Shown here one piece after another: positions 1 to 64,000 of a stretch of 64,000 bases of DNA. The notes beneath the pieces were generated by a model. That model saw only the letters and a program-made list of their open reading frames with translations. It searched no databases and was not told where the DNA came from. Source of the stretch: Clostridiales bacterium (GTDB taxonomy: Bacteria; Bacillota; Clostridia; Lachnospirales; WQUN01); assembly GCA_031287685.1 (NCBI GenBank), contig JAITSQ010000020.1, positions 1-64,000 on the forward strand, in the 5' to 3' direction. Within the stretch, counting starts at the first letter, position 1. Each line of letters starts with the position of its first letter. A program made the position numbers and the translations under genes.

Positions 1-28
1 CGTCATACTTTGGCTGACCGTTTTGCAT
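1..28 (-). CDS. 5' end of a divergent gene (partial, 9 codons visible)
   Basis: The minus strand carries an ideal ribosome binding site (AAGGAGG, complement of 36-42) about seven bases before an ATG at 28-26. An open frame starting MQNGQPKYD then runs off the window. Nothing downstream is visible. Clostridial large serine recombinases of mobile elements often begin with a short polar leader like this, and the neighbourhood is full of such debris, but nine residues cannot establish a family. The AT-rich stretch 41-100 separates it from the truncated gene on the plus strand. Confidence 0.5.
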
Positions 29-110
29 GGGTTTGCCTCCTTGTAAATTTGTCTGCTCTTATTATAATTTTTTTCGACTTCTTTGTCTACTTTTTTAGTA
101 TAGCACCAAT

Positions 111-2138
111 ATGTACGGCAAGCAGACGTCGGTCAACGCGAAAATGGAGGGCGACGTCGCCTATTACAGCGTACAGCAAATAGCGGAGTTGTTGGGCGGC
201 GGCGCTTGGTGGGACAATTCCGCCAAAGTTTTTTACGCGAGAACGCGCGATCTCTTCGCAATAGACGAGTCGCCCTATTATACCGCCGTCGCGGCGTTTA
301 CGGATAACACAAAGGGCTATTACACTAACGGCGCGGCAGATTGGGCGGATTATAAAAAAATGACGTTTACGCCGGTCAAATCCGCCATAATTTATACGCG
401 CGACGGCAAAGGAAATTTGACGGACGTATGGATTCCCATGAACACCTTGAGCGGTGTGTTTTCTTTCAAGGCGGCGTATTCCAACGTAAAGGGCGTGAAC
501 ACGTGGACGTTGACGGACGCGCCTTTCGTGCGCGAGTTCACCGCCGTCGGCAAGGAAACTTATAAGCGCGTACCCGTCACAGAAAAACCCGTAAACGTCA
601 CGTTTAACGGCAAAACGCTTAACGTGCGCCCCGCCGTGCGCGAAAACGGCGCTAAGTATTATCCCGTCTACGCAATTTTGAAATTTATCGGCATTGGCTA
701 CGATAGGGATAGTTGGGATAAAAACCATGACTTCGACTGGGAGGCGAACGCTTGGGCGGACGTTGTGGAGGCGCACAATCAATGGTTTTTCACAAGAATT
801 GTCGCTTGGAAAAACGGCGTGGCGATTCTGTCCGGCGGCAACGATTTTTACATAGACATCGAACCGTTCTTGCGTTCCTTGGGCTTCGACGTGACGTTTA
901 CTGAGAATAAGGGAACTATGACGTTAAGCGTGAAACTTTCCGATGAAATGCGCTCGGTGACGGTGGTTGACACCAACGAGAAACAGCAGACGGAACATTT
1001 CGCCTCCATAAATAAGTCCCATTATGGGGAAATCGCCAAATCCCGCGTTTTCGTTAATATAAACGGTGGTGTGTCCGCCTTGGACGTTACGGACGACGGG
1101 TTGTACGTGACGACCTACGATGCGAATTATCAACAGCTTTCTTCCTCAAAAATATCTGCGGAACTGCCGATTTTCGGTGGATTCTATAGCGGCGTCCAAT
1201 ACAATTATATCGTTTTCGGGCAAAAAAACGAAGAAGAGAGCCAATATAAGGAAGTTGTGCGTATCGTCAAGTACGACAAAAATTTCAACAGACTGAGCGG
1301 TTTGAGCGTCACCAACGACCTCATAATCGCGACGGGCGATAAGGGCATACAAATTCCTTTCGACTTCTCAAACGGCTGCGAAATGGCGGAAATGGGTAAC
1401 TCCCTCGTTATCAGCATGTCTAAGGTGCAATTAAAAACCGGCGACGGCTTGAACCATCAAACGTCTTTACAGATTTTTGCCGACACGAGCGGTTTCGGCA
1501 TCAGTTTGACTAAAATCGGCAACGATAATTACGTAAGCCATTCGTTTTATGAGGGCGTTGTTTTTGACGGTTCCACGCCGGTATTCCTTAATTTGGGCGA
1601 CAGTTACCCGCGCTCTTTGCGGCTTGGGCGGCCTGACGGCGGCGGTAAATATGATTTTGTGACGCTTCATGATATACAACAAACCAAAACATACCAATTC
1701 ACAGGAGTAAACGTTGGCGGTTTCGAAATGTCCGCTACCTCGTATCTTGCCGTTGCCGCCGTATCCGGAAATTACGAAACGTCAGAGGATGAACAACGCA
1801 ATATAGTCCTGTTCAGCGTACCTCGCGGTCAATTTGGCAACTACGCCGTTCAAAAGAACGTCCTCGCGAAGTATATCGGAACGGACAGAAACGCCTCCGC
1901 GCCTATGCTCGTCAAGGTAAGCGACAACTTACTCGTCGTGTTGTGGGAGGAATTTTCTGCCGGTGGAGTACCGTCGTTAAAATATGTTCGCGTGGACGCT
2001 GACGGAAATACTTTGGGAGCAGTGGTCACCACGAGCGCTTACCGTCTGTCGGACTGCAAACCGATCGCTTTCAACGGGAAAGTGGTGTGGTACGTTAACT
2101 TTGACGGGAAAAAGGCTTTTTTCGAACTGAGTTTTTAA
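111..2138 (+). CDS. Stalk-domain (copper amine oxidase N-terminal-like) surface protein, 5'-truncated
   Basis: The 675-residue frame begins inside what looks like a copper-amine-oxidase N-terminal (stalk) domain: YYSVQQIAELLGG followed by WWDNSAKVFYA matches the central helix-strand part of that fold. A second partial unit lies near residues 170-275 (NGKTLNVRP, then FLRSLGFDVTF). The C-terminal ~400 residues are rich in short beta strands and could form a propeller, which is inference. Family members are normally secreted and start with a signal peptide. Here there is none, no ribosome binding site precedes the ATG, and an in-frame TAG lies at 96-98. I infer the 5' end was removed when mobile DNA inserted to the left, so the gene is probably not expressed in full form. 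Confidence 0.6.
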   Translation: MYGKQTSVNAKMEGDVAYYSVQQIAELLGGGAWWDNSAKVFYARTRDLFAIDESPYYTAVAAFTDNTKGYYTNGAADWADYKKMTFTPVKSAIIYTRDGKGNLTDVWIPMNTLSGVFSFKAAYSNVKGVNTWTLTDAPFVREFTAVGKETYKRVPVTEKPVNVTFNGKTLNVRPAVRENGAKYYPVYAILKFIGIGYDRDSWDKNHDFDWEANAWADVVEAHNQWFFTRIVAWKNGVAILSGGNDFYIDIEPFLRSLGFDVTFTENKGTMTLSVKLSDEMRSVTVVDTNEKQQTEHFASINKSHYGEIAKSRVFVNINGGVSALDVTDDGLYVTTYDANYQQLSSSKISAELPIFGGFYSGVQYNYIVFGQKNEEESQYKEVVRIVKYDKNFNRLSGLSVTNDLIIATGDKGIQIPFDFSNGCEMAEMGNSLVISMSKVQLKTGDGLNHQTSLQIFADTSGFGISLTKIGNDNYVSHSFYEGVVFDGSTPVFLNLGDSYPRSLRLGRPDGGGKYDFVTLHDIQQTKTYQFTGVNVGGFEMSATSYLAVAAVSGNYETSEDEQRNIVLFSVPRGQFGNYAVQKNVLAKYIGTDRNASAPMLVKVSDNLLVVLWEEFSAGGVPSLKYVRVDADGNTLGAVVTTSAYRLSDCKPIAFNGKVVWYVNFDGKKAFFELSF

Positions 2139-2199
2139 TATTCGTGCTTTACAGGGCGTATAGCCTGTTATAAAAAACATAAGCTCCCGTTTTTTTATT

Positions 2200-2467
2200 T
2201 TTAGGATAATGTGATTGCCGTTGTATGAAGCGTCAAATAGGGATTTTGTTATTTGGCAAGCAGTGTAATGTGACTGCATACCTCTTGCGAGGTACGCGTC
2301 ACATTACGGCTTGTTGGGGGCGAAACCGCCCCCAAGCCCCTGTTCAAATCGACCGCTCTGCTTGTCGATTTGTTAAGCCGAGCTTCGCTCGTCTGCTGTG
2401 CGGCTTCGCCGCTATTACCGACGGAGGAAAAATAATTTTCCCCCATCAAGCGTAACGCGAAAGTTAG
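2200..2467. other. Palindrome-rich intergenic region, candidate oriT
   Basis: Several inverted repeats are packed together. GTAATGTGA (2265-2273) pairs with TCACATTAC (2299-2307) around an inner TACCTC/GAGGTA stem. GGGGGCG pairs with CGCCCCC at 2316-2333. A 9-bp repeat CAAATCGAC/GTCGATTTG sits near 2345-2372. There is no convincing coding frame. Clostridial mobilizable elements carry similar GTAATGTGA-type palindromes and a GGGGGCG hairpin next to mobC/relaxase genes, and an intact mobC follows immediately, so a transfer origin is a reasonable inference. No nic site was identified. Confidence 0.4.
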
Positions 2468-2809
2468 TTAAAAATTCATCGCGTTCAGCCGCTGTAAAAT
2501 CTTGCGAGTTTGCTCCCAAATCTCGTCCTGTCGCGCTTTGATTTCGTCGATGTCGGCGGCGTTGATGTTGTCCGTTATGTTGACGCGGTGGGCAATTTGG
2601 TTAATATTATTACTCGCGTTTCCGAGCAGACGAACCATCTCTTTAACCGAGTCTAACTCAACATAAATGACACGACCCTCGAGCGCCATCTTCAAAAGAA
2701 AGTGGCGCATATTTTGAATTTTCGTCAGCTTCATTTTACGTTGTATAGCGGCGTATTCCTCATCGGTAACACGGAACGTGATATTCTTGTTGCGGGTTGA
2801 GTTTTGCAT
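2468..2809 (-). CDS. mobC: MobC-family mobilization (relaxosome accessory) protein
   Basis: This is a 113-residue protein. The N-terminal ITFRVTDEEYAAIQ resembles the ribbon-helix-helix start of plasmid/ICE mobilization proteins. The C-terminal half (RLLGNASNNINQIAHRVN, then an amphipathic helix) is the signature of the MobC family, which helps a relaxase open oriT. The ATG at 2809-2807 was chosen because AGGGT/GGAGGG lies just upstream. An upstream in-frame ATG would add 13 residues without a good site. The relaxase that normally accompanies MobC is absent here and survives only as tail fragments at 9500-10033 and 12873-13171. The gene itself looks intact. Confidence 0.8.
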   Translation of the reverse strand: MQNSTRNKNITFRVTDEEYAAIQRKMKLTKIQNMRHFLLKMALEGRVIYVELDSVKEMVRLLGNASNNINQIAHRVNITDNINAADIDEIKARQDEIWEQTRKILQRLNAMNF

Positions 2810-2835
2810 AAAGTTACCCTCCATTCTTGAAATGC

Positions 2836-2869
2836 GAATCGTCCGCAATCTTGCGACAGCGGACGATTC
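2836..2869. repeat. Perfect 11-bp inverted repeat between recombinase remnant and mobC
   Basis: GAATCGTCCGC (2836-2846) and GCGGACGATTC (2859-2869) pair perfectly around a 12-base loop, directly downstream of the recombinase stop codon on the minus strand. No T-run follows on either side, so a simple intrinsic terminator is unlikely. It could be an operator or mRNA processing hairpin controlling mobC. Confidence 0.5.
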
Positions 2870-2880
2870 GATAGAGTATA

Positions 2881-4423
2881 TTACGCGGTTTTCTTTTTGG
2901 CGCGATATTCGCGCTGACGGTCGCGGTGCTTGGCTCGGCGTTCATTGGCTCTACGCTCCGTCTCGATTTGCTCCGGCGTGAAAATTGGGTCCAGCGTCAC
3001 GCTGGTCGGCACGTCGAAGTTGCCGATAAAACTGAGATGGATGTCGATTTGCTGAACGCGCTTACCGCTTGACAAGTTCCATAAATCGGTCAGCTTTCAC
3101 GCTGTCGGCGGCAAAATCGTCAATATTTTTTTGTAATACTGCGATGTCGCCGTCAAGCGTGTGCTGCTCCACGTCGTACTCGCCAATCAGTCGCGTGAAG
3201 TGATTTTCGGGGATTTTCCCCGTGGCGTAGGACTCGTACAACTTTTTTATCAGCCCGTCCAATTCCTCACGCCGCCGCTTCATCTTGACGAACTGCTTCT
3301 TGCTCTCCTTGACCTCCGCTTCTACCCGTAAATTTGACGCTTCGCGGACACGTTCGACGAACTCCGCTTCATTTTGCTTGACGTATCCAGCCACGCGCTG
3401 AATGGCATTGAGAATCAAATCCTCAATGACGTTGGCACGGACGTAGTGCATTGTGCAATTTTTCGTTCCCTGCTGGTAATTTCCGCAGACGTACTCGTTC
3501 TTTTCCTTGCCCGTCCGATAGTCGGTATTTCGGGCGTGAGTAAGCAGTTTTCCGCAGTCCGCGCAGTAAAGCAACCCCGTCAGCGGGTTTGGCTTCCCCT
3601 GTGGTATCCGTTCGGCGCTTAACCTCGCGGCTTATACGGCGGCTTGCTCGTGCGGAAATTCACGGTGTGACCGCAATATTCCGGGCGAGCGAGAATGAAC
3701 GTCGCCATATGAGTTCCCCACACATACGGGTCTGCCGCGTCGAGCGCGCCGCTGTAGTTGACGTAGCCGCGTTTCGTCATATAATATGACGGTCGCTCAA
3801 CCTTGTCGTCGTGCAGTATGCGGCAGATTTCAAAAGGGCCTTTTCCCGCGACGGTAAGGTCGAAAATTTGCCGCACGACGGCCGCCGAGTCCGGGTCTAC
3901 CCGCCAGACGTTCGCGTCCGATGGGTCTTTGTAATATCCAAACGGGGGTTTGGTCGAAAGCGGCTTGCCGGACTTGCCTTTTGTTTGCAATGACGATTTT
4001 ATTTTGCGCGATATGTCGCGGGCGTAATATTCCGCCATAATCTCGCGGAACGGCACAAAATCGTCGTCGTGGTCGAAAGTGTCAACGCCGTCGTTCACGG
4101 CAATCAGGCGTATGCCACGTTCGGCGAACATCTCGCGCAATATGCCGGATTCAAGGTAATTTCGCCCCATTCGGTCAAGGCTTTTGAGGATAATCGTGCC
4201 AACCTCGTCAGCGTCAACCTTTGACATAAGTTCCTGCCACGCCGGGCGCTCGTAATTCGCGCCGCTTTTGCCATCATCAGCGAGGCAGATGTAGGGCGTG
4301 TAGCCGTTGCGCTCGGCGTATTCAATCAATAATTTGCGTTGATTTTTGATACTGTTCGATTCTTTGTCAACGCTGTCTAGGGCGCTGAGACGAGCGTACA
4401 AAAATCGTGAGCTTCGCGTTCAT
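2881..4423 (-). pseudogene. Large serine recombinase (Tn4451 TnpX/ICE type), decayed
   Basis: All parts of a large serine recombinase are present but broken. The resolvase domain (YARLSALD with the catalytic Ser, SNSIKNQRKLL, RMGRNYLESG) and the recombinase domain lie at 3619-4401. The zinc ribbon (LLYCADCGKLLTH, then YVCGNYQQG) and coiled coil lie at 3062-3580, and the C-terminal tail (IDIHLSFIGNF, REYRAKKKTA) at 2881-3075. The true start is probably ATG 4423-4421, preceded by AGGAGG. A five-A run at 4400-4404 shifts the frame after MNAKLTI. About 35 residues are missing near 3615-3625 with another frameshift near 3585-3600, and about 35 more at 3065-3072. This enzyme class excises and integrates mobile elements by Ser-mediated strand exchange. 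Here it is almost certainly inactive. Confidence 0.85.
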
Positions 4424-4478
4424 AACCGCCTCCTGTGGGCGGGCTTGAACGGTTGCGGCACATTGGTTTTGAGGTTCG

Positions 4479-4706
4479 TTAATCATACGAACGCACCTCT
4501 CTTTCAATCAAGCGGAGAATTTTTAACTCCGCTGTTTCCGTCGCGAACGGACTGGTCTCCACGTTGATAATAAACGTGGGCGCTGGTCGCCAGTGGCGAC
4601 CGTTTAGCGCGGGCAAAGCCCCGGGGGAGTCGATCCGCTTCTGCAAATTCAACGGCTCGCGCTCGTCTGTGACGGCGGTCTTAGCCACTACGGTTGTAGT
4701 CCGCAT
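4479..4706 (-). CDS. TnpW-like small transposon protein with a palindromic insert
   Basis: A 75-residue frame starts at ATG 4706 after AGGAGCTGATTACGTT. Residues around QKRI and the C-terminal ETSPFATETAELKILRLI resemble, from memory, the short TnpW-type proteins of Tn4451-like elements, where a KRRIGSTxYEV strand is followed by a DKILRLI helix. Between the two halves lie about 18 extra residues (DSPGALPALN, then GRHWRPAP) encoded by a perfect DNA palindrome, suggesting an in-frame insertion. It sits just upstream of the recombinase remnant on the same strand. The role of TnpW is not known to me, and family assignment is tentative. Confidence 0.45.
   Translation of the reverse strand: MRTTTVVAKTAVTDEREPLNLQKRIDSPGALPALNGRHWRPAPTFIINVETSPFATETAELKILRLIEREVRSYD
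4580..4610. repeat. Palindrome with 4-base bulge inside the TnpW-like gene
   Basis: GCGCT pairs with AGCGC as an outer stem. GGTCGCC (4585-4591) and GGCGACC (4595-4601) form a perfect inner stem with loop AGT. The four bases GTTT (4602-4605) bulge on one side. The layout (outer stem, GTTT or AAAC bulge, inner stem) matches the four hairpins in the repeats at 51318-52497, though with the bulge on the opposite arm. Adjacent GGGCAAAGCCCC also recalls the core of that repeat family. Confidence 0.5.
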
Positions 4707-4997
4707 AACGTAATCAGCTCCTTTTTGAAATTAGTTTTAGTTTTTTGTTTTGAGAGATTAAGCCGCCGATTGACCTCCTTTCCTCGCGGCGGCGTGTTCC
4801 GAAAATTTATCCCTCTATAATATAGGAGATTTAGATGGGGTAAATGGGAACTCATTTTGAAAAGTTTTTTGAAAATCAACAATGTTGCGCTTCGAGTGCG
4901 CGGAACACCGCTGATTTTCACGTTTGTTTTCGGCTTCTCGCGGGTACATTCCATTGTAGCGCAAGGCGCAGCGCCGCCGGAATTTTTCAAATCCCGG
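4707..4997. other. Intergenic stretch upstream of the TnpW-like gene
   Basis: No gene is supported here. The part near 4700-4860 is AT-rich, and the minus strand contains a TATATTAT-like -10 candidate near 4817-4826 that could serve the TnpW-like/recombinase pair, without a convincing -35. It probably contains the right edge of the recombinase element, but no clear terminal repeat was found. Confidence 0.3.
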
Positions 4998-5279
4998 TCA
5001 GAGTTCGCGGACGATTTCGCCGATAATCACGCTTTCGGGGCAGCCGTTTTTTCTCCGCTCGTCCGCGATAGCGTCCGCTTCGCGCAGGCGCGGAAACAGT
5101 CGCTCCGACAGCAAAAGCCTGCTATACGGGGTAGGACGGTGTTCTTTGAGGAACGCCCGGCGCATTTTGCCGCAGCGTCCGACGGGCGCAGGACCGTCCT
5201 GTGCGAGCGCGTCGGGCGGGTCTGATAACTTGAGCGCGGGGAGCAGGTAATCCCCGACTTGAACGTATTCGGGTTTCAT
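4998..5279 (-). CDS. TnpV-family transposon protein
   Basis: This is a 93-residue protein. MKPEYVQVGDYLLPALKL and the following PVGRCGKMRRAFLKEHRP, SRLLLSERL are characteristic of TnpV proteins of Tn4451-type elements and clostridial ICEs, where TnpV is usually described as Xis-like. The C-terminus (ADERRKNGCPESVIIGEIV) is shorter than the usual WVRRMNNI-containing end, so this may be a divergent or truncated member. The ATG at 5279 is preceded by GAAAGGAGAGCTT. An upstream ATG at 5336 would add 19 residues lacking family resemblance. It lies upstream of the TnpW-like and recombinase remnants on the same strand. Confidence 0.65.
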   Translation of the reverse strand: MKPEYVQVGDYLLPALKLSDPPDALAQDGPAPVGRCGKMRRAFLKEHRPTPYSRLLLSERLFPRLREADAIADERRKNGCPESVIIGEIVREL

Positions 5280-5352
5280 AAGCTCTCCTTTCCCGGCTTG
5301 CGGCCGTGCTGCGGCGTCCGTCCGTTCGTGCCGCAAGCGTAAGACCGCTATA

Positions 5353-5389
5353 AAAATAATGGACTCCTGATTAGGAAGTCCATTATTTT
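5353..5389. terminator. Bidirectional terminator-like hairpin
   Basis: AAAATAATGGACT..CC and GG..AGTCCATTATTTT form a long, nearly perfect inverted repeat with A-rich and T-rich ends, so it can terminate in both directions. It separates the TnpV-like gene from the tRNA region. Confidence 0.65.
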
Positions 5390-5504
5390 GTATCAGCCTT
5401 TAAACTGTGTCATAATTTCGTCGAACATCATTTTAATGTCCGTAATGCCCTCCGGGCACTAAAGGACAAGGAACGAAATTACGGCGTCAAGATTGAAGGA
5501 AGGG

Positions 5505-5543
5505 GGCTTTGAGCCGTCTAAATCCTTTAGGCGGCTCAAAGCC
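5505..5543. repeat. Stem-loop resembling the core of the nested palindromic repeats
   Basis: GGCTTTGAGCCGTCTAAA (5505-5522) and TTTAGGCGGCTCAAAGCC (5526-5543) pair with one G-T wobble and a 3-base loop. The left shoulder GAAGGGGGCTTT matches the left end of the core palindromes at 8608 and 42646, and the TCTAAA/TTTAG loop edge also matches the copy at 42646. The right shoulder lacks the AAAACACCG end, so it is a partial or distant copy, or a terminator for the tRNA without a T-run. Confidence 0.45.
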
Positions 5544-5566
5544 TCGAATAAAAACGAAATTTCCGA

Positions 5567-5646
5567 TGCGGACGACAGGAATCGAACCTGCACCCGGTAG
5601 GACCGGAACCTAAATCCGGCGCGTCTGCCATTTCCGCCACGCCCGC
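5567..5646 (-). tRNA. tRNA-Leu (anticodon TAG)
   Basis: The minus strand folds into a class II tRNA. The acceptor GCGGGCG pairs with CGTCCGC (one G-T). The D arm is GCGGAAATGGCAGACGC. The anticodon stem CCGGA with loop containing TAG is closed by TCCGG, followed by a variable arm and T arm GCAGG-TTCGATT-CCTGT, discriminator A. At 80 nt it has a short variable arm for Leu. The CCA is not encoded. tRNA genes are common integration sites, and a phage-type cassette begins about 160 bp away, but no duplicated tRNA 3' end was found in the window. Confidence 0.93.
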
Positions 5647-5803
5647 TTAAGATGGAGCGCCCCAAGTTTTACCCGCAAAACCGAAGCTATTATAATAATA
5701 CAATTAAAACGGGGGTTTGTCAATTTTTTTCCGATGTTTCGCGCGGGTTTTTCCGGCCGCTTCCGCTAAAATGCAAGCAGACAAGCCAAAAGGGGGAATT
5801 AAA

Positions 5804-6691
5804 TTGCGATATGAAACAATCGCGCCTATGGCGGACAAAATCCTGCAGCCGGACGGCAGCGTCGCTACGCTCGACGGGCGGGTCATAGAACCGCCGGACG
5901 AGGAGCGGGCGCGGGCGTGGCGCGCGGCTTCGCCCGCGGCGAATAAATTTCTAAGCGCGAACGGGCGGATTTGCGGCCTTGAGGAGCTTATAAAGGGCGT
6001 TTCGTTCGAGCGGGCGGTCATAATAGCCGACGCTGGAGAGAGGCTCCTTTCGCCGGGATATACCGTCGCCGGGGAAATCATCGGGCTTAGCGGGAGCTTC
6101 GAGGCCGCGGCGGCTTCGCCCATTGTGGCCTATGAGTTCGGCGCGCCGCCCAATTTGTTTTACGTGCAGGGCTATCCCACGGCGCGGACGACGGCCCTCG
6201 CGCAAGCGAACCTGTTCGGCTCGCTGTCGAACAGCGTCAGCGTTACGAAGGCGGACGGGCAGGCGGTCACGGTCTCCATAACGGATGTGGCGAACGCCTC
6301 GTCCAGCGTTAGGTTCAGAATCAGCGACGGAACGTATACCCAGACTTACAGCGTGAGCCTGCCGTCGGGGAAGTATGTGGCCGAATACGGCCTGATTTTC
6401 GGCACGCCGGGCTACGGCCTGATTGATTACTCAATCGAGCCGGCCTACGGCGGAGGCATAAGCGGCGGCGTGTATTTCTCAAACAACGCTTACAGCTCGG
6501 GGTATAATTTCCGGATTCCCGTCCGGTTTATGTACAGGCTGTCGGACGGGACGCTCGGCGGGCAAGGCTATAGCTGCGCGAGTATCGCCGATTCCCGCGT
6601 TATTATGAGCGCCGCCGAGACGGAATACGCTATGGGCGCGACGCGCAAAAGCGTCGGGAGCGCTTATACGGTGACGGCGGAGTGGGCGTAG
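5804..6691 (+). CDS. Unknown protein of the phage-type lysis cassette
   Basis: The 295-residue product is not recognised. A TTG start at 5804 is preferred because AGGGGG lies nine bases upstream. A longer frame from 5717 lacks a site. The first ~110 residues are mixed helix (ILQPDGSVATLDGRV, ANKFLSANGRICGLEELI). The rest is a Gly/Ser/Tyr-rich beta-strand region (VSVTKADGQAVTVSITDVA, YGGGISGGVYFSNNAY), typical of phage tail-tip or virion surface proteins, with no signal peptide. It is first in a tight plus-strand group ending in holin and amidase, so a structural or adhesion role is the simplest inference. Confidence 0.6.
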   Translation: MRYETIAPMADKILQPDGSVATLDGRVIEPPDEERARAWRAASPAANKFLSANGRICGLEELIKGVSFERAVIIADAGERLLSPGYTVAGEIIGLSGSFEAAAASPIVAYEFGAPPNLFYVQGYPTARTTALAQANLFGSLSNSVSVTKADGQAVTVSITDVANASSSVRFRISDGTYTQTYSVSLPSGKYVAEYGLIFGTPGYGLIDYSIEPAYGGGISGGVYFSNNAYSSGYNFRIPVRFMYRLSDGTLGGQGYSCASIADSRVIMSAAETEYAMGATRKSVGSAYTVTAEWA

Positions 6692-6707
6692 GGAAGGGGG
6701 AAGGGCA

Positions 6708-7274
6708 ATGTCCGGTAGACACGTCGCCCCGCCTTGGTCGGCGCGGTTTGTCCGCGTCGGGGGTATAGACATAGCGAATACAGGCGCGCGCGGCAGGGAG
6801 GCGTTTTTAGATTGGAGCCGCGCGGAGGAATGGGGCCTCAGAAAGCGGACGAACGAGGTCCTGGAGCCGCTTGGCGGCGTGGCGCTCCTGCCCGGCGGCG
6901 AAAAGCGCGACGGGGTGAAGATTGTTTTCGCCCCGCTGCGGACGACGGGCGGGACGGCGCTCTATCGCCCGTCGGTTTTTGACTGTTCCGGAAATATTTT
7001 GAAACAGGGGGGAGAGTCCGCCGTTCCTCTGGCCGGCGGAGGGAAAAACGCGGGCGCGCCGAGGTATTGCCTGGCGTTCGCGGGAGAGACGGGGGAATGG
7101 CCGGAGTTTGAGTGGGGGGCGGCGCCGGTTGATTTGCTTTCGTGGCGAGTTTCGCCCTCGGGCGGGGCGCAATGGAATATTACGGAGTTTTCGGCGCTGC
7201 CCGATTGGGTGTATATCGGCTTCGCCAGCCAGGCGGAGCGGTGGGCCTGGGACGAGTTTTTACAGCTTCGGTAA
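6708..7274 (+). CDS. Unknown protein of the phage-type lysis cassette
   Basis: A 188-residue protein starts 16 bases after the previous stop, with GAAGGGGGAAGGGCA before the ATG. It is rich in Gly, Trp and Arg (ARFVRVGGIDIANTGARGRE, DWVYIGFASQAERWAWDEF) and has no transmembrane segment. I do not recognise a family. Its spacing and strand indicate cotranscription with the upstream unknown gene and, across an inserted repeat, with the holin. A phage-derived structural protein is possible but not shown. Confidence 0.55.
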   Translation: MSGRHVAPPWSARFVRVGGIDIANTGARGREAFLDWSRAEEWGLRKRTNEVLEPLGGVALLPGGEKRDGVKIVFAPLRTTGGTALYRPSVFDCSGNILKQGGESAVPLAGGGKNAGAPRYCLAFAGETGEWPEFEWGAAPVDLLSWRVSPSGGAQWNITEFSALPDWVYIGFASQAERWAWDEFLQLR

Positions 7275-7332
7275 TTTAATTTTACAGCCGTTAAGCTTGA
7301 GCTTGAAAAGAGGCTTTAAGCAAGAACGGCCA

Positions 7333-7458
7333 TATAGCAATTCCGTTTGATATTGGCGTTGCCCGGTGTTTTTTCGGCACTACTGCCTGCCGAAAAAGCC
7401 ACCTTCTTGCCCGCGATTTTCGGCTTAAACAACGCCAATCAAACATGAAATTGCTCTA
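7333..7458. repeat. Nested palindromic repeat, copy R1
   Basis: The ends are imperfect inverted repeats: TATAGCAATTCC on the left and TAGAGCAATTTC read inward from the right, each followed by TTTGAT and TTGGCGTTG. Inside is a core palindrome (GTTTTTTCGGCAC and, inverted, GGCTTTTTCGGCAGGC) flanked by TTGCCCG at 7359-7365 and 7407-7413, 48 bases apart. It lies in the intergenic gap between an unknown gene and the holin gene. Confidence 0.85.
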
Positions 7459-7479
7459 TTCGGAAAAGAGGGGGTTTTT

Positions 7480-7890
7480 ATGAGCAGGACAGATTTATTT
7501 TCATTATCCGCCGCGGCGCTTGGCGGTTTTTTAGGCGCGGCGCTGGGCGGCTGGGACGGCTTTCTCCGGGGGCTTGTGATGTTTTGCGCGATGGATTTTT
7601 TGACCGGATTATTGGTATCCGTCAAGGACAAAACGTATGAATCAAGCAAGGCGTTCTGGGGAATTACGCGGAAATGCCTGATTTTCGCCCTTGTCGCGGT
7701 GGGCGTGGCGGTGGACACGGCTTTTATCGGCGACGGGTCTGTCGTCCGCACGGCGATAATATTTTTTTACGCAAGCACGGAGGGGATTTCGGTGCTTGAA
7801 AACGCCGGGAAACTGGGCTTGCCCGTGCCGGGGAAATTAAGGGACGCGCTGAAACAGCTTGGCAAAGGGGGCGGAGGAGATGTTAAATGA
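7480..7890 (+). CDS. Phage-type holin (Holin_4/TcdE-like family)
   Basis: This 136-residue membrane protein has about three hydrophobic segments (near residues 8-25, 28-45, 66-85) and the family motif around MDFLTGLLVSVKDKTYESSKAFWGITRK. Such holins form pores that let the endolysin reach the peptidoglycan or support toxin secretion. A strong AGAGGGGG site precedes the ATG. Length fits the family (about 130-150). The amidase follows two genes later, making a classical holin-endolysin pair. No capsid or packaging genes lie near, so the cassette is either a remnant or domesticated. Confidence 0.85.
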   Translation: MSRTDLFSLSAAALGGFLGAALGGWDGFLRGLVMFCAMDFLTGLLVSVKDKTYESSKAFWGITRKCLIFALVAVGVAVDTAFIGDGSVVRTAIIFFYASTEGISVLENAGKLGLPVPGKLRDALKQLGKGGGGDVK

Positions 7891-8089
7891 TTTTACTTTG
7901 AGCGGCGGGAAGGCCGTTTTGTGGCGGGGGAAGGGGCCTGAAAAGAAATCTGACGCCGGCAAGGCGACTTTTGTACAAAGGACGCTTGAGAAATACGACG
8001 AATACAGTCGAGAAAGAGCCTGCGAGCGGTCTCGCGCGGCCCGGGAGAGGAAAACGGAAAAGAGAATTCTCGCGAAAGGGGGATTTTAG
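7880..8089 (+). CDS. Small basic protein between holin and amidase
   Basis: A 69-residue highly charged protein (MLNDFTLSGGKAVLWRGKG; C-terminal RSRAARERKTEKRILAKGG) starts at an ATG that overlaps the holin end. GGAGGAG within the holin gene acts as its ribosome binding site, and it stops three bases before the amidase ATG. No family is recognised. Translational coupling on both sides suggests it is a real member of the lysis cassette. Confidence 0.5.
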   Translation: MLNDFTLSGGKAVLWRGKGPEKKSDAGKATFVQRTLEKYDEYSRERACERSRAARERKTEKRILAKGGF

Positions 8090-8092
8090 ATA

Positions 8093-8821
8093 ATGACCAT
8101 CAAACGCAAGATTTGCCCTCCGGGGCTGAAAAATAACCCGAACAAGCCGATTTCCGCGATAAACGCGGTGACGATTCACACCACGGGGAACCGCGACTTG
8201 TCCGCCACGGCAGGTATGCACGCGGATTATCAATTCGGCGGCTCCGGCGGGCGGGAGGCCAGCTGGCATTATACCGTTGACGACGTGGAAATTTGGCAGT
8301 CGTTTGAGGACGGCCAAATGTGCTGGCACGCGGGAAACAAGGCGGGCAACGAGCAGAGTATAGGCATAGAAATATGCGTGAACAAGGGCGCGACGGGGTT
8401 CGCGATTGCTTGCCGGAACGCCGCTTGGCTCGTCGCGGAATTATTGACAAAGCATAATTTGTCAGTCGCGGTGGTCAAACAGCATTATAATTGGAGCGGC
8501 AAGAACTGCCCCGCCGAGCTTAGAAGCGGGGAGTGGGGCGTGGATTGGGAGGGGTTTTTGAAAATGATAAATGACGCGATTGAGCAGATTAAGAACGCGC
8601 CGAGCGAGGAGGGGGCTTTTTCGGCGGGTCAACTTGGCCACCCGGCCAGCAAGCAGAGCTTGCGAGAGGGCAGTAGCGCCGAAAAAACACCGAGCGATTG
8701 GGCCAAAGAGGCTTGGGAGTGGGCGGTTGGGAATAAGATTACCGACGGAACGGAGCCGAAAGGCGCGGTGACGAGGGAAATGGCGGCGACAATGATTTAC
8801 AGGGCAAGGAGCTTGAAATAG
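8093..8821 (+). CDS. N-acetylmuramoyl-L-alanine amidase (endolysin), carries an in-frame repeat
   Basis: This 242-residue endolysin has an Amidase_2 catalytic domain at about residues 15-145: VTIHTTGN with the first zinc His, WHYTVDD, then QHYNWSGKNCPAEL with later zinc ligands. It should cleave the bond between MurNAc and L-Ala. The C-terminus (DWAKEAWEWAVGNKITDG, VTREMAATMIYRA) is a single SLH-like wall-binding unit. Residues 172-201 are encoded by a 90-bp copy of a palindromic repeat flanked by the direct repeat CCGAGCGA. Removing it rejoins NAPS directly to DWAKEAWEW. The insert falls in the linker between domains, so activity may survive. There is no signal peptide, as expected with a holin. 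Confidence 0.88.
   Translation: MTIKRKICPPGLKNNPNKPISAINAVTIHTTGNRDLSATAGMHADYQFGGSGGREASWHYTVDDVEIWQSFEDGQMCWHAGNKAGNEQSIGIEICVNKGATGFAIACRNAAWLVAELLTKHNLSVAVVKQHYNWSGKNCPAELRSGEWGVDWEGFLKMINDAIEQIKNAPSEEGAFSAGQLGHPASKQSLREGSSAEKTPSDWAKEAWEWAVGNKITDGTEPKGAVTREMAATMIYRARSLK
8600..8697 (+). repeat. Palindromic repeat inserted in frame in the amidase gene
   Basis: The perfect 8-bp direct repeat CCGAGCGA occurs at 8600-8607 and 8690-8697. Between them is a palindromic core starting GGAGGGGGCTTTTTCGGC and ending GCGCCGAAAAAACA, with inner hairpin GCAAGC-AGA-GCTTGC. The same core occurs in the intergenic elements at 7333, 51318 and 52205. The insertion adds 90 bp (30 codons) and no stop codon. 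Confidence 0.88.
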
Positions 8822-8851
8822 CGGGTTTAATATATTTGTCCTTAAATCAAG

Positions 8852-10033
8852 TTTGCTTGCGCCGACTGCGGCGGCAAGCTCTACGTCCACCGTATCACAA
8901 ACGGCAAAGATAATCCGATGTACGTTTGCGGCAACTACGGAAAAATCCATGTCGGGAGCAAGTGCGCGTAGGCGCACCGTATCAGCGCGGACAAGCTGAT
9001 GAACCTTGTCGCGGAAACGCTCCGCGAGGTTACGAAATACGCCGTTACCGACCGCGAAGCGTTCGCAAGGCGCGTACAGGAAACCTTATCGGCGAAACAG
9101 CCCGACGAGGTAAAAACGCAGAAGAAACAGCTTGTAAAGTTACAGGCGCGGCAGTCGGAGCTTGAAATGTTGTTCCGCAGAATTTACGAGGACAACGCCC
9201 TCGGCAAGTTACCCGATAAACGCTTTGCCGCTCTGTCCGCTGAATACGAGCGGGAACAGACGGAAATTGAGAGCCAAATCCCAGAATTGCAAACCGCCGT
9301 GGAGCGTTACGAGAGCGGCAGCTAGAGGGCGAAACAGTTTGTCGAACTGGTGAAACGCTATGAAACTTTCAGCGAATTGACCGTGCCAATGCTGAATGAG
9401 TTTGTGGAGCGGATAATCGTCCACGAGCGCGACCGCAAAGGCGCGATAGATTCATCTCAAAGGGTGGAAATCCACTTCAATTTTATCGGCGAGTTTGCAC
9501 CACTGCCCGAACTGCGGGAAAAGGTATCGGATATGTACGGTGAACAGCTTGCCCTAAGCGATAAATTCAAGCCCGTAGAGCGGCGTTTGAAAACGCTTGA
9601 CGAGCATATACGGCACAGCGAGAATTTCAAGAAACATCGCGGACACAAGGCGCTGTACGAGAAGCTGTACGCGCAATATAAAACCCTCAAAAAAGAAACA
9701 GGCTTATTCTCAAAAGGCAAAGCGCAAAAGGCTCTCGACGCCGCGAACGAATACCACGATACCTACCGCGCCGAATTGTCGATGTATGACGCCGCCGAGC
9801 GGTATTTGAAAGACGTTTTACAGGAGCGTTTCGACCCCAAAAAGCTACCGCCGATTACCAAGTGGAAAAAGGAACGCGACGCAAAAACCGCCGAGAAAAA
9901 AGTATTGGAACAGGACTACAAGCGCTTGAAAGACAAAATCCGCGAGGTTGAAATTATCCGCAAAGCCGCCGAACAAATAGCGCGGCAGATTGACCCGCCG
10001 CAGAGGGCGAGGACGCGCGAAATGGAGTTGTGA
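8852..10033 (+). pseudogene. Recombinase C-terminus fused in frame to a relaxase tail, with two amber codons
   Basis: One reading frame of about 1.18 kb begins in the middle of a serine-recombinase zinc ribbon (FACADCGGKLYVHR, MYVCGNYG). It continues through the coiled coil and ends the recombinase part at QRVEIHFNFIGEF near 9495. It then becomes the C-terminal tail of an ICE/IME relaxase (KTLDEHIRHSENFKKHRG, DVLQERFDPKKLPPITKWKK, TREMEL). TAG codons interrupt it at 8969-8971 and 9323-9325, but there is no frameshift. The N-terminal resolvase domain is missing. It follows the amidase by 30 bp. A deletion joining two genes of a mobile element is the simplest origin. The sub-frame from 9350 could in principle still make a 227-residue protein. 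Confidence 0.8.
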
Positions 10034-10040
10034 CACAACA

Positions 10041-10070
10041 GCGGGGTAGCGAATATTATCACTACCCCGC
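10041..10070. terminator. Terminator-like hairpin between convergent genes
   Basis: GCGGGGTAG (10041-10049) and CTACCCCGC (10061-10069) pair perfectly around a 12-base loop, between the plus-strand relaxase tail and the minus-strand restriction gene. No long T-run follows, so strength is uncertain. Confidence 0.55.
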
Positions 10071-10074
10071 CCAT

Positions 10075-11772
10075 TTACGCCGCTACCAACCAATTTCCAA
10101 TGCAATCTTGTATTCGTTCACACCAGTCACTTTCATCTTCCGAAAGCAATATTTGCTCTATTGCTAAACTTAAAAAGCGTTTTACATCGTGAGGTTCGGG
10201 GCGTGTTGGATTATTATATGCCGTATCTACAAGGCGCATAAACTGCTCTAATTCAAGGGGGACAATTTGCGTCTTGCCGCCATAATAGCGATTGTTCATT
10301 TGGTTTAATGCGTAAAAATGCATTAACGCCGCTGGATTTATTGTAGGAGCTATAAATAAACAATAGGCTTCTTTTCCAGCCCTTTGTTTCATTTGTCCAT
10401 AATGTCGCGCTACGGGTTCGCCCTCAGTTTCATACTGGCGTTGCCCGCTCTGCATAGTTACTTCAACGGAAAGAACAAAATCGCCATAGTCACACTCAAT
10501 ATCCGGCATATTGCCTTGTGCTGTTGATAGCGGTTGTCCTATATCGTCAAACTTGAAATTGCCCCTGATGTTGCCGCCGTCAAGCATAGTCATCGCCCGC
10601 CAAGTGTTATATTCAAGCATTAACGGCGCGTCATAAAGACCATCCGAAATAATCTCGTTATATGTATCCATAATTTCAGAATACAACGAGTACGACTTGA
10701 TTTCTTCAACTTGTGCGCTGATTACCGCGTCTCTACGCTCCTGAACAATATCGTCGCGCAAGTCTTTTAGTTCGTCTATCGCTTTGCCGATAAGTTCGCG
10801 TTTTGTAAACGTGCCGATACGCATAAGCGTATCAACAATATTTTCTTTGATGTCAACGTAAAGCGCAGGGGTAGTTGCTGAAAATAAATGCTCCTTGTAC
10901 GCCGTTTCGTCATCAGTAAAAACGGGCTTTCGCTCAACTGTCGAAAGTATATAGTCAACCTCCGGTAGTTTATCGTCAAAGAATGAAATAGTTCTGCTTT
11001 TGTGGGATATGGAAATAAGCCCGGTATAGCGTAAATACCGAAAACAAGCGTCTGCATAGTCCCGCAAATTACTCTTTTGCGTACTTACAAAATTCTTGAG
11101 CGTGGCTTCTTCGGATTCTCGCGTTTTAATTTTTCCCGCTGCTATTCTATCTTTGTGAATAGCTAGAACGGCTTCCGTCCAAATGTCATTAACGAAACGC
11201 TTGTATTCACCTCTATGAGCTTCTTTGTCAACGCGAAACGCTAAAATAGCAGCCTTCACCTTTTCAAATCTGCTATAGTCCGTAAGTTGAATGGCGAATA
11301 TTTTCAGTTCATCAAACGTGATATATTCCAGCTCGCGCACTAAACGCATTATCTCAAGATAGGGACGAACATAAAAAGTCCCGGTAATCTTTTTGTTCTC
11401 TTTATGGTACGGAGATGGCAACTGAAATTTTAGCAATTGACGCAAATATACCTCTTGCGGACGTTTGCCATAAACGAAAGCGTTCCCGGCTTCGGTTAAA
11501 GCTATTTTGGGGGACAAGTCAACAAAACCCAACGCCTTTGGAGCACGAGTTATTCTATCGCGTGCGCTAAATTCCGATTCACTTTTTGAAGTGCTACCCT
11601 CAAAAAAATCGGCTTTTGAAAGGGCTTCGGCAAATTGCGTCTGTACTCCACTTCTTCCACACCAAACCTGTCCGGCAAACTGTTCGCAAAGCAAACGAAT
11701 TTCGGGTATCATTTTAGCAGGAGTACGCGGCGATGTCGTAAAGAACAACGCCTTATTATCAAGCCGCGCCAT
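10075..11772 (-). CDS. AlwI-family type II restriction endonuclease
   Basis: This 565-residue protein matches the AlwI family, whose founding enzyme cuts outside GGATC. Visible features are the N-terminal FFTTSPRTPAKM, the CGRSGVQTQFAEAL segment, and a candidate PD-(D/E)xK centre at PDIECDYGDFVLSVEVTM near residue 430. A conserved ARHYGQM helix follows. It begins 18 bp after the methylase stop, with GGGAGGAAAGGCT before the ATG, so the pair is one operon. Its base composition is much more AT-rich than the backbone, indicating transfer. Actual recognition site is inferred from family only. Confidence 0.85.
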   Translation of the reverse strand: MARLDNKALFFTTSPRTPAKMIPEIRLLCEQFAGQVWCGRSGVQTQFAEALSKADFFEGSTSKSESEFSARDRITRAPKALGFVDLSPKIALTEAGNAFVYGKRPQEVYLRQLLKFQLPSPYHKENKKITGTFYVRPYLEIMRLVRELEYITFDELKIFAIQLTDYSRFEKVKAAILAFRVDKEAHRGEYKRFVNDIWTEAVLAIHKDRIAAGKIKTRESEEATLKNFVSTQKSNLRDYADACFRYLRYTGLISISHKSRTISFFDDKLPEVDYILSTVERKPVFTDDETAYKEHLFSATTPALYVDIKENIVDTLMRIGTFTKRELIGKAIDELKDLRDDIVQERRDAVISAQVEEIKSYSLYSEIMDTYNEIISDGLYDAPLMLEYNTWRAMTMLDGGNIRGNFKFDDIGQPLSTAQGNMPDIECDYGDFVLSVEVTMQSGQRQYETEGEPVARHYGQMKQRAGKEAYCLFIAPTINPAALMHFYALNQMNNRYYGGKTQIVPLELEQFMRLVDTAYNNPTRPEPHDVKRFLSLAIEQILLSEDESDWCERIQDCIGNWLVAA

Positions 11773-11790
11773 AGCCTTTCCTCCCTCAAT

Positions 11791-12639
11791 TTAGTAGTTT
11801 TTAACAACGATGTGCATTTTGTCGTTGTTGAAACGATTCTTGATATTTACGGCGTAATTTTTATAATATTCGTCAAATATAAACTCGCCGTATAGTTCTT
11901 CGGTCAGTGGTGTTTTCCCAATAACCATAAGAGCGCGGCAAGTCAAATTTTGAAAATCGGCGGCTAATCGGCGGTGTTCCGCTTCATCGAATCCGTTCAT
12001 CATATCAATATTGCCGTAATCATTGAACACACAATCATACGGCGGATCAAGGAACATAAAATCGTCCTCCTCTGCCATATCGAATATTTGCCGATAATCA
12101 AGGCTGAACAGTTCCGCGCCCTGAAGCAACTCGCTATGCTGTGCAGTCACCAATCGAGTATTGAGGTTGGGATAACGCCCAAACGGCACATTATATTCTC
12201 CATTGTTATTATAGCGTATCATACCCGAATAGGCGGTTTTGTTGATAAAGAAGTACAGAACGCCGTCTAAATAGGTATCGTCCGGGTGGTTGAACAAGTC
12301 TCGAATATGGTAATATAAATCTTCATTGGCGTTCGGTACTCGTTCATCGGGAGTTTTGGCTTTCATTTTTTTATAGGCGAGCTGATTGGCTTCGTACTGC
12401 TTTTGAAGTTCATCAAGCTGTTGCCGCAGTTGAGGATACCCATTCCTCAACTGTTGGTAGAACGTCATAAGACGGTCGTTTACGTCATTAAGAATAGCGT
12501 TCTCTGGTTCAATATAGAAGTAAACTGCGCCGCCACCTAAAAAAGGCTCTATGTAGCGGTTGAAGTCATCGGGGATATATTGGAGGAAACGCGGAATTTC
12601 CCGCGATTTACCGCCACGATATTTGAGCACGGGGTTCAT
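11791..12639 (-). CDS. dam: DNA adenine methylase, D12/Dam class
   Basis: This 282-residue N6-adenine methyltransferase has the Dam-class order. The AdoMet motif is YIEPFLGGGAVYF near residue 29, and the helical target-recognition region includes FINKTAYSGMIRYN. The catalytic DPPY is in FMFLDPPYDCVF near residue 200. The N-terminal LKYRGGKSREI is also typical. A GGAGGTGCGCT site precedes the ATG. It lies first in the operon with the AlwI-type nuclease, as expected for a protective methylase. If it modifies GATC it would protect both strands of the asymmetric GGATC site, which would explain the absence of a second methylase. That is inference. Confidence 0.88.
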   Translation of the reverse strand: MNPVLKYRGGKSREIPRFLQYIPDDFNRYIEPFLGGGAVYFYIEPENAILNDVNDRLMTFYQQLRNGYPQLRQQLDELQKQYEANQLAYKKMKAKTPDERVPNANEDLYYHIRDLFNHPDDTYLDGVLYFFINKTAYSGMIRYNNNGEYNVPFGRYPNLNTRLVTAQHSELLQGAELFSLDYRQIFDMAEEDDFMFLDPPYDCVFNDYGNIDMMNGFDEAEHRRLAADFQNLTCRALMVIGKTPLTEELYGEFIFDEYYKNYAVNIKNRFNNDKMHIVVKNY

Positions 12640-12687
12640 AGCGCACCTCCTTTAACTTGCCGTCTGCCTATAAACAGACTCTTTTAT

Positions 12688-12716
12688 ATTATATAACACT
12701 ATAACAATAAAGTCAA
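12688..12716 (-). promoter_or_regulatory. Sigma-A promoter of the restriction-modification operon
   Basis: On the minus strand TTGACT (12716-12711) and TATAAT (12693-12688) are separated by exactly 17 bases, a near-consensus vegetative promoter about 50 bp before the methylase start. A small GTCTG/CAGAC hairpin at 12662-12679 lies in the leader. Confidence 0.8.
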
Positions 12717-12872
12717 CCTCCTAATTTGAAAAATTTTACCCTCATCGCTTCGATAAATCGCATATCAGTAACTTTGAGAAAACATATTTTGCCGGTTTCT
12801 TGTGCAATATGCCGAAAATCTGCCCAAACAGTAAAAAGTCCTTGACAACTGGCGGCGGCAGGAATAGCCAGT

Positions 12873-13171
12873 CTATCTTTCGTGAGCATTGCGTTTTCGC
12901 GCGGCGCGAAAATCATTGTGTTCCTGAGTGTCTTCCGTTATGCTTAAAATCCGCTTTGCGTTTCCGAGCGCGACGCTCAAATCACGCGAAGTTTCTTTCA
13001 GCCTGTGATAATCGCCGTAGAGTTTTTTCTTTTCCGCGAGCGTCGCCGCGTACTCCTGTTTTAAGCTGTTTATGCTTGGCAGTTTCGTCTTAAAACCCTG
13101 CTCGTCAAAGAACTTTTTCGCGGCGCGGTGGGGGATAATATCGGCGGCGTTCGCGTCGCAGAAAGCCTTTT
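12873..13171 (-). pseudogene. Relaxase C-terminal tail fragment
   Basis: The minus-strand frame reads KKAFCDANAADIIPHRAA, then FFDEQGFKTKLPSINSLKQE, then AEKKKLYGDYHRLKE and NAKRILSIT, ending at TAG 12875-12873. This is the coiled-coil tail of ICE/IME relaxases of the MobP type. The catalytic domain is absent. The fragment begins directly at the stop codon of cutA, so the junction with chromosomal DNA is at about 13172. It faces the relaxase tail at 9500-10033 across the restriction-modification operon. Confidence 0.75.
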
Positions 13172-13513
13172 TCAGGATTCATTGATAACCTGCCGCTCTC
13201 GCGCCGCCTCTTCTAGCCAATCCAGATAACCCGGCAGGCCCCCCTCAATCGGCAGGAGCGCTATCTCCGGCAGCTCGTAGGAATGGTTTCTGAGGATTTC
13301 CCGCTCGATTTCCTCATAATCCTCCCGGCGGCATTTTATGAAAAGCGCGGCCTCGTTTTCGTCGCGAACCTCCCCTTTCCAGACGTATACGCTGTTTATA
13401 GGAAACATTTGAACGCACGCGCACAGCCTCGCCTCAACCAAGCTCCGGGAGATTTTTTTCGCCTCCGCCGCATCCGCGCAGGTCGTCGTCACCAAACAAT
13501 ATTTATTCGACAT
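13172..13513 (-). CDS. cutA: CutA family divalent-ion tolerance protein
   Basis: This 113-residue protein shows the CutA pattern: VTTTCADAAEAKKISRSLVE, LCACVQMFPINSVYVWKGEV, the FIKCRREDYEEIE helix and HSYELPEIALLPI. CutA forms a stable ferredoxin-like trimer linked to metal tolerance; the biochemical role is still unclear. The last residues (ARERQVINES) extend a little beyond usual family ends and lie at the junction with a mobile-element fragment, so they may be altered. The ATG is preceded by AGGAGGACGGT. Confidence 0.9.
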   Translation of the reverse strand: MSNKYCLVTTTCADAAEAKKISRSLVEARLCACVQMFPINSVYVWKGEVRDENEAALFIKCRREDYEEIEREILRNHSYELPEIALLPIEGGLPGYLDWLEEAARERQVINES

Positions 13514-13572
13514 ACCGTCCTCCTTATGATATAATATTTAGGGCGCGGCTCGCGAAGCAAGCGACGATCCAT

Positions 13573-13615
13573 TATAGCAATTTTCAAAGCCAGTCAACGT
13601 TTTGTAAAATTGCTA
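13573..13615. repeat. Short palindrome with TATAGCAATT end
   Basis: TAGCAATTTT (13575-13584) and AAAATTGCTA (13606-13615) are a perfect 10-bp inverted repeat around 21 bases. The left end begins TATAGCAATT, like the termini of the elements at 7333, 41639 and 51318, but the interior is unrelated, so this may be a stripped remnant or a coincidence. It lies between cutA and the peptidase gene and could affect either promoter. Confidence 0.4.
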
Positions 13616-13655
13616 ATGTGAACACCCCTTAATTATACCACAAGGAGGCAAGGCA

Positions 13656-14816
13656 GTGCGAAAATTTATTAGAACTATAGTTTCGGTAACCATCGCCCTC
13701 TCGATAACCCCTCTGGCCGCCCGCGCGGACCAAGACCTCGGCGGCCTCAAAAACCAGCGCGGCGAGCTTGTCGGCGAGAAAAAGGACGCGCAGAACAACT
13801 TGTCGCAGGCCAAGAACAATCTCTCCGCCGCGAAAAACGAGCTGTCCTCCCTCGACCGGCAGCTTAACGAAGCCACGAAAGAAATAAACGTCCTTAACGA
13901 CCGCCTTGCCGAAACCGGCCAGCTTATAAACACCACAAACACGGAGCTTGACGCCGCGCGCTCCAAGCGGGAGAAACAGTACTCCACGTACAAGAAGCGC
14001 GTGCGTTTTATGTATGAAAACGGCTCCACGGGCTATCTGGACGTGGTGCTCCGCGCCAGCGACGTTTCGGACTTTCTGAACCGCGTGGAATACGTCAACC
14101 GAATTGTCCAGTATGATAAAAATCTCGTGAAAGACCTGGCGGCGACCGAAGCCCTAATAAACGACAAACTTGAGGAAGTCAAGCGCGCCGAGCGGGAGCA
14201 GCAGTTTATGAAGCGCCAGCAGGAGGAGCGGCGGGCGGAGCTTGCCTCTATGGTAAACAGCAAAACCCGAATGATTCAGCAGCTCGCGGCGGAGGAAAGC
14301 AAGGCTCAGCAAGAGCTGAACGACCTTGAGGCCGAAAGCCGCCGCATAGAGGCGCTTATCCGCGCGGAGGAGGCTCGCCAGGCGGCCTCCAAAAACCCGC
14401 CCGCGCCCGTCTATAAAGGCGGCAAGCTCGGCTGGCCGCTCCCCTCAAGCGGCCGCATAAGCTCCGGTTTCATCCACCGCAAAAACCCCGTCACCGGCAA
14501 GGCCGAGTTCCACAAGGGCATTGACATCCCCGCGCCCTACGGCTCGGACATCGTGGCGGCGGAGGGCGGCACGGTTATTTCCGCCACCACGGGTTACGGC
14601 GGCGGCTACGGCAACCACCTCGTCATAAGCCACGGCAACGGCCTGTCCACTCTTTACGGGCACTGCTCGTCCCTCGTGGCAAAACAGGGGCAGACCGTCA
14701 AAAAAGGCCAGGTAATAGCCAAAGTCGGCAGCACGGGGAACTCCACCGGCAACCACCTGCACTTTGAGGTGCGCGTGAACGGCACGCCCACAGACCCTAT
14801 GCCGTATGTGAAATAA
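13656..14816 (+). CDS. EnvC-like M23 (LytM) peptidase with coiled coil
   Basis: This 386-residue protein starts at GTG 13656 after AAGGAGGCAAGGCA. It has an N-terminal signal peptide (residues 1-24, ending ARA), a long Gln/Glu/Arg-rich coiled coil (about 28-250), and a C-terminal M23 domain. Zinc motifs are HKGIDI for HxxxD and GNHLHFEV for HxH, with the usual YGHCSSL loop between, so a catalytic metallo-endopeptidase is predicted. This architecture matches EnvC/CwlO-type cell separation and wall-remodelling factors, which act outside the membrane. The addA gene follows after 20 bp. Confidence 0.9.
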   Translation: MRKFIRTIVSVTIALSITPLAARADQDLGGLKNQRGELVGEKKDAQNNLSQAKNNLSAAKNELSSLDRQLNEATKEINVLNDRLAETGQLINTTNTELDAARSKREKQYSTYKKRVRFMYENGSTGYLDVVLRASDVSDFLNRVEYVNRIVQYDKNLVKDLAATEALINDKLEEVKRAEREQQFMKRQQEERRAELASMVNSKTRMIQQLAAEESKAQQELNDLEAESRRIEALIRAEEARQAASKNPPAPVYKGGKLGWPLPSSGRISSGFIHRKNPVTGKAEFHKGIDIPAPYGSDIVAAEGGTVISATTGYGGGYGNHLVISHGNGLSTLYGHCSSLVAKQGQTVKKGQVIAKVGSTGNSTGNHLHFEVRVNGTPTDPMPYVK

Positions 14817-14836
14817 TATTAAGAGGTATCCGCCCT

Positions 14837-17800
14837 ATGCCAGATTTCACCGAAAATCAGCTTCTCGCCGTAAACCTGCGCCCGCCCGCCCTGCTTGTGT
14901 CCGCGGCGGCCGGCTCCGGCAAAACCGCCGTGCTTATCGAGCGGATAATAAGAATCATCACCGCCCCGAAAGACGCGGGCGGCTCGGACATAACGCGTCT
15001 TTTAATCGTGACTTTTACGGAAGCCGCCGCCGCCGAAATGCGCGACCGGCTTAACCGCGCCGTAGGCGCTCTGCTCAAGGAATCCCCGGAGGACGAAAAC
15101 CTGCGACGGCAGACGCTCCTGCTCGGGAAGGCCAATATAGCCACAATCCACTCCTTCTGCCTGAAAGTCGTCCGGGAGGGCGCGCCCTCTCTCGGCGCTC
15201 TTGGCGTGGACACGAAGTTTAAGGTGGGCGAGGCGGCGGAAACGGCCGTCCTGAAGCAGGAGGCCCTTGAGGAGATCTTCACGGAGGCGTATTCGGAGGC
15301 CGGCTCCCCCTCATTGGCTGATTTGGCGGATATGTACGGCGGCTCTAAATATAAAGACGACGGTTTGCGCCAGCTCATAATCAAGGCGTATGACTTCATC
15401 TCCGCCAGCCCCTGGAGCGGCGGCAGGGCGCGTCTTTACGCCTCGGCGTATGACGGCTGCCGGCGCCTTGAAACCAGCCCGTGGGCGCGCCTCTTTATTG
15501 ATATGCTCCGCGCGGAGCTTGAAACGGCGGTCTTCGCGCTCGAAAACGCCGCGGAGGACTGCCTCCGGCCCGGCGGCCCGGAAAAATACCTGCCGGCCAT
15601 AGAGGACGATTTGGAGCGCGTAAACGAATTAAAGGACGCGCTGGAGCTTGGGCTTTCCGGCGTTTTCGCGGCGTTCTCGGCCTTTTCTTTTTCCGAAAAG
15701 CCCCTCCCGCGATACGGCGCGAAAGACGAGCGGGCCGACCCCGCGCTCAGGGAATCCGTCAAAAACGCCAAAGCCGACGCGCGCAAGGACGTAAACGGGC
15801 TTATAAAAAAGTATTTCACGCGCTCTCTCGCCGATTACGAAGCCGATATATCAGCGCTCGGCCCTATTTTGCGCGCCTTCGCGGAAATTGTGGAGCGCTT
15901 CGCCAACCGTTTCTCCGAAAAAAAGCGGGAGCGCGGCGTGCTTGATTTCAGCGATTTGGAGCAGTTCGCGCTTAAAATCCTCTATGACGGCGACAGGGAA
16001 ATCTCCGAAGCCGCCAAAGATTGGCGCGGGCGCTTCGACGAAGTGCTGACCGACGAATATCAGGACTCGAACCCCGTGCAGGAGCGCATACTCGCCGCCG
16101 TTTCCGGCAGCCGACGCTTTATGGTCGGCGACGTTAAGCAGAGCATATACCGCTTCCGAAACTCCGACCCGGCGATTTTTATGGAAAAATACGGCGGATA
16201 TTCCCCCTATAGCGGCGCGAAAAACCAGCCTCATATCCGCGTCACGCTCGATAAAAACTTCCGGAGCCGTAAAAGCGTAATCAGCTTTATTAATTTTATC
16301 TTTTCGCAGATTATGACGGCGGAGCTTGGCGGCGTTTCCTACGACGAGGAGAACGCGCTTTCTTTCGGCGCGGCGTATCCGGAGGAGGGCGATTTTCCCG
16401 TTGAAATCCTCCTGATTGACCATACGCCGGACGAAACCGAAAGCCCGGAGGCTCCCGAAAACGAGGAAACGCCGCCCGGCGGCGGGCTGACTGAGGCGGA
16501 CCTGACCCGCGTCCGGCTTGAAGCCCGCTTGATTGCTCGGAGGATCAAAAAACTTATGGACGAGCGCCGCCCCGTTTTTGAAAAAGGCGTTTCCCACGCG
16601 GCTGATTACGGGGATTTCGCGGTGCTGGCGCCGTCTGTCTCGGCCGTCGCCGCCGAGTTTGAAGAGGAGTTCGCCCGCGAAGGGGTTCCCCTTTTTGTCA
16701 GCGCGAACGAAGGTTACATAAACTCCCCCGAAGTTTCCGCCGTGCTTAACCTCCTGCGGGTTATCGACAACCCAAAACAGGACGTCAGCTTCGCGGCGGT
16801 CCTGCGAAGCCCGGTCTGCGGCCTTTCCTCCGACGAAATGGCGCGGATTCGCCTTTTTTCTGACAAGCCGCGCTTTTTCGACGCCGCCTCGGAATACTTA
16901 AAAGGCAACTCAGATTTAATTTCAAGCCGTCTCGGTGTTTTTTTCGCGCTTCTTGACGAATTTTGGGCGCTCGCGCCACGCGTCACGATAAGCGAATTTA
17001 TTTGGACGCTCTACGGCAAAACGCGCTGCCTTGAATACGCGTCGGCCCTGCCGGACGGCGCGAAGCGCGCGGCAAACCTCAAGACCCTCGCCGAGCACGC
17101 GCTCACGTATGAAAAAACACGCTTCCGGGGCATTTTTCATTTCATACAATATATTGAAAAACTGGCCGCCTCCGGCTCAGACCTGAGCGGAGCCAAGCCC
17201 GCCCCCGGAGGGCGCGTCCGCCTGACGACAATCCACGCGAGCAAGGGTCTTGAGTTTCCCTTTGTCTTCCTCTGCGCCAGCCGCGCTTTCAACAACTCCG
17301 ACAACCGCCAGAAAATCCTCTTTGACCGAGAGTACGGTTTCGGAGCGGACGTGATTGATTTAGAAAAGTTTGACGGTTTGGAAAACCGCGTGCGCTACGG
17401 CACCCTGCCCCGCGCCGCGCTGGAGCATAAAGCCGCCGCGGAGGAGGTTTCCGAGCGTCTGCGCGTGCTGTACGTCGCCGCGACCCGCGCCAGGGAGGGC
17501 CTGTTTTTCGTCGGCGCGGTCAGGCGCCTGCGAAAAAACCTTGACAAATGGGGGCAATTCAGTCATTATAAAGAGGCCTCCCTGCCCGCCCACTGCTTGC
17601 TTAAAGCGGGAAATTTCCTTGATTTCATAATGCCCGCCGCAATGAGGCAAAAATCCGGCGGGCTGAAAATAACCGAATATTCCTCCGCCGATTTTCCTGA
17701 GGCGGCGCCCCCGCGAAAGGACGCCGAACCCGCCGGGCCGGCGGCGGAGCCTGACTCCTTGCCGGATTGCCGCGCGGAATACGAGCGCGTCAAACGGCTT

Positions 17801-18511
17801 TTCGTAATGGAATACCCGCATAAAAAGGCGGAGGCCCTGCCCTCGAAAATATCCGTGTCGGAAATCAAACGGATTTTCCACGAAAGGACGGTCGGGCCGG
17901 ACAGTGAGCCGTATTTCGCCGGAGCCGCCGAAAATGACGACAAAAAACCTCTTTTCGCGCCGCGCTTCCTAAGCGGGGAGCGGCGTTTCTCCGGCGCGTT
18001 TATCGGCACGGCGATTCACGCCTGTATGGAGCGGCTTGATTTTAACGACATAACGGAAGCCTCCGTGAAAAAGCTTATCGCGTCTCTGGCGGCCAAGCGG
18101 CTTATAGAGCCGGCCTTGGCGGAGAAAATCCCCGTCGCGGCCATTCTGCGCTTCGGCCGGAGCGAGCTTGCCGCTCGAATCCGCAAAAGCCCGAAAGTCC
18201 GGCGGGAAACGCCTTTCGTTATGGCCCTCCCCGCCGCCGATATTTACGGGGAGGAATACGCCGGCGTGGCCGAGGACGTGCTGATTCACGGGATTATCGA
18301 CCTGTTTTTTGAGGAAAACGGAGAGCTTGTAATCGTCGATTATAAATCCGACAAAGCGGGAAACCTGGAACAAACCGCCGCGATGTACGCGCCTCAGCTC
18401 TCCATCTATAAAAAAGCGGTCGAGCGCGGGGCGGGTCTGCTCGTCCGGGAGTGCCGCCTGTATATGTTCTCACATAATAAAGACATAGAAATAAACGCGT
18501 ACTTAAAATAA
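14837..18511 (+). CDS. addA: AddA-type ATP-dependent helicase/nuclease
   Basis: This 1224-residue UvrD-family helicase-nuclease has Walker A in SAAAGSGKTAVLIERI, motif Ia TFTEAAAAEMRDRL, Walker B DEYQDSNPVQE and motif V TIHASKGLEFPFVFL. Motif VI is VAATRAREGLFF, and the C-terminal PD-(D/E)xK nuclease is at IHGIIDLFF, ELVIVDYKSDK. Length fits AddA (about 1200). AddA with AddB processes double-strand breaks to Chi for RecA loading. In Bacillota addB usually lies directly upstream; here the upstream gene is the M23 peptidase and no addB is in the window. It is followed 12 bp later by the M16 peptidase. Confidence 0.92.
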   Translation: MPDFTENQLLAVNLRPPALLVSAAAGSGKTAVLIERIIRIITAPKDAGGSDITRLLIVTFTEAAAAEMRDRLNRAVGALLKESPEDENLRRQTLLLGKANIATIHSFCLKVVREGAPSLGALGVDTKFKVGEAAETAVLKQEALEEIFTEAYSEAGSPSLADLADMYGGSKYKDDGLRQLIIKAYDFISASPWSGGRARLYASAYDGCRRLETSPWARLFIDMLRAELETAVFALENAAEDCLRPGGPEKYLPAIEDDLERVNELKDALELGLSGVFAAFSAFSFSEKPLPRYGAKDERADPALRESVKNAKADARKDVNGLIKKYFTRSLADYEADISALGPILRAFAEIVERFANRFSEKKRERGVLDFSDLEQFALKILYDGDREISEAAKDWRGRFDEVLTDEYQDSNPVQERILAAVSGSRRFMVGDVKQSIYRFRNSDPAIFMEKYGGYSPYSGAKNQPHIRVTLDKNFRSRKSVISFINFIFSQIMTAELGGVSYDEENALSFGAAYPEEGDFPVEILLIDHTPDETESPEAPENEETPPGGGLTEADLTRVRLEARLIARRIKKLMDERRPVFEKGVSHAADYGDFAVLAPSVSAVAAEFEEEFAREGVPLFVSANEGYINSPEVSAVLNLLRVIDNPKQDVSFAAVLRSPVCGLSSDEMARIRLFSDKPRFFDAASEYLKGNSDLISSRLGVFFALLDEFWALAPRVTISEFIWTLYGKTRCLEYASALPDGAKRAANLKTLAEHALTYEKTRFRGIFHFIQYIEKLAASGSDLSGAKPAPGGRVRLTTIHASKGLEFPFVFLCASRAFNNSDNRQKILFDREYGFGADVIDLEKFDGLENRVRYGTLPRAALEHKAAAEEVSERLRVLYVAATRAREGLFFVGAVRRLRKNLDKWGQFSHYKEASLPAHCLLKAGNFLDFIMPAAMRQKSGGLKITEYSSADFPEAAPPRKDAEPAGPAAEPDSLPDCRAEYERVKRLFVMEYPHKKAEALPSKISVSEIKRIFHERTVGPDSEPYFAGAAENDDKKPLFAPRFLSGERRFSGAFIGTAIHACMERLDFNDITEASVKKLIASLAAKRLIEPALAEKIPVAAILRFGRSELAARIRKSPKVRRETPFVMALPAADIYGEEYAGVAEDVLIHGIIDLFFEENGELVIVDYKSDKAGNLEQTAAMYAPQLSIYKKAVERGAGLLVRECRLYMFSHNKDIEINAYLK

Positions 18512-18523
18512 CAGGAGGGACTT

Positions 18524-21277
18524 ATGTTTTCACTCATAACCGAAACAGACCTTACCGAATTGCCGGCGCGCGCCTTTCTTTACCGCCACGAATGCGGCGC
18601 GGAGCTGCTCCATATCAGAACCGAGGACAACAACAAAGTTTTCGCCGCCGCCTTCCGCACCCTGCCGTCCGACGATACCGGCGTTTTCCATATTCTGGAA
18701 CATTCCGTCCTTTGCGGCTCGGAAAAATATCCCATAAAAGACCCGTTCAACGAGCTGTCTAAGGGCAGCCTGCAGACATACCTGAACGCTATGACATATT
18801 CGGACAAGACTCTGTATCCAGTGGCTTCGACCAACGAAAAGGACTTTTTTAAAATGGCCGGCGTCTATTTGGACGCGGTTTTCGCGCCGCTCGTCACGCG
18901 CAAAAAGGCCATCTTGCTTCGGGAGGGGCGCAACTTCAAGCCGGCGGAAAACGGCGTTGAAATCGGCGGAATAGTCTATAACGAAATGCGGGGCGCTTAT
19001 TCCGAAGGGGACGAATACCTGGAATACGAGGTGCGCCGCCGCCTGTTCGCCGGCACGCCGTTTATGTATGATTCCGGCGGCTTTCCCGACGCTATTCCGG
19101 GCCTGACGCACGAATCCCTTATCGCGCGGCACGCTGAGTTTTACAGTCCGCGCAACGCTTTCCTCTATCTCTACGGCGATATGGACGCGGACAAATACCT
19201 CCGATACATCGAGGAGGAATACTTACAGTCGCTTCCGCCCGGGCGGAATGTCCCGCCGGAAATTACGTTCAGCCCGCCGTCCGAGCCGCAATATTTCGAC
19301 CTAACGGGAAATTTCGGGCGGGACTACGCCTGCGCGGGCCTGTTCCTAAGCCGCCCGAACGAGCCGGAGCTTACGATGAGGCTCTCCCTGCTTATAAAAT
19401 ACCTGTTCCGGATGACTTCTTCGCCCGTAAAGCTGCTCGCGGAGCGCGAAAAAATCGGGAGCGACCTGACCTGCTTCCTGGATTTCCATATGCCCGCCTA
19501 CGCCGCGTTTATCAACATCAAGGACTGCGGCGACGCGCGCGGCGCCTTTTCAAAAATCCGCGCGCGCATAGCGGAGGAGTCCGGGCGCGGCTTCGACCGC
19601 CGCCTGCTCCGCGCCGTGCTGGATTCCTCCGAGTTTGACATAAAGGAGCGCAATTACGGGCACCGCCCGAACGGCCTCCATTATCTTATAAACGCCTGCC
19701 CGCAGTGGCTCCGCGGCGGAGACCCGTTCCCAGCGTTTTTTCCCAAAAAACTTTTTGAGGACGCGAAAAAGTTCGCTTTAGACGGCGGTTTAGAGGCCTT
19801 GGCGCGGGAGCTTTTTACGGAAAACCTCTCGCTTGTGGCCGGCTCCGCCATACACAGCGAAAACGCCGAAAGGGCGGCTTCTTTTGACGCGTCGAAGCTC
19901 GACAAGGCCGAGACAGAGTCCGACGCGCGGCTTCTGGCCGATTACGCGAACGAGTCCGACGACCCGGCGGCGCTTGCCGCGATTCCCGTCCTGGAGCTTT
20001 CGGATATAGAGAAAAAGGCCGAAATAATCCCGTTTGAAGCGGATTCCTCCGGGGATTTTATAACCGGCCGCGTGAATATTCCCACTAACGGCATAACATA
20101 TATGTATTTTATGTTTAACGCGGAGGGCTTGCCTCCGGAAAAACTTGAAACCCTGTCGTACCTGCTCGGAAAGCTCGATACGAAAAACTACGGCTTTGAG
20201 GAGCTTTCAAGTGAAATCGCGCTTTATCTCGGCGGCTTCGGCGCGTCGCCGCTTCGCTTCACGCCGGAAAACGCGCCGTTTCGCCCGGAATTCGTCATAA
20301 AAATAAAAGCGCTTGACCAAAATATCGGCTTCGCTTTCAAGCTGCTTGACGAAATCCTTAAGAACACTATTTTCACGGACATCGAGCGTATCAAAACACT
20401 TCTTACCGAATATGCTTCCCGCGAGCACAGCGCGATACTTGAATATGGACATTCCTTCGCCGTCAAACGCGCTATAGCCGCGATAAGCCCGTCCGGCGCG
20501 TTTGACGAACTGTGCGGCGGCGTTAGCTTCTATCAGTATCTTTGCGGACTTGCCGAAACGGAAGCAGCGGAAGCCCTGTGCGCGGAGCTTGAGAACCTCA
20601 AGGTTCGCCTTTTCAGCCGCGCCAACTTTTCCTTCCACGCGGCTGGGGAAGCCGATTATAAGGGGTTGCTGGCCGAATTTTACAGCGGGCTGTCCGATTC
20701 CCCGAAAACGCGGGCGCCCGAGGATTTGGCTCTGTTCCCCGCGAATACGGCCGTGCTGACCGGCGCCAAAATTTTCCATAACGCGGCGGCAACGCGCCTG
20801 AAACGGCCCTACACGGGCGCGCTGGAGGTGCTTTCCTCCGTCCTTGACGACTATTTTATGGAAGAAATCCGCGCCGCCGGAGGCGCGTATGGCTTTGGGA
20901 GCGGCTTTACCCGCGCGGGTTACGCGTATATGTATTCCTTCCGGGACCCTCAGCGTTCAAATACCTTCGCCGTGTTCGGCCGGGCGGCGGAATTCACGCG
21001 AAAACTTTCCCTGTCGGAGCGGGAGCTTCGCTCGTTCATAATAGGCACAATAAGCGGCTTCGACGCGCCGAAGCACGCCGAGGTTAAGACAAGCGCGGCG
21101 GTCACGCGCTTCTTGAGCGGCATAACGCCAGAGAATATTCAAAAGGAGCGCGACGAGGTTCTTTCAACGACTCTTGAGAAATTACGGCAGCTCGCCGAGG
21201 TTTTTGAGGAAGCTCCGGCAAAGTGCGCGCTCGGAGGGAAGGATGGAAAAGGCTGGGAATGTACGGTGAAAATATAA
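18524..21277 (+). CDS. M16C (insulinase/presequence protease-like) metallopeptidase
   Basis: This 917-residue protein has the inverted zinc motif HxxEH in FHILEHSVLCGSEKYPIKDP near residue 47, with the third ligand E in the GGIVYNEMRGAYS segment. Four repeated M16 domains are indicated by length and by the C-terminal glycine-rich GGAYGFGSGFTRAGY. It belongs to the Cym1/PreP group that degrades peptides within a closed chamber. No signal peptide, so it is cytosolic. CAGGAGGGACTT precedes the ATG. Confidence 0.9.
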   Translation: MFSLITETDLTELPARAFLYRHECGAELLHIRTEDNNKVFAAAFRTLPSDDTGVFHILEHSVLCGSEKYPIKDPFNELSKGSLQTYLNAMTYSDKTLYPVASTNEKDFFKMAGVYLDAVFAPLVTRKKAILLREGRNFKPAENGVEIGGIVYNEMRGAYSEGDEYLEYEVRRRLFAGTPFMYDSGGFPDAIPGLTHESLIARHAEFYSPRNAFLYLYGDMDADKYLRYIEEEYLQSLPPGRNVPPEITFSPPSEPQYFDLTGNFGRDYACAGLFLSRPNEPELTMRLSLLIKYLFRMTSSPVKLLAEREKIGSDLTCFLDFHMPAYAAFINIKDCGDARGAFSKIRARIAEESGRGFDRRLLRAVLDSSEFDIKERNYGHRPNGLHYLINACPQWLRGGDPFPAFFPKKLFEDAKKFALDGGLEALARELFTENLSLVAGSAIHSENAERAASFDASKLDKAETESDARLLADYANESDDPAALAAIPVLELSDIEKKAEIIPFEADSSGDFITGRVNIPTNGITYMYFMFNAEGLPPEKLETLSYLLGKLDTKNYGFEELSSEIALYLGGFGASPLRFTPENAPFRPEFVIKIKALDQNIGFAFKLLDEILKNTIFTDIERIKTLLTEYASREHSAILEYGHSFAVKRAIAAISPSGAFDELCGGVSFYQYLCGLAETEAAEALCAELENLKVRLFSRANFSFHAAGEADYKGLLAEFYSGLSDSPKTRAPEDLALFPANTAVLTGAKIFHNAAATRLKRPYTGALEVLSSVLDDYFMEEIRAAGGAYGFGSGFTRAGYAYMYSFRDPQRSNTFAVFGRAAEFTRKLSLSERELRSFIIGTISGFDAPKHAEVKTSAAVTRFLSGITPENIQKERDEVLSTTLEKLRQLAEVFEEAPAKCALGGKDGKGWECTVKI

Positions 21278-21290
21278 ATTTTGCGCCTTT

Positions 21291-21647
21291 TCACTCCCAC
21301 CTCCTCCCTGCGGCAGCTCCCGCCGCCGCGCACGCCAAGCTCACCACCAGGTTCAGCCCGGCGTTCAGCCCCGCGCGCGCGTATTTCCCGCTCTCCAGAA
21401 ACCCAAGCGTCTCCACGCTGAAGGTTGAGAAGGTGCTCAGCCCGCCGCAAAATCCGGCGGCAAAAAACAGCCGCGCACCCTCCGGGACGCTCCGCGCTCG
21501 CCCGAGACCCGCCATAAAACCCGCGAAAAATGACGCCGCCGCGTTGACCGCAAGCGTGGCGGCCGGGAAGTCCGCGCCCCGCAGCGCCTGCCCGGCCAAG
21601 TGCCTGACACACCCGCCAAAAAACGCGCCCAAGCCCGCGAATATCAT
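21291..21647 (-). CDS. crcB: CrcB/Fluc fluoride channel
   Basis: This 118-residue protein has four predicted transmembrane helices. Family signatures are FGGCVRHLAG near the N-terminus, the conserved Asn in AVNAAASFFAGF, and the Phe-box GFCGGLSTFSTFSVE. Fluc channels act as antiparallel dimers that export fluoride. Often two crcB genes are paired; only one is seen. It is convergent with the M16C gene (14 bp apart). No fluoride riboswitch was recognised upstream. Confidence 0.88.
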   Translation of the reverse strand: MIFAGLGAFFGGCVRHLAGQALRGADFPAATLAVNAAASFFAGFMAGLGRARSVPEGARLFFAAGFCGGLSTFSTFSVETLGFLESGKYARAGLNAGLNLVVSLACAAAGAAAGRRWE

Positions 21648-21668
21648 TTTATCCCCCCCCTTCCCCCT

Positions 21669-22955
21669 TTATTTTTTCGCCTTCTTTATTCGGTTACTCT
21701 TAAATCTGATTTTTTTCAGCTTCGGACTTAAATTCACCACAAAGCGATTGCGCACGAACAATTTGCGCAGATACAGGCGGCTTTTGCGGTTCCGGTTGAT
21801 TTCCTCCGCCTCCCCGTAAACCTCAAGCACGGAGTTTGCAAAATTTTCCAGCGAGAGGCTTTCTATCCGCTTAAGGGCATTCTTCTTTATTCGTTCCGTT
21901 TCCTCCGCCGAAGCGGTCAGGGCTTTATACAGAACCTCCGCGCACTCGTTGTCCTTCTTAAAAGTATATCCCGTCACTCCGTCTATAACTACTCCGTCTA
22001 TGCTCGGGTCGGACTTCGCCGCGACCGCCGCCCCCGCCGCCATAGCCTCAACATAGGTAAGGCCCTGCGTTTCCGAAGTTGAGGCGGAGACAAACACGCC
22101 CAGCTTATAATACTTCGGGATTTCCGCGAACGACCGCGCCCCGGCGAATACGACTAGCCGCTCCACGCCCTCCGCCCGGCATAATTCCATTAAATCGGCC
22201 TTGTACGGCCCGTCTCCCACTATGACGAGCCGCGCGGCCCCCCTGCCCTCTCGCTCAAGGCGTCCGGCCAGCTCCGGCATAGCGCGGATAATCACGTCAA
22301 GGCTTTTTTCTTTCGCCACGCGGCAAATCGCCGCCAGGACGTTCGGCGCGCCGTCTATGCCAAGCTCCCGCCGAATCGCGGCAATCTCCTCCTCCGGCGG
22401 GTTCGCGCTGAAATGCCCGAAATCAAACCCCGTCGGCACAACCCTGATCGGCCGCTTTATCTTATACTCTACGAGTGATTTTTGGGTCTTTTCCACCGGC
22501 GCTATCACCATATTCGCGCCGTTACAGAAAAAGCGGCTGTACCGGGCGGCGGTTTTCGGCGTGACAAAATGTCCGTTCAGGAAATAATGCAGGTAATCCT
22601 CATACATCGTATGATATGTATGCACGTGGGGAATTTTATAAAAATCCGCCAGGAGCGCCCCCAGAAACCCCATGGCGAACTCCGTCTGCGTGTGGATTAT
22701 ATCTAATTTGAGCGTTTTCAAGTGCGTAATCAGCTTCGGCGGGTAATAAAACACAAAACGGTACGCGCCCAGCACCTTTACCGGAAAACTTGGCAAACGC
22801 ACCACCATCGGCGAAGGCTCGGCGTTCGGGTCCTTCCCCGTGAAAACGACGACATTGTGCCCGAGCCGTGAAAGCTCCTTGGCGAGCGTCGCCGTTGAAG
22901 TCACCACGCCGTTTATCTGCGGGCTGTAGGTGTCAGTAAAAATGCCTATGTTCAT
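21669..22955 (-). CDS. Family 4 glycosyltransferase (diacylglycerol glucosyltransferase-like)
   Basis: This 428-residue GT-B enzyme starts with MNIGIFTDTYSPQINGVVTS, the donor domain has VPTGFDFGHF, and the catalytic EX7E region is SETQGLTYVEAMAAGAAVAA. The N-terminal pattern is typical of processive or monoglucosyl-diacylglycerol synthases and PimB-like mannosyltransferases, so a membrane glycolipid role is likely; the exact sugar and acceptor cannot be read. A very basic C-terminal tail (KLKKIRFKSNRIKKAKK) suggests membrane attachment. Its ATG overlaps the stop of the upstream gene by four bases. Confidence 0.85.
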   Translation of the reverse strand: MNIGIFTDTYSPQINGVVTSTATLAKELSRLGHNVVVFTGKDPNAEPSPMVVRLPSFPVKVLGAYRFVFYYPPKLITHLKTLKLDIIHTQTEFAMGFLGALLADFYKIPHVHTYHTMYEDYLHYFLNGHFVTPKTAARYSRFFCNGANMVIAPVEKTQKSLVEYKIKRPIRVVPTGFDFGHFSANPPEEEIAAIRRELGIDGAPNVLAAICRVAKEKSLDVIIRAMPELAGRLEREGRGAARLVIVGDGPYKADLMELCRAEGVERLVVFAGARSFAEIPKYYKLGVFVSASTSETQGLTYVEAMAAGAAVAAKSDPSIDGVVIDGVTGYTFKKDNECAEVLYKALTASAEETERIKKNALKRIESLSLENFANSVLEVYGEAEEINRNRKSRLYLRKLFVRNRFVVNLSPKLKKIRFKSNRIKKAKK

Positions 22956-23590
22956 TCGCCGCCCTCCTCCGCCTTGCTCCCGTTTTCCATATATTCCCTT
23001 ATTTTTTCCCGTAATGACGGCAGGTGCCGCAAAAAGCCCTCCGCGCCGACGTCCGCCTTGAGCTTTTCGGCGGCCTCCTCGTCCCCCAGCGAGAGGTATA
23101 CGTCATATAATAACGTGTAACTTTTGCCATAGTCTGATTTCATATGGAGGCTTTCCTCCAAAACCGCGCGGGCCTCCGCGTTCATATCATACTTCATAAG
23201 CTCCTGCGCCCACGCTATGAGCGCCTTCACAAACCGTTCCCGGTTTTCGTCAAAACTTATCAATTCGTCAAGCCGCGCAACCCCGTAAGCATACTTCAGG
23301 TCGTTATTGCTCATTTCCGGCTGGAGCTTAACCATTTTCTCGCCTATCAGCCTCCGCGCGTTTTCCTGCGCGCGGGCCAGGCGGGCTTTGTCCTCCTTAA
23401 GGTTATCCGAAAAGGGAAGTTTCTCGGCCTCCGGCGCTATAAACATACCCGGCGGGAGGTCCCTGCGCCGCGCCGCGTTGGCCTTGCGTTCCTCCTCCTC
23501 CAAATCTTCCGCCTTATGCGGATTGCCCGCCTTGGCTAAAAAATAATTAAGAATAACCGTCAGAAAAATCACCGTGGCCAAAATGTACAA
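22952..23590 (-). CDS. Membrane-anchored TPR-like protein
   Basis: This 212-residue protein starts at TTG 23590 (GGAGG eight bases upstream). It has one N-terminal transmembrane segment (YILATVIFLTVILNYFLA), a charged linker and a helical C-terminal half. ALIAWAQELMKYDMNAEARA and SLHMKSDYGKSYTLLYDVYL resemble two to three tetratricopeptide-type hairpins. It overlaps the glycosyltransferase gene by ATGA, so translation is coupled and a partner or scaffold role for the glycolipid enzyme is plausible. I cannot name a specific family. Confidence 0.6.
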   Translation of the reverse strand: MYILATVIFLTVILNYFLAKAGNPHKAEDLEEEERKANAARRRDLPPGMFIAPEAEKLPFSDNLKEDKARLARAQENARRLIGEKMVKLQPEMSNNDLKYAYGVARLDELISFDENRERFVKALIAWAQELMKYDMNAEARAVLEESLHMKSDYGKSYTLLYDVYLSLGDEEAAEKLKADVGAEGFLRHLPSLREKIREYMENGSKAEEGGE

Positions 23591-23687
23591 AACAGCCGCC
23601 TCCGTTACAGCCGTTTTAACTCGTCTTAAGCGGAAACGGCTATGCTATTAATATGCCCTTTTTATAGTTTATCATTTTTTCGGGGGA

Positions 23688-23716
23688 TTGTAAACAGGTG
23701 GTTAAAGTGTTATACT
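23688..23716 (+). promoter_or_regulatory. Sigma-A promoter of recD2
   Basis: TTGTAA (23688-23693) and TATACT (23711-23716) are separated by exactly 17 bases and lie 28 bp before the recD2 ATG. Confidence 0.65.
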
Positions 23717-23743
23717 ATATAGCAAAACCGAGGGGCGGACATT

Positions 23744-26032
23744 ATGGAAAATAACGCCGTATCAGGCGCGGTCGAAAAAATCCGTTTCTGCAACGAACAG
23801 AACGGCTACGCCGTTTTTGACATAGCGCCGGACAAAGCGGCGGACGCCGACGACCAGCCGGACGAGCTGATTACCTGCGTGGGCGTTTGCGGGCCTTTGC
23901 GCGAGGGGTATCACGTCGAGCTGCGCGGCTCTTTTGTTATTGACCCTACTTATGGCCGCCAATTCCGCCTGACTCATTGTCAAGCCGCGCCCCCCTCCGG
24001 CGCCGCGGGCATAGCCCGGTTTCTGGCCTCCGGCGCGATTGCCGGCGTGGGGGAGAAAACCGCCGCCCGGATTATCGAAAAATGGGGCGAACAGGCCCTT
24101 GAGGTCATTTGCGATTATCCCGACCGCCTGCCGGAAATCAAGGGCATAACCAAAAAAAAGGCGGCGGAGATTTCCGCTTCGTTCCACGAACAGCGGGAAC
24201 GCTTTGAAGTAATGGTGTTTTTGCAGGAATACGGCGTTTCGGCGGCGCAATCCGTCAAAATTCACAAAAAATACGGCAAAATCACGATAGACCTTGTAAA
24301 AAATAACCCCTACACTCTTTGCGAGGATATTAACGGAATCGGCTTCAAAACCGCTGACGAGCTAGCGGCGAAGCTCGGAACGGCTCCGGATTCGCCCCAC
24401 AGAATCAAAAGCGCGATTCTTTACCTCCTGAACGAAGCGGCCGGAAGCGGCGGCCACATATACACGCGCCAGAGCGACCTTTCGCGGGAAGCGGCGGCGC
24501 TGCTGGGCCTGCGCGGCGCGCGGGAGGAGCTTATAGCCCATAGTCTTAACAATATGCAGGTCGAGCGCGTGATTTGCCGCGAAACCCTGCCGGATGGAGA
24601 TTTTTCCGTGTACCTCAGCTTTTTTTATTACGCCGAGACCTTTGTCGCCCGGAAGCTGCTGACAATTTGCGGCGCTTCGATTACCGCGAAGCCTGGCGAA
24701 ATAGACGCTGTTACAAAAGACTTTGACCCCGCTCAGCGCCAGGCGGTTGAGCGGGCAATGCTGCCCGGCGCCTTAGTCATTACCGGCGGGCCGGGCACGG
24801 GCAAAACAACCACGCTTAACGCCATAATCGAGCTTTTCGCCAAACGCGGGCTGAACGTGGAGCTGGCCGCGCCGACCGGCCGCGCGGCCAAACGCCTTTG
24901 CGAGGCCACCGGGCGAGAGGCCAAAACAATCCACCGCCTGCTTGAGACGAGCTTCGTCAAGGGCGAATCCGTTCAGCATTTCGAGCGCGACGAAAACAGG
25001 CCGCTTGAGGCCGATGTGGTCATTCTGGACGAATGCTCGATGCTCGACCTGTCGCTCACCTATCATCTGGCGAAGGCCCTGCCCCAATCGGCCAAGCTGA
25101 TTCTCGTGGGGGACGCGGACCAGCTGCCCTCCGTGGGCGCGGGCAACGTCCTGCGCGATATAATAGCCAGCGGCGGCGTAAACGTAGCCACGCTTAAAAC
25201 AATCTTCCGCCAAGCGGCGAAAAGCGCCATAATAACGAACGCCCACCGAATCAACAGCGGGCTGCCCCCGCTCCTGAACGAAAAGGACAAGGACTTTTTC
25301 TTTATCCCCCGGAGCGGCTCTGCGGCCTGTCTTGATACTATTACGGAGCTTGTGTCCTCCCGCCTGCCGAAATATCTTAATACCTCTGATATTTTTGATA
25401 TTCAGGCGCTCAGCCCTATGCGAAAATCCGAACTCGGAGTGGAAAGCCTCAACGCGCGCCTGCAGGACGCGCTCAACCCCCGCCGGCGCGGGAAGAAAGA
25501 AAAGACCTTCCGCCGCGTAATTTTCCGCGAAGGCGACAAAATTATGCAGACGAAAAACAATTACGGCCTGAGCTACACTATTCTCGGCGCGGACGGCTCG
25601 AAAACCGGCGAAGGCGCGGGCATCTACAACGGGGACATAGGCCTTGTCCGCTCCATAGACGACGAAAGCGAGAGCCTGTTCGCGCTGTACGACGACAGGC
25701 TCGTCCGTTATGACTACGCCCAGCTTGAGGATTTAGACCTGTCCTACGCCGTAACAATCCATAAATCTCAGGGCAACGAATACCGCGCGGTGGTGCTGCC
25801 CCTGCTCGGGGGGCCTCCGTGCCTGCTTTCGCGCAATCTTCTCTATACGGCGATAACCCGCGCGCGGGATTTGGTGGTGGTCGTCGGGTCGCGGCGAACC
25901 CTTGAAGCTATGGTCGATAATAATAGGGAAGTGGACCGGAATACGACGCTGAAAGAAAGGCTCCGGCATTTGAGCGCCGGGGACGCTTTAGAGCTTGCGC
26001 CGGCTGGTGAAGCCGGCCGTGAGCCAAATTAA
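23744..26032 (+). CDS. recD2: RecD2 family ATP-dependent 5'-3' DNA helicase
   Basis: This 762-residue SF1B helicase has an N-terminal OB-like region and helix-hairpin-helix segments (ARIIEKWGEQALEVICDYP, NINGIGFKTADELA equivalent). Walker A is GGPGTGKTTTLNAI near residue 347, Walker B DECSMLDLSL, GDADQLPSVGAGNVL, and the C-terminal VTIHKSQGNEYRAVVLPL. Length is typical for RecD2, which works without RecBC in repair and replication-fork maintenance. The last residues (APAGEAGREPN) are encoded across a GCCGGCT/AGCCGGC palindrome near 26000-26018. Confidence 0.92.
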   Translation: MENNAVSGAVEKIRFCNEQNGYAVFDIAPDKAADADDQPDELITCVGVCGPLREGYHVELRGSFVIDPTYGRQFRLTHCQAAPPSGAAGIARFLASGAIAGVGEKTAARIIEKWGEQALEVICDYPDRLPEIKGITKKKAAEISASFHEQRERFEVMVFLQEYGVSAAQSVKIHKKYGKITIDLVKNNPYTLCEDINGIGFKTADELAAKLGTAPDSPHRIKSAILYLLNEAAGSGGHIYTRQSDLSREAAALLGLRGAREELIAHSLNNMQVERVICRETLPDGDFSVYLSFFYYAETFVARKLLTICGASITAKPGEIDAVTKDFDPAQRQAVERAMLPGALVITGGPGTGKTTTLNAIIELFAKRGLNVELAAPTGRAAKRLCEATGREAKTIHRLLETSFVKGESVQHFERDENRPLEADVVILDECSMLDLSLTYHLAKALPQSAKLILVGDADQLPSVGAGNVLRDIIASGGVNVATLKTIFRQAAKSAIITNAHRINSGLPPLLNEKDKDFFFIPRSGSAACLDTITELVSSRLPKYLNTSDIFDIQALSPMRKSELGVESLNARLQDALNPRRRGKKEKTFRRVIFREGDKIMQTKNNYGLSYTILGADGSKTGEGAGIYNGDIGLVRSIDDESESLFALYDDRLVRYDYAQLEDLDLSYAVTIHKSQGNEYRAVVLPLLGGPPCLLSRNLLYTAITRARDLVVVVGSRRTLEAMVDNNREVDRNTTLKERLRHLSAGDALELAPAGEAGREPN

Positions 26033-26325
26033 CGCATCCAAATGAACCAAAGCCCGATTATTCTTTTGATACTTTCTTCGGTCAACTGTGGAAATTTAGA
26101 CTTTAAGTCGTTCGCGATAGTTGTGTCTGGGTCTGATATTTGATATGGGTCGTATTTTTCATTGAAAATGAATTCAATTTTTCCGCACCGCGATAAATCA
26201 TTTTCCGTATACCCCTTTGAGCTAAGCCATCTTTTATTTCCCTCCCAATTATTTCGATATGGGAATACAAAAAGAGAGCCGCTTTGAATTATCTCGTTAA
26301 TCTCTTCCCAGTTTACCTCCTCCAC
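26029..26325 (-). CDS. Small hypothetical protein
   Basis: A 98-residue protein starts at GTG 26325 after AGGAGAG. It is acidic and aromatic (NWEEINEIIQSGSLFVFPYR, RWLSSKGYTENDLSRCGKIE) with C-terminal LKSKFPQLTEESIKRIIG. No family recognised. The end overlaps the recD2 stop region by four bases on the opposite strand. AT content is higher than in neighbours, hinting at acquisition. The C-terminal FPxL...SI motif resembles the extra C-terminus of FolD in this window. Confidence 0.55.
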   Translation of the reverse strand: MEEVNWEEINEIIQSGSLFVFPYRNNWEGNKRWLSSKGYTENDLSRCGKIEFIFNEKYDPYQISDPDTTIANDLKSKFPQLTEESIKRIIGLWFIWMR

Positions 26326-26348
26326 AATATCACTCTCCTGACAGCGGC

Positions 26349-27614
26349 TTAGGAGGAGGGAGCGGATTTACGCCCGTTTTCCCTCCAGCCTCTGCGTCCG
26401 CCTATGCCCACGCTCACCATATATATCGCCACGGTCACCGCGAACGTGGGCATACTGTAGCCCATAACAACGTTGTGGCTCATAATAATTCTGTACACAG
26501 TAAAGCCTCCGCACCACACAAGCACGGTAAAAACGTCAAGCCCCTCCCCCGGGGCTGTTCTTCTGAAAATCAGATAATCCGCCATTATTACGGCAAAAGC
26601 GGGCGAGGCGATAGCGCCAAGCAGATAAAACGCCGAAAACGTCAGGCTCCAATTAATCAAAAGGGGTATCACGATACTGATAGCTATGACTATAACGGCA
26701 ATTAAATCCTGACCGATTCTGCCTTTGCCGTCTACGGTGGAGGCGAGCGCCGCCGCGTCCACCGCGGAGCGCAAAAGCAGGGACGCGCCGATGATTATAA
26801 GCCCCGGCCAGCCGATTACATCAAAAATAATCCGCGTGTAGTCCTCCGTGCCGGTTTTACAAGCGGCGTAAAGCCCGGCGAAGAACATCAGCAAGCTGCC
26901 GGCTGAATAACCCGCCACGCACGTGGTCACAACAAACGGCTCCTTTTTAGTCCTCCGGATATAGTCTATAAAAAACGAACCCCACGAACACGCCATCGTC
27001 ACGTTTAGCTCCACGGCGTCAGAAAAGCTAAGTCTGCCGTTCATTTTCAGAAAAGCCGGACCACCCTCCGGAACCGCCTTTCCGAATAACGCGGCGCATA
27101 TACTCAGAAGCGACAGCATCATTAAAATAACAAGGACTTTATGTACATTCCGGAGCGTTTTTCTTGGTATGACGGAAATCGCCAAAACGGCGATGCCGCA
27201 AAAAGCGGTAAACATCATCCGGTTCTGGTAGCCTAAGGCAACATCCGCGAGACGGTCAAAAATCAGCCCGGCCGCGCCTATCATAATGGATATCCAGCAT
27301 ATCACGTGGAGCATATTCAAGCACGCCAGCCCCTTTGAGCCGAGCCGCCCGAAGGACACCGCGTTCAGGCCGCTCCACGAAAGCCCGCTGTTAATCCCGA
27401 TATAGCCAAGGAGCCAAAGCAGCGCAAACCCTATGGCGTGGCCGGCCAGGGCAGCTATAAGGCCCTCGCGCAAGCCCAGCGAGGCCGTAGACACGCCCAG
27501 AATAAACTCCAAGGCTATACCCGAAAGGCAGAACCATATCCACCCTATCCGCGGCAAAGGCAGTTTAATCATCTTTGATTCGTTATCGTTAAAAATTTCG
27601 TCTATAAACCTCAC
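26349..27614 (-). CDS. NCS1/CytX-like nucleobase or HMP transporter
   Basis: This 421-residue protein has about twelve transmembrane helices and a cytosolic N-terminus. Sequence features fit the purine-cytosine permease (NCS1) family, CytX branch: LPRIGWIWFCLSGIALEF, GRLGSKGLACLNMLHVICW, and SADYL-like IMADYLIFRR in the second half. CytX proteins are linked to hydroxymethylpyrimidine or cytosine uptake. No thiamine genes or TPP riboswitch are adjacent, so substrate is uncertain. GTG start assumed at 27614; the ribosome binding site is weak. Confidence 0.75.
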   Translation of the reverse strand: MRFIDEIFNDNESKMIKLPLPRIGWIWFCLSGIALEFILGVSTASLGLREGLIAALAGHAIGFALLWLLGYIGINSGLSWSGLNAVSFGRLGSKGLACLNMLHVICWISIMIGAAGLIFDRLADVALGYQNRMMFTAFCGIAVLAISVIPRKTLRNVHKVLVILMMLSLLSICAALFGKAVPEGGPAFLKMNGRLSFSDAVELNVTMACSWGSFFIDYIRRTKKEPFVVTTCVAGYSAGSLLMFFAGLYAACKTGTEDYTRIIFDVIGWPGLIIIGASLLLRSAVDAAALASTVDGKGRIGQDLIAVIVIAISIVIPLLINWSLTFSAFYLLGAIASPAFAVIMADYLIFRRTAPGEGLDVFTVLVWCGGFTVYRIIMSHNVVMGYSMPTFAVTVAIYMVSVGIGGRRGWRENGRKSAPSS

Positions 27615-27643
27615 GCCGAGCGGTCGCCTACTTTCGGATTCTG

Positions 27644-27652
27644 TGGTATAAT
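27644..27652 (+). promoter_or_regulatory. Extended -10 promoter of the FlgN-like gene
   Basis: TG-G-TATAAT (27644-27652) is an extended -10 element 27 bp before the TTG start of the next gene. No good -35 is visible. Confidence 0.5.
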
Positions 27653-27678
27653 GGACGTGTCAGAAAGGGTGATTTCGT

Positions 27679-28131
27679 TTGTTTCAGGCAAAACTTAAAC
27701 TGCTTTACGACATTCTTCAAAAAAAGCGCGAAAACCTTTCACGGATTTTAAGCATTTGCGAAAATCAGGAAACCGTCATTCGCGCCATATCCGACGGAAG
27801 CCTGGAGCGCGGCGCGGTTTCAGAATTTTTCTCCGCTATGAACGAAGAAAAGCAGACGCTCATAGACGCGACGATAGCTTGCGACGATTTGTTCGCCCGC
27901 GTCTTCGACGGCATAAAAAACGATTTCGAGCGCCTCGCTCCGGATTTCTCCGAGCGAATAGCGGAGCTTAAAGCTGAAATCAAGTCCGTCGTGGAAATCG
28001 ACGCCAAAATCCGGCTCCAGGAGGAGCGCAACAAAACGAGCCTGGCCTCCTCGCACAAAATCAAAGGCGACACGCCCTCAAAGTCAAAAGCGCGCCTTTT
28101 GTCGGAGTATCGCAAAAACGCGGGCTTTTAG
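27679..28131 (+). CDS. FlgN-like helical protein (possible flagellar chaperone)
   Basis: A 150-residue, almost wholly helical protein starts at TTG 27679 after AGAAAGGG. LLYDILQKKRENLSRILSI, then EKQTLIDATIACDDLFARVF and a basic C-terminus (KIKGDTPSKSKARLLSEYRK) give the general pattern of FlgN chaperones, which bind hook-associated proteins FlgK and FlgL. Identity is weak and no other flagellar genes are adjacent, so a generic coiled-coil protein remains possible. It is convergent with the Hpt gene, eight bases apart. Confidence 0.45.
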   Translation: MFQAKLKLLYDILQKKRENLSRILSICENQETVIRAISDGSLERGAVSEFFSAMNEEKQTLIDATIACDDLFARVFDGIKNDFERLAPDFSERIAELKAEIKSVVEIDAKIRLQEERNKTSLASSHKIKGDTPSKSKARLLSEYRKNAGF

Positions 28132-28138
28132 CCGGATT

Positions 28139-28483
28139 TCAAGTAGTGTATTTCTCTATGAGCTGCTTGGCGTATTCCTTCGTCTTTACCTCCGCGTCGC
28201 GGAATTTAGCCAAGGTCTCCTCATCCCGCTCGCCGTTTTTAAGAGACACCATAAGACTGGCCGAAGTCTCAAAAAGAGCGGTGAAAGCCATATTTCCCGT
28301 CATTCCCTTTATGGCGTGGGCGACGTCGCTGGCTTTCGTTAAATCGCCCTCCGCCATAGCCTCCTCGAACTTATTAAACTCGTCCCCGACGAGGAAAAGG
28401 TTAAGCATTTTCGCATAAAGACGCGGCTTGCCCGACACGCGCCGCAAGCCATTATTCACGTCGATATAATCTTCAATAGCCAT
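28139..28483 (-). CDS. Stand-alone histidine phosphotransfer (Hpt) protein
   Basis: This 114-residue four-helix protein has the phosphoacceptor His in DVAHAIKGMTGNMAF near residue 62, the standard HxxKG Hpt motif. The ATG at 28483 follows GGAGGTTTACGAA; a nearer-upstream ATG overlaps that site and would add five residues. It relays phosphate between hybrid kinases and receivers. It lies 63 bp after trkH on the same strand, downstream of the hybrid kinase and HD-GYP regulator, so it may serve the same relay. Confidence 0.88.
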   Translation of the reverse strand: MAIEDYIDVNNGLRRVSGKPRLYAKMLNLFLVGDEFNKFEEAMAEGDLTKASDVAHAIKGMTGNMAFTALFETSASLMVSLKNGERDEETLAKFRDAEVKTKEYAKQLIEKYTT

Positions 28484-28546
28484 TTCGTAAACCTCCATAA
28501 ATATAATAATTTTATTATATAATATTTTTATCTTTTCCGCAAGGGC

Positions 28547-30001
28547 CTATTTACGCCATACCGACGGTATCAAAAGCACCAGCACAGGGTAAAACTCCAA
28601 CCTGCCCACAAGCATACACAGGCAAAGCATAAACTTCGACGGCGCGGCGAAGCCGGACACGTTCGCTATTGAAGAGGAAAACGCCCTCGGGTCCACCCCT
28701 ACGTTCGTAATGCTTGAAATCACGAGCATAAAAGTAGAGACCAAATCCTCCCCCTCAAGCGCCAGAACGAAGGTGGCCAGCGCCATAAACCCCATATACA
28801 TAATGAAAAAAACGTAAATATTGCTCAGCACGCCCGCGTCCGCGGCTTTGCCGTTTATGGTTATGGGCCTCATCATACGCGGATGCAGTATTTTGTTAAG
28901 CTCGTGCTTTATCGCCTTACACGCCACGAGCGCGCGAACCATCTTAATGCCCCCGGCGGTTGAGCCGGCGCACCCTCCCAGCATCATAAGAAATATCAGA
29001 AGCGCTTGCGAAAAAGCGGGCCAGCCGCTGAAATCCGTGCTGGTGAAGCCCGTCGTGGTGACAAATGTAGCCACTTGAAAGAAGGCGTACCTGAAAGCCG
29101 TCCAGACGCTTTCGTAAACGCCCGCGAACTTGATATTAATTGTTATGGCGAGCGTCGATAACAGAGTGACGAAGCCATACAGCCGAAGCTCCTGGTCGGC
29201 GAAAAAAGTCTTAAAATCGAAAATTGAAAAATAATAAAGCAGCGAAAAATTTATGCCGAAAATCAGGATAAAAACCGCCGTCACCATTTCAATCGGGGCG
29301 CCGCCGTAAGCGCCTATCGACAGATTCTGCGGCGAAAAGCCCCCTGTGCCCGCTGAGGCGAAAGTATTAAGGGCGGCGTCGTAAAAAGGCATCCCGAGAG
29401 CGGTTAGTATGACTATCTGAGCCGCGGTGAGGGCGGCGTATATTTTATACATAATTTTCGCCGTGTCGCGGATTCGCGGCACGAGCCGCCCCTGCGACGG
29501 CCCGGAGCTTTCCGCGTACATAAGCGTGATGGCCGAAGGGCGCAAGGTCGGCATAATCGCCAGCACCATAACGAGCACGCCCATTCCGCCGAGCCAGTTG
29601 GTAAAACATCTCCAGAACATTATCCCGCGCGGCATTTGGGATAAATCCCCCGCCACGGTAAGCCCCGTGCCGGTAAAGCCCGAAACGGACTCAAAAAAAC
29701 AGCCCGCGAAACCCTGCCCCGGCATACTCGCAAAATAATAAGGCAGCGCGCCGAAGAAGGAAAGCGCCAGCCAGGCGAGGGAAACGGTCACAAACCCTTC
29801 GCGCTTCTGAAAAGTATTGTCCTCCGGGCGCGCGAAGCCGCTTAAGATTATGCCGGCGGCGGCCGTCAGAATCAACGACACGCAAAGCGGCGCGGCGTCG
29901 CCCCCGCCGTAAAAGACGGACGCGGCGATTGCCGGCGCCATCGACACAGCCTCCACCATAAGCACATTGCCGAGGGTCTTAAAAATCAGGCGATAATTCA
30001 T
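28547..30001 (-). CDS. trkH: TrkH/KtrB-type potassium uptake membrane subunit
   Basis: This 484-residue protein has the repeated M1-P-M2 architecture of K+ channels-transporters. Selectivity-filter regions are seen at SVSGFTGTGLTVAGD, TFASAGTGGFSPQN, VATFVTTTGFTSTDF and SITNVGVDPRAFSS. Another TrkH landmark is GGCAGSTAGGIKMVR. It forms a dimer gated by the TrkA nucleotide-binding ring. It starts 17 bp after trkA, so the two are cotranscribed. Confidence 0.93.
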   Translation of the reverse strand: MNYRLIFKTLGNVLMVEAVSMAPAIAASVFYGGGDAAPLCVSLILTAAAGIILSGFARPEDNTFQKREGFVTVSLAWLALSFFGALPYYFASMPGQGFAGCFFESVSGFTGTGLTVAGDLSQMPRGIMFWRCFTNWLGGMGVLVMVLAIMPTLRPSAITLMYAESSGPSQGRLVPRIRDTAKIMYKIYAALTAAQIVILTALGMPFYDAALNTFASAGTGGFSPQNLSIGAYGGAPIEMVTAVFILIFGINFSLLYYFSIFDFKTFFADQELRLYGFVTLLSTLAITINIKFAGVYESVWTAFRYAFFQVATFVTTTGFTSTDFSGWPAFSQALLIFLMMLGGCAGSTAGGIKMVRALVACKAIKHELNKILHPRMMRPITINGKAADAGVLSNIYVFFIMYMGFMALATFVLALEGEDLVSTFMLVISSITNVGVDPRAFSSSIANVSGFAAPSKFMLCLCMLVGRLEFYPVLVLLIPSVWRK

Positions 30002-30018
30002 AGCGTCACTTTCTTTGC

Positions 30019-31431
30019 CTATTTTAGAATGTCGTCAAATTCTTCTATCTGCGCCCCGCCCGTGATTACTATCACATTATCGCCCCTGTGGATTTCGGTT
30101 TCCCCTCCAGGGATAATCACATTCCCGTTCCGGACGACGCAGCAGATAAGCACCTCTTTTTTCATCGGCAGGTCTTTCAGCCGGATATTCAGGCATTTTG
30201 AGGACTCCGATACCTCGAACTCAAGCGCCTCTATATCCAAATCGTCCACGCCCGGCGTTTTAGCGCGGTTATTGCCCCGCCAAAACGCCGTCTCCTTGTC
30301 CACAATTTTATGCATCGCGCGGAAAGAGCCGCTTCTTTTGGAGACGGTCATCCCCCGCACGAACTGTATAATATTATAGGAAGTAATCAGCTTCGGGCAG
30401 ATGACGCTCCCGAGATTCAGCTTTTTCACTATGTCCGCGTTTATGTGGTTTATTTTGACGACGACCTTGCCCACTCCCTGCTGCTTGCCGTACATAGCTA
30501 TTATGACGTTCTCCTCGTCCCTGTCGGTCAGGCAGACGACCGCGCCCATCTCGCCCATATGCTCCGACTCAAGCACGGACTCGTCCGTGCCGTCGCCGTG
30601 GATAATAAGAGCGGAGGGCAGAGCCTCGGAAAGCTGCTGGCACCGCTCCTCGTCAATTTCAATAATGCGGAGGCGCGCGCTGAAACGCGCCATAAAGTTG
30701 CAGAAATAGCGCGTTATCTTCCCGCCGCCTATCACCATAATATCACGTATTTTTTCATTAAATATCCCGATATGGCGGAAAAAATCCATAATATCGTCGG
30801 CGGCTCCCGCAATCCGCAGAATATCGCCGCGCCGAAGCTCCATATCGCCGTGCGGCACGGCCACCCGCCCGCCCCTCTCGACAGTCACAAGCAGCACGGG
30901 AATTTTAATTTTAGCGAATATCTGCGATATAAGCCGACCGTCCAAGGGACTGCCCTCGGCCAGGTCAAACGCGACAATTTCAACCCGCCCGCCCACGAAA
31001 GTCATTATGTCCTTTGCCGTGGGGAATCGGATAAGCCGCGATATTTCAAACGCGGCCTGCTGCTCCGGGTTTATGATGAGGTCAAGCCCCAAATCGCTCT
31101 TGAACTTCATAAGCTCCACGGCGTACTCCGGGTCCCGTATGCGCGCGGCGGTCAGGCGCACGCCGAGCCGCTTGGCGGTCAGCGCGCACAAAATATTCGT
31201 TTCGTCGTTCCCCGCGACGCACACTATAAGGTCGGACTCCTTCGCGCCCGCCTCAAGCAGAACCCGCGCCGAAAGAGCGTTCCCCCGCAGGGTCATAACG
31301 TCCAAAGATTCCGTTACTTTGTCAAAGACTTCGGCCTTTTTATCAATTATGGTGATGCTGTGATTTTCCACGGACAGATACTTGGCTATAGTGTGCCCGA
31401 CTTTGCCGCAGCCTACAATTATGACGTTCAT
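30019..31431 (-). CDS. trkA: TrkA potassium-uptake regulatory subunit
   Basis: This 470-residue cytosolic protein has two tandem RCK units. The first Rossmann fold is VIIVGCGKVGHTIAKYL with acidic ITIIDK. The second is IMVIGGGKITRYFCNFM. Each is followed by a TrkA-C domain (RGGRVAVPHGDMELRRGD, and IIPGGETEIHRGDNVIVITG at the end). It binds NAD(H)/ATP and gates TrkH. The full double-length form is typical. It lies between a hybrid kinase gene and trkH. Confidence 0.93.
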   Translation of the reverse strand: MNVIIVGCGKVGHTIAKYLSVENHSITIIDKKAEVFDKVTESLDVMTLRGNALSARVLLEAGAKESDLIVCVAGNDETNILCALTAKRLGVRLTAARIRDPEYAVELMKFKSDLGLDLIINPEQQAAFEISRLIRFPTAKDIMTFVGGRVEIVAFDLAEGSPLDGRLISQIFAKIKIPVLLVTVERGGRVAVPHGDMELRRGDILRIAGAADDIMDFFRHIGIFNEKIRDIMVIGGGKITRYFCNFMARFSARLRIIEIDEERCQQLSEALPSALIIHGDGTDESVLESEHMGEMGAVVCLTDRDEENVIIAMYGKQQGVGKVVVKINHINADIVKKLNLGSVICPKLITSYNIIQFVRGMTVSKRSGSFRAMHKIVDKETAFWRGNNRAKTPGVDDLDIEALEFEVSESSKCLNIRLKDLPMKKEVLICCVVRNGNVIIPGGETEIHRGDNVIVITGGAQIEEFDDILK

Positions 31432-31456
31432 TCTGTCATCTCTATTCTAATCGGCC

Positions 31457-34400
31457 TCAGCCTTTAAGGTAGCGGTTTATGGCGGCCACGGCCTTCTCGT
31501 ACTCAAACAGCAGGACGCAGTTACTCAAATCGTCAATCATATTGCGCACCTCCCGCGACCAGCTGTTGTCCTTCAGCTCCGCTATTATCCCGTCAACCGC
31601 GCCTATATCCATCTGCTCCAGAGCCTCCTTCAGCCCCAGCAGGTCCTGCTTGAGCATATTGAGGTTGTCGCCGTCCGCGTCGTTTGTTTTTTCTTCCGTC
31701 GTCTGGCGGATAAGCGGCGCGATGTTTTTAATCAGCAGCTTAAGCTGGCGGATAAACGTATCGTGATTTTCCCGCACAAACTCAAGGTTGTGTTTCTGGC
31801 ACGCCTCCTCCATTGCCTTGGCGAAGTCGGACGTCTCGATAGCGCCGATATTGGCCGACGCGGATTTCAGCGCGTGTATCTGGGAGGCGTAGGCCGCCAT
31901 ATTTTTCGCCTCAAAGGCGGCGTTCATATCGTCGATTTTCTCAGAGCAGTCCCTGTAAAATATTTCAAGAATAGCTACATACACGTCCTTCGAGCCGCCC
32001 GCCATATGGATACCCTTTTTGGTGTCCACGCCCAGAATTTTGACCTCCGCGTCGTCCCCCATATTTTTCGCGGAAAAAGCCGCTTCCTGCGCCATGGTAA
32101 ATCTTTCCAATTTTTCCAGCGGCAGCCATTTCCGCAGGAGCAAGTCGAGCTTCAGGATTTCAATAGGTTTGGGTATGAAGTCGTTCATCCCGCCCGAAAT
32201 GAACATATCCATAGCGTTCGCGGCGACCACCGCCGTCAGGGCGATAATCGTCATATTCCGGAATTTGCCCGTGCCGTCCTCAAGGCCGCGTATACGCTCG
32301 GTAGCCTCAAGGCCGTTCATACCCGGCATCATATAGTCCATAAAAACTATGTCATAGTTGTTTTCCTTAACAAGGTCAATAGCCTCCGGGCCGCTCTTGC
32401 AAGTGGTGATATTCATGCCGTAAGGCGCCATAAGCCCCTCCGCCACGCGCAGGTTCGTCGTTATGTCGTCCACTATGAGTATGGAGGCGTTCTGCGCGGT
32501 GAAATGCCGCTCCTTGCCTTCGTGAAAGTCCATGCTGGTGATTATGTCGTTAAGCATATTCGCCACGGGAACGCAGTACGTCGGCATTTCAATGATGCGG
32601 TTGCACTTCGCGGTTATGACCTCCCCGAACTCGGACAGCAGGACGATTTTCGTGTCGAGCAAGTCAAGCTTGTTGAGCAGGTTGCGCACGCCCGCGAAAA
32701 GATACGGCGCGGTGAAAACATACTCATAGCGCTTCTTTTTAAGCGCCTCGTAGAACACGGGCTGGGTGCCGGCGGAGGCGCAGTTTATGTTAAGGTCAAG
32801 CATAGTGCGCTCCACGTTGGCGCGGTATTCCTCCCGCGTGTCGTAAATGACGACATTTTTTTCAGCCAGGTTATCAACGGCGGCCAGCTGGTCGTATTTC
32901 TCAAACCGCTGTCTCATTGTCGCCGTAAAGGCGGAACCCTCACCGTAGACGCTCCGCACGGAAATATCGCCTTTCATTTTACCGCAGATTCTCCGCGCCA
33001 AAGTCAAGCCCAGGCCAACGCCCATAATGCCCTTATCGACGGAGCCGACCTGAACAAAGTCCGTGAATAGTTTGCGGATATATTCCTTTTTAATGCCCAT
33101 ACCCGTGTCCGTCACGTTCACGGTGAGGATAATCTCGTCGTTCTCGTTCAGGTCCCCGGTAATGTCGAGCGTCACAAAGCCTTCGTCAGTGAATTTGACG
33201 GCGTTGTCCAGCAGGTTCATAATAACCTGGCGGACGCGGCTTTCGTCGCCGATAAGATTATTGGGAATCCCGCTGTCCACATTCGCGAGAAACTTTACCG
33301 GTTTGTCAAGCAGCTTCAAGCGCACTATGCCTATAACGTCGTTCACAATAGAGGCGAGCTGATAGTTTATTTCCGACAGCTCAAAATCCCCGGATTCTAT
33401 TTTTGAATAGTCCAGAATGTCGTTTATAATGGAAAGCAGGTTGTTGGAGGCGTGCTTTATCTGCAGCACGGAATCCCGCACATTGTGGGATATTCCTTCC
33501 TCTCGCATAACTATCTCAGCCATACCGAAAACGGTGTTAAGAGGCGTGCGCAGCTCGTGGTTCATTTTCGTAAGGAAATTTATGCGCCCGCCCTTATTCT
33601 CAATTTCGCCGCGAAAGGCAAAAACGGCGTCGAATACGATAAGCCCAAGCGCCATAACGACGGAGAGCACGACGACCATGCCCGAACCGAAGCGCGCTTG
33701 CTCATAATGCGGCGCGACCGGCGTCACCACGCCCGCGTACCACCCGTTCCAGAGGCGGCGCATAAAAATCAGGCTTTTATCGCCGTTAAAATCCGTATAA
33801 TTCTCAGCCTCGACAATTTGCCTTTCGCGCATTTGGCCTATTATGGACTCGGCGGATTTCTTCATAGTTTCGTCCGCTATCGGCCTTCCGACCATATCCC
33901 GCTCCCGGTGGGCCGTGAAGTTAAAGTTTTCGTCGGCGATAAAGCCATATCCCCCGCCGCCGTCCTTAGCGGCGGTAATATTGCGGCAGAGATATTCAAG
34001 GCTTATATCCGCGCAGATCACGCCCCGCGTTTTCCCGCTCTTATCCTTGAGCGCGCGGGAAATGGAAACGACGTACCCCTCCTTCCCCGCGCCAATGTAA
34101 GGCTCGGAGAAACTTATGTCGTCATTTTTCAGCGCTTCTTTATACCAGGAGCGCTCCCTGTAGTCATAACCTTCGGGAAACTCAAAGTCCGTCCCGATTA
34201 TAAACTTATCGTCCACAACAGCGCAGACCCCGTATTTGCCGCCCTCGGAATTTTCGGAAAAAACCTCCCCCGCCTGCTTAACGAGCGCACGGGTCCATTC
34301 CTCCGAAGCGTCCGAGTCTATGGCCGCCTCAAGCCTGTACGCGATTAAATTGACCGTGTTTTCCGATTCTTGAAGCTCCGCGCGAAGCTCGCTTTCGGCG

Positions 34401-34561
34401 ACGTCCATAACTTTGTTGCCGTACTCAAGCAGGTGAGCCTTAGAGGCCCCGTACATAAAATGAAGGCTCACTGCGGCTATTATGGCGAATGCCGAAAATA
34501 CGCATATAAACTGCATATAATATCTCTTTAACAAGTCGACCATACCGTTTATAATATTCAC
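31457..34561 (-). CDS. Hybrid sensor histidine kinase (dCache-HisKA-HATPase-REC-Hpt)
   Basis: The 1034-residue protein has TM1 at about 13-33 and an extracellular Cache-type sensor to about 290 (RERSWYKEALKNDDISFSEP, GVICADISLEYL). TM2 follows, then HisKA with His in FLTKMNHELRTPLNTVFGM and HATPase N-box MNLLDNAVKFT, G1 VTDTGMGI, G2 GVGLGLTLARR. A degenerate receiver-like stretch (VVIYDTREEYRANVERTML) lacks the Asp. An intact receiver (LIVDDITTNL, DIVFMDYMMPGMNG) and a C-terminal Hpt (IHALKSASANIG) complete it. Start is GTG with GGAG upstream. It likely feeds the HD-GYP regulator immediately upstream and perhaps the Hpt protein downstream of trkH. Confidence 0.93.
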   Translation of the reverse strand: MNIINGMVDLLKRYYMQFICVFSAFAIIAAVSLHFMYGASKAHLLEYGNKVMDVAESELRAELQESENTVNLIAYRLEAAIDSDASEEWTRALVKQAGEVFSENSEGGKYGVCAVVDDKFIIGTDFEFPEGYDYRERSWYKEALKNDDISFSEPYIGAGKEGYVVSISRALKDKSGKTRGVICADISLEYLCRNITAAKDGGGGYGFIADENFNFTAHRERDMVGRPIADETMKKSAESIIGQMRERQIVEAENYTDFNGDKSLIFMRRLWNGWYAGVVTPVAPHYEQARFGSGMVVVLSVVMALGLIVFDAVFAFRGEIENKGGRINFLTKMNHELRTPLNTVFGMAEIVMREEGISHNVRDSVLQIKHASNNLLSIINDILDYSKIESGDFELSEINYQLASIVNDVIGIVRLKLLDKPVKFLANVDSGIPNNLIGDESRVRQVIMNLLDNAVKFTDEGFVTLDITGDLNENDEIILTVNVTDTGMGIKKEYIRKLFTDFVQVGSVDKGIMGVGLGLTLARRICGKMKGDISVRSVYGEGSAFTATMRQRFEKYDQLAAVDNLAEKNVVIYDTREEYRANVERTMLDLNINCASAGTQPVFYEALKKKRYEYVFTAPYLFAGVRNLLNKLDLLDTKIVLLSEFGEVITAKCNRIIEMPTYCVPVANMLNDIITSMDFHEGKERHFTAQNASILIVDDITTNLRVAEGLMAPYGMNITTCKSGPEAIDLVKENNYDIVFMDYMMPGMNGLEATERIRGLEDGTGKFRNMTIIALTAVVAANAMDMFISGGMNDFIPKPIEILKLDLLLRKWLPLEKLERFTMAQEAAFSAKNMGDDAEVKILGVDTKKGIHMAGGSKDVYVAILEIFYRDCSEKIDDMNAAFEAKNMAAYASQIHALKSASANIGAIETSDFAKAMEEACQKHNLEFVRENHDTFIRQLKLLIKNIAPLIRQTTEEKTNDADGDNLNMLKQDLLGLKEALEQMDIGAVDGIIAELKDNSWSREVRNMIDDLSNCVLLFEYEKAVAAINRYLKG

Positions 34562-34612
34562 GCAATCTCCGCCATTCCGTAATCATTAGCGTATGTGTGT
34601 GTTTTCGCGCCT

Positions 34613-35794
34613 TTACGCGACCGGGGGCTTCTTGCCCGTCGCCTCGTAAATCCACACCGGCACTATGTCGCCCGCCTTGGCCTTTTTCTCCGATTCCATC
34701 TCGGCGGTAAGCCGCTCCTGCTCTAACCTGAAGGCCTCGCCCACGCCGCGGAATTTATCCGCCACTTTCACGAAAACATCTACGATAAGAGGGTCGAAGT
34801 GGCTTCCCCGGCCCTCTACTATAATGTCCACCGCCTTTTCGTGCGGGAAGCCCTTTTTGTACGGGCGTTCGGAAACAAGGGCGTCGTACACGTCCGCGAC
34901 AGCCATCGCCCGCCCCTGGAGCGGAATGTCGAATTCCTTCAGTTTATACGGGTATCCCGTGCCGTTCCATTTTTCGTGGTGCGTCCCCGCGAAGAGCTTG
35001 GCGTGGCGCAGGAACTCCTTTTCCGTCGTGTTCATCTCAATTTTTTCTATGGCCTCCACGCCCTTGGCGGCGTGGCTTTTCATAATCTCAAACTCCTCGT
35101 CGGTGAGCTTGCCGGGCTTGTTGAGCACAAGGTCGCTTATATATATTTTGCCCACGTCGTGGAGCTGCGCCGACTGAATAACCCTGTCAACGTCCCAGTG
35201 TTTCATATCGTCGATATAGACTTTCTCGCAAATCATTCCGTGAATAAGCTCGTAAAGATAGCTCTGCGTGCGGGAAATATGCCCGCCCGTGATGTCGTCG
35301 CGAGATTCCACAAGCTCCGCCACGGTCTCAAGAACCGCGCTCTGAAGCTCGTAAACCGTTTTAGTCTTGGCGTCCACCATATTCTGCAGGTTGTCGTTGA
35401 AGTTTTTAAGCTCCCGCTTCTGCTCCTCTATGAGAAGGTGCGCCTCAAGGCGCTTGAGCAGGAGCGGCGGGGAAAACGGCTTTATTATGTAGTCAATGGC
35501 TCCTCGCGAAAGCCCCTCAAGCTCGCTCTCGGTGTCGCTCTGACCGGTCAGGAATATTACGGGTATGCTCACCGTGTCCTTGTTTTCCTTCAGAATTTTT
35601 ATTATGTCATACCCGTTCATATCCGGCATATCTATATCCAGAAGTATGAGATCCGGCGTAATTTTCCCCAGTATTTTAAGGAGCTTTTCACCTGAGGGTA
35701 TGGTGAAAACCTCGTACTTATCGCTGAGCACGTTCTTTCCAACGGAAAGGTTGGTTATGTTGTCGTCAACGAGCATTATTTTGGGCTTAGCCAT
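34613..35794 (-). CDS. Response regulator with HD-GYP c-di-GMP phosphodiesterase domain
   Basis: This 393-residue protein has a receiver domain (IMLVDDNITNL, phosphoacceptor in LILLDIDMPDMNG, LTGQSDTE, IIKPF) at residues 5-120 and an HD-GYP domain. HDVGKIYISD provides metal ligands, HHEKWNGTGYPYKL is the GYP signature, and DVYDALVSERPYK is a conserved helix. It should hydrolyse c-di-GMP when phosphorylated. The ATG at 35794 follows GGAGGAAACGC. The same strand continues with the hybrid kinase 51 bp downstream. Confidence 0.93.
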   Translation of the reverse strand: MAKPKIMLVDDNITNLSVGKNVLSDKYEVFTIPSGEKLLKILGKITPDLILLDIDMPDMNGYDIIKILKENKDTVSIPVIFLTGQSDTESELEGLSRGAIDYIIKPFSPPLLLKRLEAHLLIEEQKRELKNFNDNLQNMVDAKTKTVYELQSAVLETVAELVESRDDITGGHISRTQSYLYELIHGMICEKVYIDDMKHWDVDRVIQSAQLHDVGKIYISDLVLNKPGKLTDEEFEIMKSHAAKGVEAIEKIEMNTTEKEFLRHAKLFAGTHHEKWNGTGYPYKLKEFDIPLQGRAMAVADVYDALVSERPYKKGFPHEKAVDIIVEGRGSHFDPLIVDVFVKVADKFRGVGEAFRLEQERLTAEMESEKKAKAGDIVPVWIYEATGKKPPVA

Positions 35795-35848
35795 TGCGTT
35801 TCCTCCATACTTATCGCTCAAACGCTGTGGTTTGGTTTAGCTTTTTAT

Positions 35849-35854
35849 ATTATA
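35849..35854 (-). promoter_or_regulatory. -10 element upstream of the HD-GYP regulator
   Basis: The minus strand reads TATAAT about 55 bp before the regulator's ATG, in a very AT-rich divergent region (35822-36066). The matching -35 is poor. On the plus strand TG-G-TATCAT (ending 35956) is a weaker extended -10 candidate for the ABC operon. The rest of the gap holds no gene I can support. Confidence 0.4.
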
Positions 35855-36066
35855 ACGCAAAAAAAGAAAATACACCATATGTTTTTTCATAAATTATTAT
35901 TTTTTTATTAAATTTTCGTTTCAACTCCCCTAAACCGATCCATTGTGTGGTATCATTATTATTATGGCAATTTCAGCCTTATTACTCGCAAAACCGATTT
36001 TGCTTATGTAAAGCCGGGATCGCCGTATCGTTTACCCTTATCATAAAAACAGAAACGAGGCGTTTT

Positions 36067-38061
36067 ATGCTGAAAATGGCAAGATACCTGAAACCGCACG
36101 CGGCGGCGATACTCGGGGTGGTCGTGTTCCTGTTCGCTCAGGCGACAGGGGAGCTTATGCTGCCCCAGTATATGTCCCGGATTGTCGACGTGGGCGTGGC
36201 GCGGCGCGGCATAGAGTACGACTATCCCGAAGTTATGCGGGCGGAAACTTACCGGAAATTAATAAGCGAAATCCCCTGGCCCGGCGACCGGAACTTCGCC
36301 GCCTCCGTATACAGCGAGAGCGCCGGCAATACTTTCACGATGACGGCCAAGCTCGCTAAAATCGACAAGGAGCGCCTCGCGGAAATCCTGCGCCCTTATG
36401 AAACCGGCTCGGACGGCTCGGCCGTTTCCTTTATAACGGAGGAGTACGCGGCCGCCGGAGTAAATATTGATTATATAAGAAATCGCTATCTGCTTATGTC
36501 CGGGCTTAAGATGGCCGCCATAGCCCTGCTGTCGGCGGGGTGCGTCATAATCGGGGCAATGCTGGCCGCGCGCGTGACGGCCGGCGCGGCGGGCCGCCTC
36601 CGCGCGGACCTTTTCCGCAAGGTTATAAACTTTTCGGCGGAAAATTTAGATAAATTCCCTTCCTCGACGCTCATAACCCGCTGCACCAACGACATCCAGC
36701 AGCTTCAGCAGACGCTTATGCTTACCCTGCGCCTGGTGCTTTTCGCTCCGGTTATGGGAATCGGCGGCGTGATTATGGTGCTGCGCTCCGAAGCGTCTAT
36801 GTCGTGGCTCGTGGCGCTCTCGGTCGGCTGTATACTGGCGCTTATAGTCGCTGTTTTAATTCGGGCCATGCCGCGCTTCAAATTAGTGCAAAAACTGCTC
36901 GACAAGCTCAACCTCACCCTGCGCGAATCCCTGACAGGCATAATGGTCGTCCGCGCGTTCGGCACGCAGGCGCGGGAGGAGGAGCGCTTCGGCGCCGCCA
37001 ATAAAGAGCTGACGGACACGAACCTTTTCGTCAACCGCGCCATGATGAGCGTCCTGCTTCCGATGATGATGCTTGTAATGAACCTGACCCCGGTGGGCAT
37101 TTTATGGTTCGGCGCGCCGAAAGTCGGCGCCGGCGTCATAGCCATAGGAGACCTTATGGCCTTTATCCAGTACGCCACTATAATAATGTTTTCCTTTATA
37201 ATGCTGTCGATGATTTCGATGTTTATGCCGCGCGCGTTCGTGGCCCTCGGCCGCGTCAGCGAAGTTTTGGACGAACCGGCCAGCCTGAGCGACCAGGAGA
37301 ACCCGAAGCGGGTTGATTTGACCAGCTGCACGGTCGAATTCCGCGACGTGTCGTTCAAATACCCCGGCAGCGAAGAATACGCCGTCGAAAACATTTTTTT
37401 CACCGCCCGCCCCGGCACCGTGACCGCCTTTATCGGCGGTACGGGCAGCGGCAAATCCACAATAGTCAACCTCCTCCCCCGTTTGTACGACGTGAGCGGC
37501 GGGGAGATTTTAATAAACGGCGCCGACGCGCGGGAGCTTCGCCAGGCCGACCTTCGCCGCGCCATAGGCTACGTTCCTCAGAAATCCCTGCTTTTTTCGG
37601 GGACCATCGAGTCAAACCTTAGATACGGAAGCCCCGACGCTTCCGACGAGGATATGGAGCGCGCCGCGAGAATCGCCCAGGCGGGCTTCATAGAGGAAAA
37701 GCCCGATAAATACGGCGAGCATATCTCCCAAGGCGGCGGGAACGTGTCCGGCGGGCAGCGCCAGCGGCTTTCAATAGCCCGAGCCATAGCCCCCGGGCCT
37801 TCGGTTTTCATCTTTGACGAAAGTTTCTCCGCGCTTGACTATAAAACGGAGGCCTCCCTCAAAAAGGCCGTCCGGGAAGAGCTTAAAAACACTACCGTTT
37901 TTATCGTCGCTTCCCGGATTTCAACCATAAGGAACGCCGACCAAATCATCGTGCTTGACGAAGGAAAAATCGCCGGCGCGGGCACGCACGACGAGCTTAT
38001 ACAAAACTGCGAAGTCTACGCGCAGATAGCCGCGTCGCAGTTATCGCCCGACGAAATGTAA
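36067..38061 (+). CDS. ABC exporter half-transporter, first subunit
   Basis: This 664-residue protein has six transmembrane helices followed by an ATPase domain with Walker A GGTGSGKSTIVNLLP, signature VSGGQRQRLSIARAI, Walker B VFIFDES and switch His replaced (FIVASRIST has Ser where His is usual). The ATG at 36067 follows GAGGCGTTTT; an in-frame start 40 codons earlier has no site. A segment of about 100 residues between TM1 and TM2 (near residues 60-145) is an enlarged extracellular loop. With the next gene it should form a heterodimeric multidrug or peptide exporter with one degenerate ATP site. Confidence 0.87.
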   Translation: MLKMARYLKPHAAAILGVVVFLFAQATGELMLPQYMSRIVDVGVARRGIEYDYPEVMRAETYRKLISEIPWPGDRNFAASVYSESAGNTFTMTAKLAKIDKERLAEILRPYETGSDGSAVSFITEEYAAAGVNIDYIRNRYLLMSGLKMAAIALLSAGCVIIGAMLAARVTAGAAGRLRADLFRKVINFSAENLDKFPSSTLITRCTNDIQQLQQTLMLTLRLVLFAPVMGIGGVIMVLRSEASMSWLVALSVGCILALIVAVLIRAMPRFKLVQKLLDKLNLTLRESLTGIMVVRAFGTQAREEERFGAANKELTDTNLFVNRAMMSVLLPMMMLVMNLTPVGILWFGAPKVGAGVIAIGDLMAFIQYATIIMFSFIMLSMISMFMPRAFVALGRVSEVLDEPASLSDQENPKRVDLTSCTVEFRDVSFKYPGSEEYAVENIFFTARPGTVTAFIGGTGSGKSTIVNLLPRLYDVSGGEILINGADARELRQADLRRAIGYVPQKSLLFSGTIESNLRYGSPDASDEDMERAARIAQAGFIEEKPDKYGEHISQGGGNVSGGQRQRLSIARAIAPGPSVFIFDESFSALDYKTEASLKKAVREELKNTTVFIVASRISTIRNADQIIVLDEGKIAGAGTHDELIQNCEVYAQIAASQLSPDEM

Positions 38062-38077
38062 ACCAGGAGGACTGTCT

Positions 38078-39943
38078 ATGAGTCAGGATAAACCGCACAA
38101 AACCCGCCGCCAGCAACCCAAGCAGGGCGGCTTCGGCGGCGGGCCGATTTCCCTTTCGACGGAAAAGGCGAAAAACTTCAAGGGCACGATAAAGGCCCTC
38201 GCGTCAAACCTCGCGCCGTATAAGGTCAAACTTGCCGCCGCGGCTTTGCTCTCGGTGTTTTCGGTAATTTTTTCCATAGCCGGGCCGAAGATTCTCTCCC
38301 ACGGGGTCAACGAGGTCTACAACGGCTATGTCCGCGCGCAGAAGGGCCAGGGCGGCGTAAATATGGAGATTTTAGCGGGTGTGGCGCTCTGTCTTATCGC
38401 GCTTTATTTCGCGAGCCTGCTGTTTTCTTTCACTCAGGCTTGGATAATTACCAAAATTTCACAGGAACTTTCTTATAATTTCCGGCGGGATATAGCCGCA
38501 AAAATCAACCGCCTGCCGCTCCGGTATTTTGACGGGGTCCCCCACGGCGAGGTAATGTCCCGCGTGACGAACGACGTTGACACCATCAGCCAGACGCTGA
38601 ACCAGATAACCTCTCAGATAATCACGTCGCTGGCGACGATTCTCGGAATCGTCGTCGTTATGCTGACAATCAGCCCGACTATGACCCTCGTGGCCGTGCT
38701 CGTCATACCCGCGTCCTTTTTTCTCGTATCGAAAATCGTCAAACTGTCCCAGAAACACTTCGCCACGCAGCAGAAATACCTGGGGCGCGTCAACGGGCAC
38801 GTCGAGGAGGTCTTTTCCGGGCATAACATAGTCAAGGCCTTCTGCGCCGAGGAGCGCGAAATAGAGCTTTTCAATCAGAATAACAAAATGCTTTATTCCT
38901 CCGCGTGGAAATCTCAGTTTTTTTCAAGCGTGCTTATGCCGCTTATGTCGTTCGTCAGCAATATAGGCTATGTCATAATCTGCATACTCGGCGGGTATAT
39001 GGCGACGCGCGGGCGGATTTCCCTTGGCGACATAACGGCGTTTATCCAGTACGTGCGGCAGTTCAACCAGCCGATTTCTCAAGTAGCGCAGGTTACAAAC
39101 ATTTTACAGTCAACCGCCGCCGCCGCCGAGCGCGTTTTTGAGTTTCTGTCGGAGGAGGAGGAAAGCGGCGAGCCGGAAAATCCGGCGCTCCCCTCCGAAG
39201 TCGCGGATTTTTCCGTGTCGTTCAAAAACGTGTCTTTTGGCTATGACCCCGAGCGGAAGGTCATCAAAAATTTTTCGGCGGATATAACGAACGGCTCCCG
39301 CGTGGCCATAGTCGGCCCGACCGGCGCGGGAAAAACAACCATCGTCAAGCTCCTTATGCGCTTTTATGATGTTGACGGCGGTTCCATCTCCGTCGGCGGG
39401 CGCGACGTCCGGGATTTTTCCCGAAACGGGCTGCGTTCCTTTTTCGGTATGGTGCTGCAGGATACTTGGCTTTTCGGCGGCTCCATTATGGAAAATATCC
39501 GCTACGGCCGCCTATCCGCCACGGACGACGAGGTCATAGCGGCGGCCAAGGCCGCGCACGCGCACCGCTTTATAAAGACCCTGCCCGGCGGTTATAATAT
39601 GACGCTGAACGAGGAATCCACGAACGTCTCCCAGGGGCAGAAACAGCTTTTGACAATCGCGCGGTGCTTCCTTTCCGACCCCAGGGTGCTTATTCTGGAC
39701 GAAGCCACAAGCTCCGTTGACACGCGCACGGAGGTGCTCATCCAAAAGGCGATGGATAACCTGCTCCGCGGGCGCACAAGTTTTATAATCGCCCACCGGC
39801 TCTCGACAATCCGTGACGCGGACCTGATTTTCGTAATGAAAAACGGGGATATAATCGAGCAGGGCGGCCATCAGGAACTGATTGAAAGAAAAGGGTTTTA
39901 TTACGATTTATACAGCAGTCAATTTGAAGGGAAAGACATATAG
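38078..39943 (+). CDS. ABC exporter half-transporter, second subunit
   Basis: This 621-residue protein has a basic Gln-rich N-terminus (KTRRQQPKQGG), then six transmembrane helices and an ATPase domain. Walker A is GPTGAGKTTIVKLLM, the signature is VSQGQKQLLTIAR (SQGQ instead of SGGQ), Walker B VLILDEATSSVDTRTE, switch His IIAHRLSTI. Altered signature here and altered switch His in the partner fit asymmetric exporters of the LmrCD/TM287-288 type. CAGGAGGACTGTCT precedes the ATG 16 bp after the first subunit. Confidence 0.88.
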   Translation: MSQDKPHKTRRQQPKQGGFGGGPISLSTEKAKNFKGTIKALASNLAPYKVKLAAAALLSVFSVIFSIAGPKILSHGVNEVYNGYVRAQKGQGGVNMEILAGVALCLIALYFASLLFSFTQAWIITKISQELSYNFRRDIAAKINRLPLRYFDGVPHGEVMSRVTNDVDTISQTLNQITSQIITSLATILGIVVVMLTISPTMTLVAVLVIPASFFLVSKIVKLSQKHFATQQKYLGRVNGHVEEVFSGHNIVKAFCAEEREIELFNQNNKMLYSSAWKSQFFSSVLMPLMSFVSNIGYVIICILGGYMATRGRISLGDITAFIQYVRQFNQPISQVAQVTNILQSTAAAAERVFEFLSEEEESGEPENPALPSEVADFSVSFKNVSFGYDPERKVIKNFSADITNGSRVAIVGPTGAGKTTIVKLLMRFYDVDGGSISVGGRDVRDFSRNGLRSFFGMVLQDTWLFGGSIMENIRYGRLSATDDEVIAAAKAAHAHRFIKTLPGGYNMTLNEESTNVSQGQKQLLTIARCFLSDPRVLILDEATSSVDTRTEVLIQKAMDNLLRGRTSFIIAHRLSTIRDADLIFVMKNGDIIEQGGHQELIERKGFYYDLYSSQFEGKDI

Positions 39944-39955
39944 GCCCAAGAAAGC

Positions 39956-39989
39956 AAGGCGCGGACAGGTTAACGTCCGCGCCTTTTCT
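39956..39989 (+). terminator. Intrinsic terminator after the ABC exporter operon
   Basis: AAGGCGCGGAC (39956-39966) pairs with GTCCGCGCCTT (39975-39985) and is followed by TTCTAT. It also separates the convergent tsaD gene. Confidence 0.8.
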
Positions 39990-40017
39990 ATATAACAAAC
40001 GGAACGGCGGGCCGCCC

Positions 40018-41115
40018 CTATTCCCCCGCCCTCGCCAGCCTCAACCCGGGCGCGGCGTTCAGCGAAAAATCCGAATATTTCCCGGCGCAATAGTCAAAAT
40101 AGCTGCGCGTGGCGATCATCACGGCGTTGTCCGTGCAATAACGCGTGTCCGGCAGGTATAGCGTCAGGCCGTTTTCCTTGCAGGCGCGGCGCATACGCGC
40201 CCGCAGGGCCGAGTTTGCCGACACCCCGCCGGACAGCGCGACCTTCTTTATTTTATAATGGAGCGCGGCGCGGACGGTTTTTTCGGTCAGCACGTCCACC
40301 ACCGCCTCCTGAAACGCGGCGGCCGTCTCCGGCACGTCCGGCCGCGCCTCCCTTTCCCGTTCTTTATTTATATAATTCAGCACGGCGGACTTCAGGCCGC
40401 TGAAACTGAAGTCAAAATTATCCTCGCTCATCCGCGGCCTCGGGAAGTTTATCGCTCTATTGCCCGAAGCCGTCCGCGCGGCCTCGTCTATCGCGGGGCC
40501 TCCGGGATATGAAAGCCCCAGCGCGCGGGCCGCCTTGTCGAACGCCTCTCCAGCCGCGTCGTCCGTAGTCTGGCCCACCACCTCGTAAGAATCGCCCCCG
40601 CGCACTATGACGAGCGCCGTATGCCCGCCCGAAGCCACAAGACAAAGAAACGGCGGCTTAAACCGGGAATTATCAATGTAATTCGCGCAGATATGCCCCT
40701 CGATATGGTTCACGCCGATAAGCGGCACGCCCAGCGCCAGCGCCAGCCCCTTGGCGTAAGACAAGCCCGTCAGCAGCGCGCCGACCAGGCCCGGCCCGTA
40801 GGTCACGGCGACGGCGTTTATATCGGCAAGCGCCTTGCCGGACTCCTCAAGCGCTTTATCCACGCAGAAACTTATTTTCTCAAGGTGCGCGCGGGAGGCA
40901 ATCTCCGGCACGACCCCGCCGTACGCCCTGTGCAGGTCAATCTGCGAGTGAATCACGTTCGAGAGCACCGTCCGCCCGTTTTCCACCACGGCGGCGGCGG
41001 TTTCGTCGCAGGAGGTTTCAATACCCAGGATATAGTTTGACTTTATGGGCAAACCCACCGGCAGGGCGCGGGTTTTTCCCGTTTTTACAGCTTTTTCCAC
41101 GAGTATATCTTCCAT
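40018..41115 (-). CDS. tsaD: tRNA N6-adenosine threonylcarbamoyltransferase TsaD
   Basis: This 365-residue protein has ILGIETSCDETAAAVV at the nucleotide-binding start, the metal motif HIEGHICANY, GGHTALVIV, and SYPGGPAIDEAA, plus VALSGGVSANSALR. TsaD transfers threonylcarbamoyl to A37 of ANN-decoding tRNAs together with TsaB and TsaE, which are not in the window. About 25 residues precede the usual start. ATG 41115 is chosen because GGGAGGACGGCAA lies before it; it overlaps the upstream gene by 31 bp. Confidence 0.95.
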   Translation of the reverse strand: MEDILVEKAVKTGKTRALPVGLPIKSNYILGIETSCDETAAAVVENGRTVLSNVIHSQIDLHRAYGGVVPEIASRAHLEKISFCVDKALEESGKALADINAVAVTYGPGLVGALLTGLSYAKGLALALGVPLIGVNHIEGHICANYIDNSRFKPPFLCLVASGGHTALVIVRGGDSYEVVGQTTDDAAGEAFDKAARALGLSYPGGPAIDEAARTASGNRAINFPRPRMSEDNFDFSFSGLKSAVLNYINKEREREARPDVPETAAAFQEAVVDVLTEKTVRAALHYKIKKVALSGGVSANSALRARMRRACKENGLTLYLPDTRYCTDNAVMIATRSYFDYCAGKYSDFSLNAAPGLRLARAGE

Positions 41116-41615
41116 TTGCCGTCCTCCCTAATTAAATTGTACTTCATATTGACAGTACCGGCGGTCGAAGTCTCCTCCGCCGTCACGGAGCATTTGCCGT
41201 CCTCCGGCTCCGTTTTTTCAAGAATTACGTAAGAAACGGCGCAATCCTTCGCGCCGCGTTTCGCCAGAACTTCGTCCGTCACTGATTGTATGCGCTTGTC
41301 GAACGGGTTCAGCTCCAGCAGCTCCTTTCCGTAAAGCCGCTGCTGCTTGGCGAACGCCAAGGCTATCTCCGCGTCCTCTATGCCCCCGTCGTACAGCGCC
41401 AATTTTATGCGCTCGTAAAGCTCCACCACGTCCTGCGGGGTTTCGGGATATTCCCGGTCCAAGTCTATCCCCGCTATCTCCGGCCAGCGCGACTGGACGT
41501 CCGGCTCCCTCCGGCGCGTCTGCGCCTCCCGCAAGTAAAAGAACATCACAACCACCACGATAAGGAGCGTAAAGCCCAGAAAAGAGGTTTTATTGCCGCT
41601 TCCCCACAACCTCAT
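41085..41615 (-). CDS. DUF6715-like membrane-anchored protein
   Basis: The 176-residue protein has one N-terminal transmembrane helix (FLGFTLLIVVVVMFFYL) and an extracytoplasmic domain. REYPETPQDVVELYERIKLA and the end DGKWKIYSWKKL match the pattern of a clostridial family I recall as DUF6715: a conserved YPxTPRxV region and a C-terminal GxWKI strand. Function is unknown; the C-terminal fold resembles SnoaL/NTF2-type scaffolds. It overlaps tsaD by 31 bp. Confidence 0.6.
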   Translation of the reverse strand: MRLWGSGNKTSFLGFTLLIVVVVMFFYLREAQTRRREPDVQSRWPEIAGIDLDREYPETPQDVVELYERIKLALYDGGIEDAEIALAFAKQQRLYGKELLELNPFDKRIQSVTDEVLAKRGAKDCAVSYVILEKTEPEDGKCSVTAEETSTAGTVNMKYNLIREDGKWKIYSWKKL

Positions 41616-41638
41616 TTAAAAACCTCCCAGGAATAATA

Positions 41639-41772
41639 TATAGCAATTCCGTTTGACATAAGCCGCGCTCGGCGTTTTTTGGCGCCTCCCCGCATTGGCT
41701 TCGCCAACGCTCGCGGCTTGGCATCACGATTTCCGGCTCGAAAGCGGCAAGTCAAACATTGAATTGCCCTAT
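41639..41772. repeat. Nested palindromic repeat, copy R3
   Basis: Left end TATAGCAATTCCGTTTGACA and right end (inward) ATAGGGCAATTCAATGTTTG are the same inverted termini as the other elements. The interior differs: GCTCGGCGTTTTTTGGCGCC near 41670-41690 is an inverted variant of the core right end, and a GCGAGCGTT-type hairpin follows. It fills most of the gap between two minus-strand genes. Confidence 0.75.
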
Positions 41773-41877
41773 CGCTTTTACTTTTCATGAACTTATGAAA
41801 AGCAAAGCCGCGGACAGTCCCCACAAGTGGTTTCCCGCGAACAAACCTCGCGCCAGCCCCTCGTTCCGCCGCCATAT

Positions 41878-42750
41878 CTAATAAAACCGCTTCTTCACGA
41901 ACGCGTTCACAAGCGCCGCCGCCACCGCGCCAAGGGACGCGGCGGGCAAGAGGGCAATCATCACCAGAAGCCCCCCGCGCGGGAGCAGACACAGAGCCTC
42001 AACCGCCGCCGCGGAAAGAGCCACGGCCCAGTACGGCGCCGGCGCCGCCTTAGTTAAAAGCTCCGCCGCGCAGACGCAAATAGCCGCCTCCCCGAACAGC
42101 GCCGCTATGTAAAAAACAATAATTATAAGTAAAGCGACCGGCCAGCCCACCGCGCTCATAAGCAAAACCCCGGCACAAACCGCCGCCGTAAAAAAGGCTG
42201 AAACCCCGAGCTTAAACAGGTTTTCCGGCTCATTCCGCGCGGCCCTGGCGGCCTGCTCCGTGAATACGGGAAACGCCGCGCAAATCAAAAGCGCTAAAAG
42301 TATTTTCGCCGCGGACACAAACAAGGCCAGCGTTTCGGGAAATATATATATATACCTGCCGCCGGCTCTCAACGGGTCTATCCCGAATGAACCCGCCCGC
42401 GCGGCGTCGGACAGGCGGCAGCCCACGGCGGTAAAATCCCCTGTGACCGCCGCCCGCTCCCCGAAGCTCATACTGCCGAAAATCGCCGTAATATCGCCTT
42501 CGTGCCGCCCGTTCAGCGTAACCTCGCCAAAAAGGAAAACCGCGTTCCCGCTCGTCGTCTCGTAATACTCCGCGCGGGAAAATAAGGAAAACGCCGGAAG
42601 CTCCCGCGCGGCGGCGGGGCCGGCGGCTTTTACCCCCGCCGCCAAGGAGGGGGCTTTATGTTGTCTAAACCCCTTTAGACGACATAAAACACCGAGCAAG
42701 CCCAACGCCGCGCACAAGAAAACGCATATTAATAATGTAATTTTACGCAT
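41878..42750 (-). CDS. Polytopic membrane protein with bactofilin-like segment (ECF operon)
   Basis: This 290-residue protein has an N-terminal hydrophobic segment and then a short polymer-forming/bactofilin-like beta segment (FLFGEVTLNGRHEGDITAIF, AVTGDFTAVGC, near residues 70-115). About five transmembrane helices follow to residue 285. Residues 18-35 (LLGVLCRLKGFRQHKAPS) are encoded by a 54-bp palindromic repeat; deleting it joins FLCAALG to LAAGVK smoothly. The gene overlaps the anti-sigma gene by eight bases, so it belongs to the ECF sigma operon and is probably an envelope-stress effector. Family only loosely recognised. Confidence 0.6.
   Translation of the reverse strand: MRKITLLICVFLCAALGLLGVLCRLKGFRQHKAPSLAAGVKAAGPAAARELPAFSLFSRAEYYETTSGNAVFLFGEVTLNGRHEGDITAIFGSMSFGERAAVTGDFTAVGCRLSDAARAGSFGIDPLRAGGRYIYIFPETLALFVSAAKILLALLICAAFPVFTEQAARAARNEPENLFKLGVSAFFTAAVCAGVLLMSAVGWPVALLIIIVFYIAALFGEAAICVCAAELLTKAAPAPYWAVALSAAAVEALCLLPRGGLLVMIALLPAASLGAVAAALVNAFVKKRFY
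42638..42699. repeat. Core palindrome inserted in frame in a membrane-protein gene
   Basis: GGAGGGGGCTTT leads into stem TTATGTTGTCTAAA (42656-42669), loop CCCC, and TTTAGACGACATAA (42674-42687), ending AAAACA. Imperfect direct repeats GCCGCCAA (42638-42645) and CCGAGCAA (42692-42699) flank it. The unit adds 54 bp, or 18 codons, with no stop, and lies antisense relative to the amidase copy with respect to gene direction. Confidence 0.75.
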
Positions 42751-43315
42751 TTCCTTTCCCCGTCTTGATTTTCAAATAAGCCAGCCGCGCCGCCGCAAGC
42801 ACGGACGCGGCAAGCGCGATAATCCATCGAACGGCGTCGGCGGTTTCAAGGGCCGCCGGCATAAACGCGCGGAACTCCGCGCCGAGCCGAACCGCCAGCG
42901 CGTCGGCGAAAGCCCGCACGTCCGGGAGCGTCCCGGCAAGCCCCGAAAGCGCGGGAACCTCGGCAAACCCCTCCGCAAGCCCCTCGCGGCAGACAAACAT
43001 CAGCACGCCAAGCCCAAACACGACGGAAACCGCGCCCGCAACCGCGCCAAACGCCGCGTCCTCGCTGACCGCGCGGCTTATCTTTCCTTCCGGCAGGGCC
43101 TTGACCCGCTCCATAACCGCCGCCTCAAATCCGGCCGGAGCCTCAGGCCGCTCGCCCCCGGCGAAAATCTCAAGCATTTCCCCGTACGTTTCAAGGGACT
43201 CCGCGCAGACGGCGCAAGCCTCCATATGCCTGCGGAGCTTCTCGTCCTCGCCTCGGCTTATTTCCCCGTCCAGGCGTTTCATCATTAAATTTTCGTAAAA
43301 TTCGCAGTCCCGCAT
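42743..43315 (-). CDS. Anti-sigma factor with zinc-finger (zf-HC2) domain
   Basis: This 190-residue protein has the zinc-binding HxxxCxxC motif in LRRHMEACAVCAESLE near residue 30, followed by linker and a hydrophobic segment (GAVSVVFGLGVLMFVC, then a second near the C-terminus IIALAASVLAAARLAYL). This is the classical ZAS-type membrane anti-sigma arrangement, holding the ECF sigma factor encoded three bases upstream. Release probably depends on envelope or redox signals, which cannot be read here. Confidence 0.85.
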   Translation of the reverse strand: MRDCEFYENLMMKRLDGEISRGEDEKLRRHMEACAVCAESLETYGEMLEIFAGGERPEAPAGFEAAVMERVKALPEGKISRAVSEDAAFGAVAGAVSVVFGLGVLMFVCREGLAEGFAEVPALSGLAGTLPDVRAFADALAVRLGAEFRAFMPAALETADAVRWIIALAASVLAAARLAYLKIKTGKGNA

Positions 43316-43318
43316 TAG

Positions 43319-43915
43319 TCACCGCCCCTCTCTTTCCTTTAATATCTGTTCCTTAAGAATCTTCCGCCCCCGGAAAATCCGGTTTTTCACCTTTGACAGC
43401 GGCTCGTCGGTAATCTGCGCTATTTCCTGATAGCTCAAGCCGTTTTTATGGTAAAGCAATATGGGAATCTTATACATATCCGGCAGGGCCGCCAGCAGCT
43501 TATTTAAGCCGGTTCTCTCCTCCTTGGCCAGAAGCGCCGCCTCCGGCTGGCTGAAGCCGGACTCCTCCGCCATCGCCAGGGATTCGTCCAGCGGCAGAAG
43601 CGCCGCCTTCTGCCGCCGCTTGAAGTCTATCACGTGGTTTGACGCTATCCTCATTATCCACGTGCTGAGTTTGTACTCCGGGTAATATTTCGCCAGATTC
43701 CGGTATACCTTTATAAAAACCTCCTGGGAGATGTCGCCGGCTTCCTCCCTGTCTCCCGTCATTCGCAGGGCAACCCCGTACACTAAATTTTTGTACCGCC
43801 GCACAAGCTCCTCAAAATAATCCGGGTCCTCCGTCAGGACAAGCCGTATGACCTCAAAATCCGTCTTTTCGGAAAGCGGCGTTTCCTCCGCCCGCGCCGA
43901 CGCCAAAGCGCCCAT
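43319..43915 (-). CDS. ECF-type RNA polymerase sigma factor
   Basis: This 198-residue sigma factor has region 2 (FEELVRRYKNLVYGVALRMT, DISQEVFIKVYRNLAKY, LSTWIMRIASNHVIDFKRR) and region 4 (LPDMYKIPILLYHKNGLSYQ, IAQITDEPLSKVKNRIFRGR), joined by a short linker without region 3. It fits the SigW-like group that responds to envelope stress. The anti-sigma gene follows at once, and a membrane protein is third in the operon. Such operons are often self-activated, but no matching ECF promoter was identified upstream. Confidence 0.9.
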   Translation of the reverse strand: MGALASARAEETPLSEKTDFEVIRLVLTEDPDYFEELVRRYKNLVYGVALRMTGDREEAGDISQEVFIKVYRNLAKYYPEYKLSTWIMRIASNHVIDFKRRQKAALLPLDESLAMAEESGFSQPEAALLAKEERTGLNKLLAALPDMYKIPILLYHKNGLSYQEIAQITDEPLSKVKNRIFRGRKILKEQILKEREGR

Positions 43916-44023
43916 AAAATCACCCTAACCTTAGTCTTAATCTCGTCTTGCCTTGCTCAGCGTTTTTTGCGAAGCCAAGCCGCTAAAAATCCGCTTCCTT
44001 ATTTATATATACGCGCTTTTCTT

Positions 44024-44956
44024 CTAAAAGTCCGCTTCCTCGTCTTCAAATCTTAGAATTTTTGTTTTCCGGTCGAAACCGGCGTGGCTGTTTCTGAAAA
44101 CCTCCCGCGCGAAGCGGATTCCCTCGCCGGGATTGCCCATAGCGGGGGAAAAGTGGGTCAGCCAAAGCTCCTCCACCCCGCCGTCCCTGGCGATTTTCGC
44201 CGCCTCCGCGAACACCATATGCTTGTGGGCGGCGGCCTTTTCCCTCATTTCGTTTTCGGCGTAAAGACCCTCGCATATAAAAAGGTCGGCCCCGCGCACA
44301 AATCCGTCAAGCCCCGCCACGGGGCGCGTGTCCGTGCAGTAGGCTATTTTAAGGCCCTTGCGCGGTTCCCCCATAACCATATCCGGGGTATAGAGCCGCC
44401 CCTCAAGCTCCACCTCCGCCCCGTGCTGGAGCTTGTTCCACGCGCGCACGGGAATCCCAAGGGCTTTCGCCCGCTCCGCATCGAATTTCCCAAGCCGGGG
44501 CAGGCTCACGCCGTACGCGAAGCAGGGCGTCCCGTGCCACACGGGATAAGCGGAAACGTCAAACTCCCCGCATTTTACGGACAGCGCCTGACCGCGCTCC
44601 CGCTTAAGTTCCTGGAAATTTATGTCAAACGGCAAGTCCCGCGCGATGACAAGCAGGCACCGCACGACGTTCTCAACCCCCGCCGGGCCGGTTATGGTCA
44701 CCGGCTCCGTCCGGCCGCTGTTGCCCATCGCCAGCAGAAAACCCGGCAGCCCCGAAATATGGTCGGCGTGAAAATGCGTAAAGCAGAGCGCGTCGATATT
44801 TTTAAAACCCCAGCCAAGAAGCGTATGCGTCACCTGCGTGCCCTCGCCGCAGTCAATTAAAAGAAGCCGCCCGTTTTGACGCACGGCAAGCGACGTCAGG
44901 TATCTGTGCGGAAGCGGCATCATACCGCCCGTTCCTAAAAGCGCGGCTTCAAGCAT
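44024..44956 (-). CDS. rnz: Ribonuclease Z
   Basis: This 310-residue metallo-beta-lactamase fold protein has MLPLP-like start GTGGMMPLPHRYLTS, zinc motif HFHADHISGLPG, LIDCGEGTQVTH, and later HKHMVFAEAAKIA and THFSPAM. These match tRNase Z, which removes tRNA 3' trailers; the tRNA-Leu in this window lacks an encoded CCA and would need it. It is a single gene between the ECF operon and the flagellar operon. Confidence 0.93.
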   Translation of the reverse strand: MLEAALLGTGGMMPLPHRYLTSLAVRQNGRLLLIDCGEGTQVTHTLLGWGFKNIDALCFTHFHADHISGLPGFLLAMGNSGRTEPVTITGPAGVENVVRCLLVIARDLPFDINFQELKRERGQALSVKCGEFDVSAYPVWHGTPCFAYGVSLPRLGKFDAERAKALGIPVRAWNKLQHGAEVELEGRLYTPDMVMGEPRKGLKIAYCTDTRPVAGLDGFVRGADLFICEGLYAENEMREKAAAHKHMVFAEAAKIARDGGVEELWLTHFSPAMGNPGEGIRFAREVFRNSHAGFDRKTKILRFEDEEADF

Positions 44957-45076
44957 AAAATCAACCCAAACTAAATATAATGTTCCTTTATTTTACTTCA
45001 ACGCCGTCCGCGCGTCAACTTGTAAATTTTATTTATAAATTTTTTTTGAAATCCACTACCCCTGTTTACAATTTCG

Positions 45077-45085
45077 TGATATAAT
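45077..45085 (+). promoter_or_regulatory. Extended -10 promoter ahead of the flagellar operon
   Basis: TG-A-TATAAT (45077-45085) lies 66 bp before the flhA ATG, in a 195-bp gap. No clear -35 at 17 bases. No sigma-28 (TAAA-N15-GCCGATAA-like) site was seen. Confidence 0.55.
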
Positions 45086-45151
45086 AGTAACCGCAATCCT
45101 TTTGTATTTTTCGTCAACAACCAAAAACGAAGCACTATCGGGAGAAACGCG

Positions 45152-47227
45152 ATGAATCTGACTAACTTCCGCGGTTTATCCGCCGTAAAAAAATGCATAC
45201 TGGGCGTTCTGGTCATAGGCATAGTGGCCGTAATAGTAATCCCCCCGTCGCCCGCGGCAATGGACTTCTTGCTTATGGTGAGTATGTTTATCGGGATAAT
45301 AATCCTGCTTAACGCCATATACTCCGAAAAGCCGACGGATATGTCTCTTTTTCCGACGATTCTGCTTATAAGCACGCTCTACCGCCTTGTTCTCAACATC
45401 TCCTCTACTCGCCTTATCCTCAGCACGGGCAACGCGGGGGAGGTTATCCGCACTTTCGGGGAGTTCGTGGCGGGCGGCAATATGGTTGTCGGGGGCATTG
45501 TCTTCATTATAATAGTAATCGTCAACCTCATGGTCATAACGAAGGGGTCGACCCGCGTTTCGGAGGTCACCGCGCGTTTCACGCTTGACGCTATGCCCGG
45601 AAAGCAGATGGCTATAGACGCGGACTTAAACACCGGCCTTATCGACGAGGCGGAGGCCAAGGCCCGCCGCGCCCAGATTCAGAACGAGGCTAATTTTTAC
45701 GGCGCTATGGACGGCGCCTCAAAATTCGTTTCGGGCGACGCTATAGCCGGCATCGTCATTACCTTCGTCAACCTGCTCGGAGGGATTGTCCTTGGCGCTA
45801 CGGGCATAGCCACGGGAACCCCGCTGCCCCTGGCGGAGGCCGCGCGCCTCTACACCCTTATGACCATAGGGGACGGCTTGGTCAGCCAGATTCCGGCCAT
45901 ACTCATCTCCGTGGCCACCGGCATACTTGTGACAAAAGCCAACGCCAACCCGGATGAGGACGTCACGACCGAGCTTTCCCGCCAGCTTTTCGGAAAGACG
46001 CTCGTGCTTTATATCGCCGGACCCGTGCTCATAGTCTTCGGCGTTTTTACGGCTCTGCCCAAGGTTCTGTTCATCTCGGCCGGGCTTGTTGTGCTGGCTT
46101 ACGCGAATTTCGCCGACCGGCGCCAAAAAATCGCGGCTATAGAGACCGACATCACCCACGAGGACTCTGAAGTGTCCGAAATCCGCCGCCCGGAGAACGT
46201 CATCTCCTTGCTCAGCGTAGACCCGATTCTGCTTATCTTCGGCTATGGCTTAATCCCGCTTGTGGACGCGGCCCAGGGCGGAGACCTTCTTGACCGCGTG
46301 GTTATGATTCGCCGCCAGATAGCGCTGGAGCTTGGCGCGGTCGTGCCGATAATCCGCCTGCGCGACGACATAAAGCTCGCTCCAAACGAGTACCGTATAC
46401 TCATCAAGGGCGTGGAGGTGGCCGGCGGGGATATTATGTTCGACCATTATATGGCGATGAACCCCGGCTATGTCGAGGATGAAATAGAGGGTATAGAAAC
46501 CGTCGAGCCGTATCTTGGGCTTCCCGCGCTGTGGATTTCCGAATCTCAGCGGGAGCGCGCGGAGACGCTGGGCTATACCGTCGTCGATCCGCCCGCGATT
46601 ATAGCCACGCACCTGACGGAGGTTGTGCGGAGCCACCTGCACGAGCTGCTCAGCCGCCAGGACACCCAGTCGCTCGTAAGCAACGTAAAGGACGCGAACA
46701 GCGTGCTCATAGACGAGCTTATACCGAAGCTCATGTCCATCGGAGACGTGCAGAAGGTTCTTGCCAACCTCCTGCGCGAGGGTATCTCAATCCGCGACCT
46801 TGTGACGATTCTGGAGACTCTGGCGGACTACGCTCATGTAACGCGGGACACAGACATGCTCACGGAATACGTCCGCCAGGCCCTGCGCCGCTCGCTCTCC
46901 AAGCAATACTTCGAGCACGGCTCAAACACCGTCATAACCCTTGACCCCGACCTTGAGCAGCGCATAATGAGCAGCGTCCAGCAGACGGAGCAAGGCTCTT
47001 TCCTGGCGCTTGACCCTGGCGTGACGCAAAAGATTTTCAACAACCTTAACGCCGAGGTCAGCAAGCTGACTTCAATGGGGCTTCAGCCCATAATACTCAC
47101 CTCCCCCATTGTGCGCGTGTATTTCAAGCGCCTTGTGGAGCAGGTGGCTCCGGATTTAATCGTGCTTTCGTATAATGAAATAGATTCGTCCGTCGAGGTG
47201 CAGTCGATAGGCGTGGTTTCGGCTTAA
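45152..47227 (+). CDS. flhA: FlhA flagellar export gate protein
   Basis: The 691-residue protein has about eight N-terminal transmembrane helices up to residue ~320, including the conserved cytoplasmic FHIPEP loop region (GSTRVSEVTARFTLDAMPGK, QMAIDADLNTGLIDE). A large C-terminal cytosolic domain (VDPILLIFGYGLIPLVDA, TVVDPPAIIATHLTEVV, RDTDMLTEYVRQALRR) binds chaperone-substrate complexes. It conducts proton-driven export in the flagellar type III apparatus. Length is usual. It begins the operon in this window; flhB and the fli export genes are not present. Confidence 0.96.
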   Translation: MNLTNFRGLSAVKKCILGVLVIGIVAVIVIPPSPAAMDFLLMVSMFIGIIILLNAIYSEKPTDMSLFPTILLISTLYRLVLNISSTRLILSTGNAGEVIRTFGEFVAGGNMVVGGIVFIIIVIVNLMVITKGSTRVSEVTARFTLDAMPGKQMAIDADLNTGLIDEAEAKARRAQIQNEANFYGAMDGASKFVSGDAIAGIVITFVNLLGGIVLGATGIATGTPLPLAEAARLYTLMTIGDGLVSQIPAILISVATGILVTKANANPDEDVTTELSRQLFGKTLVLYIAGPVLIVFGVFTALPKVLFISAGLVVLAYANFADRRQKIAAIETDITHEDSEVSEIRRPENVISLLSVDPILLIFGYGLIPLVDAAQGGDLLDRVVMIRRQIALELGAVVPIIRLRDDIKLAPNEYRILIKGVEVAGGDIMFDHYMAMNPGYVEDEIEGIETVEPYLGLPALWISESQRERAETLGYTVVDPPAIIATHLTEVVRSHLHELLSRQDTQSLVSNVKDANSVLIDELIPKLMSIGDVQKVLANLLREGISIRDLVTILETLADYAHVTRDTDMLTEYVRQALRRSLSKQYFEHGSNTVITLDPDLEQRIMSSVQQTEQGSFLALDPGVTQKIFNNLNAEVSKLTSMGLQPIILTSPIVRVYFKRLVEQVAPDLIVLSYNEIDSSVEVQSIGVVSA

Positions 47228-47259
47228 TCTCCGAGCGGAGCCGTAAGGAGTTTTCTTTC

Positions 47260-48456
47260 GTGAAAATCAAAAAATTCACAGCCCCGACGGAAGCCGAGGC
47301 TATCGCGGCCGTCAGGGCGGATCTTGGCGAAGCGGCGCTTATCCTTAATATAAAAACCTCGCCTCCGCAGGGTTTTCTGGCGTTTCTGCGCCGCCCGTCG
47401 GTCGAGCTTACCGCCGCGTATGAGGAAAACGCCGGCGAAGCGGTTCGCCCCGCCTTAAAGACGCTCCCGCCAGCCGCGCCCATTATACCCGTTATAAAGG
47501 AAGAAACGGACGCTTCCCTTGAAAAAGACAAGTCGGTTACTCTCGCCCAAATGAGGATAAGCCTGCTTGAGCGGGAGCTTGAGGATAAGGAGGCCATGCT
47601 TCAAAAAGCCGCTTCTATGCTCTCCGTATCGGCCTTTTCGGGCCAGGGGGCCAAAATTTACGATAACCGTATGGTGCAGGTATTTTATGACGCGCTCACG
47701 GAGCAGGGCGTGGCCAAGGAAATCGCCTCCGAAGTGCTTCGGGAGGTAAGCGGCGCGCCGGCCGAATCCACCGACCTGAGCCTTATAGTAAAGGTAGTTT
47801 ACGGCTCCATAATAAATATATTGGGGAAAAGCTCCCCTATCTCTCCGGGCGGCGGCACGACGGCTTTTTTCCTCGGCCCCACCGGCGTGGGCAAAACGAC
47901 CACAATAGCGAAGCTCTCCTCCGGGCTTATTCTGAACGCGCGCGCGCGGCTCGGCCTTATAACCGCCGATACCTACCGCATCGCCGCTGTGGAGCAGCTC
48001 AAGGTCTACGCCGAGATTCTGGGTATAGACCTCGGCATTGCCTACGAGGAGTCGGATTTGGCCGAACTTCTTTCAAAAATGCGGAGTTTTTCCGATATAA
48101 TACTTATAGACACGGCGGGCCGCTCCCACAAAAATAAAGACGCTATGCTTGATTTGGAAAAACTTCTGTCCGCCGCGCCGGAAGCCGACAAATACCTTGT
48201 TTTGAGCCTCACCACAAAATATGAGGACTTGGTTGAAATAGCCCGGAGCTACTCCGAAATAACGGAATACAAGATTATCTTCACAAAAGCCGACGAAACC
48301 GAACAGCTCGGCGGCATCCTCAACGTGTGCTGGCTCACGGGCAGAAAAGTCTCATATATAACTGATGGTCAGAACGTTCCGGACGACATTCGCTTGCTTT
48401 CCCCTGAGGAAACGGCAAAAACGCTGCTCGGTTTAGGGGGTCTGCGAAATGATTGA
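47260..48456 (+). CDS. flhF: FlhF SRP-type GTPase
   Basis: This 398-residue protein starts at GTG 47260 after GTAAGGAG. An N-terminal basic region is followed by a linker with a charged coiled segment and the SRP GTPase core. G1 is GPTGVGKTTTIAKL, ITADTYRIAAVEQLK, G3 IDTAGRSHKNKD, G4 FTKADETEQLG. FlhF places and numbers flagella at the pole or elsewhere, and its GTPase is stimulated by FlhG, encoded next with an eight-base overlap. Confidence 0.94.
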   Translation: MKIKKFTAPTEAEAIAAVRADLGEAALILNIKTSPPQGFLAFLRRPSVELTAAYEENAGEAVRPALKTLPPAAPIIPVIKEETDASLEKDKSVTLAQMRISLLERELEDKEAMLQKAASMLSVSAFSGQGAKIYDNRMVQVFYDALTEQGVAKEIASEVLREVSGAPAESTDLSLIVKVVYGSIINILGKSSPISPGGGTTAFFLGPTGVGKTTTIAKLSSGLILNARARLGLITADTYRIAAVEQLKVYAEILGIDLGIAYEESDLAELLSKMRSFSDIILIDTAGRSHKNKDAMLDLEKLLSAAPEADKYLVLSLTTKYEDLVEIARSYSEITEYKIIFTKADETEQLGGILNVCWLTGRKVSYITDGQNVPDDIRLLSPEETAKTLLGLGGLRND

Positions 48457-49390
48457 CCAAGCGGAGAACCTGCGAAGCATAATGCGCGCGAAACAAGGAA
48501 GCGGCGAGCCGCCCGTAACGCCCGAGCCGCTCATATCCGTGTACGAGCCCGCCGCGGAAAGCGAGCCGGCCCCAAAACCGGCCCTCACCTCCCGCCTCAT
48601 CACCGTGACCAGCGGCAAAGGCGGCGTGGGGAAGACTAATTTTACTATAAACCTGGCCCTTTCGCTTGCCAAAACCGGCAAACGCGTCATAGTAATGGAC
48701 GCGGACTTCGGCTTGGCCAACATTGAGGTGCTCCTTGGGATAATCCCGAAATACAGCCTCGCGGACGTGTTGTCGGGGCGGCGGGAGGTGGCGGAGGCGA
48801 TAACCGAAGGCCCGCTCGGCGTCAAGTTTCTCTCCGGCGGCTCCGGCCTGCGGGAGATGGCCAATATCACCGGCGGGCAAATCGCCGGGGTTATAGACCG
48901 CTTCGCCTACCTTGACTCGATTTCCGACGTTATCCTGATAGATACGGGCGCGGGCATAACCGATTCGGTCATAAATTTTATAAAGGCTTCGGGCGAATCT
49001 ATTATAATCACCACGCCTGAGCCGACCTCAATAACCGACGCTTACGCCGTAATAAAGGCCTCCCGTGAAGAATCGGACACGCTGCCGTCAATGAAGCTCG
49101 TGGTCAACCGCGTGGACGACCCCTCCGAAGGGGAGGAGGTCTTCGCCAAGCTCTCTAAGGTATCGAAACGCTTTCTTAACATCGACCTTATAAGCCTTGG
49201 CTCAATACCCTACGACTCGAACCTCGTCCGGGCGGTGAAGCGGCAGCAGCCAGTTATAATAAGCTATCCGGACACGGCCGCGTCAAAAGCCATAACGCAT
49301 ATAACAAACCGGCTTTTCGACGTTTCGCTCAGCGGGGAGCCGCGCGGGATAATGGGCTTTATGACGCGCTTCGTGCGGGTATTTAAGTAA
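48449..49390 (+). CDS. flhG: FlhG (MinD-like) ATPase
   Basis: This 313-residue protein has an N-terminal DQAENLRSIM, matching the DQAxxLR activator motif that stimulates FlhF. It has deviant Walker A TSGKGGVGKTNFTINLA, switch I VMDADFGLANIEVLLG, and Walker B VILIDTGAGITDSV. The C-terminal amphipathic end (GIMGFMTRFVRVFK) should bind membrane. It limits flagellar number and links C-ring assembly. Confidence 0.94.
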   Translation: MIDQAENLRSIMRAKQGSGEPPVTPEPLISVYEPAAESEPAPKPALTSRLITVTSGKGGVGKTNFTINLALSLAKTGKRVIVMDADFGLANIEVLLGIIPKYSLADVLSGRREVAEAITEGPLGVKFLSGGSGLREMANITGGQIAGVIDRFAYLDSISDVILIDTGAGITDSVINFIKASGESIIITTPEPTSITDAYAVIKASREESDTLPSMKLVVNRVDDPSEGEEVFAKLSKVSKRFLNIDLISLGSIPYDSNLVRAVKRQQPVIISYPDTAASKAITHITNRLFDVSLSGEPRGIMGFMTRFVRVFK

Positions 49391-49447
49391 ACCAGGCCAG
49401 CCGATATACTAAAACAGAAACGCACTCTTTTGGGGAGATGAATTTTT

Positions 49448-50170
49448 ATGCTACTTGAAAAGGTCAAAATCGGAGACAGGCTCGAAATACGCCTTGCCCG
49501 TGATAAAAACTCAAGAAACTGCCATCCGAGCCAGGTGGAAAACCTCCTGCCCGACGGGCAGGTCGTCGTGGGTGCGCCCATATCTTACGGAGAGATAATA
49601 AAGCTCCCAAAATTTGAGCGTTATTCGCTCGTGTTTTTTACCGAAAAAGGTATGATTCGATTCGATGCTTCGTTCGTCCAATATGTCAAAGAGGACGGCT
49701 TTTATTTCGTCGTGTTTAACCTTGAGTCCGCCGGGGAGCGCATACAGCGCCGGGAATTTTTCCGTTTTGAGTGTACGCTGCCCTTCCGCTTCGGCGCTAT
49801 AAACAGCCTTGAGTATGACCAGTGGGAGCTTCTTACGGACGAGGCGCGCCTCGGCAAGCTCAAAGGCTTCCGCGCGAACGCCAAATATGAGGGCCTTATC
49901 CGCGATATAGGCGGAGGCGGCGTCCGTTTCGTCAGCAACGACGAGCTTGACGAAATAGACCTTACGGCCTCCGTAATCCCCCTAAACGACGACCTGCTCC
50001 TGGCGGTGGGAAAACTTCTCGCGAAGCAGACACTGCAGAAAAACTCGTACAAATATCAATACCGGATTCAGTTCACCGGAGTCACTCCCAAGGAGCAAGA
50101 GCGCATAATTCAGTTTATTTTCATGGAGCAGCGAAGGCTCCTCAAACAGGGCAAAATAGGCAATAAATAG
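49448..50170 (+). CDS. ycgR: YcgR-like flagellar brake protein with PilZ domain
   Basis: This 240-residue protein has an N-terminal YcgR-type beta domain (GDRLEIRLARDKNSRNCHPS, KLPKFERYSLVFFTEKGM) and a C-terminal PilZ domain with c-di-GMP motif RIQRREFFRFECTLPF (RxxxR) and DIGGGGVRFVS (D/NxSxxG with Gly). It should slow or bias the motor when c-di-GMP rises. The HD-GYP regulator at 34613 could be an antagonist, which is inference. GGGGAGATG precedes the start. Confidence 0.88.
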   Translation: MLLEKVKIGDRLEIRLARDKNSRNCHPSQVENLLPDGQVVVGAPISYGEIIKLPKFERYSLVFFTEKGMIRFDASFVQYVKEDGFYFVVFNLESAGERIQRREFFRFECTLPFRFGAINSLEYDQWELLTDEARLGKLKGFRANAKYEGLIRDIGGGGVRFVSNDELDEIDLTASVIPLNDDLLLAVGKLLAKQTLQKNSYKYQYRIQFTGVTPKEQERIIQFIFMEQRRLLKQGKIGNK

Positions 50171-50222
50171 CCATACGCCATCGAAGCTTCAAAGCGGCTT
50201 TAACCCCAGGAGGTCATCTAAA

Positions 50223-50834
50223 ATGGAATTATTTACGCTAAGCGACGTTCATTACGAAATAATGCGGGAGATTGGCAATATAGGCTGCGGCCACGCGGTT
50301 TCGGCTCTTTCAAAAATGCTTAATAAAAAAGTCGGGATGAAAGTGCCCCAGGTGAAGCTGCTTGAGTTCGGCAACGTGGCGGGCTTTGTCGGCGGGCCGG
50401 AAAACACCATTATATCTATATTTATCGGCATTTCCGGTGAAATCAACGGTATGATTTTATTTCTGACGGAGCAGCCCTCAGCCCGGGTCCTCGTGAATAT
50501 GGTTTTCGGCACGCCCAAAAACACCGAGCTGTCTTTCTCCGAAATGGAGCTTTCGGCCATTCAGGAAATCGGCAACATTATGTGCAGCTCTTACCTGAGT
50601 TCGTTCGCCTCTCTTATATCGAAGTCAATATCGCAGTCCGTCCCCGATATGTCCATAGATATGGCCGGGGCCATACTCTCCGTACCCGCCATAGAATTCG
50701 GTAAAATCGCGGAGCACGTGCTTTTCATAGAGTCCGTCTTTTCAACCGAGACGGACAACGTCTCCGGCTACTTCGTCCTTGTTCCGGACTTGCCGTCGTT
50801 CAAAAAGATTATGTCAGCGCTGGGGGTTGATTGA
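50223..50834 (+). CDS. cheC: CheC CheY-P phosphatase
   Basis: This 203-residue protein has two phosphatase centres: MREIGNIGCGHAVSALSKML (ExxN near residue 16) and AIQEIGNIMCSSYLSSFA (near residue 117), the usual pair in CheC. The linker GGPENTIISIFIGISGEING fits the family. CheC dephosphorylates CheY-P and binds CheD. AGGAGGTCATCTAAA precedes the ATG, and cheD follows at the next base after the stop. Confidence 0.93.
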   Translation: MELFTLSDVHYEIMREIGNIGCGHAVSALSKMLNKKVGMKVPQVKLLEFGNVAGFVGGPENTIISIFIGISGEINGMILFLTEQPSARVLVNMVFGTPKNTELSFSEMELSAIQEIGNIMCSSYLSSFASLISKSISQSVPDMSIDMAGAILSVPAIEFGKIAEHVLFIESVFSTETDNVSGYFVLVPDLPSFKKIMSALGVD

Positions 50835-51317
50835 GTGACCATTATCGTAGGTATGGCAGACCTTAAAGTTACGAAAGAACCATCGAGCATGCTCACCACC
50901 CTGGGCTTAGGCTCCTGCGTCGGCATCGCTCTTTACGACGCCCAGTCGAAGGTCGCCGGGCTGGCCCACATTATGCTCCCCGACAGCACGCAGATTCAAA
51001 ACAACAAGAACATCGCCAAATTCGCGGACACCGCGCTCAAAAAGATGATTTCCGATATGCTGCTGCTCGGCGCCAATAAATCCCTGCTTAAGGCGAAAAT
51101 CGCGGGCGGGGCGCAGATGTTCGCTTTTGAGTCCCTTAATCCGGGAATGAGAATCGGCGAGCGCAATATAGAGGCGGTGCGGCGTCAGCTGAAGCTCTAC
51201 AATATTCCCATACTCGGGCAGGACGTCGGGCTTAACTACGGGCGCACCGTCGAGCTTTATGTAAACGACGGCAGTTTCCTCATAAAGACCATAGGGCACG
51301 GCAACAAGACTGTGTGA
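50835..51317 (+). CDS. cheD: CheD chemoreceptor glutamine deamidase, copy 1
   Basis: This 160-residue protein starts at GTG 50835, directly after the cheC stop. The catalytic Cys28 is in LGLGSCVGIALYD and His45 in GLAHIMLPDS, with the conserved AGGAQMF and ILGQDVGLNYGRTVELY segments. CheD deamidates receptor glutamines and is inhibited by CheC. A palindromic repeat begins one base after the stop codon. A second cheD lies beyond it. Confidence 0.94.
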   Translation: MTIIVGMADLKVTKEPSSMLTTLGLGSCVGIALYDAQSKVAGLAHIMLPDSTQIQNNKNIAKFADTALKKMISDMLLLGANKSLLKAKIAGGAQMFAFESLNPGMRIGERNIEAVRRQLKLYNIPILGQDVGLNYGRTVELYVNDGSFLIKTIGHGNKTV

Positions 51318-51467
51318 TATAGCAATTCCATGTTTGATTGGCGTTCTTCAAGAAGGGGGCTTTTTCGCGGGGCAGTAACCGTGAAAAAACACCGAGCAAG
51401 CCGAAAATCGCGGGCAAGGAGGTGGCTTTTTCGGCAGGCCAACACGGCCGCCCGGTTTTAACCCGGA

Positions 51468-51511
51468 GACGCGTTTAGGTTTTGTGCGGCTTCAAGCACA
51501 AAACCTGCGTC
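51468..51511. repeat. Hairpin A with GTTT bulge (in R4)
   Basis: Outer stem GACGC/GCGTC, bulge GTTT, inner stem AGGTTTTGTGC/GCACAAAACCT, loop GGCTTCAA. All 16 pairs are perfect. Compared with hairpin B, four inner pairs differ with both partners changed. Confidence 0.85.
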
Positions 51512-51530
51512 GAAGGGTTTTTAACCCGAA

Positions 51531-51574
51531 GGCGTGTTTAGTGTTCGCGCGGCTTTAGGCGCGAACACTGCGCC
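51531..51574. repeat. Hairpin B with GTTT bulge (in R4)
   Basis: Outer stem GGCGT/GCGCC, bulge GTTT, inner stem AGTGTTCGCGC/GCGCGAACACT, loop GGCTTTAG. Pairing is complete with one T-G wobble in the outer stem. Confidence 0.85.
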
Positions 51575-51724
51575 GGAGGGCCAGCAAGCAGAGCTTGCGA
51601 GAGGGCATTAGTGCCGAAAAAACACCGGCTCAAACGCGTTTTCGGCGCGGAAGAACGCCAACATCAAACGGAATTGCTATATAACTTAACTTACGCTCAG
51701 TCGCGGCGGATAGGGGCGGTCACT

Positions 51725-52204
51725 GTGAAAATCACCGTGGAGATAGCGGATTTCAAGGTCACTAAAGACTCGGACAGCGTAATCACGACGCTGAACCTCG
51801 GCTCCTGCGTCGGCATAGCCCTCTATGACCCGAACAGGAAAATAGCGGGCCTGGCTCATATTATGCTCCCCGACAGCACAAACGCGCTTGACAACTCAAA
51901 CCCGGCCAAATTCGCCGACTCGGCGCTGGCGCTTATGCTTCAGGAAATGACGAAGCTCGGAGCGAACAAGGCCGCCCTTCAGGCGAAAATCGCGGGCGGG
52001 GCGCAGATGTTCTTTTCGCCCGCCGGCCCGGCTTCGCGAATCGGCCAGCGCAACGCTGACACGACGAGCCGCCTGCTCCGGCTCTACGGCATACCCATAC
52101 TCGGGCAGGACGTCGGGCTTAACTACGCGCGTACCGTCGAGCTTTACTCAAAAGACGGCTCGGTGGTCATAAAAACCGCCGGCCGCGCAGACAAGGCCAT
52201 TTAA
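51725..52204 (+). CDS. cheD: CheD chemoreceptor glutamine deamidase, copy 2
   Basis: This 159-residue paralogue of the preceding gene starts at GTG 51725 (AGGGGCGG upstream). The open frame continues 38 codons further into repeat R4 but that part has no resemblance to CheD. Cys28 in LNLGSCVGIALYD and His45 in GLAHIMLPDS are kept, as are AGGAQMF and ILGQDVGLNYARTVELY. Differences are spread along the protein, so the duplication is not recent. Both copies appear functional; different receptor specificity is possible. Repeat R5 begins at the base after the stop. Confidence 0.93.
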   Translation: MKITVEIADFKVTKDSDSVITTLNLGSCVGIALYDPNRKIAGLAHIMLPDSTNALDNSNPAKFADSALALMLQEMTKLGANKAALQAKIAGGAQMFFSPAGPASRIGQRNADTTSRLLRLYGIPILGQDVGLNYARTVELYSKDGSVVIKTAGRADKAI

Positions 52205-52285
52205 GGCAATTCCATGTTTGATTGGCGTTGTTCAAGGAGGTGGCTTTTTCGGCAGGCCAACACGGCCGCCCGGTTTTAACCCGGA

Positions 52286-52329
52286 GACGCGTTTAGTGTT
52301 CGCGCGGCTTTAGGCGCGAATACTGCGTC
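52286..52329. repeat. Hairpin C with GTTT bulge (in R5)
   Basis: Outer stem GACGC/GCGTC, bulge GTTT, inner stem AGTGTTCGCGC/GCGCGAATACT with one G-T pair, loop GGCTTTAG. Confidence 0.82.
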
Positions 52330-52348
52330 GGAGGGTTTTTAACCCGAA

Positions 52349-52392
52349 GGCGTGTTTAGCGTTCGCGCGGCTTTAGGCGCGAACACTGCGTC
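52349..52392. repeat. Hairpin D with GTTT bulge (in R5)
   Basis: Outer stem GGCGT/GCGTC with wobbles, bulge GTTT, inner stem AGCGTTCGCGC/GCGCGAACACT with one C-A mismatch, loop GGCTTTAG. It is the least perfect of the four. Confidence 0.78.
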
Positions 52393-52524
52393 GGAGGGCC
52401 GGCAAGCAGAGCTTGCGAGAGGGCATTAGTGCCGAAAAAACACCGGCTCCAACGCGTTTTCGGCGCGAAAGAACACCAATTAAACGGAATTGCTATAGCG
52501 AAATAAAAAAGAGGTGCGTTAAAG

Positions 52525-52845
52525 TTGCTTGATTATATTCATCTTTTCATATGCATAATAGCTTCCATAGCTTATATGGTGGTGGGGCTGCTCTGCGGGC
52601 ACGGCTTTATCCCTATGATAAAGAACCTGATTTTTGTGATGATAGCTTCATATATAGCGGGGCAGATTGTCCGGGCCTACCTCAAGAAAAACGTGTTTTA
52701 CGAGGAGTCTTCCCCGGAAATCACCGAAGACTTGGTGTCCGAAGAGGACTCCGAAGCCGGGGAGGCCCCGGAGGGTTTTGACGAAGCCTCCCTTGGGGAG
52801 AATCTCCCGATAGAATCTCAGCTTGGCGAAATCGAACAACCCTAA
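52525..52845 (+). CDS. Small two-helix membrane protein of the flagellar operon
   Basis: The 106-residue protein starts at TTG 52525 after AGAGGTGCG. Two hydrophobic helices (LFICIIASIAYMVVGLLCG and NLIFVMIASYIAGQIVRAYL) are followed by a strongly acidic tail (EESSPEITEDLVSEEDSEAG). No named family is recognised; comparable short membrane proteins occur next to sigma-28 genes in clostridial flagellar operons. It is 18 bp from fliA. Confidence 0.65.
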   Translation: MLDYIHLFICIIASIAYMVVGLLCGHGFIPMIKNLIFVMIASYIAGQIVRAYLKKNVFYEESSPEITEDLVSEEDSEAGEAPEGFDEASLGENLPIESQLGEIEQP

Positions 52846-52863
52846 AAATCCAGGAGGGATTGC

Positions 52864-53616
52864 GTGGATTCAGAAAAATTATGGGAAGCCTACGCAAAAA
52901 CTAAAAGCCCCGAAATAAAGGAGCAAATCATAGAGCGCTACGCCCCGCTCGTGAAATACGTCGCCGGCCGCCTGGCTATGCAGGTGGGGCAGTACGTCGA
53001 GTTTGACGACCTTGTGGGGTACGGCGTTTTCGGGCTGCTCGACGCTATAGACAAGTTTGACTTTGTAAAAGGCGTAAAGTTCGAGACCTACGCTTCTTTA
53101 CGCATACGCGGCTCTATTATAGACAACATCCGGAAGATGGATTGGGTGCCCCGCGCTCTGCGCCAGAAAAACAAGCGGCTTGAAACCAGCTACGCCGAGC
53201 TTGAGGCGGAGCTTGGGCGGGAGCCGGAGGACGCCGAGCTGGCCGCGAAGCTCGGCGTGACGGTGGGCGAAGCCCGGGACGTTATGAAAAAATCAAGCGT
53301 GCTCTCGCTGATTTCTCTCGACGATTATCTTGAGAATAATCACGAGGCGGAGAGCCTGTCCGACGACGTCGGGACGCGCCCCGACGCGGCCTACGACCGC
53401 GCGGAATTGCGGGAGCTTCTGGCCTCCGCCATAGACGGGCTTAAAGAAAATGAAAAAAAGGTCGTCGCCCTTTATTATTTCCACGAGCTTACGCTTAAGG
53501 AAATAAGCGCGATTATGGGCGTTTCTGAGTCCCGCGTGTCCCAGATTCACGGGAAGGCCCTGCTGAAGCTGAACGCCAGGCTGGGCAAACACAAATCAGT
53601 GCTTCTCGGCGGATAA
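52864..53616 (+). CDS. fliA: Sigma-28 (FliA/WhiG/SigD) flagellar sigma factor
   Basis: The 250-residue protein starts at GTG 52864 after AGGAGGGATTGC. It has region 2 (YAPLVKYVAGRLAM, YVEFDDLVGYGVFGLLDAID), RGSIIDNIRKMDWVPRALRQ typical of FliA, region 3, and region 4 (ELTLKEISAIMGVSESRVSQ). It should direct late flagellar and chemotaxis genes. Its anti-sigma FlgM is not in the window. Confidence 0.95.
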   Translation: MDSEKLWEAYAKTKSPEIKEQIIERYAPLVKYVAGRLAMQVGQYVEFDDLVGYGVFGLLDAIDKFDFVKGVKFETYASLRIRGSIIDNIRKMDWVPRALRQKNKRLETSYAELEAELGREPEDAELAAKLGVTVGEARDVMKKSSVLSLISLDDYLENNHEAESLSDDVGTRPDAAYDRAELRELLASAIDGLKENEKKVVALYYFHELTLKEISAIMGVSESRVSQIHGKALLKLNARLGKHKSVLLGG

Positions 53617-53659
53617 AAAGCAAGCTTATAATAATATAATCATCAAGGGAGCGGTTTTT

Positions 53660-55270
53660 ATGCCATTTTTCGGGGAAACGCCGGAAAAACCCATAGCCCT
53701 GCGCGCCAAGCCGGACGGAGTTTATCTATCCTTAGACAAAGCCAAGGGAGCCTTTACGCGGAACGATATCCTTGACCTTCTTATCGAAAGCCGCGTTAAG
53801 GAGGTTGATTTCGGCCTGCTTAACAGCGTCGTCGACAGCGACCCTTACGAAATCACCTTCAAGGTGTCGAATAATTCTGACGTTTTAGTGAAAAAAGAGG
53901 ACGTGAAGGTGGACGTTTCCGGAGACAGAATGTCCGCCACGGTAACTTTCCTGCCCCCGCTCAATTGCGACGACCTCATAAACGCGAGCGAAGCCGTAGA
54001 CCTTATCCGCAAGAACAAGATAGAATACGGCATAGACGAGGATAAAATTTACGAGCTATTCCCTAAACGGCGGTACGGCGTGCCCTATAAGGTTATTGAG
54101 GGCACGGCCCCCGTGAACGGCGTTGACGGGAAGGCGGAGTTCCGTTTCAACTCTATGAAAAATTACCGACCGAAAGAGCTTGCCGGCGGCAGGGTTGATT
54201 ACCGCCAGATTCATACTTACGAAATGGCCATTACGGACGACATTCTAATAGTCCTTACCCCGCCCCAGGAAGGGGCGGACGGCATGAACGTCCTGGGCAA
54301 GCGCTTGCCGCACAAGAAGGGCGCGCCCGCGCCGAAAATAAACCCCGGGAAAAACATCAAAGTGTCGGAGGACGGCCTGACCATAAGAGCGGCGACGAAC
54401 GGGCGCGTGGTCTATAAGGACAGGAAAATTGAGGTTGTGCCCGTGCTTCAAATCGATTCCGACGTGAATAACACCGTGGGAAATATAGATTTCGTGGGCG
54501 CGGTCGTCATAAAAGGCGGCGTCCTGTCCGGATTTTCGATTAAGGCCACGCATAATATTGAAATAGGCGGCGTCGTCGAAAGCGCGTTTATAGAATCCTA
54601 CTGCGACCTTTTCCTGTACGCCGGGGTCAAGGGCCGCGGCAAAGGCGTCGTCCGCGCCGGCGGCGACATTACGGCGAAATATATCGACCGGTGCACCGTC
54701 CACGCGGGCGGCAATATCCACGCCGACTCCATAACCCACTCGACCGTGCGCTGCAACGGCGGCATAGAGCTGGCGGGCAAGGACGCTATGCTTGTCGGCG
54801 GCTCCGCCATAGTGCGTGAGCGGATAGTGGCTGACGTTATCGGCGCCAAGCTGTCGGCGTATACGGAAATAAACCTTGGCTATCCGCCCGATTCCTTCGC
54901 GAAATACCGTGAGCTTCAGGAAAAAATAGAATATGTGGCCTCCGAGTTCGCCCTGGTTTATGACGAACACAAACGCGCCCTCGAAAAAATAAACAAAGCC
55001 TCACAGCGCGAGCGGGACATATATAACCTCAACTGGGTGAATATCAAGGCTTATTACGACGACAAGCTCGACGAGCTGACCGTCGAGCAGGAGCTTATCG
55101 CGCCGGACCTCTTCCCGGAGTGCTACATTTCCGCGCGAAAGATGATTTGCGCGGGGACGCGCCTTTTCATCGCCGGCGTGACGGACGTTTTGGCGGAGGA
55201 CGTGGCTAAGTGTAAGGCTTACGAATGCGAAAAACGAATAGAATATGCCCCTCTGCGCGCGGGGGAATAA
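53660..55270 (+). CDS. fapA: FapA/DUF342-family protein
   Basis: The 536-residue protein has an N-terminal mixed domain, then a right-handed beta-helix typical of DUF342/FapA (SDVNNTVGNIDFVGAVVIKG, VESAFIESYCDLFLYAGVKG, DITAKYIDRCTVHAGGNIHA). A C-terminal coiled coil (LQEKIEYVASEFALVYDEHK) follows. The family commonly lies beside sigma-28 in clostridial flagellar operons; role is unclear, with reports of polymer-forming scaffolds. CAAGGGAGCGGTTTTT precedes the ATG. Confidence 0.88.
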   Translation: MPFFGETPEKPIALRAKPDGVYLSLDKAKGAFTRNDILDLLIESRVKEVDFGLLNSVVDSDPYEITFKVSNNSDVLVKKEDVKVDVSGDRMSATVTFLPPLNCDDLINASEAVDLIRKNKIEYGIDEDKIYELFPKRRYGVPYKVIEGTAPVNGVDGKAEFRFNSMKNYRPKELAGGRVDYRQIHTYEMAITDDILIVLTPPQEGADGMNVLGKRLPHKKGAPAPKINPGKNIKVSEDGLTIRAATNGRVVYKDRKIEVVPVLQIDSDVNNTVGNIDFVGAVVIKGGVLSGFSIKATHNIEIGGVVESAFIESYCDLFLYAGVKGRGKGVVRAGGDITAKYIDRCTVHAGGNIHADSITHSTVRCNGGIELAGKDAMLVGGSAIVRERIVADVIGAKLSAYTEINLGYPPDSFAKYRELQEKIEYVASEFALVYDEHKRALEKINKASQRERDIYNLNWVNIKAYYDDKLDELTVEQELIAPDLFPECYISARKMICAGTRLFIAGVTDVLAEDVAKCKAYECEKRIEYAPLRAGE

Positions 55271-55329
55271 GCCCGGCGCAAAATACTAAAGACGAACCTT
55301 ACTAAAAAGGTTGAAGGAGTGTGTTTTTT

Positions 55330-55638
55330 ATGGCAATAAGACCCGTTGACCTGCAGCTTCTCGTGCAGCAGACCCAAGAAATCCAGAAGCACCAGCCCGA
55401 TAACGGCGCGCGGCAGAATTCTCAGAACCTGCAGTTTACCGATATGCTTCAGAAGCAAGTCCAGCAGGAGCAGGAGACAATCCTGCAAAGCGACAAAAGC
55501 GAAAAGAACGACGTCGACAAAGACGGCAAGAACGGCGGAAACAGCGCCAAACAGCAGAAACGCCGCAACTCCGCGCGGGAGCGGGAGCGAAGCAAGACCA
55601 AGGCCGGCGCTTTAAGTATGTTTGACGTGTCTATTTAA
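55330..55638 (+). CDS. Small Gln/Lys-rich flagellar-operon protein
   Basis: The 102-residue protein starts at ATG 55330 after AAGGAG. It opens with MAIRPVDLQLLVQQTQEIQK, continues as a hydrophilic Gln- and Lys-rich stretch and ends ALSMFDVSI. A short protein with MxIxPVDLQ start and highly charged low-complexity body commonly follows FapA in clostridial flagellar operons; no function is known to me. It is predicted largely disordered or coiled coil. Confidence 0.65.
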   Translation: MAIRPVDLQLLVQQTQEIQKHQPDNGARQNSQNLQFTDMLQKQVQQEQETILQSDKSEKNDVDKDGKNGGNSAKQQKRRNSARERERSKTKAGALSMFDVSI

Positions 55639-55648
55639 GGAGATTTTT

Positions 55649-56185
55649 ATGGACGGCGTACAGTTATTTCTGCTTTTTTCCGGCATCATAGGGGCTGGCG
55701 CGGCTCTTTTCGCGGCTGTTTTTATCCCTGATGAAAAACAGAGCGTTAAAATCTCCCCGCTTCTTGAAACAGAGGGGAGCATACGCGCCCTTTCCGACGC
55801 TCAGGACGAAGCCGAAAAAACCATCGACGACCTGAGCCATTTTATGCAGTCCGCCACAAAGGAGATAGAAGACAAGTATCAGGAAATGCTTTTTATGTAT
55901 AACCTGATTGATGAAAAACGCGCGGAGCTTGCCAAGCTCTATATGGAGGAGCGAAGCGGGGAACGCCGCCAAAAGCGCGCGGAGCCCGCCCCGGAGGCCC
56001 CCCTCCCGCCTTTGCCGGAAAAAAAACGCGGGGAGCGGGAGCGCGCCTTCGCGCAAGACTCCAAGTATAACGAAGTCCTGAAGCTTCACGGCGAGGGGCT
56101 TTCCGTGCAGGAAATCTCTAAAAAAATCAACGTCGGCCAAGGCGAGGTCAGCTTAATCGTCGGTATGTTCGCAAAACAAAATTAA
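55649..56185 (+). CDS. DUF6115-like membrane-anchored coiled-coil protein
   Basis: The 178-residue protein starts at ATG 55649 after AAGGAG. An N-terminal transmembrane helix (LFLLFSGIIGAGAALFAAVF) is followed by a coiled coil (TIDDLSHFMQSATKEIEDKY), a Pro/Lys linker and a C-terminal helix-turn-helix-like end (ILKLHGEGLSVQEISKKINV equivalent, VGQGEVSLIVGMF). This layout matches a flagellar-operon family I recall as DUF6115. The HTH-like C-terminus on a membrane anchor is notable. Confidence 0.65.
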   Translation: MDGVQLFLLFSGIIGAGAALFAAVFIPDEKQSVKISPLLETEGSIRALSDAQDEAEKTIDDLSHFMQSATKEIEDKYQEMLFMYNLIDEKRAELAKLYMEERSGERRQKRAEPAPEAPLPPLPEKKRGERERAFAQDSKYNEVLKLHGEGLSVQEISKKINVGQGEVSLIVGMFAKQN

Positions 56186-56347
56186 GAACCTGTTCCCATA
56201 GGTATAAATGTCGGATTTAAGAGCGAATTTTTACGGTTTCAAGGCGCGATGAGCGCCGCGTACCCGTAGGTACGCAAGCGAAGCGCAACGAAGAATCCGT
56301 GAAAATTCGCCATAAAGACGGCGTTTATATCCTATGGGAACAGGTTC
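56186..56347. repeat. MITE-like element of a second family
   Basis: Imperfect inverted repeats of about 50 bp begin GAACCTGTTCCCATAGG at both ends (56186-56202 and inverted 56331-56347), followed by TATAAA-like and GCGAATTTTNACGG segments. An inner hairpin GCGTACC/GGTACGC lies near 56257-56274. There is no coding frame. It occupies the whole gap between two plus-strand genes and could form a long hairpin in the transcript. Confidence 0.85.
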
Positions 56348-56368
56348 GAACCCCTGGGGCGTGTTTTT

Positions 56369-56935
56369 ATGGCTTTCAGCAAGAAAAGCATCATCTTCGG
56401 CTTCGGCCTGGGCGTGACGGCGACGTGCTCCCTCCTGGGCGCGGTTTACCCCGCCGTGAAGCCGAAACAGCCCGTTGCGGACGTTTCAATCTCTGACAGC
56501 GAGATAATTGAGCGCGCCCATAAACTCGGTATGGTTACGCTTTCCGAAAAAGCGGCGGCGGGCAAGGAAAATCCGCCCGCCGAGCCGGACCCCGCTGACG
56601 CGCTTAACGAAACGAACGAGCCTGACGCGGCCGGCGAACCCGGCGGGCTTTCCCCGTCAAATATGGCGGATATTACACCGCCGGCCCCGCCCGAACCTCT
56701 CACGCCCGTTTCCGAAAAAGGCTCCTCCGCTACGGTAAGCATACTCAAAGGCTCCTCCGCCGCGAAAATATCCGGTATTTTTAAGGACGCGGGGCTTGTG
56801 GGCGACGAAGCGGCCTTTCTTGAGTATATAAAAGACAAAGAAAAGACTCGCCAGCTCCCGTATGGGAATTTTACGTTTTCCCTCGACAGAACGTACACTT
56901 TTGACGAGCTGCTCGACACTCTTAACAGGCGATAA
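56369..56935 (+). CDS. MltG/YceG-like small membrane protein
   Basis: The 188-residue protein has an N-terminal transmembrane or signal segment (IIFGFGLGVTATCSLLGAVY), a Pro/Ala-rich linker, and a C-terminal ~65-residue domain. VSILKGSSAAKISGIFKDAG, AFLEYIKDKEKTRQLPYGNF and TFDELLDTLNRR resemble the LysM-like N-terminal subdomain of MltG endolytic transglycosylases. The catalytic YceG part is missing, so no enzymatic role is expected; it may bind nascent glycan. It precedes folD by 13 bp. Confidence 0.6.
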   Translation: MAFSKKSIIFGFGLGVTATCSLLGAVYPAVKPKQPVADVSISDSEIIERAHKLGMVTLSEKAAAGKENPPAEPDPADALNETNEPDAAGEPGGLSPSNMADITPPAPPEPLTPVSEKGSSATVSILKGSSAAKISGIFKDAGLVGDEAAFLEYIKDKEKTRQLPYGNFTFSLDRTYTFDELLDTLNRR

Positions 56936-56948
56936 GGAGTCCTCAAAA

Positions 56949-58130
56949 ATGGCTTTAATCGACGGCAAAAAAATAGCTCTTGAAATAAAAAACGAGGTAA
57001 AGGCGCGGACGGCGGCTTTTATCGCGAAGGGCGGAGCGCAGCCCGGCCTTTCGGTCGTCCTCGCCGGGGGGGACCCGGCTTCGCAGGTATATGTGGCGAA
57101 CAAGGAGCGCGCCTGCGCGGAAACCGGCATAGCCTCCGCGGTTTACCGCTTGCCGGAGTCCGTTTCGCGGGAGGAGCTTCTGGCGCTTATCGACCGGCTG
57201 AACGCCGACCCCTCCGTATCCGGGGTTCTGACGCAGCTGCCCCTCCCCGCTCATATTGACGAAACCGCCGTCTTGGAGCGCATTTCCCCGGAAAAAGACG
57301 TGGACTGCTTCCACCCGCATAACGTCGGCCTGCTTTATATCGGGCGGACGCGGTTTTCCCCGTGCACCCCGCAAGGCGTAATTGAGCTTCTCACCCGCTC
57401 CGGCGTGAGCCTCGCGGGCAAAAACTGCGTCGTTATAGGGCGGAGCAATATCGTCGGAAAGCCCTTGGCCGCCCTGCTTACGCAGCATAACGCCACCGTG
57501 ACCATATGTCATTCTAAAACCGAAAACCTGCCGCAAATCGCGCGAAACGCCGACATCCTGACCGTGGCCGTAGGCCGGCCGCGCTTTGCCGGGGCGGATT
57601 TCGTCAAGGAAGGCGCGGTCGTTATCGACGTGGGCATACACCGCCTGGAGTCCGGCAAACTCTGCGGCGACGTTGATTTTGAGGCGGTTTCGCCCAAGGC
57701 TTCGCTTATTACGCCCGTGCCTGGCGGAGTTGGCCCTATGACTGTGGCCACGCTTATGGACAACTGCCTGAAAGCGGCGGAAATTCAATATAAAAGCCGC
57801 GAAGCCGGAAATATCTCGTGGGCGGAAATAAACCAATTGCTTGAAAAAAACGGCGTTTCCGAATATTACAGCTTGCGCGACGCGTCAAAACGCCGCGGCG
57901 TTTCCGACGTAAGCTCAGCGCGGAGAATCCTGAAACTCGGGCTTGTTCTTGAAGCCGCCGACGAAATCTATTCCGCCGGCTTCCAAGCCTTGCACGACGC
58001 TAAATTTAAGGCCCCGGCCGGCGTAAACCCGTGGGATAAGCTCAAAAGCGACATAAAGGCGCGATTCCCGGAATTATCCGACAACTCAATACGCCAGATA
58101 GTCGCCCGTATGGATTTTCTTACGCGATAA
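56949..58130 (+). CDS. folD: FolD with a C-terminal extension
   Basis: The 393-residue protein has a normal bifunctional methylenetetrahydrofolate dehydrogenase/cyclohydrolase core at residues 1-285: VLAGGDPASQVYVANKERAC with catalytic Lys, VLTQLPLPAHID, CVVIGRSNIVGKPLAALL, and TPVPGGVGPMTVATLM. A further ~108 residues (ISWAEINQLLEKNGVSEYYS to FPELSDNSIRQIVARMDFL) are all-helical and absent from typical FolD of about 285 residues. ATG 56949 is preceded by AAGGAGTCCTCAAAA. The extension could be an RNA- or protein-binding add-on; its role is unknown. Confidence 0.9.
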   Translation: MALIDGKKIALEIKNEVKARTAAFIAKGGAQPGLSVVLAGGDPASQVYVANKERACAETGIASAVYRLPESVSREELLALIDRLNADPSVSGVLTQLPLPAHIDETAVLERISPEKDVDCFHPHNVGLLYIGRTRFSPCTPQGVIELLTRSGVSLAGKNCVVIGRSNIVGKPLAALLTQHNATVTICHSKTENLPQIARNADILTVAVGRPRFAGADFVKEGAVVIDVGIHRLESGKLCGDVDFEAVSPKASLITPVPGGVGPMTVATLMDNCLKAAEIQYKSREAGNISWAEINQLLEKNGVSEYYSLRDASKRRGVSDVSSARRILKLGLVLEAADEIYSAGFQALHDAKFKAPAGVNPWDKLKSDIKARFPELSDNSIRQIVARMDFLTR

Positions 58131-58145
58131 CCGGAGGAAGCCCTT

Positions 58146-59462
58146 ATGACCCGCAAAATCCACTTTATTTCTCTCGGCTGCGACAAAAACCTTGTCGATA
58201 GCGAAGCCGCGCTCGCTTGCCTTGACAGGGCCGGCTTCGCCGTGACCGACGACGAAGCCGCCGCCGACGCGGTTATTATAAACACCTGCGGCTTTATCGA
58301 GGCGGCGGTCAAAGAAAGCATCGACGAAATAATAGCGGCGGCGGCGCTTCGCCGCGAAAACGGCGAAAAGACCCTCCTTATCGTCACCGGCTGCCTTGTC
58401 AACCGCTACCGGGACGAGATACGGCGGAACCTCCCCGAAATCGACGCGGTTTTCCCCGCTGGGGATTTTGAGGGGATTATCGGGGAGCTTACCCGCGTTT
58501 TTGGCGAAAACGCCGGCGCCGGTTTGCCCGCCGGTTTTGACCCGCTCGAAAACCGTATGCTCAGCGCGCTCGGCGCGTCGTCATATCTTAAAATAGCCGA
58601 AGGCTGCGACAGCCGTTGTACATATTGCACAATACCCAAAATCCGCGGGCCGTACAGGAGCCGCCCTATGGAGAGCCTCCTGCGGGAAGCCCGCCGCCTG
58701 GCCCGCGGCGGCGTTTCGGAGCTTACGCTCGTCGCGCAGGACACGGCCCTCTACGGAGCCGACCTTTATGGAAAAAACTCCCTAGCCCCCCTTCTGCGGA
58801 GCCTGCGCGAAATTGAGGGCATAGAGTGGCTGCGCCTGATGTACGCCTATCCCGAACACCTGACCCCCGACGCGGCGGACGCGCTCTCCGACTGCGCTTG
58901 TCATTACCTTGATATGCCGGTGCAGAGCGGCTCCGGCAAAATCCTGAAACTTATGGGGCGGCAAACCTCCCCGGAGGAGCTTCGCCGGGCGGTATACGCT
59001 TTGAGAGAAAAAATGCCGGATATAGCCCTGCGCACCACTTTTATCACGGGCTTCCCGGGGGAGGGCGAAGCCGAGTTTGAGGAAAGTCTGCGTTTTATGA
59101 AGGAACTGCGCTTTGACCGCGTCGGCGCGTTCGCCTATTCCCGAGAGGAGGGCACGCCCGCCGCGCTTCTGCCCGGGCAGCTGTCAAAATTTACCAAAAC
59201 CCGGCGCAGACGCCGCCTTATGAGCCTGGCGGGGAGGCTTTCCGAGGAAAAGCTCCGCGCCAGGACCGGCCTTACCCTGCGCGTCTTGACGGAGGGACGG
59301 CTGCCGGACGGGGCTTTTCTTGGCCGGAGCTTCGCGGAAGCTCCGGACGTTGACGGCTCGGTGGTTTTCGCAAGCCCGAGGGAGCTTATGGCCGGGGATT
59401 TCGTGAACGTAAAGATAACCAAAACATCGCGGCACGATATGTACGGCTTTATATCAGACTAA
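58146..59462 (+). CDS. rimO: Ribosomal protein S12 methylthiotransferase RimO
   Basis: The 438-residue radical-SAM protein has the N-terminal UPF0004 domain (FISLGCDKNLVDSEAAL, INTCGFIEAAVKESID, VTGCLVNRY) with three cluster Cys, and the radical-SAM motif CDSRCTYCTIPKIRGPYRSR. A C-terminal TRAM domain ends DFVNVKITKTSRHDMYG. It adds a methylthio group to Asp of S12. FISLGCDKNLVDSE distinguishes RimO from MiaB. It lies 16 bp after folD. Confidence 0.95.
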   Translation: MTRKIHFISLGCDKNLVDSEAALACLDRAGFAVTDDEAAADAVIINTCGFIEAAVKESIDEIIAAAALRRENGEKTLLIVTGCLVNRYRDEIRRNLPEIDAVFPAGDFEGIIGELTRVFGENAGAGLPAGFDPLENRMLSALGASSYLKIAEGCDSRCTYCTIPKIRGPYRSRPMESLLREARRLARGGVSELTLVAQDTALYGADLYGKNSLAPLLRSLREIEGIEWLRLMYAYPEHLTPDAADALSDCACHYLDMPVQSGSGKILKLMGRQTSPEELRRAVYALREKMPDIALRTTFITGFPGEGEAEFEESLRFMKELRFDRVGAFAYSREEGTPAALLPGQLSKFTKTRRRRRLMSLAGRLSEEKLRARTGLTLRVLTEGRLPDGAFLGRSFAEAPDVDGSVVFASPRELMAGDFVNVKITKTSRHDMYGFISD

Positions 59463-59477
59463 AAGGCAGGCTAAACA

Positions 59478-62081
59478 ATGGACAACAAACTTCAGGAAAC
59501 GTTTGCCAGAAGCCGCGCGGCTTTTTCGGACCTGGAACGCGAGATTTCCCAGACGCTCTCCACGGATTATTTTTCCGAAAACGAACGGCTCCGCGCCGAG
59601 CTTTCCCAAATTATGGAAGAAACGGAAAGCCTCCGCTCGGAGCTTGCCTTAGCGAAGGCCGAAAATGAGCGGGCCGCCGCCGCTTTGCGCCAAGCCGCGG
59701 AGAATGAGCGCAATTCCATAATAAACGCGGAACAATCCCGGTACCACAAACTCTTCGCGGATTCCTACCACGAAGGAGCCGACAGGCTGACCCGCCTGAA
59801 CGAAGCCGTATATGAGAAGCTGGGCGCGCTCCGCGCCGAGCTGTCGTCACAAGAGGGGGAGGAGACGGTCGTTCTTCGCGTGAAAACGGAGACGTTCTTA
59901 TCCGAGTGTTCCGAACGCTTAGAGGCGCTGAAAAAAGAGGAGCTTGAACGTCTGCGCGCGCTTAAGACGGAGACCGAGCAGGCCCTCTCCGCTATGAAGC
60001 GCGACGAAATCACGCCGGACAAGTACCCCGAGCCGCCGGAACAGGCGCGGCCGGCGTTTGCAGCCTCGCCCGATTCCCGGAAAAAAATCAGCCTTGAGGA
60101 CTTAATCGGCGGCAAGCTGATTAACAACATCGGTATATTCCTGCTGGCGCTCGCCGTGCTTTACACGGCCCGCCTGCCGGAGGTTCCCTCCGCGCTGAAA
60201 GGCTTCCTTATGTTCGCGTTCAGCATATCCCTCATAGCGTCTGGGGAAATCCTGACGCGCAAAAAACCCACGATTTTCTCGCTCGGGCTGATGTCCGGAG
60301 GCGTCGCCTGCACGTTCGTCTCGACGGCGCTGTGTTTTTTTATGCTCCATATTTTAAGCTCGGGCGTTTCAGTGTTTCTCTGCCTGCTGACGACAGCGCT
60401 CGCTTTTGTGTTCGCGACGCGCCATAAAAGCCAGGTCGTCGTCTCCTTCGCGCTTATCGGCGGCGTGACCCCCCTGCTCTATACGGACTTGGGCGAAAGC
60501 GCTTTCTTTAACTACGCCGCGCTTATATATTTGACCGGGCTGGGGCTTTTTTCCTTAATAACGCTGTTCCGCCGGAGGTGGCGCGTGCCGATGTTTATCG
60601 GCTTTTTCCTGAATCTGGCGGCGGGCGTGGTCTGCGTGTCTCAAGCAATCGGCAACAACCTCCCCGGAAGCGCCGGAGCCTCCGCGGCCTTTATAATCGG
60701 ATTTTTCGCCACCTACACCGCCCTCCCCCTCGCCGCGAATTATCACGACAAAAGCCCGTTCAAAGCGCCGGATATAGCGCTCCTGGCTATGAACACCTTT
60801 TTTTCGGGGCTTTTTATGTACACGGCCCTTGTCCAGTCCGGCTTTAAGAACCTCACGGGGCTTATGGCCGTCCTCTTCGCGGCGGCCTACGCCGCGCTCG
60901 GCCAGATTATGGAGCGGCTTTTCCTTGAAAACCCGGAGCGTTCCCCTGCGGACCCCAGCGCTGATTTTGACGGCAAAACCGCCGCCAAACGCGTCGCCGC
61001 CCTGTTTTATATTACGGGCGCGGCTTTCGTCGTGCTCGTGGTGCCGCTTCAGTTCGGCCGGGAGTGGCTCTCCCTCGGCTGGCTGGCCGAAGGGCTTATA
61101 ATCGCCCTTTTCGGCATAATTAAGGAACAGAAGCTTTTCCGCCGCGCCGGTATGACTATTTTCTGTATCTGCGTGGCCGCGTTCCTGCTTGGCGATTTAA
61201 CGGGGCTTTCCGGCGGCCTTTTCCCCTATAAATATTTCGCCGTCACGGCCGGCTCGGTTCTTATCTGCGCCGCGTACACTTGGAAAGGCCTGGAGACGGT
61301 CTCTTTCCCCGCGTTCCGCTTTTTCGCCGCGCTTAACCTGTGGTTTTACTCGCTTTACGCGGTGTATAAAATTTTCGAGCTTTACCGCAGTTTCAAGAAC
61401 GCCGGCAGCGACCGCCTCCTCGTCTCCTACTCGGCGACGGCCCCGCTTATGTTCGCCGCGCAAATCGCCGCCACGGCCGGGCTTTCGATGCTTCTAATGA
61501 GCAAAATGCGCTCCGGGGCCATAAAGCGGCTCGCCGCGGTTATGGCCTTTATCGCCGCGCTGTCTTGCCTGCTCTTTTCGGGCGCCAGCCGGCTCTCCGC
61601 GGTAAACGGCAAAGAAGCGGCGGCGTTCGTTTTAATCGCCGTTTCCGTAATTTCCGTTATCTCGCTGAAAAACGCTTTCGTCGTGCTCGGGGGCGGCTTC
61701 GGCGCCCTCTCGGAAAAAATCCTCGTAACCCTCTCGGTATACTCCCTCCTGACGCTGACCGCCGCGCTCGTCAGCCAGTATGACATAGAGCTGACAAACG
61801 CCGTCATAAGCATAATTTATATCGCCGCGTCGTTCGGGTTTATCGCGTTCGGCTTCGCTCGGGGGCGGCTTTTCCTGCGCCGCTTCGGGCTTGGCCTGTC
61901 GGTCCTGGCGCTTGTCAAACTGTTTCTGATTGACCTGCGCCACCTGACCCCGACGCTTAAGGTGGCGGCGTATTTCGCTTTCGGGGTGATTCTTATGGCG
62001 GAATCCTATATTTACGGAAGGTTTTCAAAATACTACAAAGAGCTTGACGACGGCGGGGAGGGCGGCGAAAACAATGATTAA
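59478..62081 (+). CDS. DUF2339 polytopic membrane protein
   Basis: The 867-residue protein has an N-terminal coiled-coil/cytosolic region (about 1-205), then KISLEDLIGGKLINNIGIFL at the start of some 22 to 24 transmembrane helices that end near residue 855. The G(G/R)xLINxIG entry is diagnostic of DUF2339. Function unknown; often paired with DUF3999, as here. The two genes overlap by eight bases. Confidence 0.85.
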   Translation: MDNKLQETFARSRAAFSDLEREISQTLSTDYFSENERLRAELSQIMEETESLRSELALAKAENERAAAALRQAAENERNSIINAEQSRYHKLFADSYHEGADRLTRLNEAVYEKLGALRAELSSQEGEETVVLRVKTETFLSECSERLEALKKEELERLRALKTETEQALSAMKRDEITPDKYPEPPEQARPAFAASPDSRKKISLEDLIGGKLINNIGIFLLALAVLYTARLPEVPSALKGFLMFAFSISLIASGEILTRKKPTIFSLGLMSGGVACTFVSTALCFFMLHILSSGVSVFLCLLTTALAFVFATRHKSQVVVSFALIGGVTPLLYTDLGESAFFNYAALIYLTGLGLFSLITLFRRRWRVPMFIGFFLNLAAGVVCVSQAIGNNLPGSAGASAAFIIGFFATYTALPLAANYHDKSPFKAPDIALLAMNTFFSGLFMYTALVQSGFKNLTGLMAVLFAAAYAALGQIMERLFLENPERSPADPSADFDGKTAAKRVAALFYITGAAFVVLVVPLQFGREWLSLGWLAEGLIIALFGIIKEQKLFRRAGMTIFCICVAAFLLGDLTGLSGGLFPYKYFAVTAGSVLICAAYTWKGLETVSFPAFRFFAALNLWFYSLYAVYKIFELYRSFKNAGSDRLLVSYSATAPLMFAAQIAATAGLSMLLMSKMRSGAIKRLAAVMAFIAALSCLLFSGASRLSAVNGKEAAAFVLIAVSVISVISLKNAFVVLGGGFGALSEKILVTLSVYSLLTLTAALVSQYDIELTNAVISIIYIAASFGFIAFGFARGRLFLRRFGLGLSVLALVKLFLIDLRHLTPTLKVAAYFAFGVILMAESYIYGRFSKYYKELDDGGEGGENND

Positions 62082-63357
62082 ACGAATCGGAATACTCTGC
62101 CTTTTATTTGCGGTTATCGCGCCGGCGCCCGTTTACGCCAGCACGGCCGTCATTGCCGGCTCCGGCTCCGGCGCGTACAAATCCGCCCGCCTGACCCCGG
62201 AAATATACAACAACGCGGATAAATACCTGACCTCCCTGCGCCTCAAGGACGAAGATGGGAACGACGTCCCCTACTGCCTGAACAGCGTCGCGTCCGAAAC
62301 CAAAAGCTCCTCCGAAAAAAAATACCGCCTGTCGCTCGAAAACTCTTATATACGCGGCTCCTCGGCTATTTTCGAGTTTTCGCTCGGCCCGGAGGACCTT
62401 AAAAAAATCTCGGGCGGAGAAATTATAAACGCCACTTCCATAAATTTCCACCCCGCCGGCGGGGCCAACTTCGCCAAAACGGCTAATCTGTACGGTTCTC
62501 TCGACGGGAATACCTGGCGGCTCATAAAAAATTCGCTCTCTCTTTACCGCGTTGACGGCGCGCCGGATTTAGGCTATAATAGTAAGGCGGGAGCGGTTGA
62601 GAATCTTGAAATCACTTTCACCCGTCCGGAAAAATACACGATTTATATCCTTGAGCTTCTGCTTGACGTGCCGTCGCCGGCGGGCCAACCGCGTTTCGGC
62701 GCCGCCGCGCCGCTTCCGGAGGTCAGCTTCGACTCCGCCGTCCTGTTTTTCCGGGAAGCCGCCTTTGAGCGCGAATATTTTGAGCGGGAATTTTCGCCGC
62801 CGTTCACGCTTTCGGAGGACTCCGGCGATACTATCGTGACGCTCCCCGGCACGAGGCACCTGCGCGTCAAAAGCGTCACAATAGACACGGACAGCGTTTT
62901 TCAGCGGGAGGTCATCTCCGGCGCGTCGCGCCAAACGCTTTATAACTTTAACTGGGGCGGCGAAAACCCCGTCAGCAGCCTTACTTTCCTGCCCGCAGCG
63001 CAGCCGCTTGACGACGATATGACCCTCCGTATAATCAACGGAAGCGACAGGCCCATAGCTATAAAGGGCGTTTCCGTCGCCTATTACGCGGACGAAATAA
63101 TCTTCCCCGGGGGGGGCGGCGGGGCTTATACTCTTTATTTCTACGGCTCCCCGACCTCCGCGCCGGTCTACGACATAGCCTCCTACAAGGATAAGCTCAT
63201 AAAAAACGGGCTTGACGAGCTTTATATAGACAATATAACCATAGACGAAACCACTCAGGGCGCGAGGGATTACAGCGCGCTCTTCAATATAGCGGTCTTC
63301 GCGGCGGCGGCCCTGCTCCTGGCGGTGCTTCTGGTCAAACTCAAACGCGCGTCTTAG
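62074..63357 (+). CDS. DUF3999-like exported protein
   Basis: The 427-residue protein starts at ATG 62074 (GGGAGG upstream) within the end of the previous gene. It has a signal peptide (IGILCLLFAVIAPAPVYA), a long beta-rich extracytoplasmic part including TSINFHPAGGANFAKTANLY, LYGSLDGNTWRLI and ISGASRQTLYNFNW, and a C-terminal transmembrane helix (LFNIAVFAAAALLLAVLLV). This matches the DUF3999 partner of DUF2339. A joint role in envelope sugar or polymer handling is inferred only from pairing. Confidence 0.75.
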   Translation: MIKRIGILCLLFAVIAPAPVYASTAVIAGSGSGAYKSARLTPEIYNNADKYLTSLRLKDEDGNDVPYCLNSVASETKSSSEKKYRLSLENSYIRGSSAIFEFSLGPEDLKKISGGEIINATSINFHPAGGANFAKTANLYGSLDGNTWRLIKNSLSLYRVDGAPDLGYNSKAGAVENLEITFTRPEKYTIYILELLLDVPSPAGQPRFGAAAPLPEVSFDSAVLFFREAAFEREYFEREFSPPFTLSEDSGDTIVTLPGTRHLRVKSVTIDTDSVFQREVISGASRQTLYNFNWGGENPVSSLTFLPAAQPLDDDMTLRIINGSDRPIAIKGVSVAYYADEIIFPGGGGGAYTLYFYGSPTSAPVYDIASYKDKLIKNGLDELYIDNITIDETTQGARDYSALFNIAVFAAAALLLAVLLVKLKRAS

Positions 63358-63410
63358 AACCCGCAAGCATAGATTCTTAACGCGAGATATATAAGAAAAG
63401 AGGAATGTCT

Positions 63411-64000
63411 ATGAATTTTGTTATAATCCCCGCCGGCGGAATAGGCAGACGTATGGGCCAAGAAGCGCTCCCCAAGCAATTTGCCCAGCTTGGCGGCACT
63501 CCGCTTATAATGCGCGTCCTGCGCCAGTTTGACGATTTTTCCGACATCGACTCAATAATCGTCGGCGCGCCGCCCGATTATTCGGACGCCCTGCGGGAAA
63601 TGGCGCGCGGCTGCGGCATTAAAAAGCTCGCGGCGGTTATCCAGGGCGGGGCCACGCGGCAGGAAACCGTCTATAAATGCCTCTCCATAGCGAAAATGCG
63701 CGCCGGCGCGTTTAAGTCCGACATAGTAATGATTCACGATGCGGCCCGCCCGTTCGTCACGCAGGAAATAATCAACGAGAACCTGCGCTCCGCCGAGGAA
63801 CACGGCACGGCGGTCACGGCGGTGAAGGTCAAGGACGCGACCTTCAAAAGCCGCGACGGCTCCATCGCGGGGGAAATCGTCCCGCGTGAGGGGCTTTATT
63901 TGGCGCAGACGCCCCAGACTTTCCGCTTCTCTCTTATTTTTGAGGCGCACGAAAACGCGATAACCCAGGGCATTAAAAACGCCCTCGACGACGCCAGCCT
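63411..64000 (+). CDS. ispD: IspD, 2-C-methyl-D-erythritol 4-phosphate cytidylyltransferase (partial)
   Basis: The first 196 residues are visible before the window ends. IIPAGGIGRRMGQEALPKQF is the CTP-binding glycine-rich loop with the conserved Lys, followed by VIQGGATRQETVYKCL, IHDAARPFVTQEII and LAQTPQTFRF, all IspD hallmarks. The enzyme makes CDP-ME in the MEP isoprenoid pathway. AAAGAGGAATGTCT precedes the ATG. The 3' end (about 35 residues) lies outside. Confidence 0.93.
   Translation, partial: MNFVIIPAGGIGRRMGQEALPKQFAQLGGTPLIMRVLRQFDDFSDIDSIIVGAPPDYSDALREMARGCGIKKLAAVIQGGATRQETVYKCLSIAKMRAGAFKSDIVMIHDAARPFVTQEIINENLRSAEEHGTAVTAVKVKDATFKSRDGSIAGEIVPREGLYLAQTPQTFRFSLIFEAHENAITQGIKNALDDAS

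Follow-up and report, generated by a model that had tools for sequence, protein, structure and literature searches.

The window, a 64-kb stretch of a clostridial genome, contains a prophage endolysin gene (8093-8821, + strand) that is a single ORF of 242 aa with no internal stop. A phage holin (Phage_holin_4_1) is encoded shortly upstream, at 7480-7890. The endolysin harbors an Amidase_2 catalytic domain at residues 22-141 (Pfam, 1.1e-21), followed by a linker and a C-terminal SLH-like segment (DWAKEAWEW...). The linker contains an 88-nt hairpin repeat unit at 8608-8695 (+ strand), which was delimited by family alignment, covariation and the 345 genome copies of its right end. The outer arms of the unit occupy 8608-8628 (GGAGGGGGCTTTTTCGGCGGG) and 8671-8695 (...TAGCGCCGAAAAAACACCGAGC) of the + strand. 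A second module of 42 nt, or 14 codons, is nested between them at 8629-8670 in the loop of a 46-nt unit, as determined by comparison with positions 18484-18529 of L072 and with other 88-nt units. The octamer CCGAGCGA is found at 8600-8607, where it covers the original linker codons P-S-D on the target side and is present in insert-free homologues, and again at 8690-8697, 90 bp away from start to start. The last two bases of each copy form a GA pair that flanks the unit on the left (8606-8607) and on the right (8696-8697). Directly downstream of the endolysin, at 8860-10033, are remnants of a large serine recombinase (a zinc-ribbon-like part with stops, then DUF4368) that are probably a decayed integrase.

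The segment encodes EEGAFSAGQLGHPASKQSLREGSSAEKTPS, and the reading frame is open throughout. The exact insert is residues 172-201 (30 aa), because the upstream CCGAGC belongs to the old gene, whereas the downstream one is the right end of the unit itself. The first-pass annotation, made from the sequence alone, had described an insert of 30 codons without a stop, located between the catalytic and SLH-like domains, and both features were recovered in the ORF and domain assignments given above. It had also claimed that the insert is a copy of an intergenic core, which agrees with the 80-82% identity over 74 nt to positions 51554-51627 and 52372-52445. In the predicted structure, residues 172-198 have pLDDT values below 50 and lie between confident catalytic and C-terminal parts. 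This is consistent with a loose loop, and the low pLDDT may also stem from an alignment that holds no homologue with the insert. From the open frame and the conserved domains we infer that the insert supplies a translated peptide, and the stretches EGAFSAGQLGHPASK and EGSSAEK are candidate peptides diagnostic of its translation.

Sequence comparison confirmed that the segment is an insertion and not an ordinary linker, because the junction is found without the insert both in phage homologues and in several same-family genomes. The insert-free endolysins of phage contigs (L115-L130) read NKPSDWAKEAWEW, NQPSDWAKEAWEW, NTPSSWAKEAWEW or KPSEWAKEAWEW, and the same-family genomes are also uninterrupted (NAPSDWAKEAW in L088, NNKPSDW in L087 and KPSEWAKEAWEW in L136). 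In the DNA of L088, AACGCTCCCAGCGATTGGG stands at the position that is taken up in the window by AACGCGCCGAGCGA, the insert and then TTGGG. The upstream CCGAGC is part of the old gene; homologues encode PS there, L088 reads CCCAGCGATTGG, and the insert-free DNA at the upstream CCGAGCGA site is AACGCTCCCAGCGATTGG in L088 and AACAAACCAAGCGACTGG in L115. When the alignment with insert-free amidases proposed in the first-pass annotation was run, most homologues that reach the linker had a contiguous PS-[D/E/S/T/P]-WAKEAWEW and lacked the 30 residues. The predicted joining of NAPS to DWAKEAWEW upon removal of the insert is likewise seen as a natural junction in L088 and the phage homologues. A paralogue in another prophage (endolysin-2, L072) contains a plain 46-nt unit in frame in the same linker, without the 42-nt module. 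A second amidase copy (L139, G000:C27:1-3000) shares 85% identity with the window endolysin; another unit interrupts it after ...HNLSVA, close to the contig edge. An ORF on contig C9 that resembles a third endolysin was rejected as an intergenic array.

The unit has the consensus AAG[AG]AGGnGGCTTT, then a variable, covarying stem and loop, then AAAACRCCGRGC, usually followed by AA. At the hairpin foot GGnG pairs with CRCC and TTTT pairs with AAAA, with an unpaired GC, and the stem above the foot contains compensated swaps (CG, GC, AT) that keep the pairing. In a covariation test with 28 distinct 46-nt units, 94% of cells were paired, and 46 cells were changed on both sides versus 19.5 in shuffles, with 0 of 500 shuffles as high. 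Shifting the partner by one column lowered pairing to about 54%. The element is a dispersed palindromic repeat with a short imperfect hairpin and compensated stem changes. Larger units contain further modules in the loop, the window copy being a 46-nt unit plus 42 nt, and units chain head to tail across the AA dinucleotide.

The genome (G000) comprises 1.88 Mb in 37 contigs and is 97% complete; by PolC, its nearest named relatives are Clostridiales/Clostridia genomes at 57-60% identity, which places the organism in Clostridia. Across the genome there are 64 matches to the 100-nt segment, and the right end AAAACACCGAGC, with at most one mismatch, is found 345 times versus 5 for the reversed control. 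The tandem junction AAACRCCGRGCAAGRAGGNGGCTT occurs head to tail 139 times, versus 0 in 37 other genomes of the family, and a pattern scan for it in 84,980 species and in viral contigs found none. Whole units (GGCTT..AAACRCCGRGC) number 267 in this genome; in 294 other genomes of the order the count is 0-4 per genome, which is about the level of the control pattern. The repeat family is species-specific and totals approximately 270-345 copies in the 1.88 Mb, frequently arranged head to tail. Some copies are near-identical and others degenerate, and most are intergenic. A census sample of 917 kb, about half of the genome, contained 250 units paired at both ends and approximately 25 matches well inside called genes, of which 20 are sense and 16 of those are in the KEGAF frame. 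One of the 25, a DnaK-like match (L246 11787-11896), was discarded as a pattern match without a hairpin. Rfam at four loci returned only tRNAs.

Intergenic copies in the window lie inside longer repeats that have terminal inverted repeats (TIRs). A 46-nt unit at 7361-7406 (- strand), between phage genes, is inside the TIR-bearing repeat 7335-7455. A unit at 51352-51397 and a longer composite at 51418-51627 (together 51352-51627, + strand) are inside the repeat 51320-51678, and another composite copy at 52236-52445 (+ strand) is inside the repeat 52204-52494. The fourth TIR-bearing repeat in the window is at 41641-41768. These repeats form a second, MITE-like family with TIRs AGCAATTCC(nTG)TTTGA... 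next to TA, of which the 917 kb contain 34 TIR pairs, 74-498 bp long, many with hairpin units inside. In the region 50853-52204 one gene is present as two diverged copies in tandem, and a similar hairpin/TIR array follows each of them; the arrays therefore appear to have been duplicated together with the gene. A further inverted repeat is found at 56186-56347, with 55-nt arms that are 73% complementary and 52 nt between them.

The endolysin is not the only protein gene that carries units. PolC (L075 11023-15450) has two different units in tandem, read as EAAFSAGISAEKTPST EAAFLGGSKREKTPST (32 aa), within a loop that has the length seen in relatives once the units are discounted; approximately 25 relatives lack units. 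The PolC stretch EAAFSAGISAEK is a candidate peptide diagnostic of insert translation. Alignments to PDB structures break at the unit in FolC (43 query residues versus 23), in a PdxK-type kinase (160 versus 24, a composite of several modules) and in LarC (59 versus 0). In the window, a degenerate 46-nt unit at 30250-30295 (- strand) is in frame in TrkA (30019-31431, - strand), where it encodes KETAFWRGNNRAKTPG in the linker before the second TrkA_C domain and the PDB TrkA alignment breaks (36 query residues versus 12). The sequence GTGGAC is present on both sides outside the TrkA unit (GTGGACAA...GTGGACGA); this duplication exceeds those at other sites in length and may be due to chance. In-frame units also occur in ComEA and in an NRPS, which has four, and an HTH_36 protein and a SpoIIE phosphatase carry units as well. 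Antisense copies are in frame in two or three genes, encoding a YhhN protein, a secreted protein (L246) and the window ORF 41878-42750 (- strand), within which a 52-nt unit at 42646-42697 (+ strand) is read as LGVLCRLKGFRQHKAPSL just after a signal-like N-terminus. Gene calls with N-terminal units (SpoIIP in L133 and a Cys/Met enzyme in L244) were set aside, as the true start may be downstream. Judged by alignment, insertion is in frame in unrelated genes with insert-free homologues, namely those of the endolysin, PolC, FolC, PdxK, TrkA and LarC. The proposal that the element enters coding sequence is thus borne out by an endolysin insert that homologues lack and by the other in-frame copies.

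Unit lengths, including one flanking dinucleotide, are mostly 45, 48, 54, 90 or 102 bp. Of 218 distinct units, 163 are multiples of three, as are 44 of the 63 non-redundant types. Against an expectation of 1/3, the latter count gives a binomial p of ~4e-9, which is an upper bound on the strength of the signal since length classes share descent and the mod-3 statistic is not fully independent. The frame KEGAF...KTPS is open in 44 of 63 types versus 58% in palindromic shuffles, a modest excess, and the open frame, like length, is partly inherited within length classes. For all 17 tabulated in-gene units, length plus two is divisible by three.

The first-pass annotation had noted a perfect 8-bp direct repeat on both sides of the endolysin segment. 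The repeat CCGAGCGA is indeed perfect and does flank the segment, but it is not an 8-bp target-site duplication, because six of the eight bases are the unit's own conserved end. It splits into CCGAGC, which is the unit's right end and, independently, the PS codons of the target, and GA on both sides, the one part that behaves as a duplication would. Matching flanking pairs are also found in PolC (AC/AC/AC), across the NRPS array (GA...GA) and at most other sites (AA/AA); the flanks do not match in TrkA (AA/GT), YhhN (AA/AG) and endolysin-2 (AA/GA). Over all 66 non-redundant arrays the flanks match in 42 versus 37 expected, an excess that is small because AA dominates both sides, and a 2-bp duplication draws on three or four informative sites, AA/AA being indistinguishable from fixed unit ends. 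Upstream flanks have a mean of 2.65 of 6 matches to CCGRGC at -8 to -3, compared to about 1.75 at other offsets. Insertion sites thus appear to resemble CCGRGC-AA weakly, and joining may occur at CCGRGC-NN with a 2-bp core or duplication.

Two simpler accounts of the endolysin segment were considered. It could be an ordinary variable endolysin linker with a chance likeness to intergenic sequence, as the site is in a linker where the lengths of homologues vary. An 8-mer that recurs at +90 is also not rare, being found at ten positions in the 64-kb window, and because of this the weight of evidence rests on the repeat family. The DNA, however, matches many intergenic and intragenic copies at 80-94% identity across 74-96 nt, no homologue has the segment, and the unit recurs in unrelated proteins. 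The first-pass annotation had named the same residues encoded by unrelated DNA as the sign of an ordinary linker; the opposite was found, as homologues that reach the linker lack these residues, and many unrelated genes contain the same DNA element in frame. The genome-wide family and the insert-free homologues led to the rejection of an ordinary linker, and its probability is negligible. A classical MITE or IS-derived element that generated CCGAGCGA as an 8-bp target-site duplication would account for the perfect direct repeat and for the restored gene when one copy is removed. Yet CCGAGC is at the right end of the unit hundreds of times with different flanks, the other in-gene copies (PolC, NRPS, ComEA and HTH_36) lack an 8-bp duplication, and no terminal inverted repeats were seen beyond the hairpin arms. 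The 8-bp duplication was rejected, as CCGAGC is the unit's end, and such an element is very unlikely.

The choice among mobilizing mechanisms is less clear-cut. It is possible, if doubtful, that the unit is a REP-type element moved on single-stranded hairpins by a RAYT-like Y1 (HUH) transposase that has since been lost. The short imperfect hairpin with its unpaired GC bulge, the conserved flank G[AG]AG, the covarying stem and the hundreds of copies fit this mechanism, as does a copy in the DNA-metabolism gene PolC, similar to known intragenic REPs (PMC3733652). It is at odds with the zero matches to RAYT (PF01797, Y1 transposase) in the 97%-complete genome, where controls were positive, with a tag that is GAAG/GGAG and not GTAG or CGTC, with the common head-to-tail chains where inverted (HH) dimers dominate in REPs, and with 2-bp flanking pairs that are not expected from such chemistry. 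IS630-type DDE_3 was likewise not found. A less probable mechanism is conservative site-specific recombination, for example by a serine recombinase, in which excised circles of at least one unit recombine at CCGRGC-NN with NN as a 2-bp crossover. The same dinucleotide at both ends and between the tandem units in PolC, and at the outer ends of the NRPS array, speaks for it, as do targets that resemble the unit's right end. The genome has five resolvase-family loci, one of them in the window (a resolvase-domain gene at 3964-4404, - strand), but no physical tie between the recombinase genes and the units was found, the likeness of the target is weak at most sites, and serine recombinases usually require longer paired sites. 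About equally improbable is a spread that requires no dedicated enzyme and results from errors of replication or from template switching where hairpins and microhomology occur. In its favor are the microhomology of insertion sites to the right end, the growth of tandem arrays, the perfect stems, which hairpin-templated correction could maintain, and the lack of any multicopy ORF or transposase in the 917 kb sampled, about half of the genome. Against it, this process does not readily yield single insertions that are dispersed over unrelated loci and have precise ends. A single reverse-transcriptase fragment is present in the genome (L260, G000:C36:1122-1529; RVT_1, 1.6e-12), and no tie to the units was found.

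It is highly probable, from the sequence comparisons, that the endolysin segment is a copy of a short, non-autonomous, hairpin-forming repeat that multiplied in one clostridial genome. In the endolysin, one unit entered the linker behind CCG AGC GA and lengthened it by exactly 30 codons. The hairpin would be the feature recognized by the mobilizing enzyme, and insertion would occur next to sequences weakly like the unit's right end (CCGRGC-AA), leaving the same 2 bp on both sides. With most length classes multiples of three and stop-free in KEGAF...KTPS, insertion would add a flexible, soluble peptide and the gene would not be destroyed. Copies in linkers and surface loops would survive and be translated as part of the protein.

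Comparable elements have been described in other bacteria. The Rickettsia palindromic elements (RPE) insert in frame in unrelated genes (PMC10969869), and the Wolbachia palindromic elements (WPE) insert in frame in addA, addB and priA (PMC4224334). The units are similar to RPE and WPE in that palindromes are in frame in many unrelated protein genes, with a recurring peptide and the gene kept (PMC10969869, PMC4224334). Unlike RPE, which are about 150 bp, the basic unit of the Bacillota family is 45-54 bp, a likeness and difference drawn by description and not by sequence; unlike both RPE and WPE, the family has head-to-tail chains, loop-nested modules and mostly intergenic copies, and it is in a different phylum. 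A survey of GTAG/CGTC REPs reported intragenic copies that encode 20-82 aa and are frequently located in genes for replication and repair, R. conorii DnaE among them, and its carrier phyla do not include Firmicutes (PMC3733652). These intragenic REPs (Opitutus terrae, Rickettsia conorii RPE-4/RPE-6 and Thauera) are also covarying hairpins, of 20-40 bp, single or grouped in genes, and R. conorii DnaE carries one as PolC carries units here (PMC3733652). The unit, however, has a left foot of G[AG]AG and a right foot of CCGRGC, distinct from the GTAG/CGTC tag of the REP/RAYT system; the family lacks RAYT, and it forms head-to-tail chains instead of the inverted dimers of REPs. PARCEL of Mollicutes are palindromic coding repeats that diversify proteins (PMC2996958), but they are domain repeats of particular, mostly membrane, proteins that spread as ORFs, whereas the hairpin unit is dispersed in unrelated enzymes and intergenic DNA. 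By these comparisons the units are an independent family in Bacillota, closest to RPE/WPE and intragenic REPs, without RAYT.

Until now, in-frame palindromic elements have been considered peculiar to Rickettsia and Wolbachia, with scattered intragenic REPs in addition, and a 2024 review of MITEs treated in-frame elements elsewhere as merely conceivable (PMC10969869). The proteins into which the Bacillota family has inserted comprise a replicative polymerase, an NRPS, a phage lysin, a potassium regulator and enzymes for folate and pyridoxal. A tentative reading is that the mobile hairpin itself became reading-frame neutral and serves as a moving source of linker peptides, with an enzyme that would join at CCGRGC-NN. 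As part of the same tentative reading, the unit, its tandem repeat and the loop-nested module would mostly be whole codons that give a soluble peptide from either strand and in more than one reading frame. The small size of the unit and the range from near-identical to degenerate copies allow a test of whether a mobile element can be shaped by selection for frame neutrality. The family also allows a test of whether inserts of this kind give rise to new protein segments.
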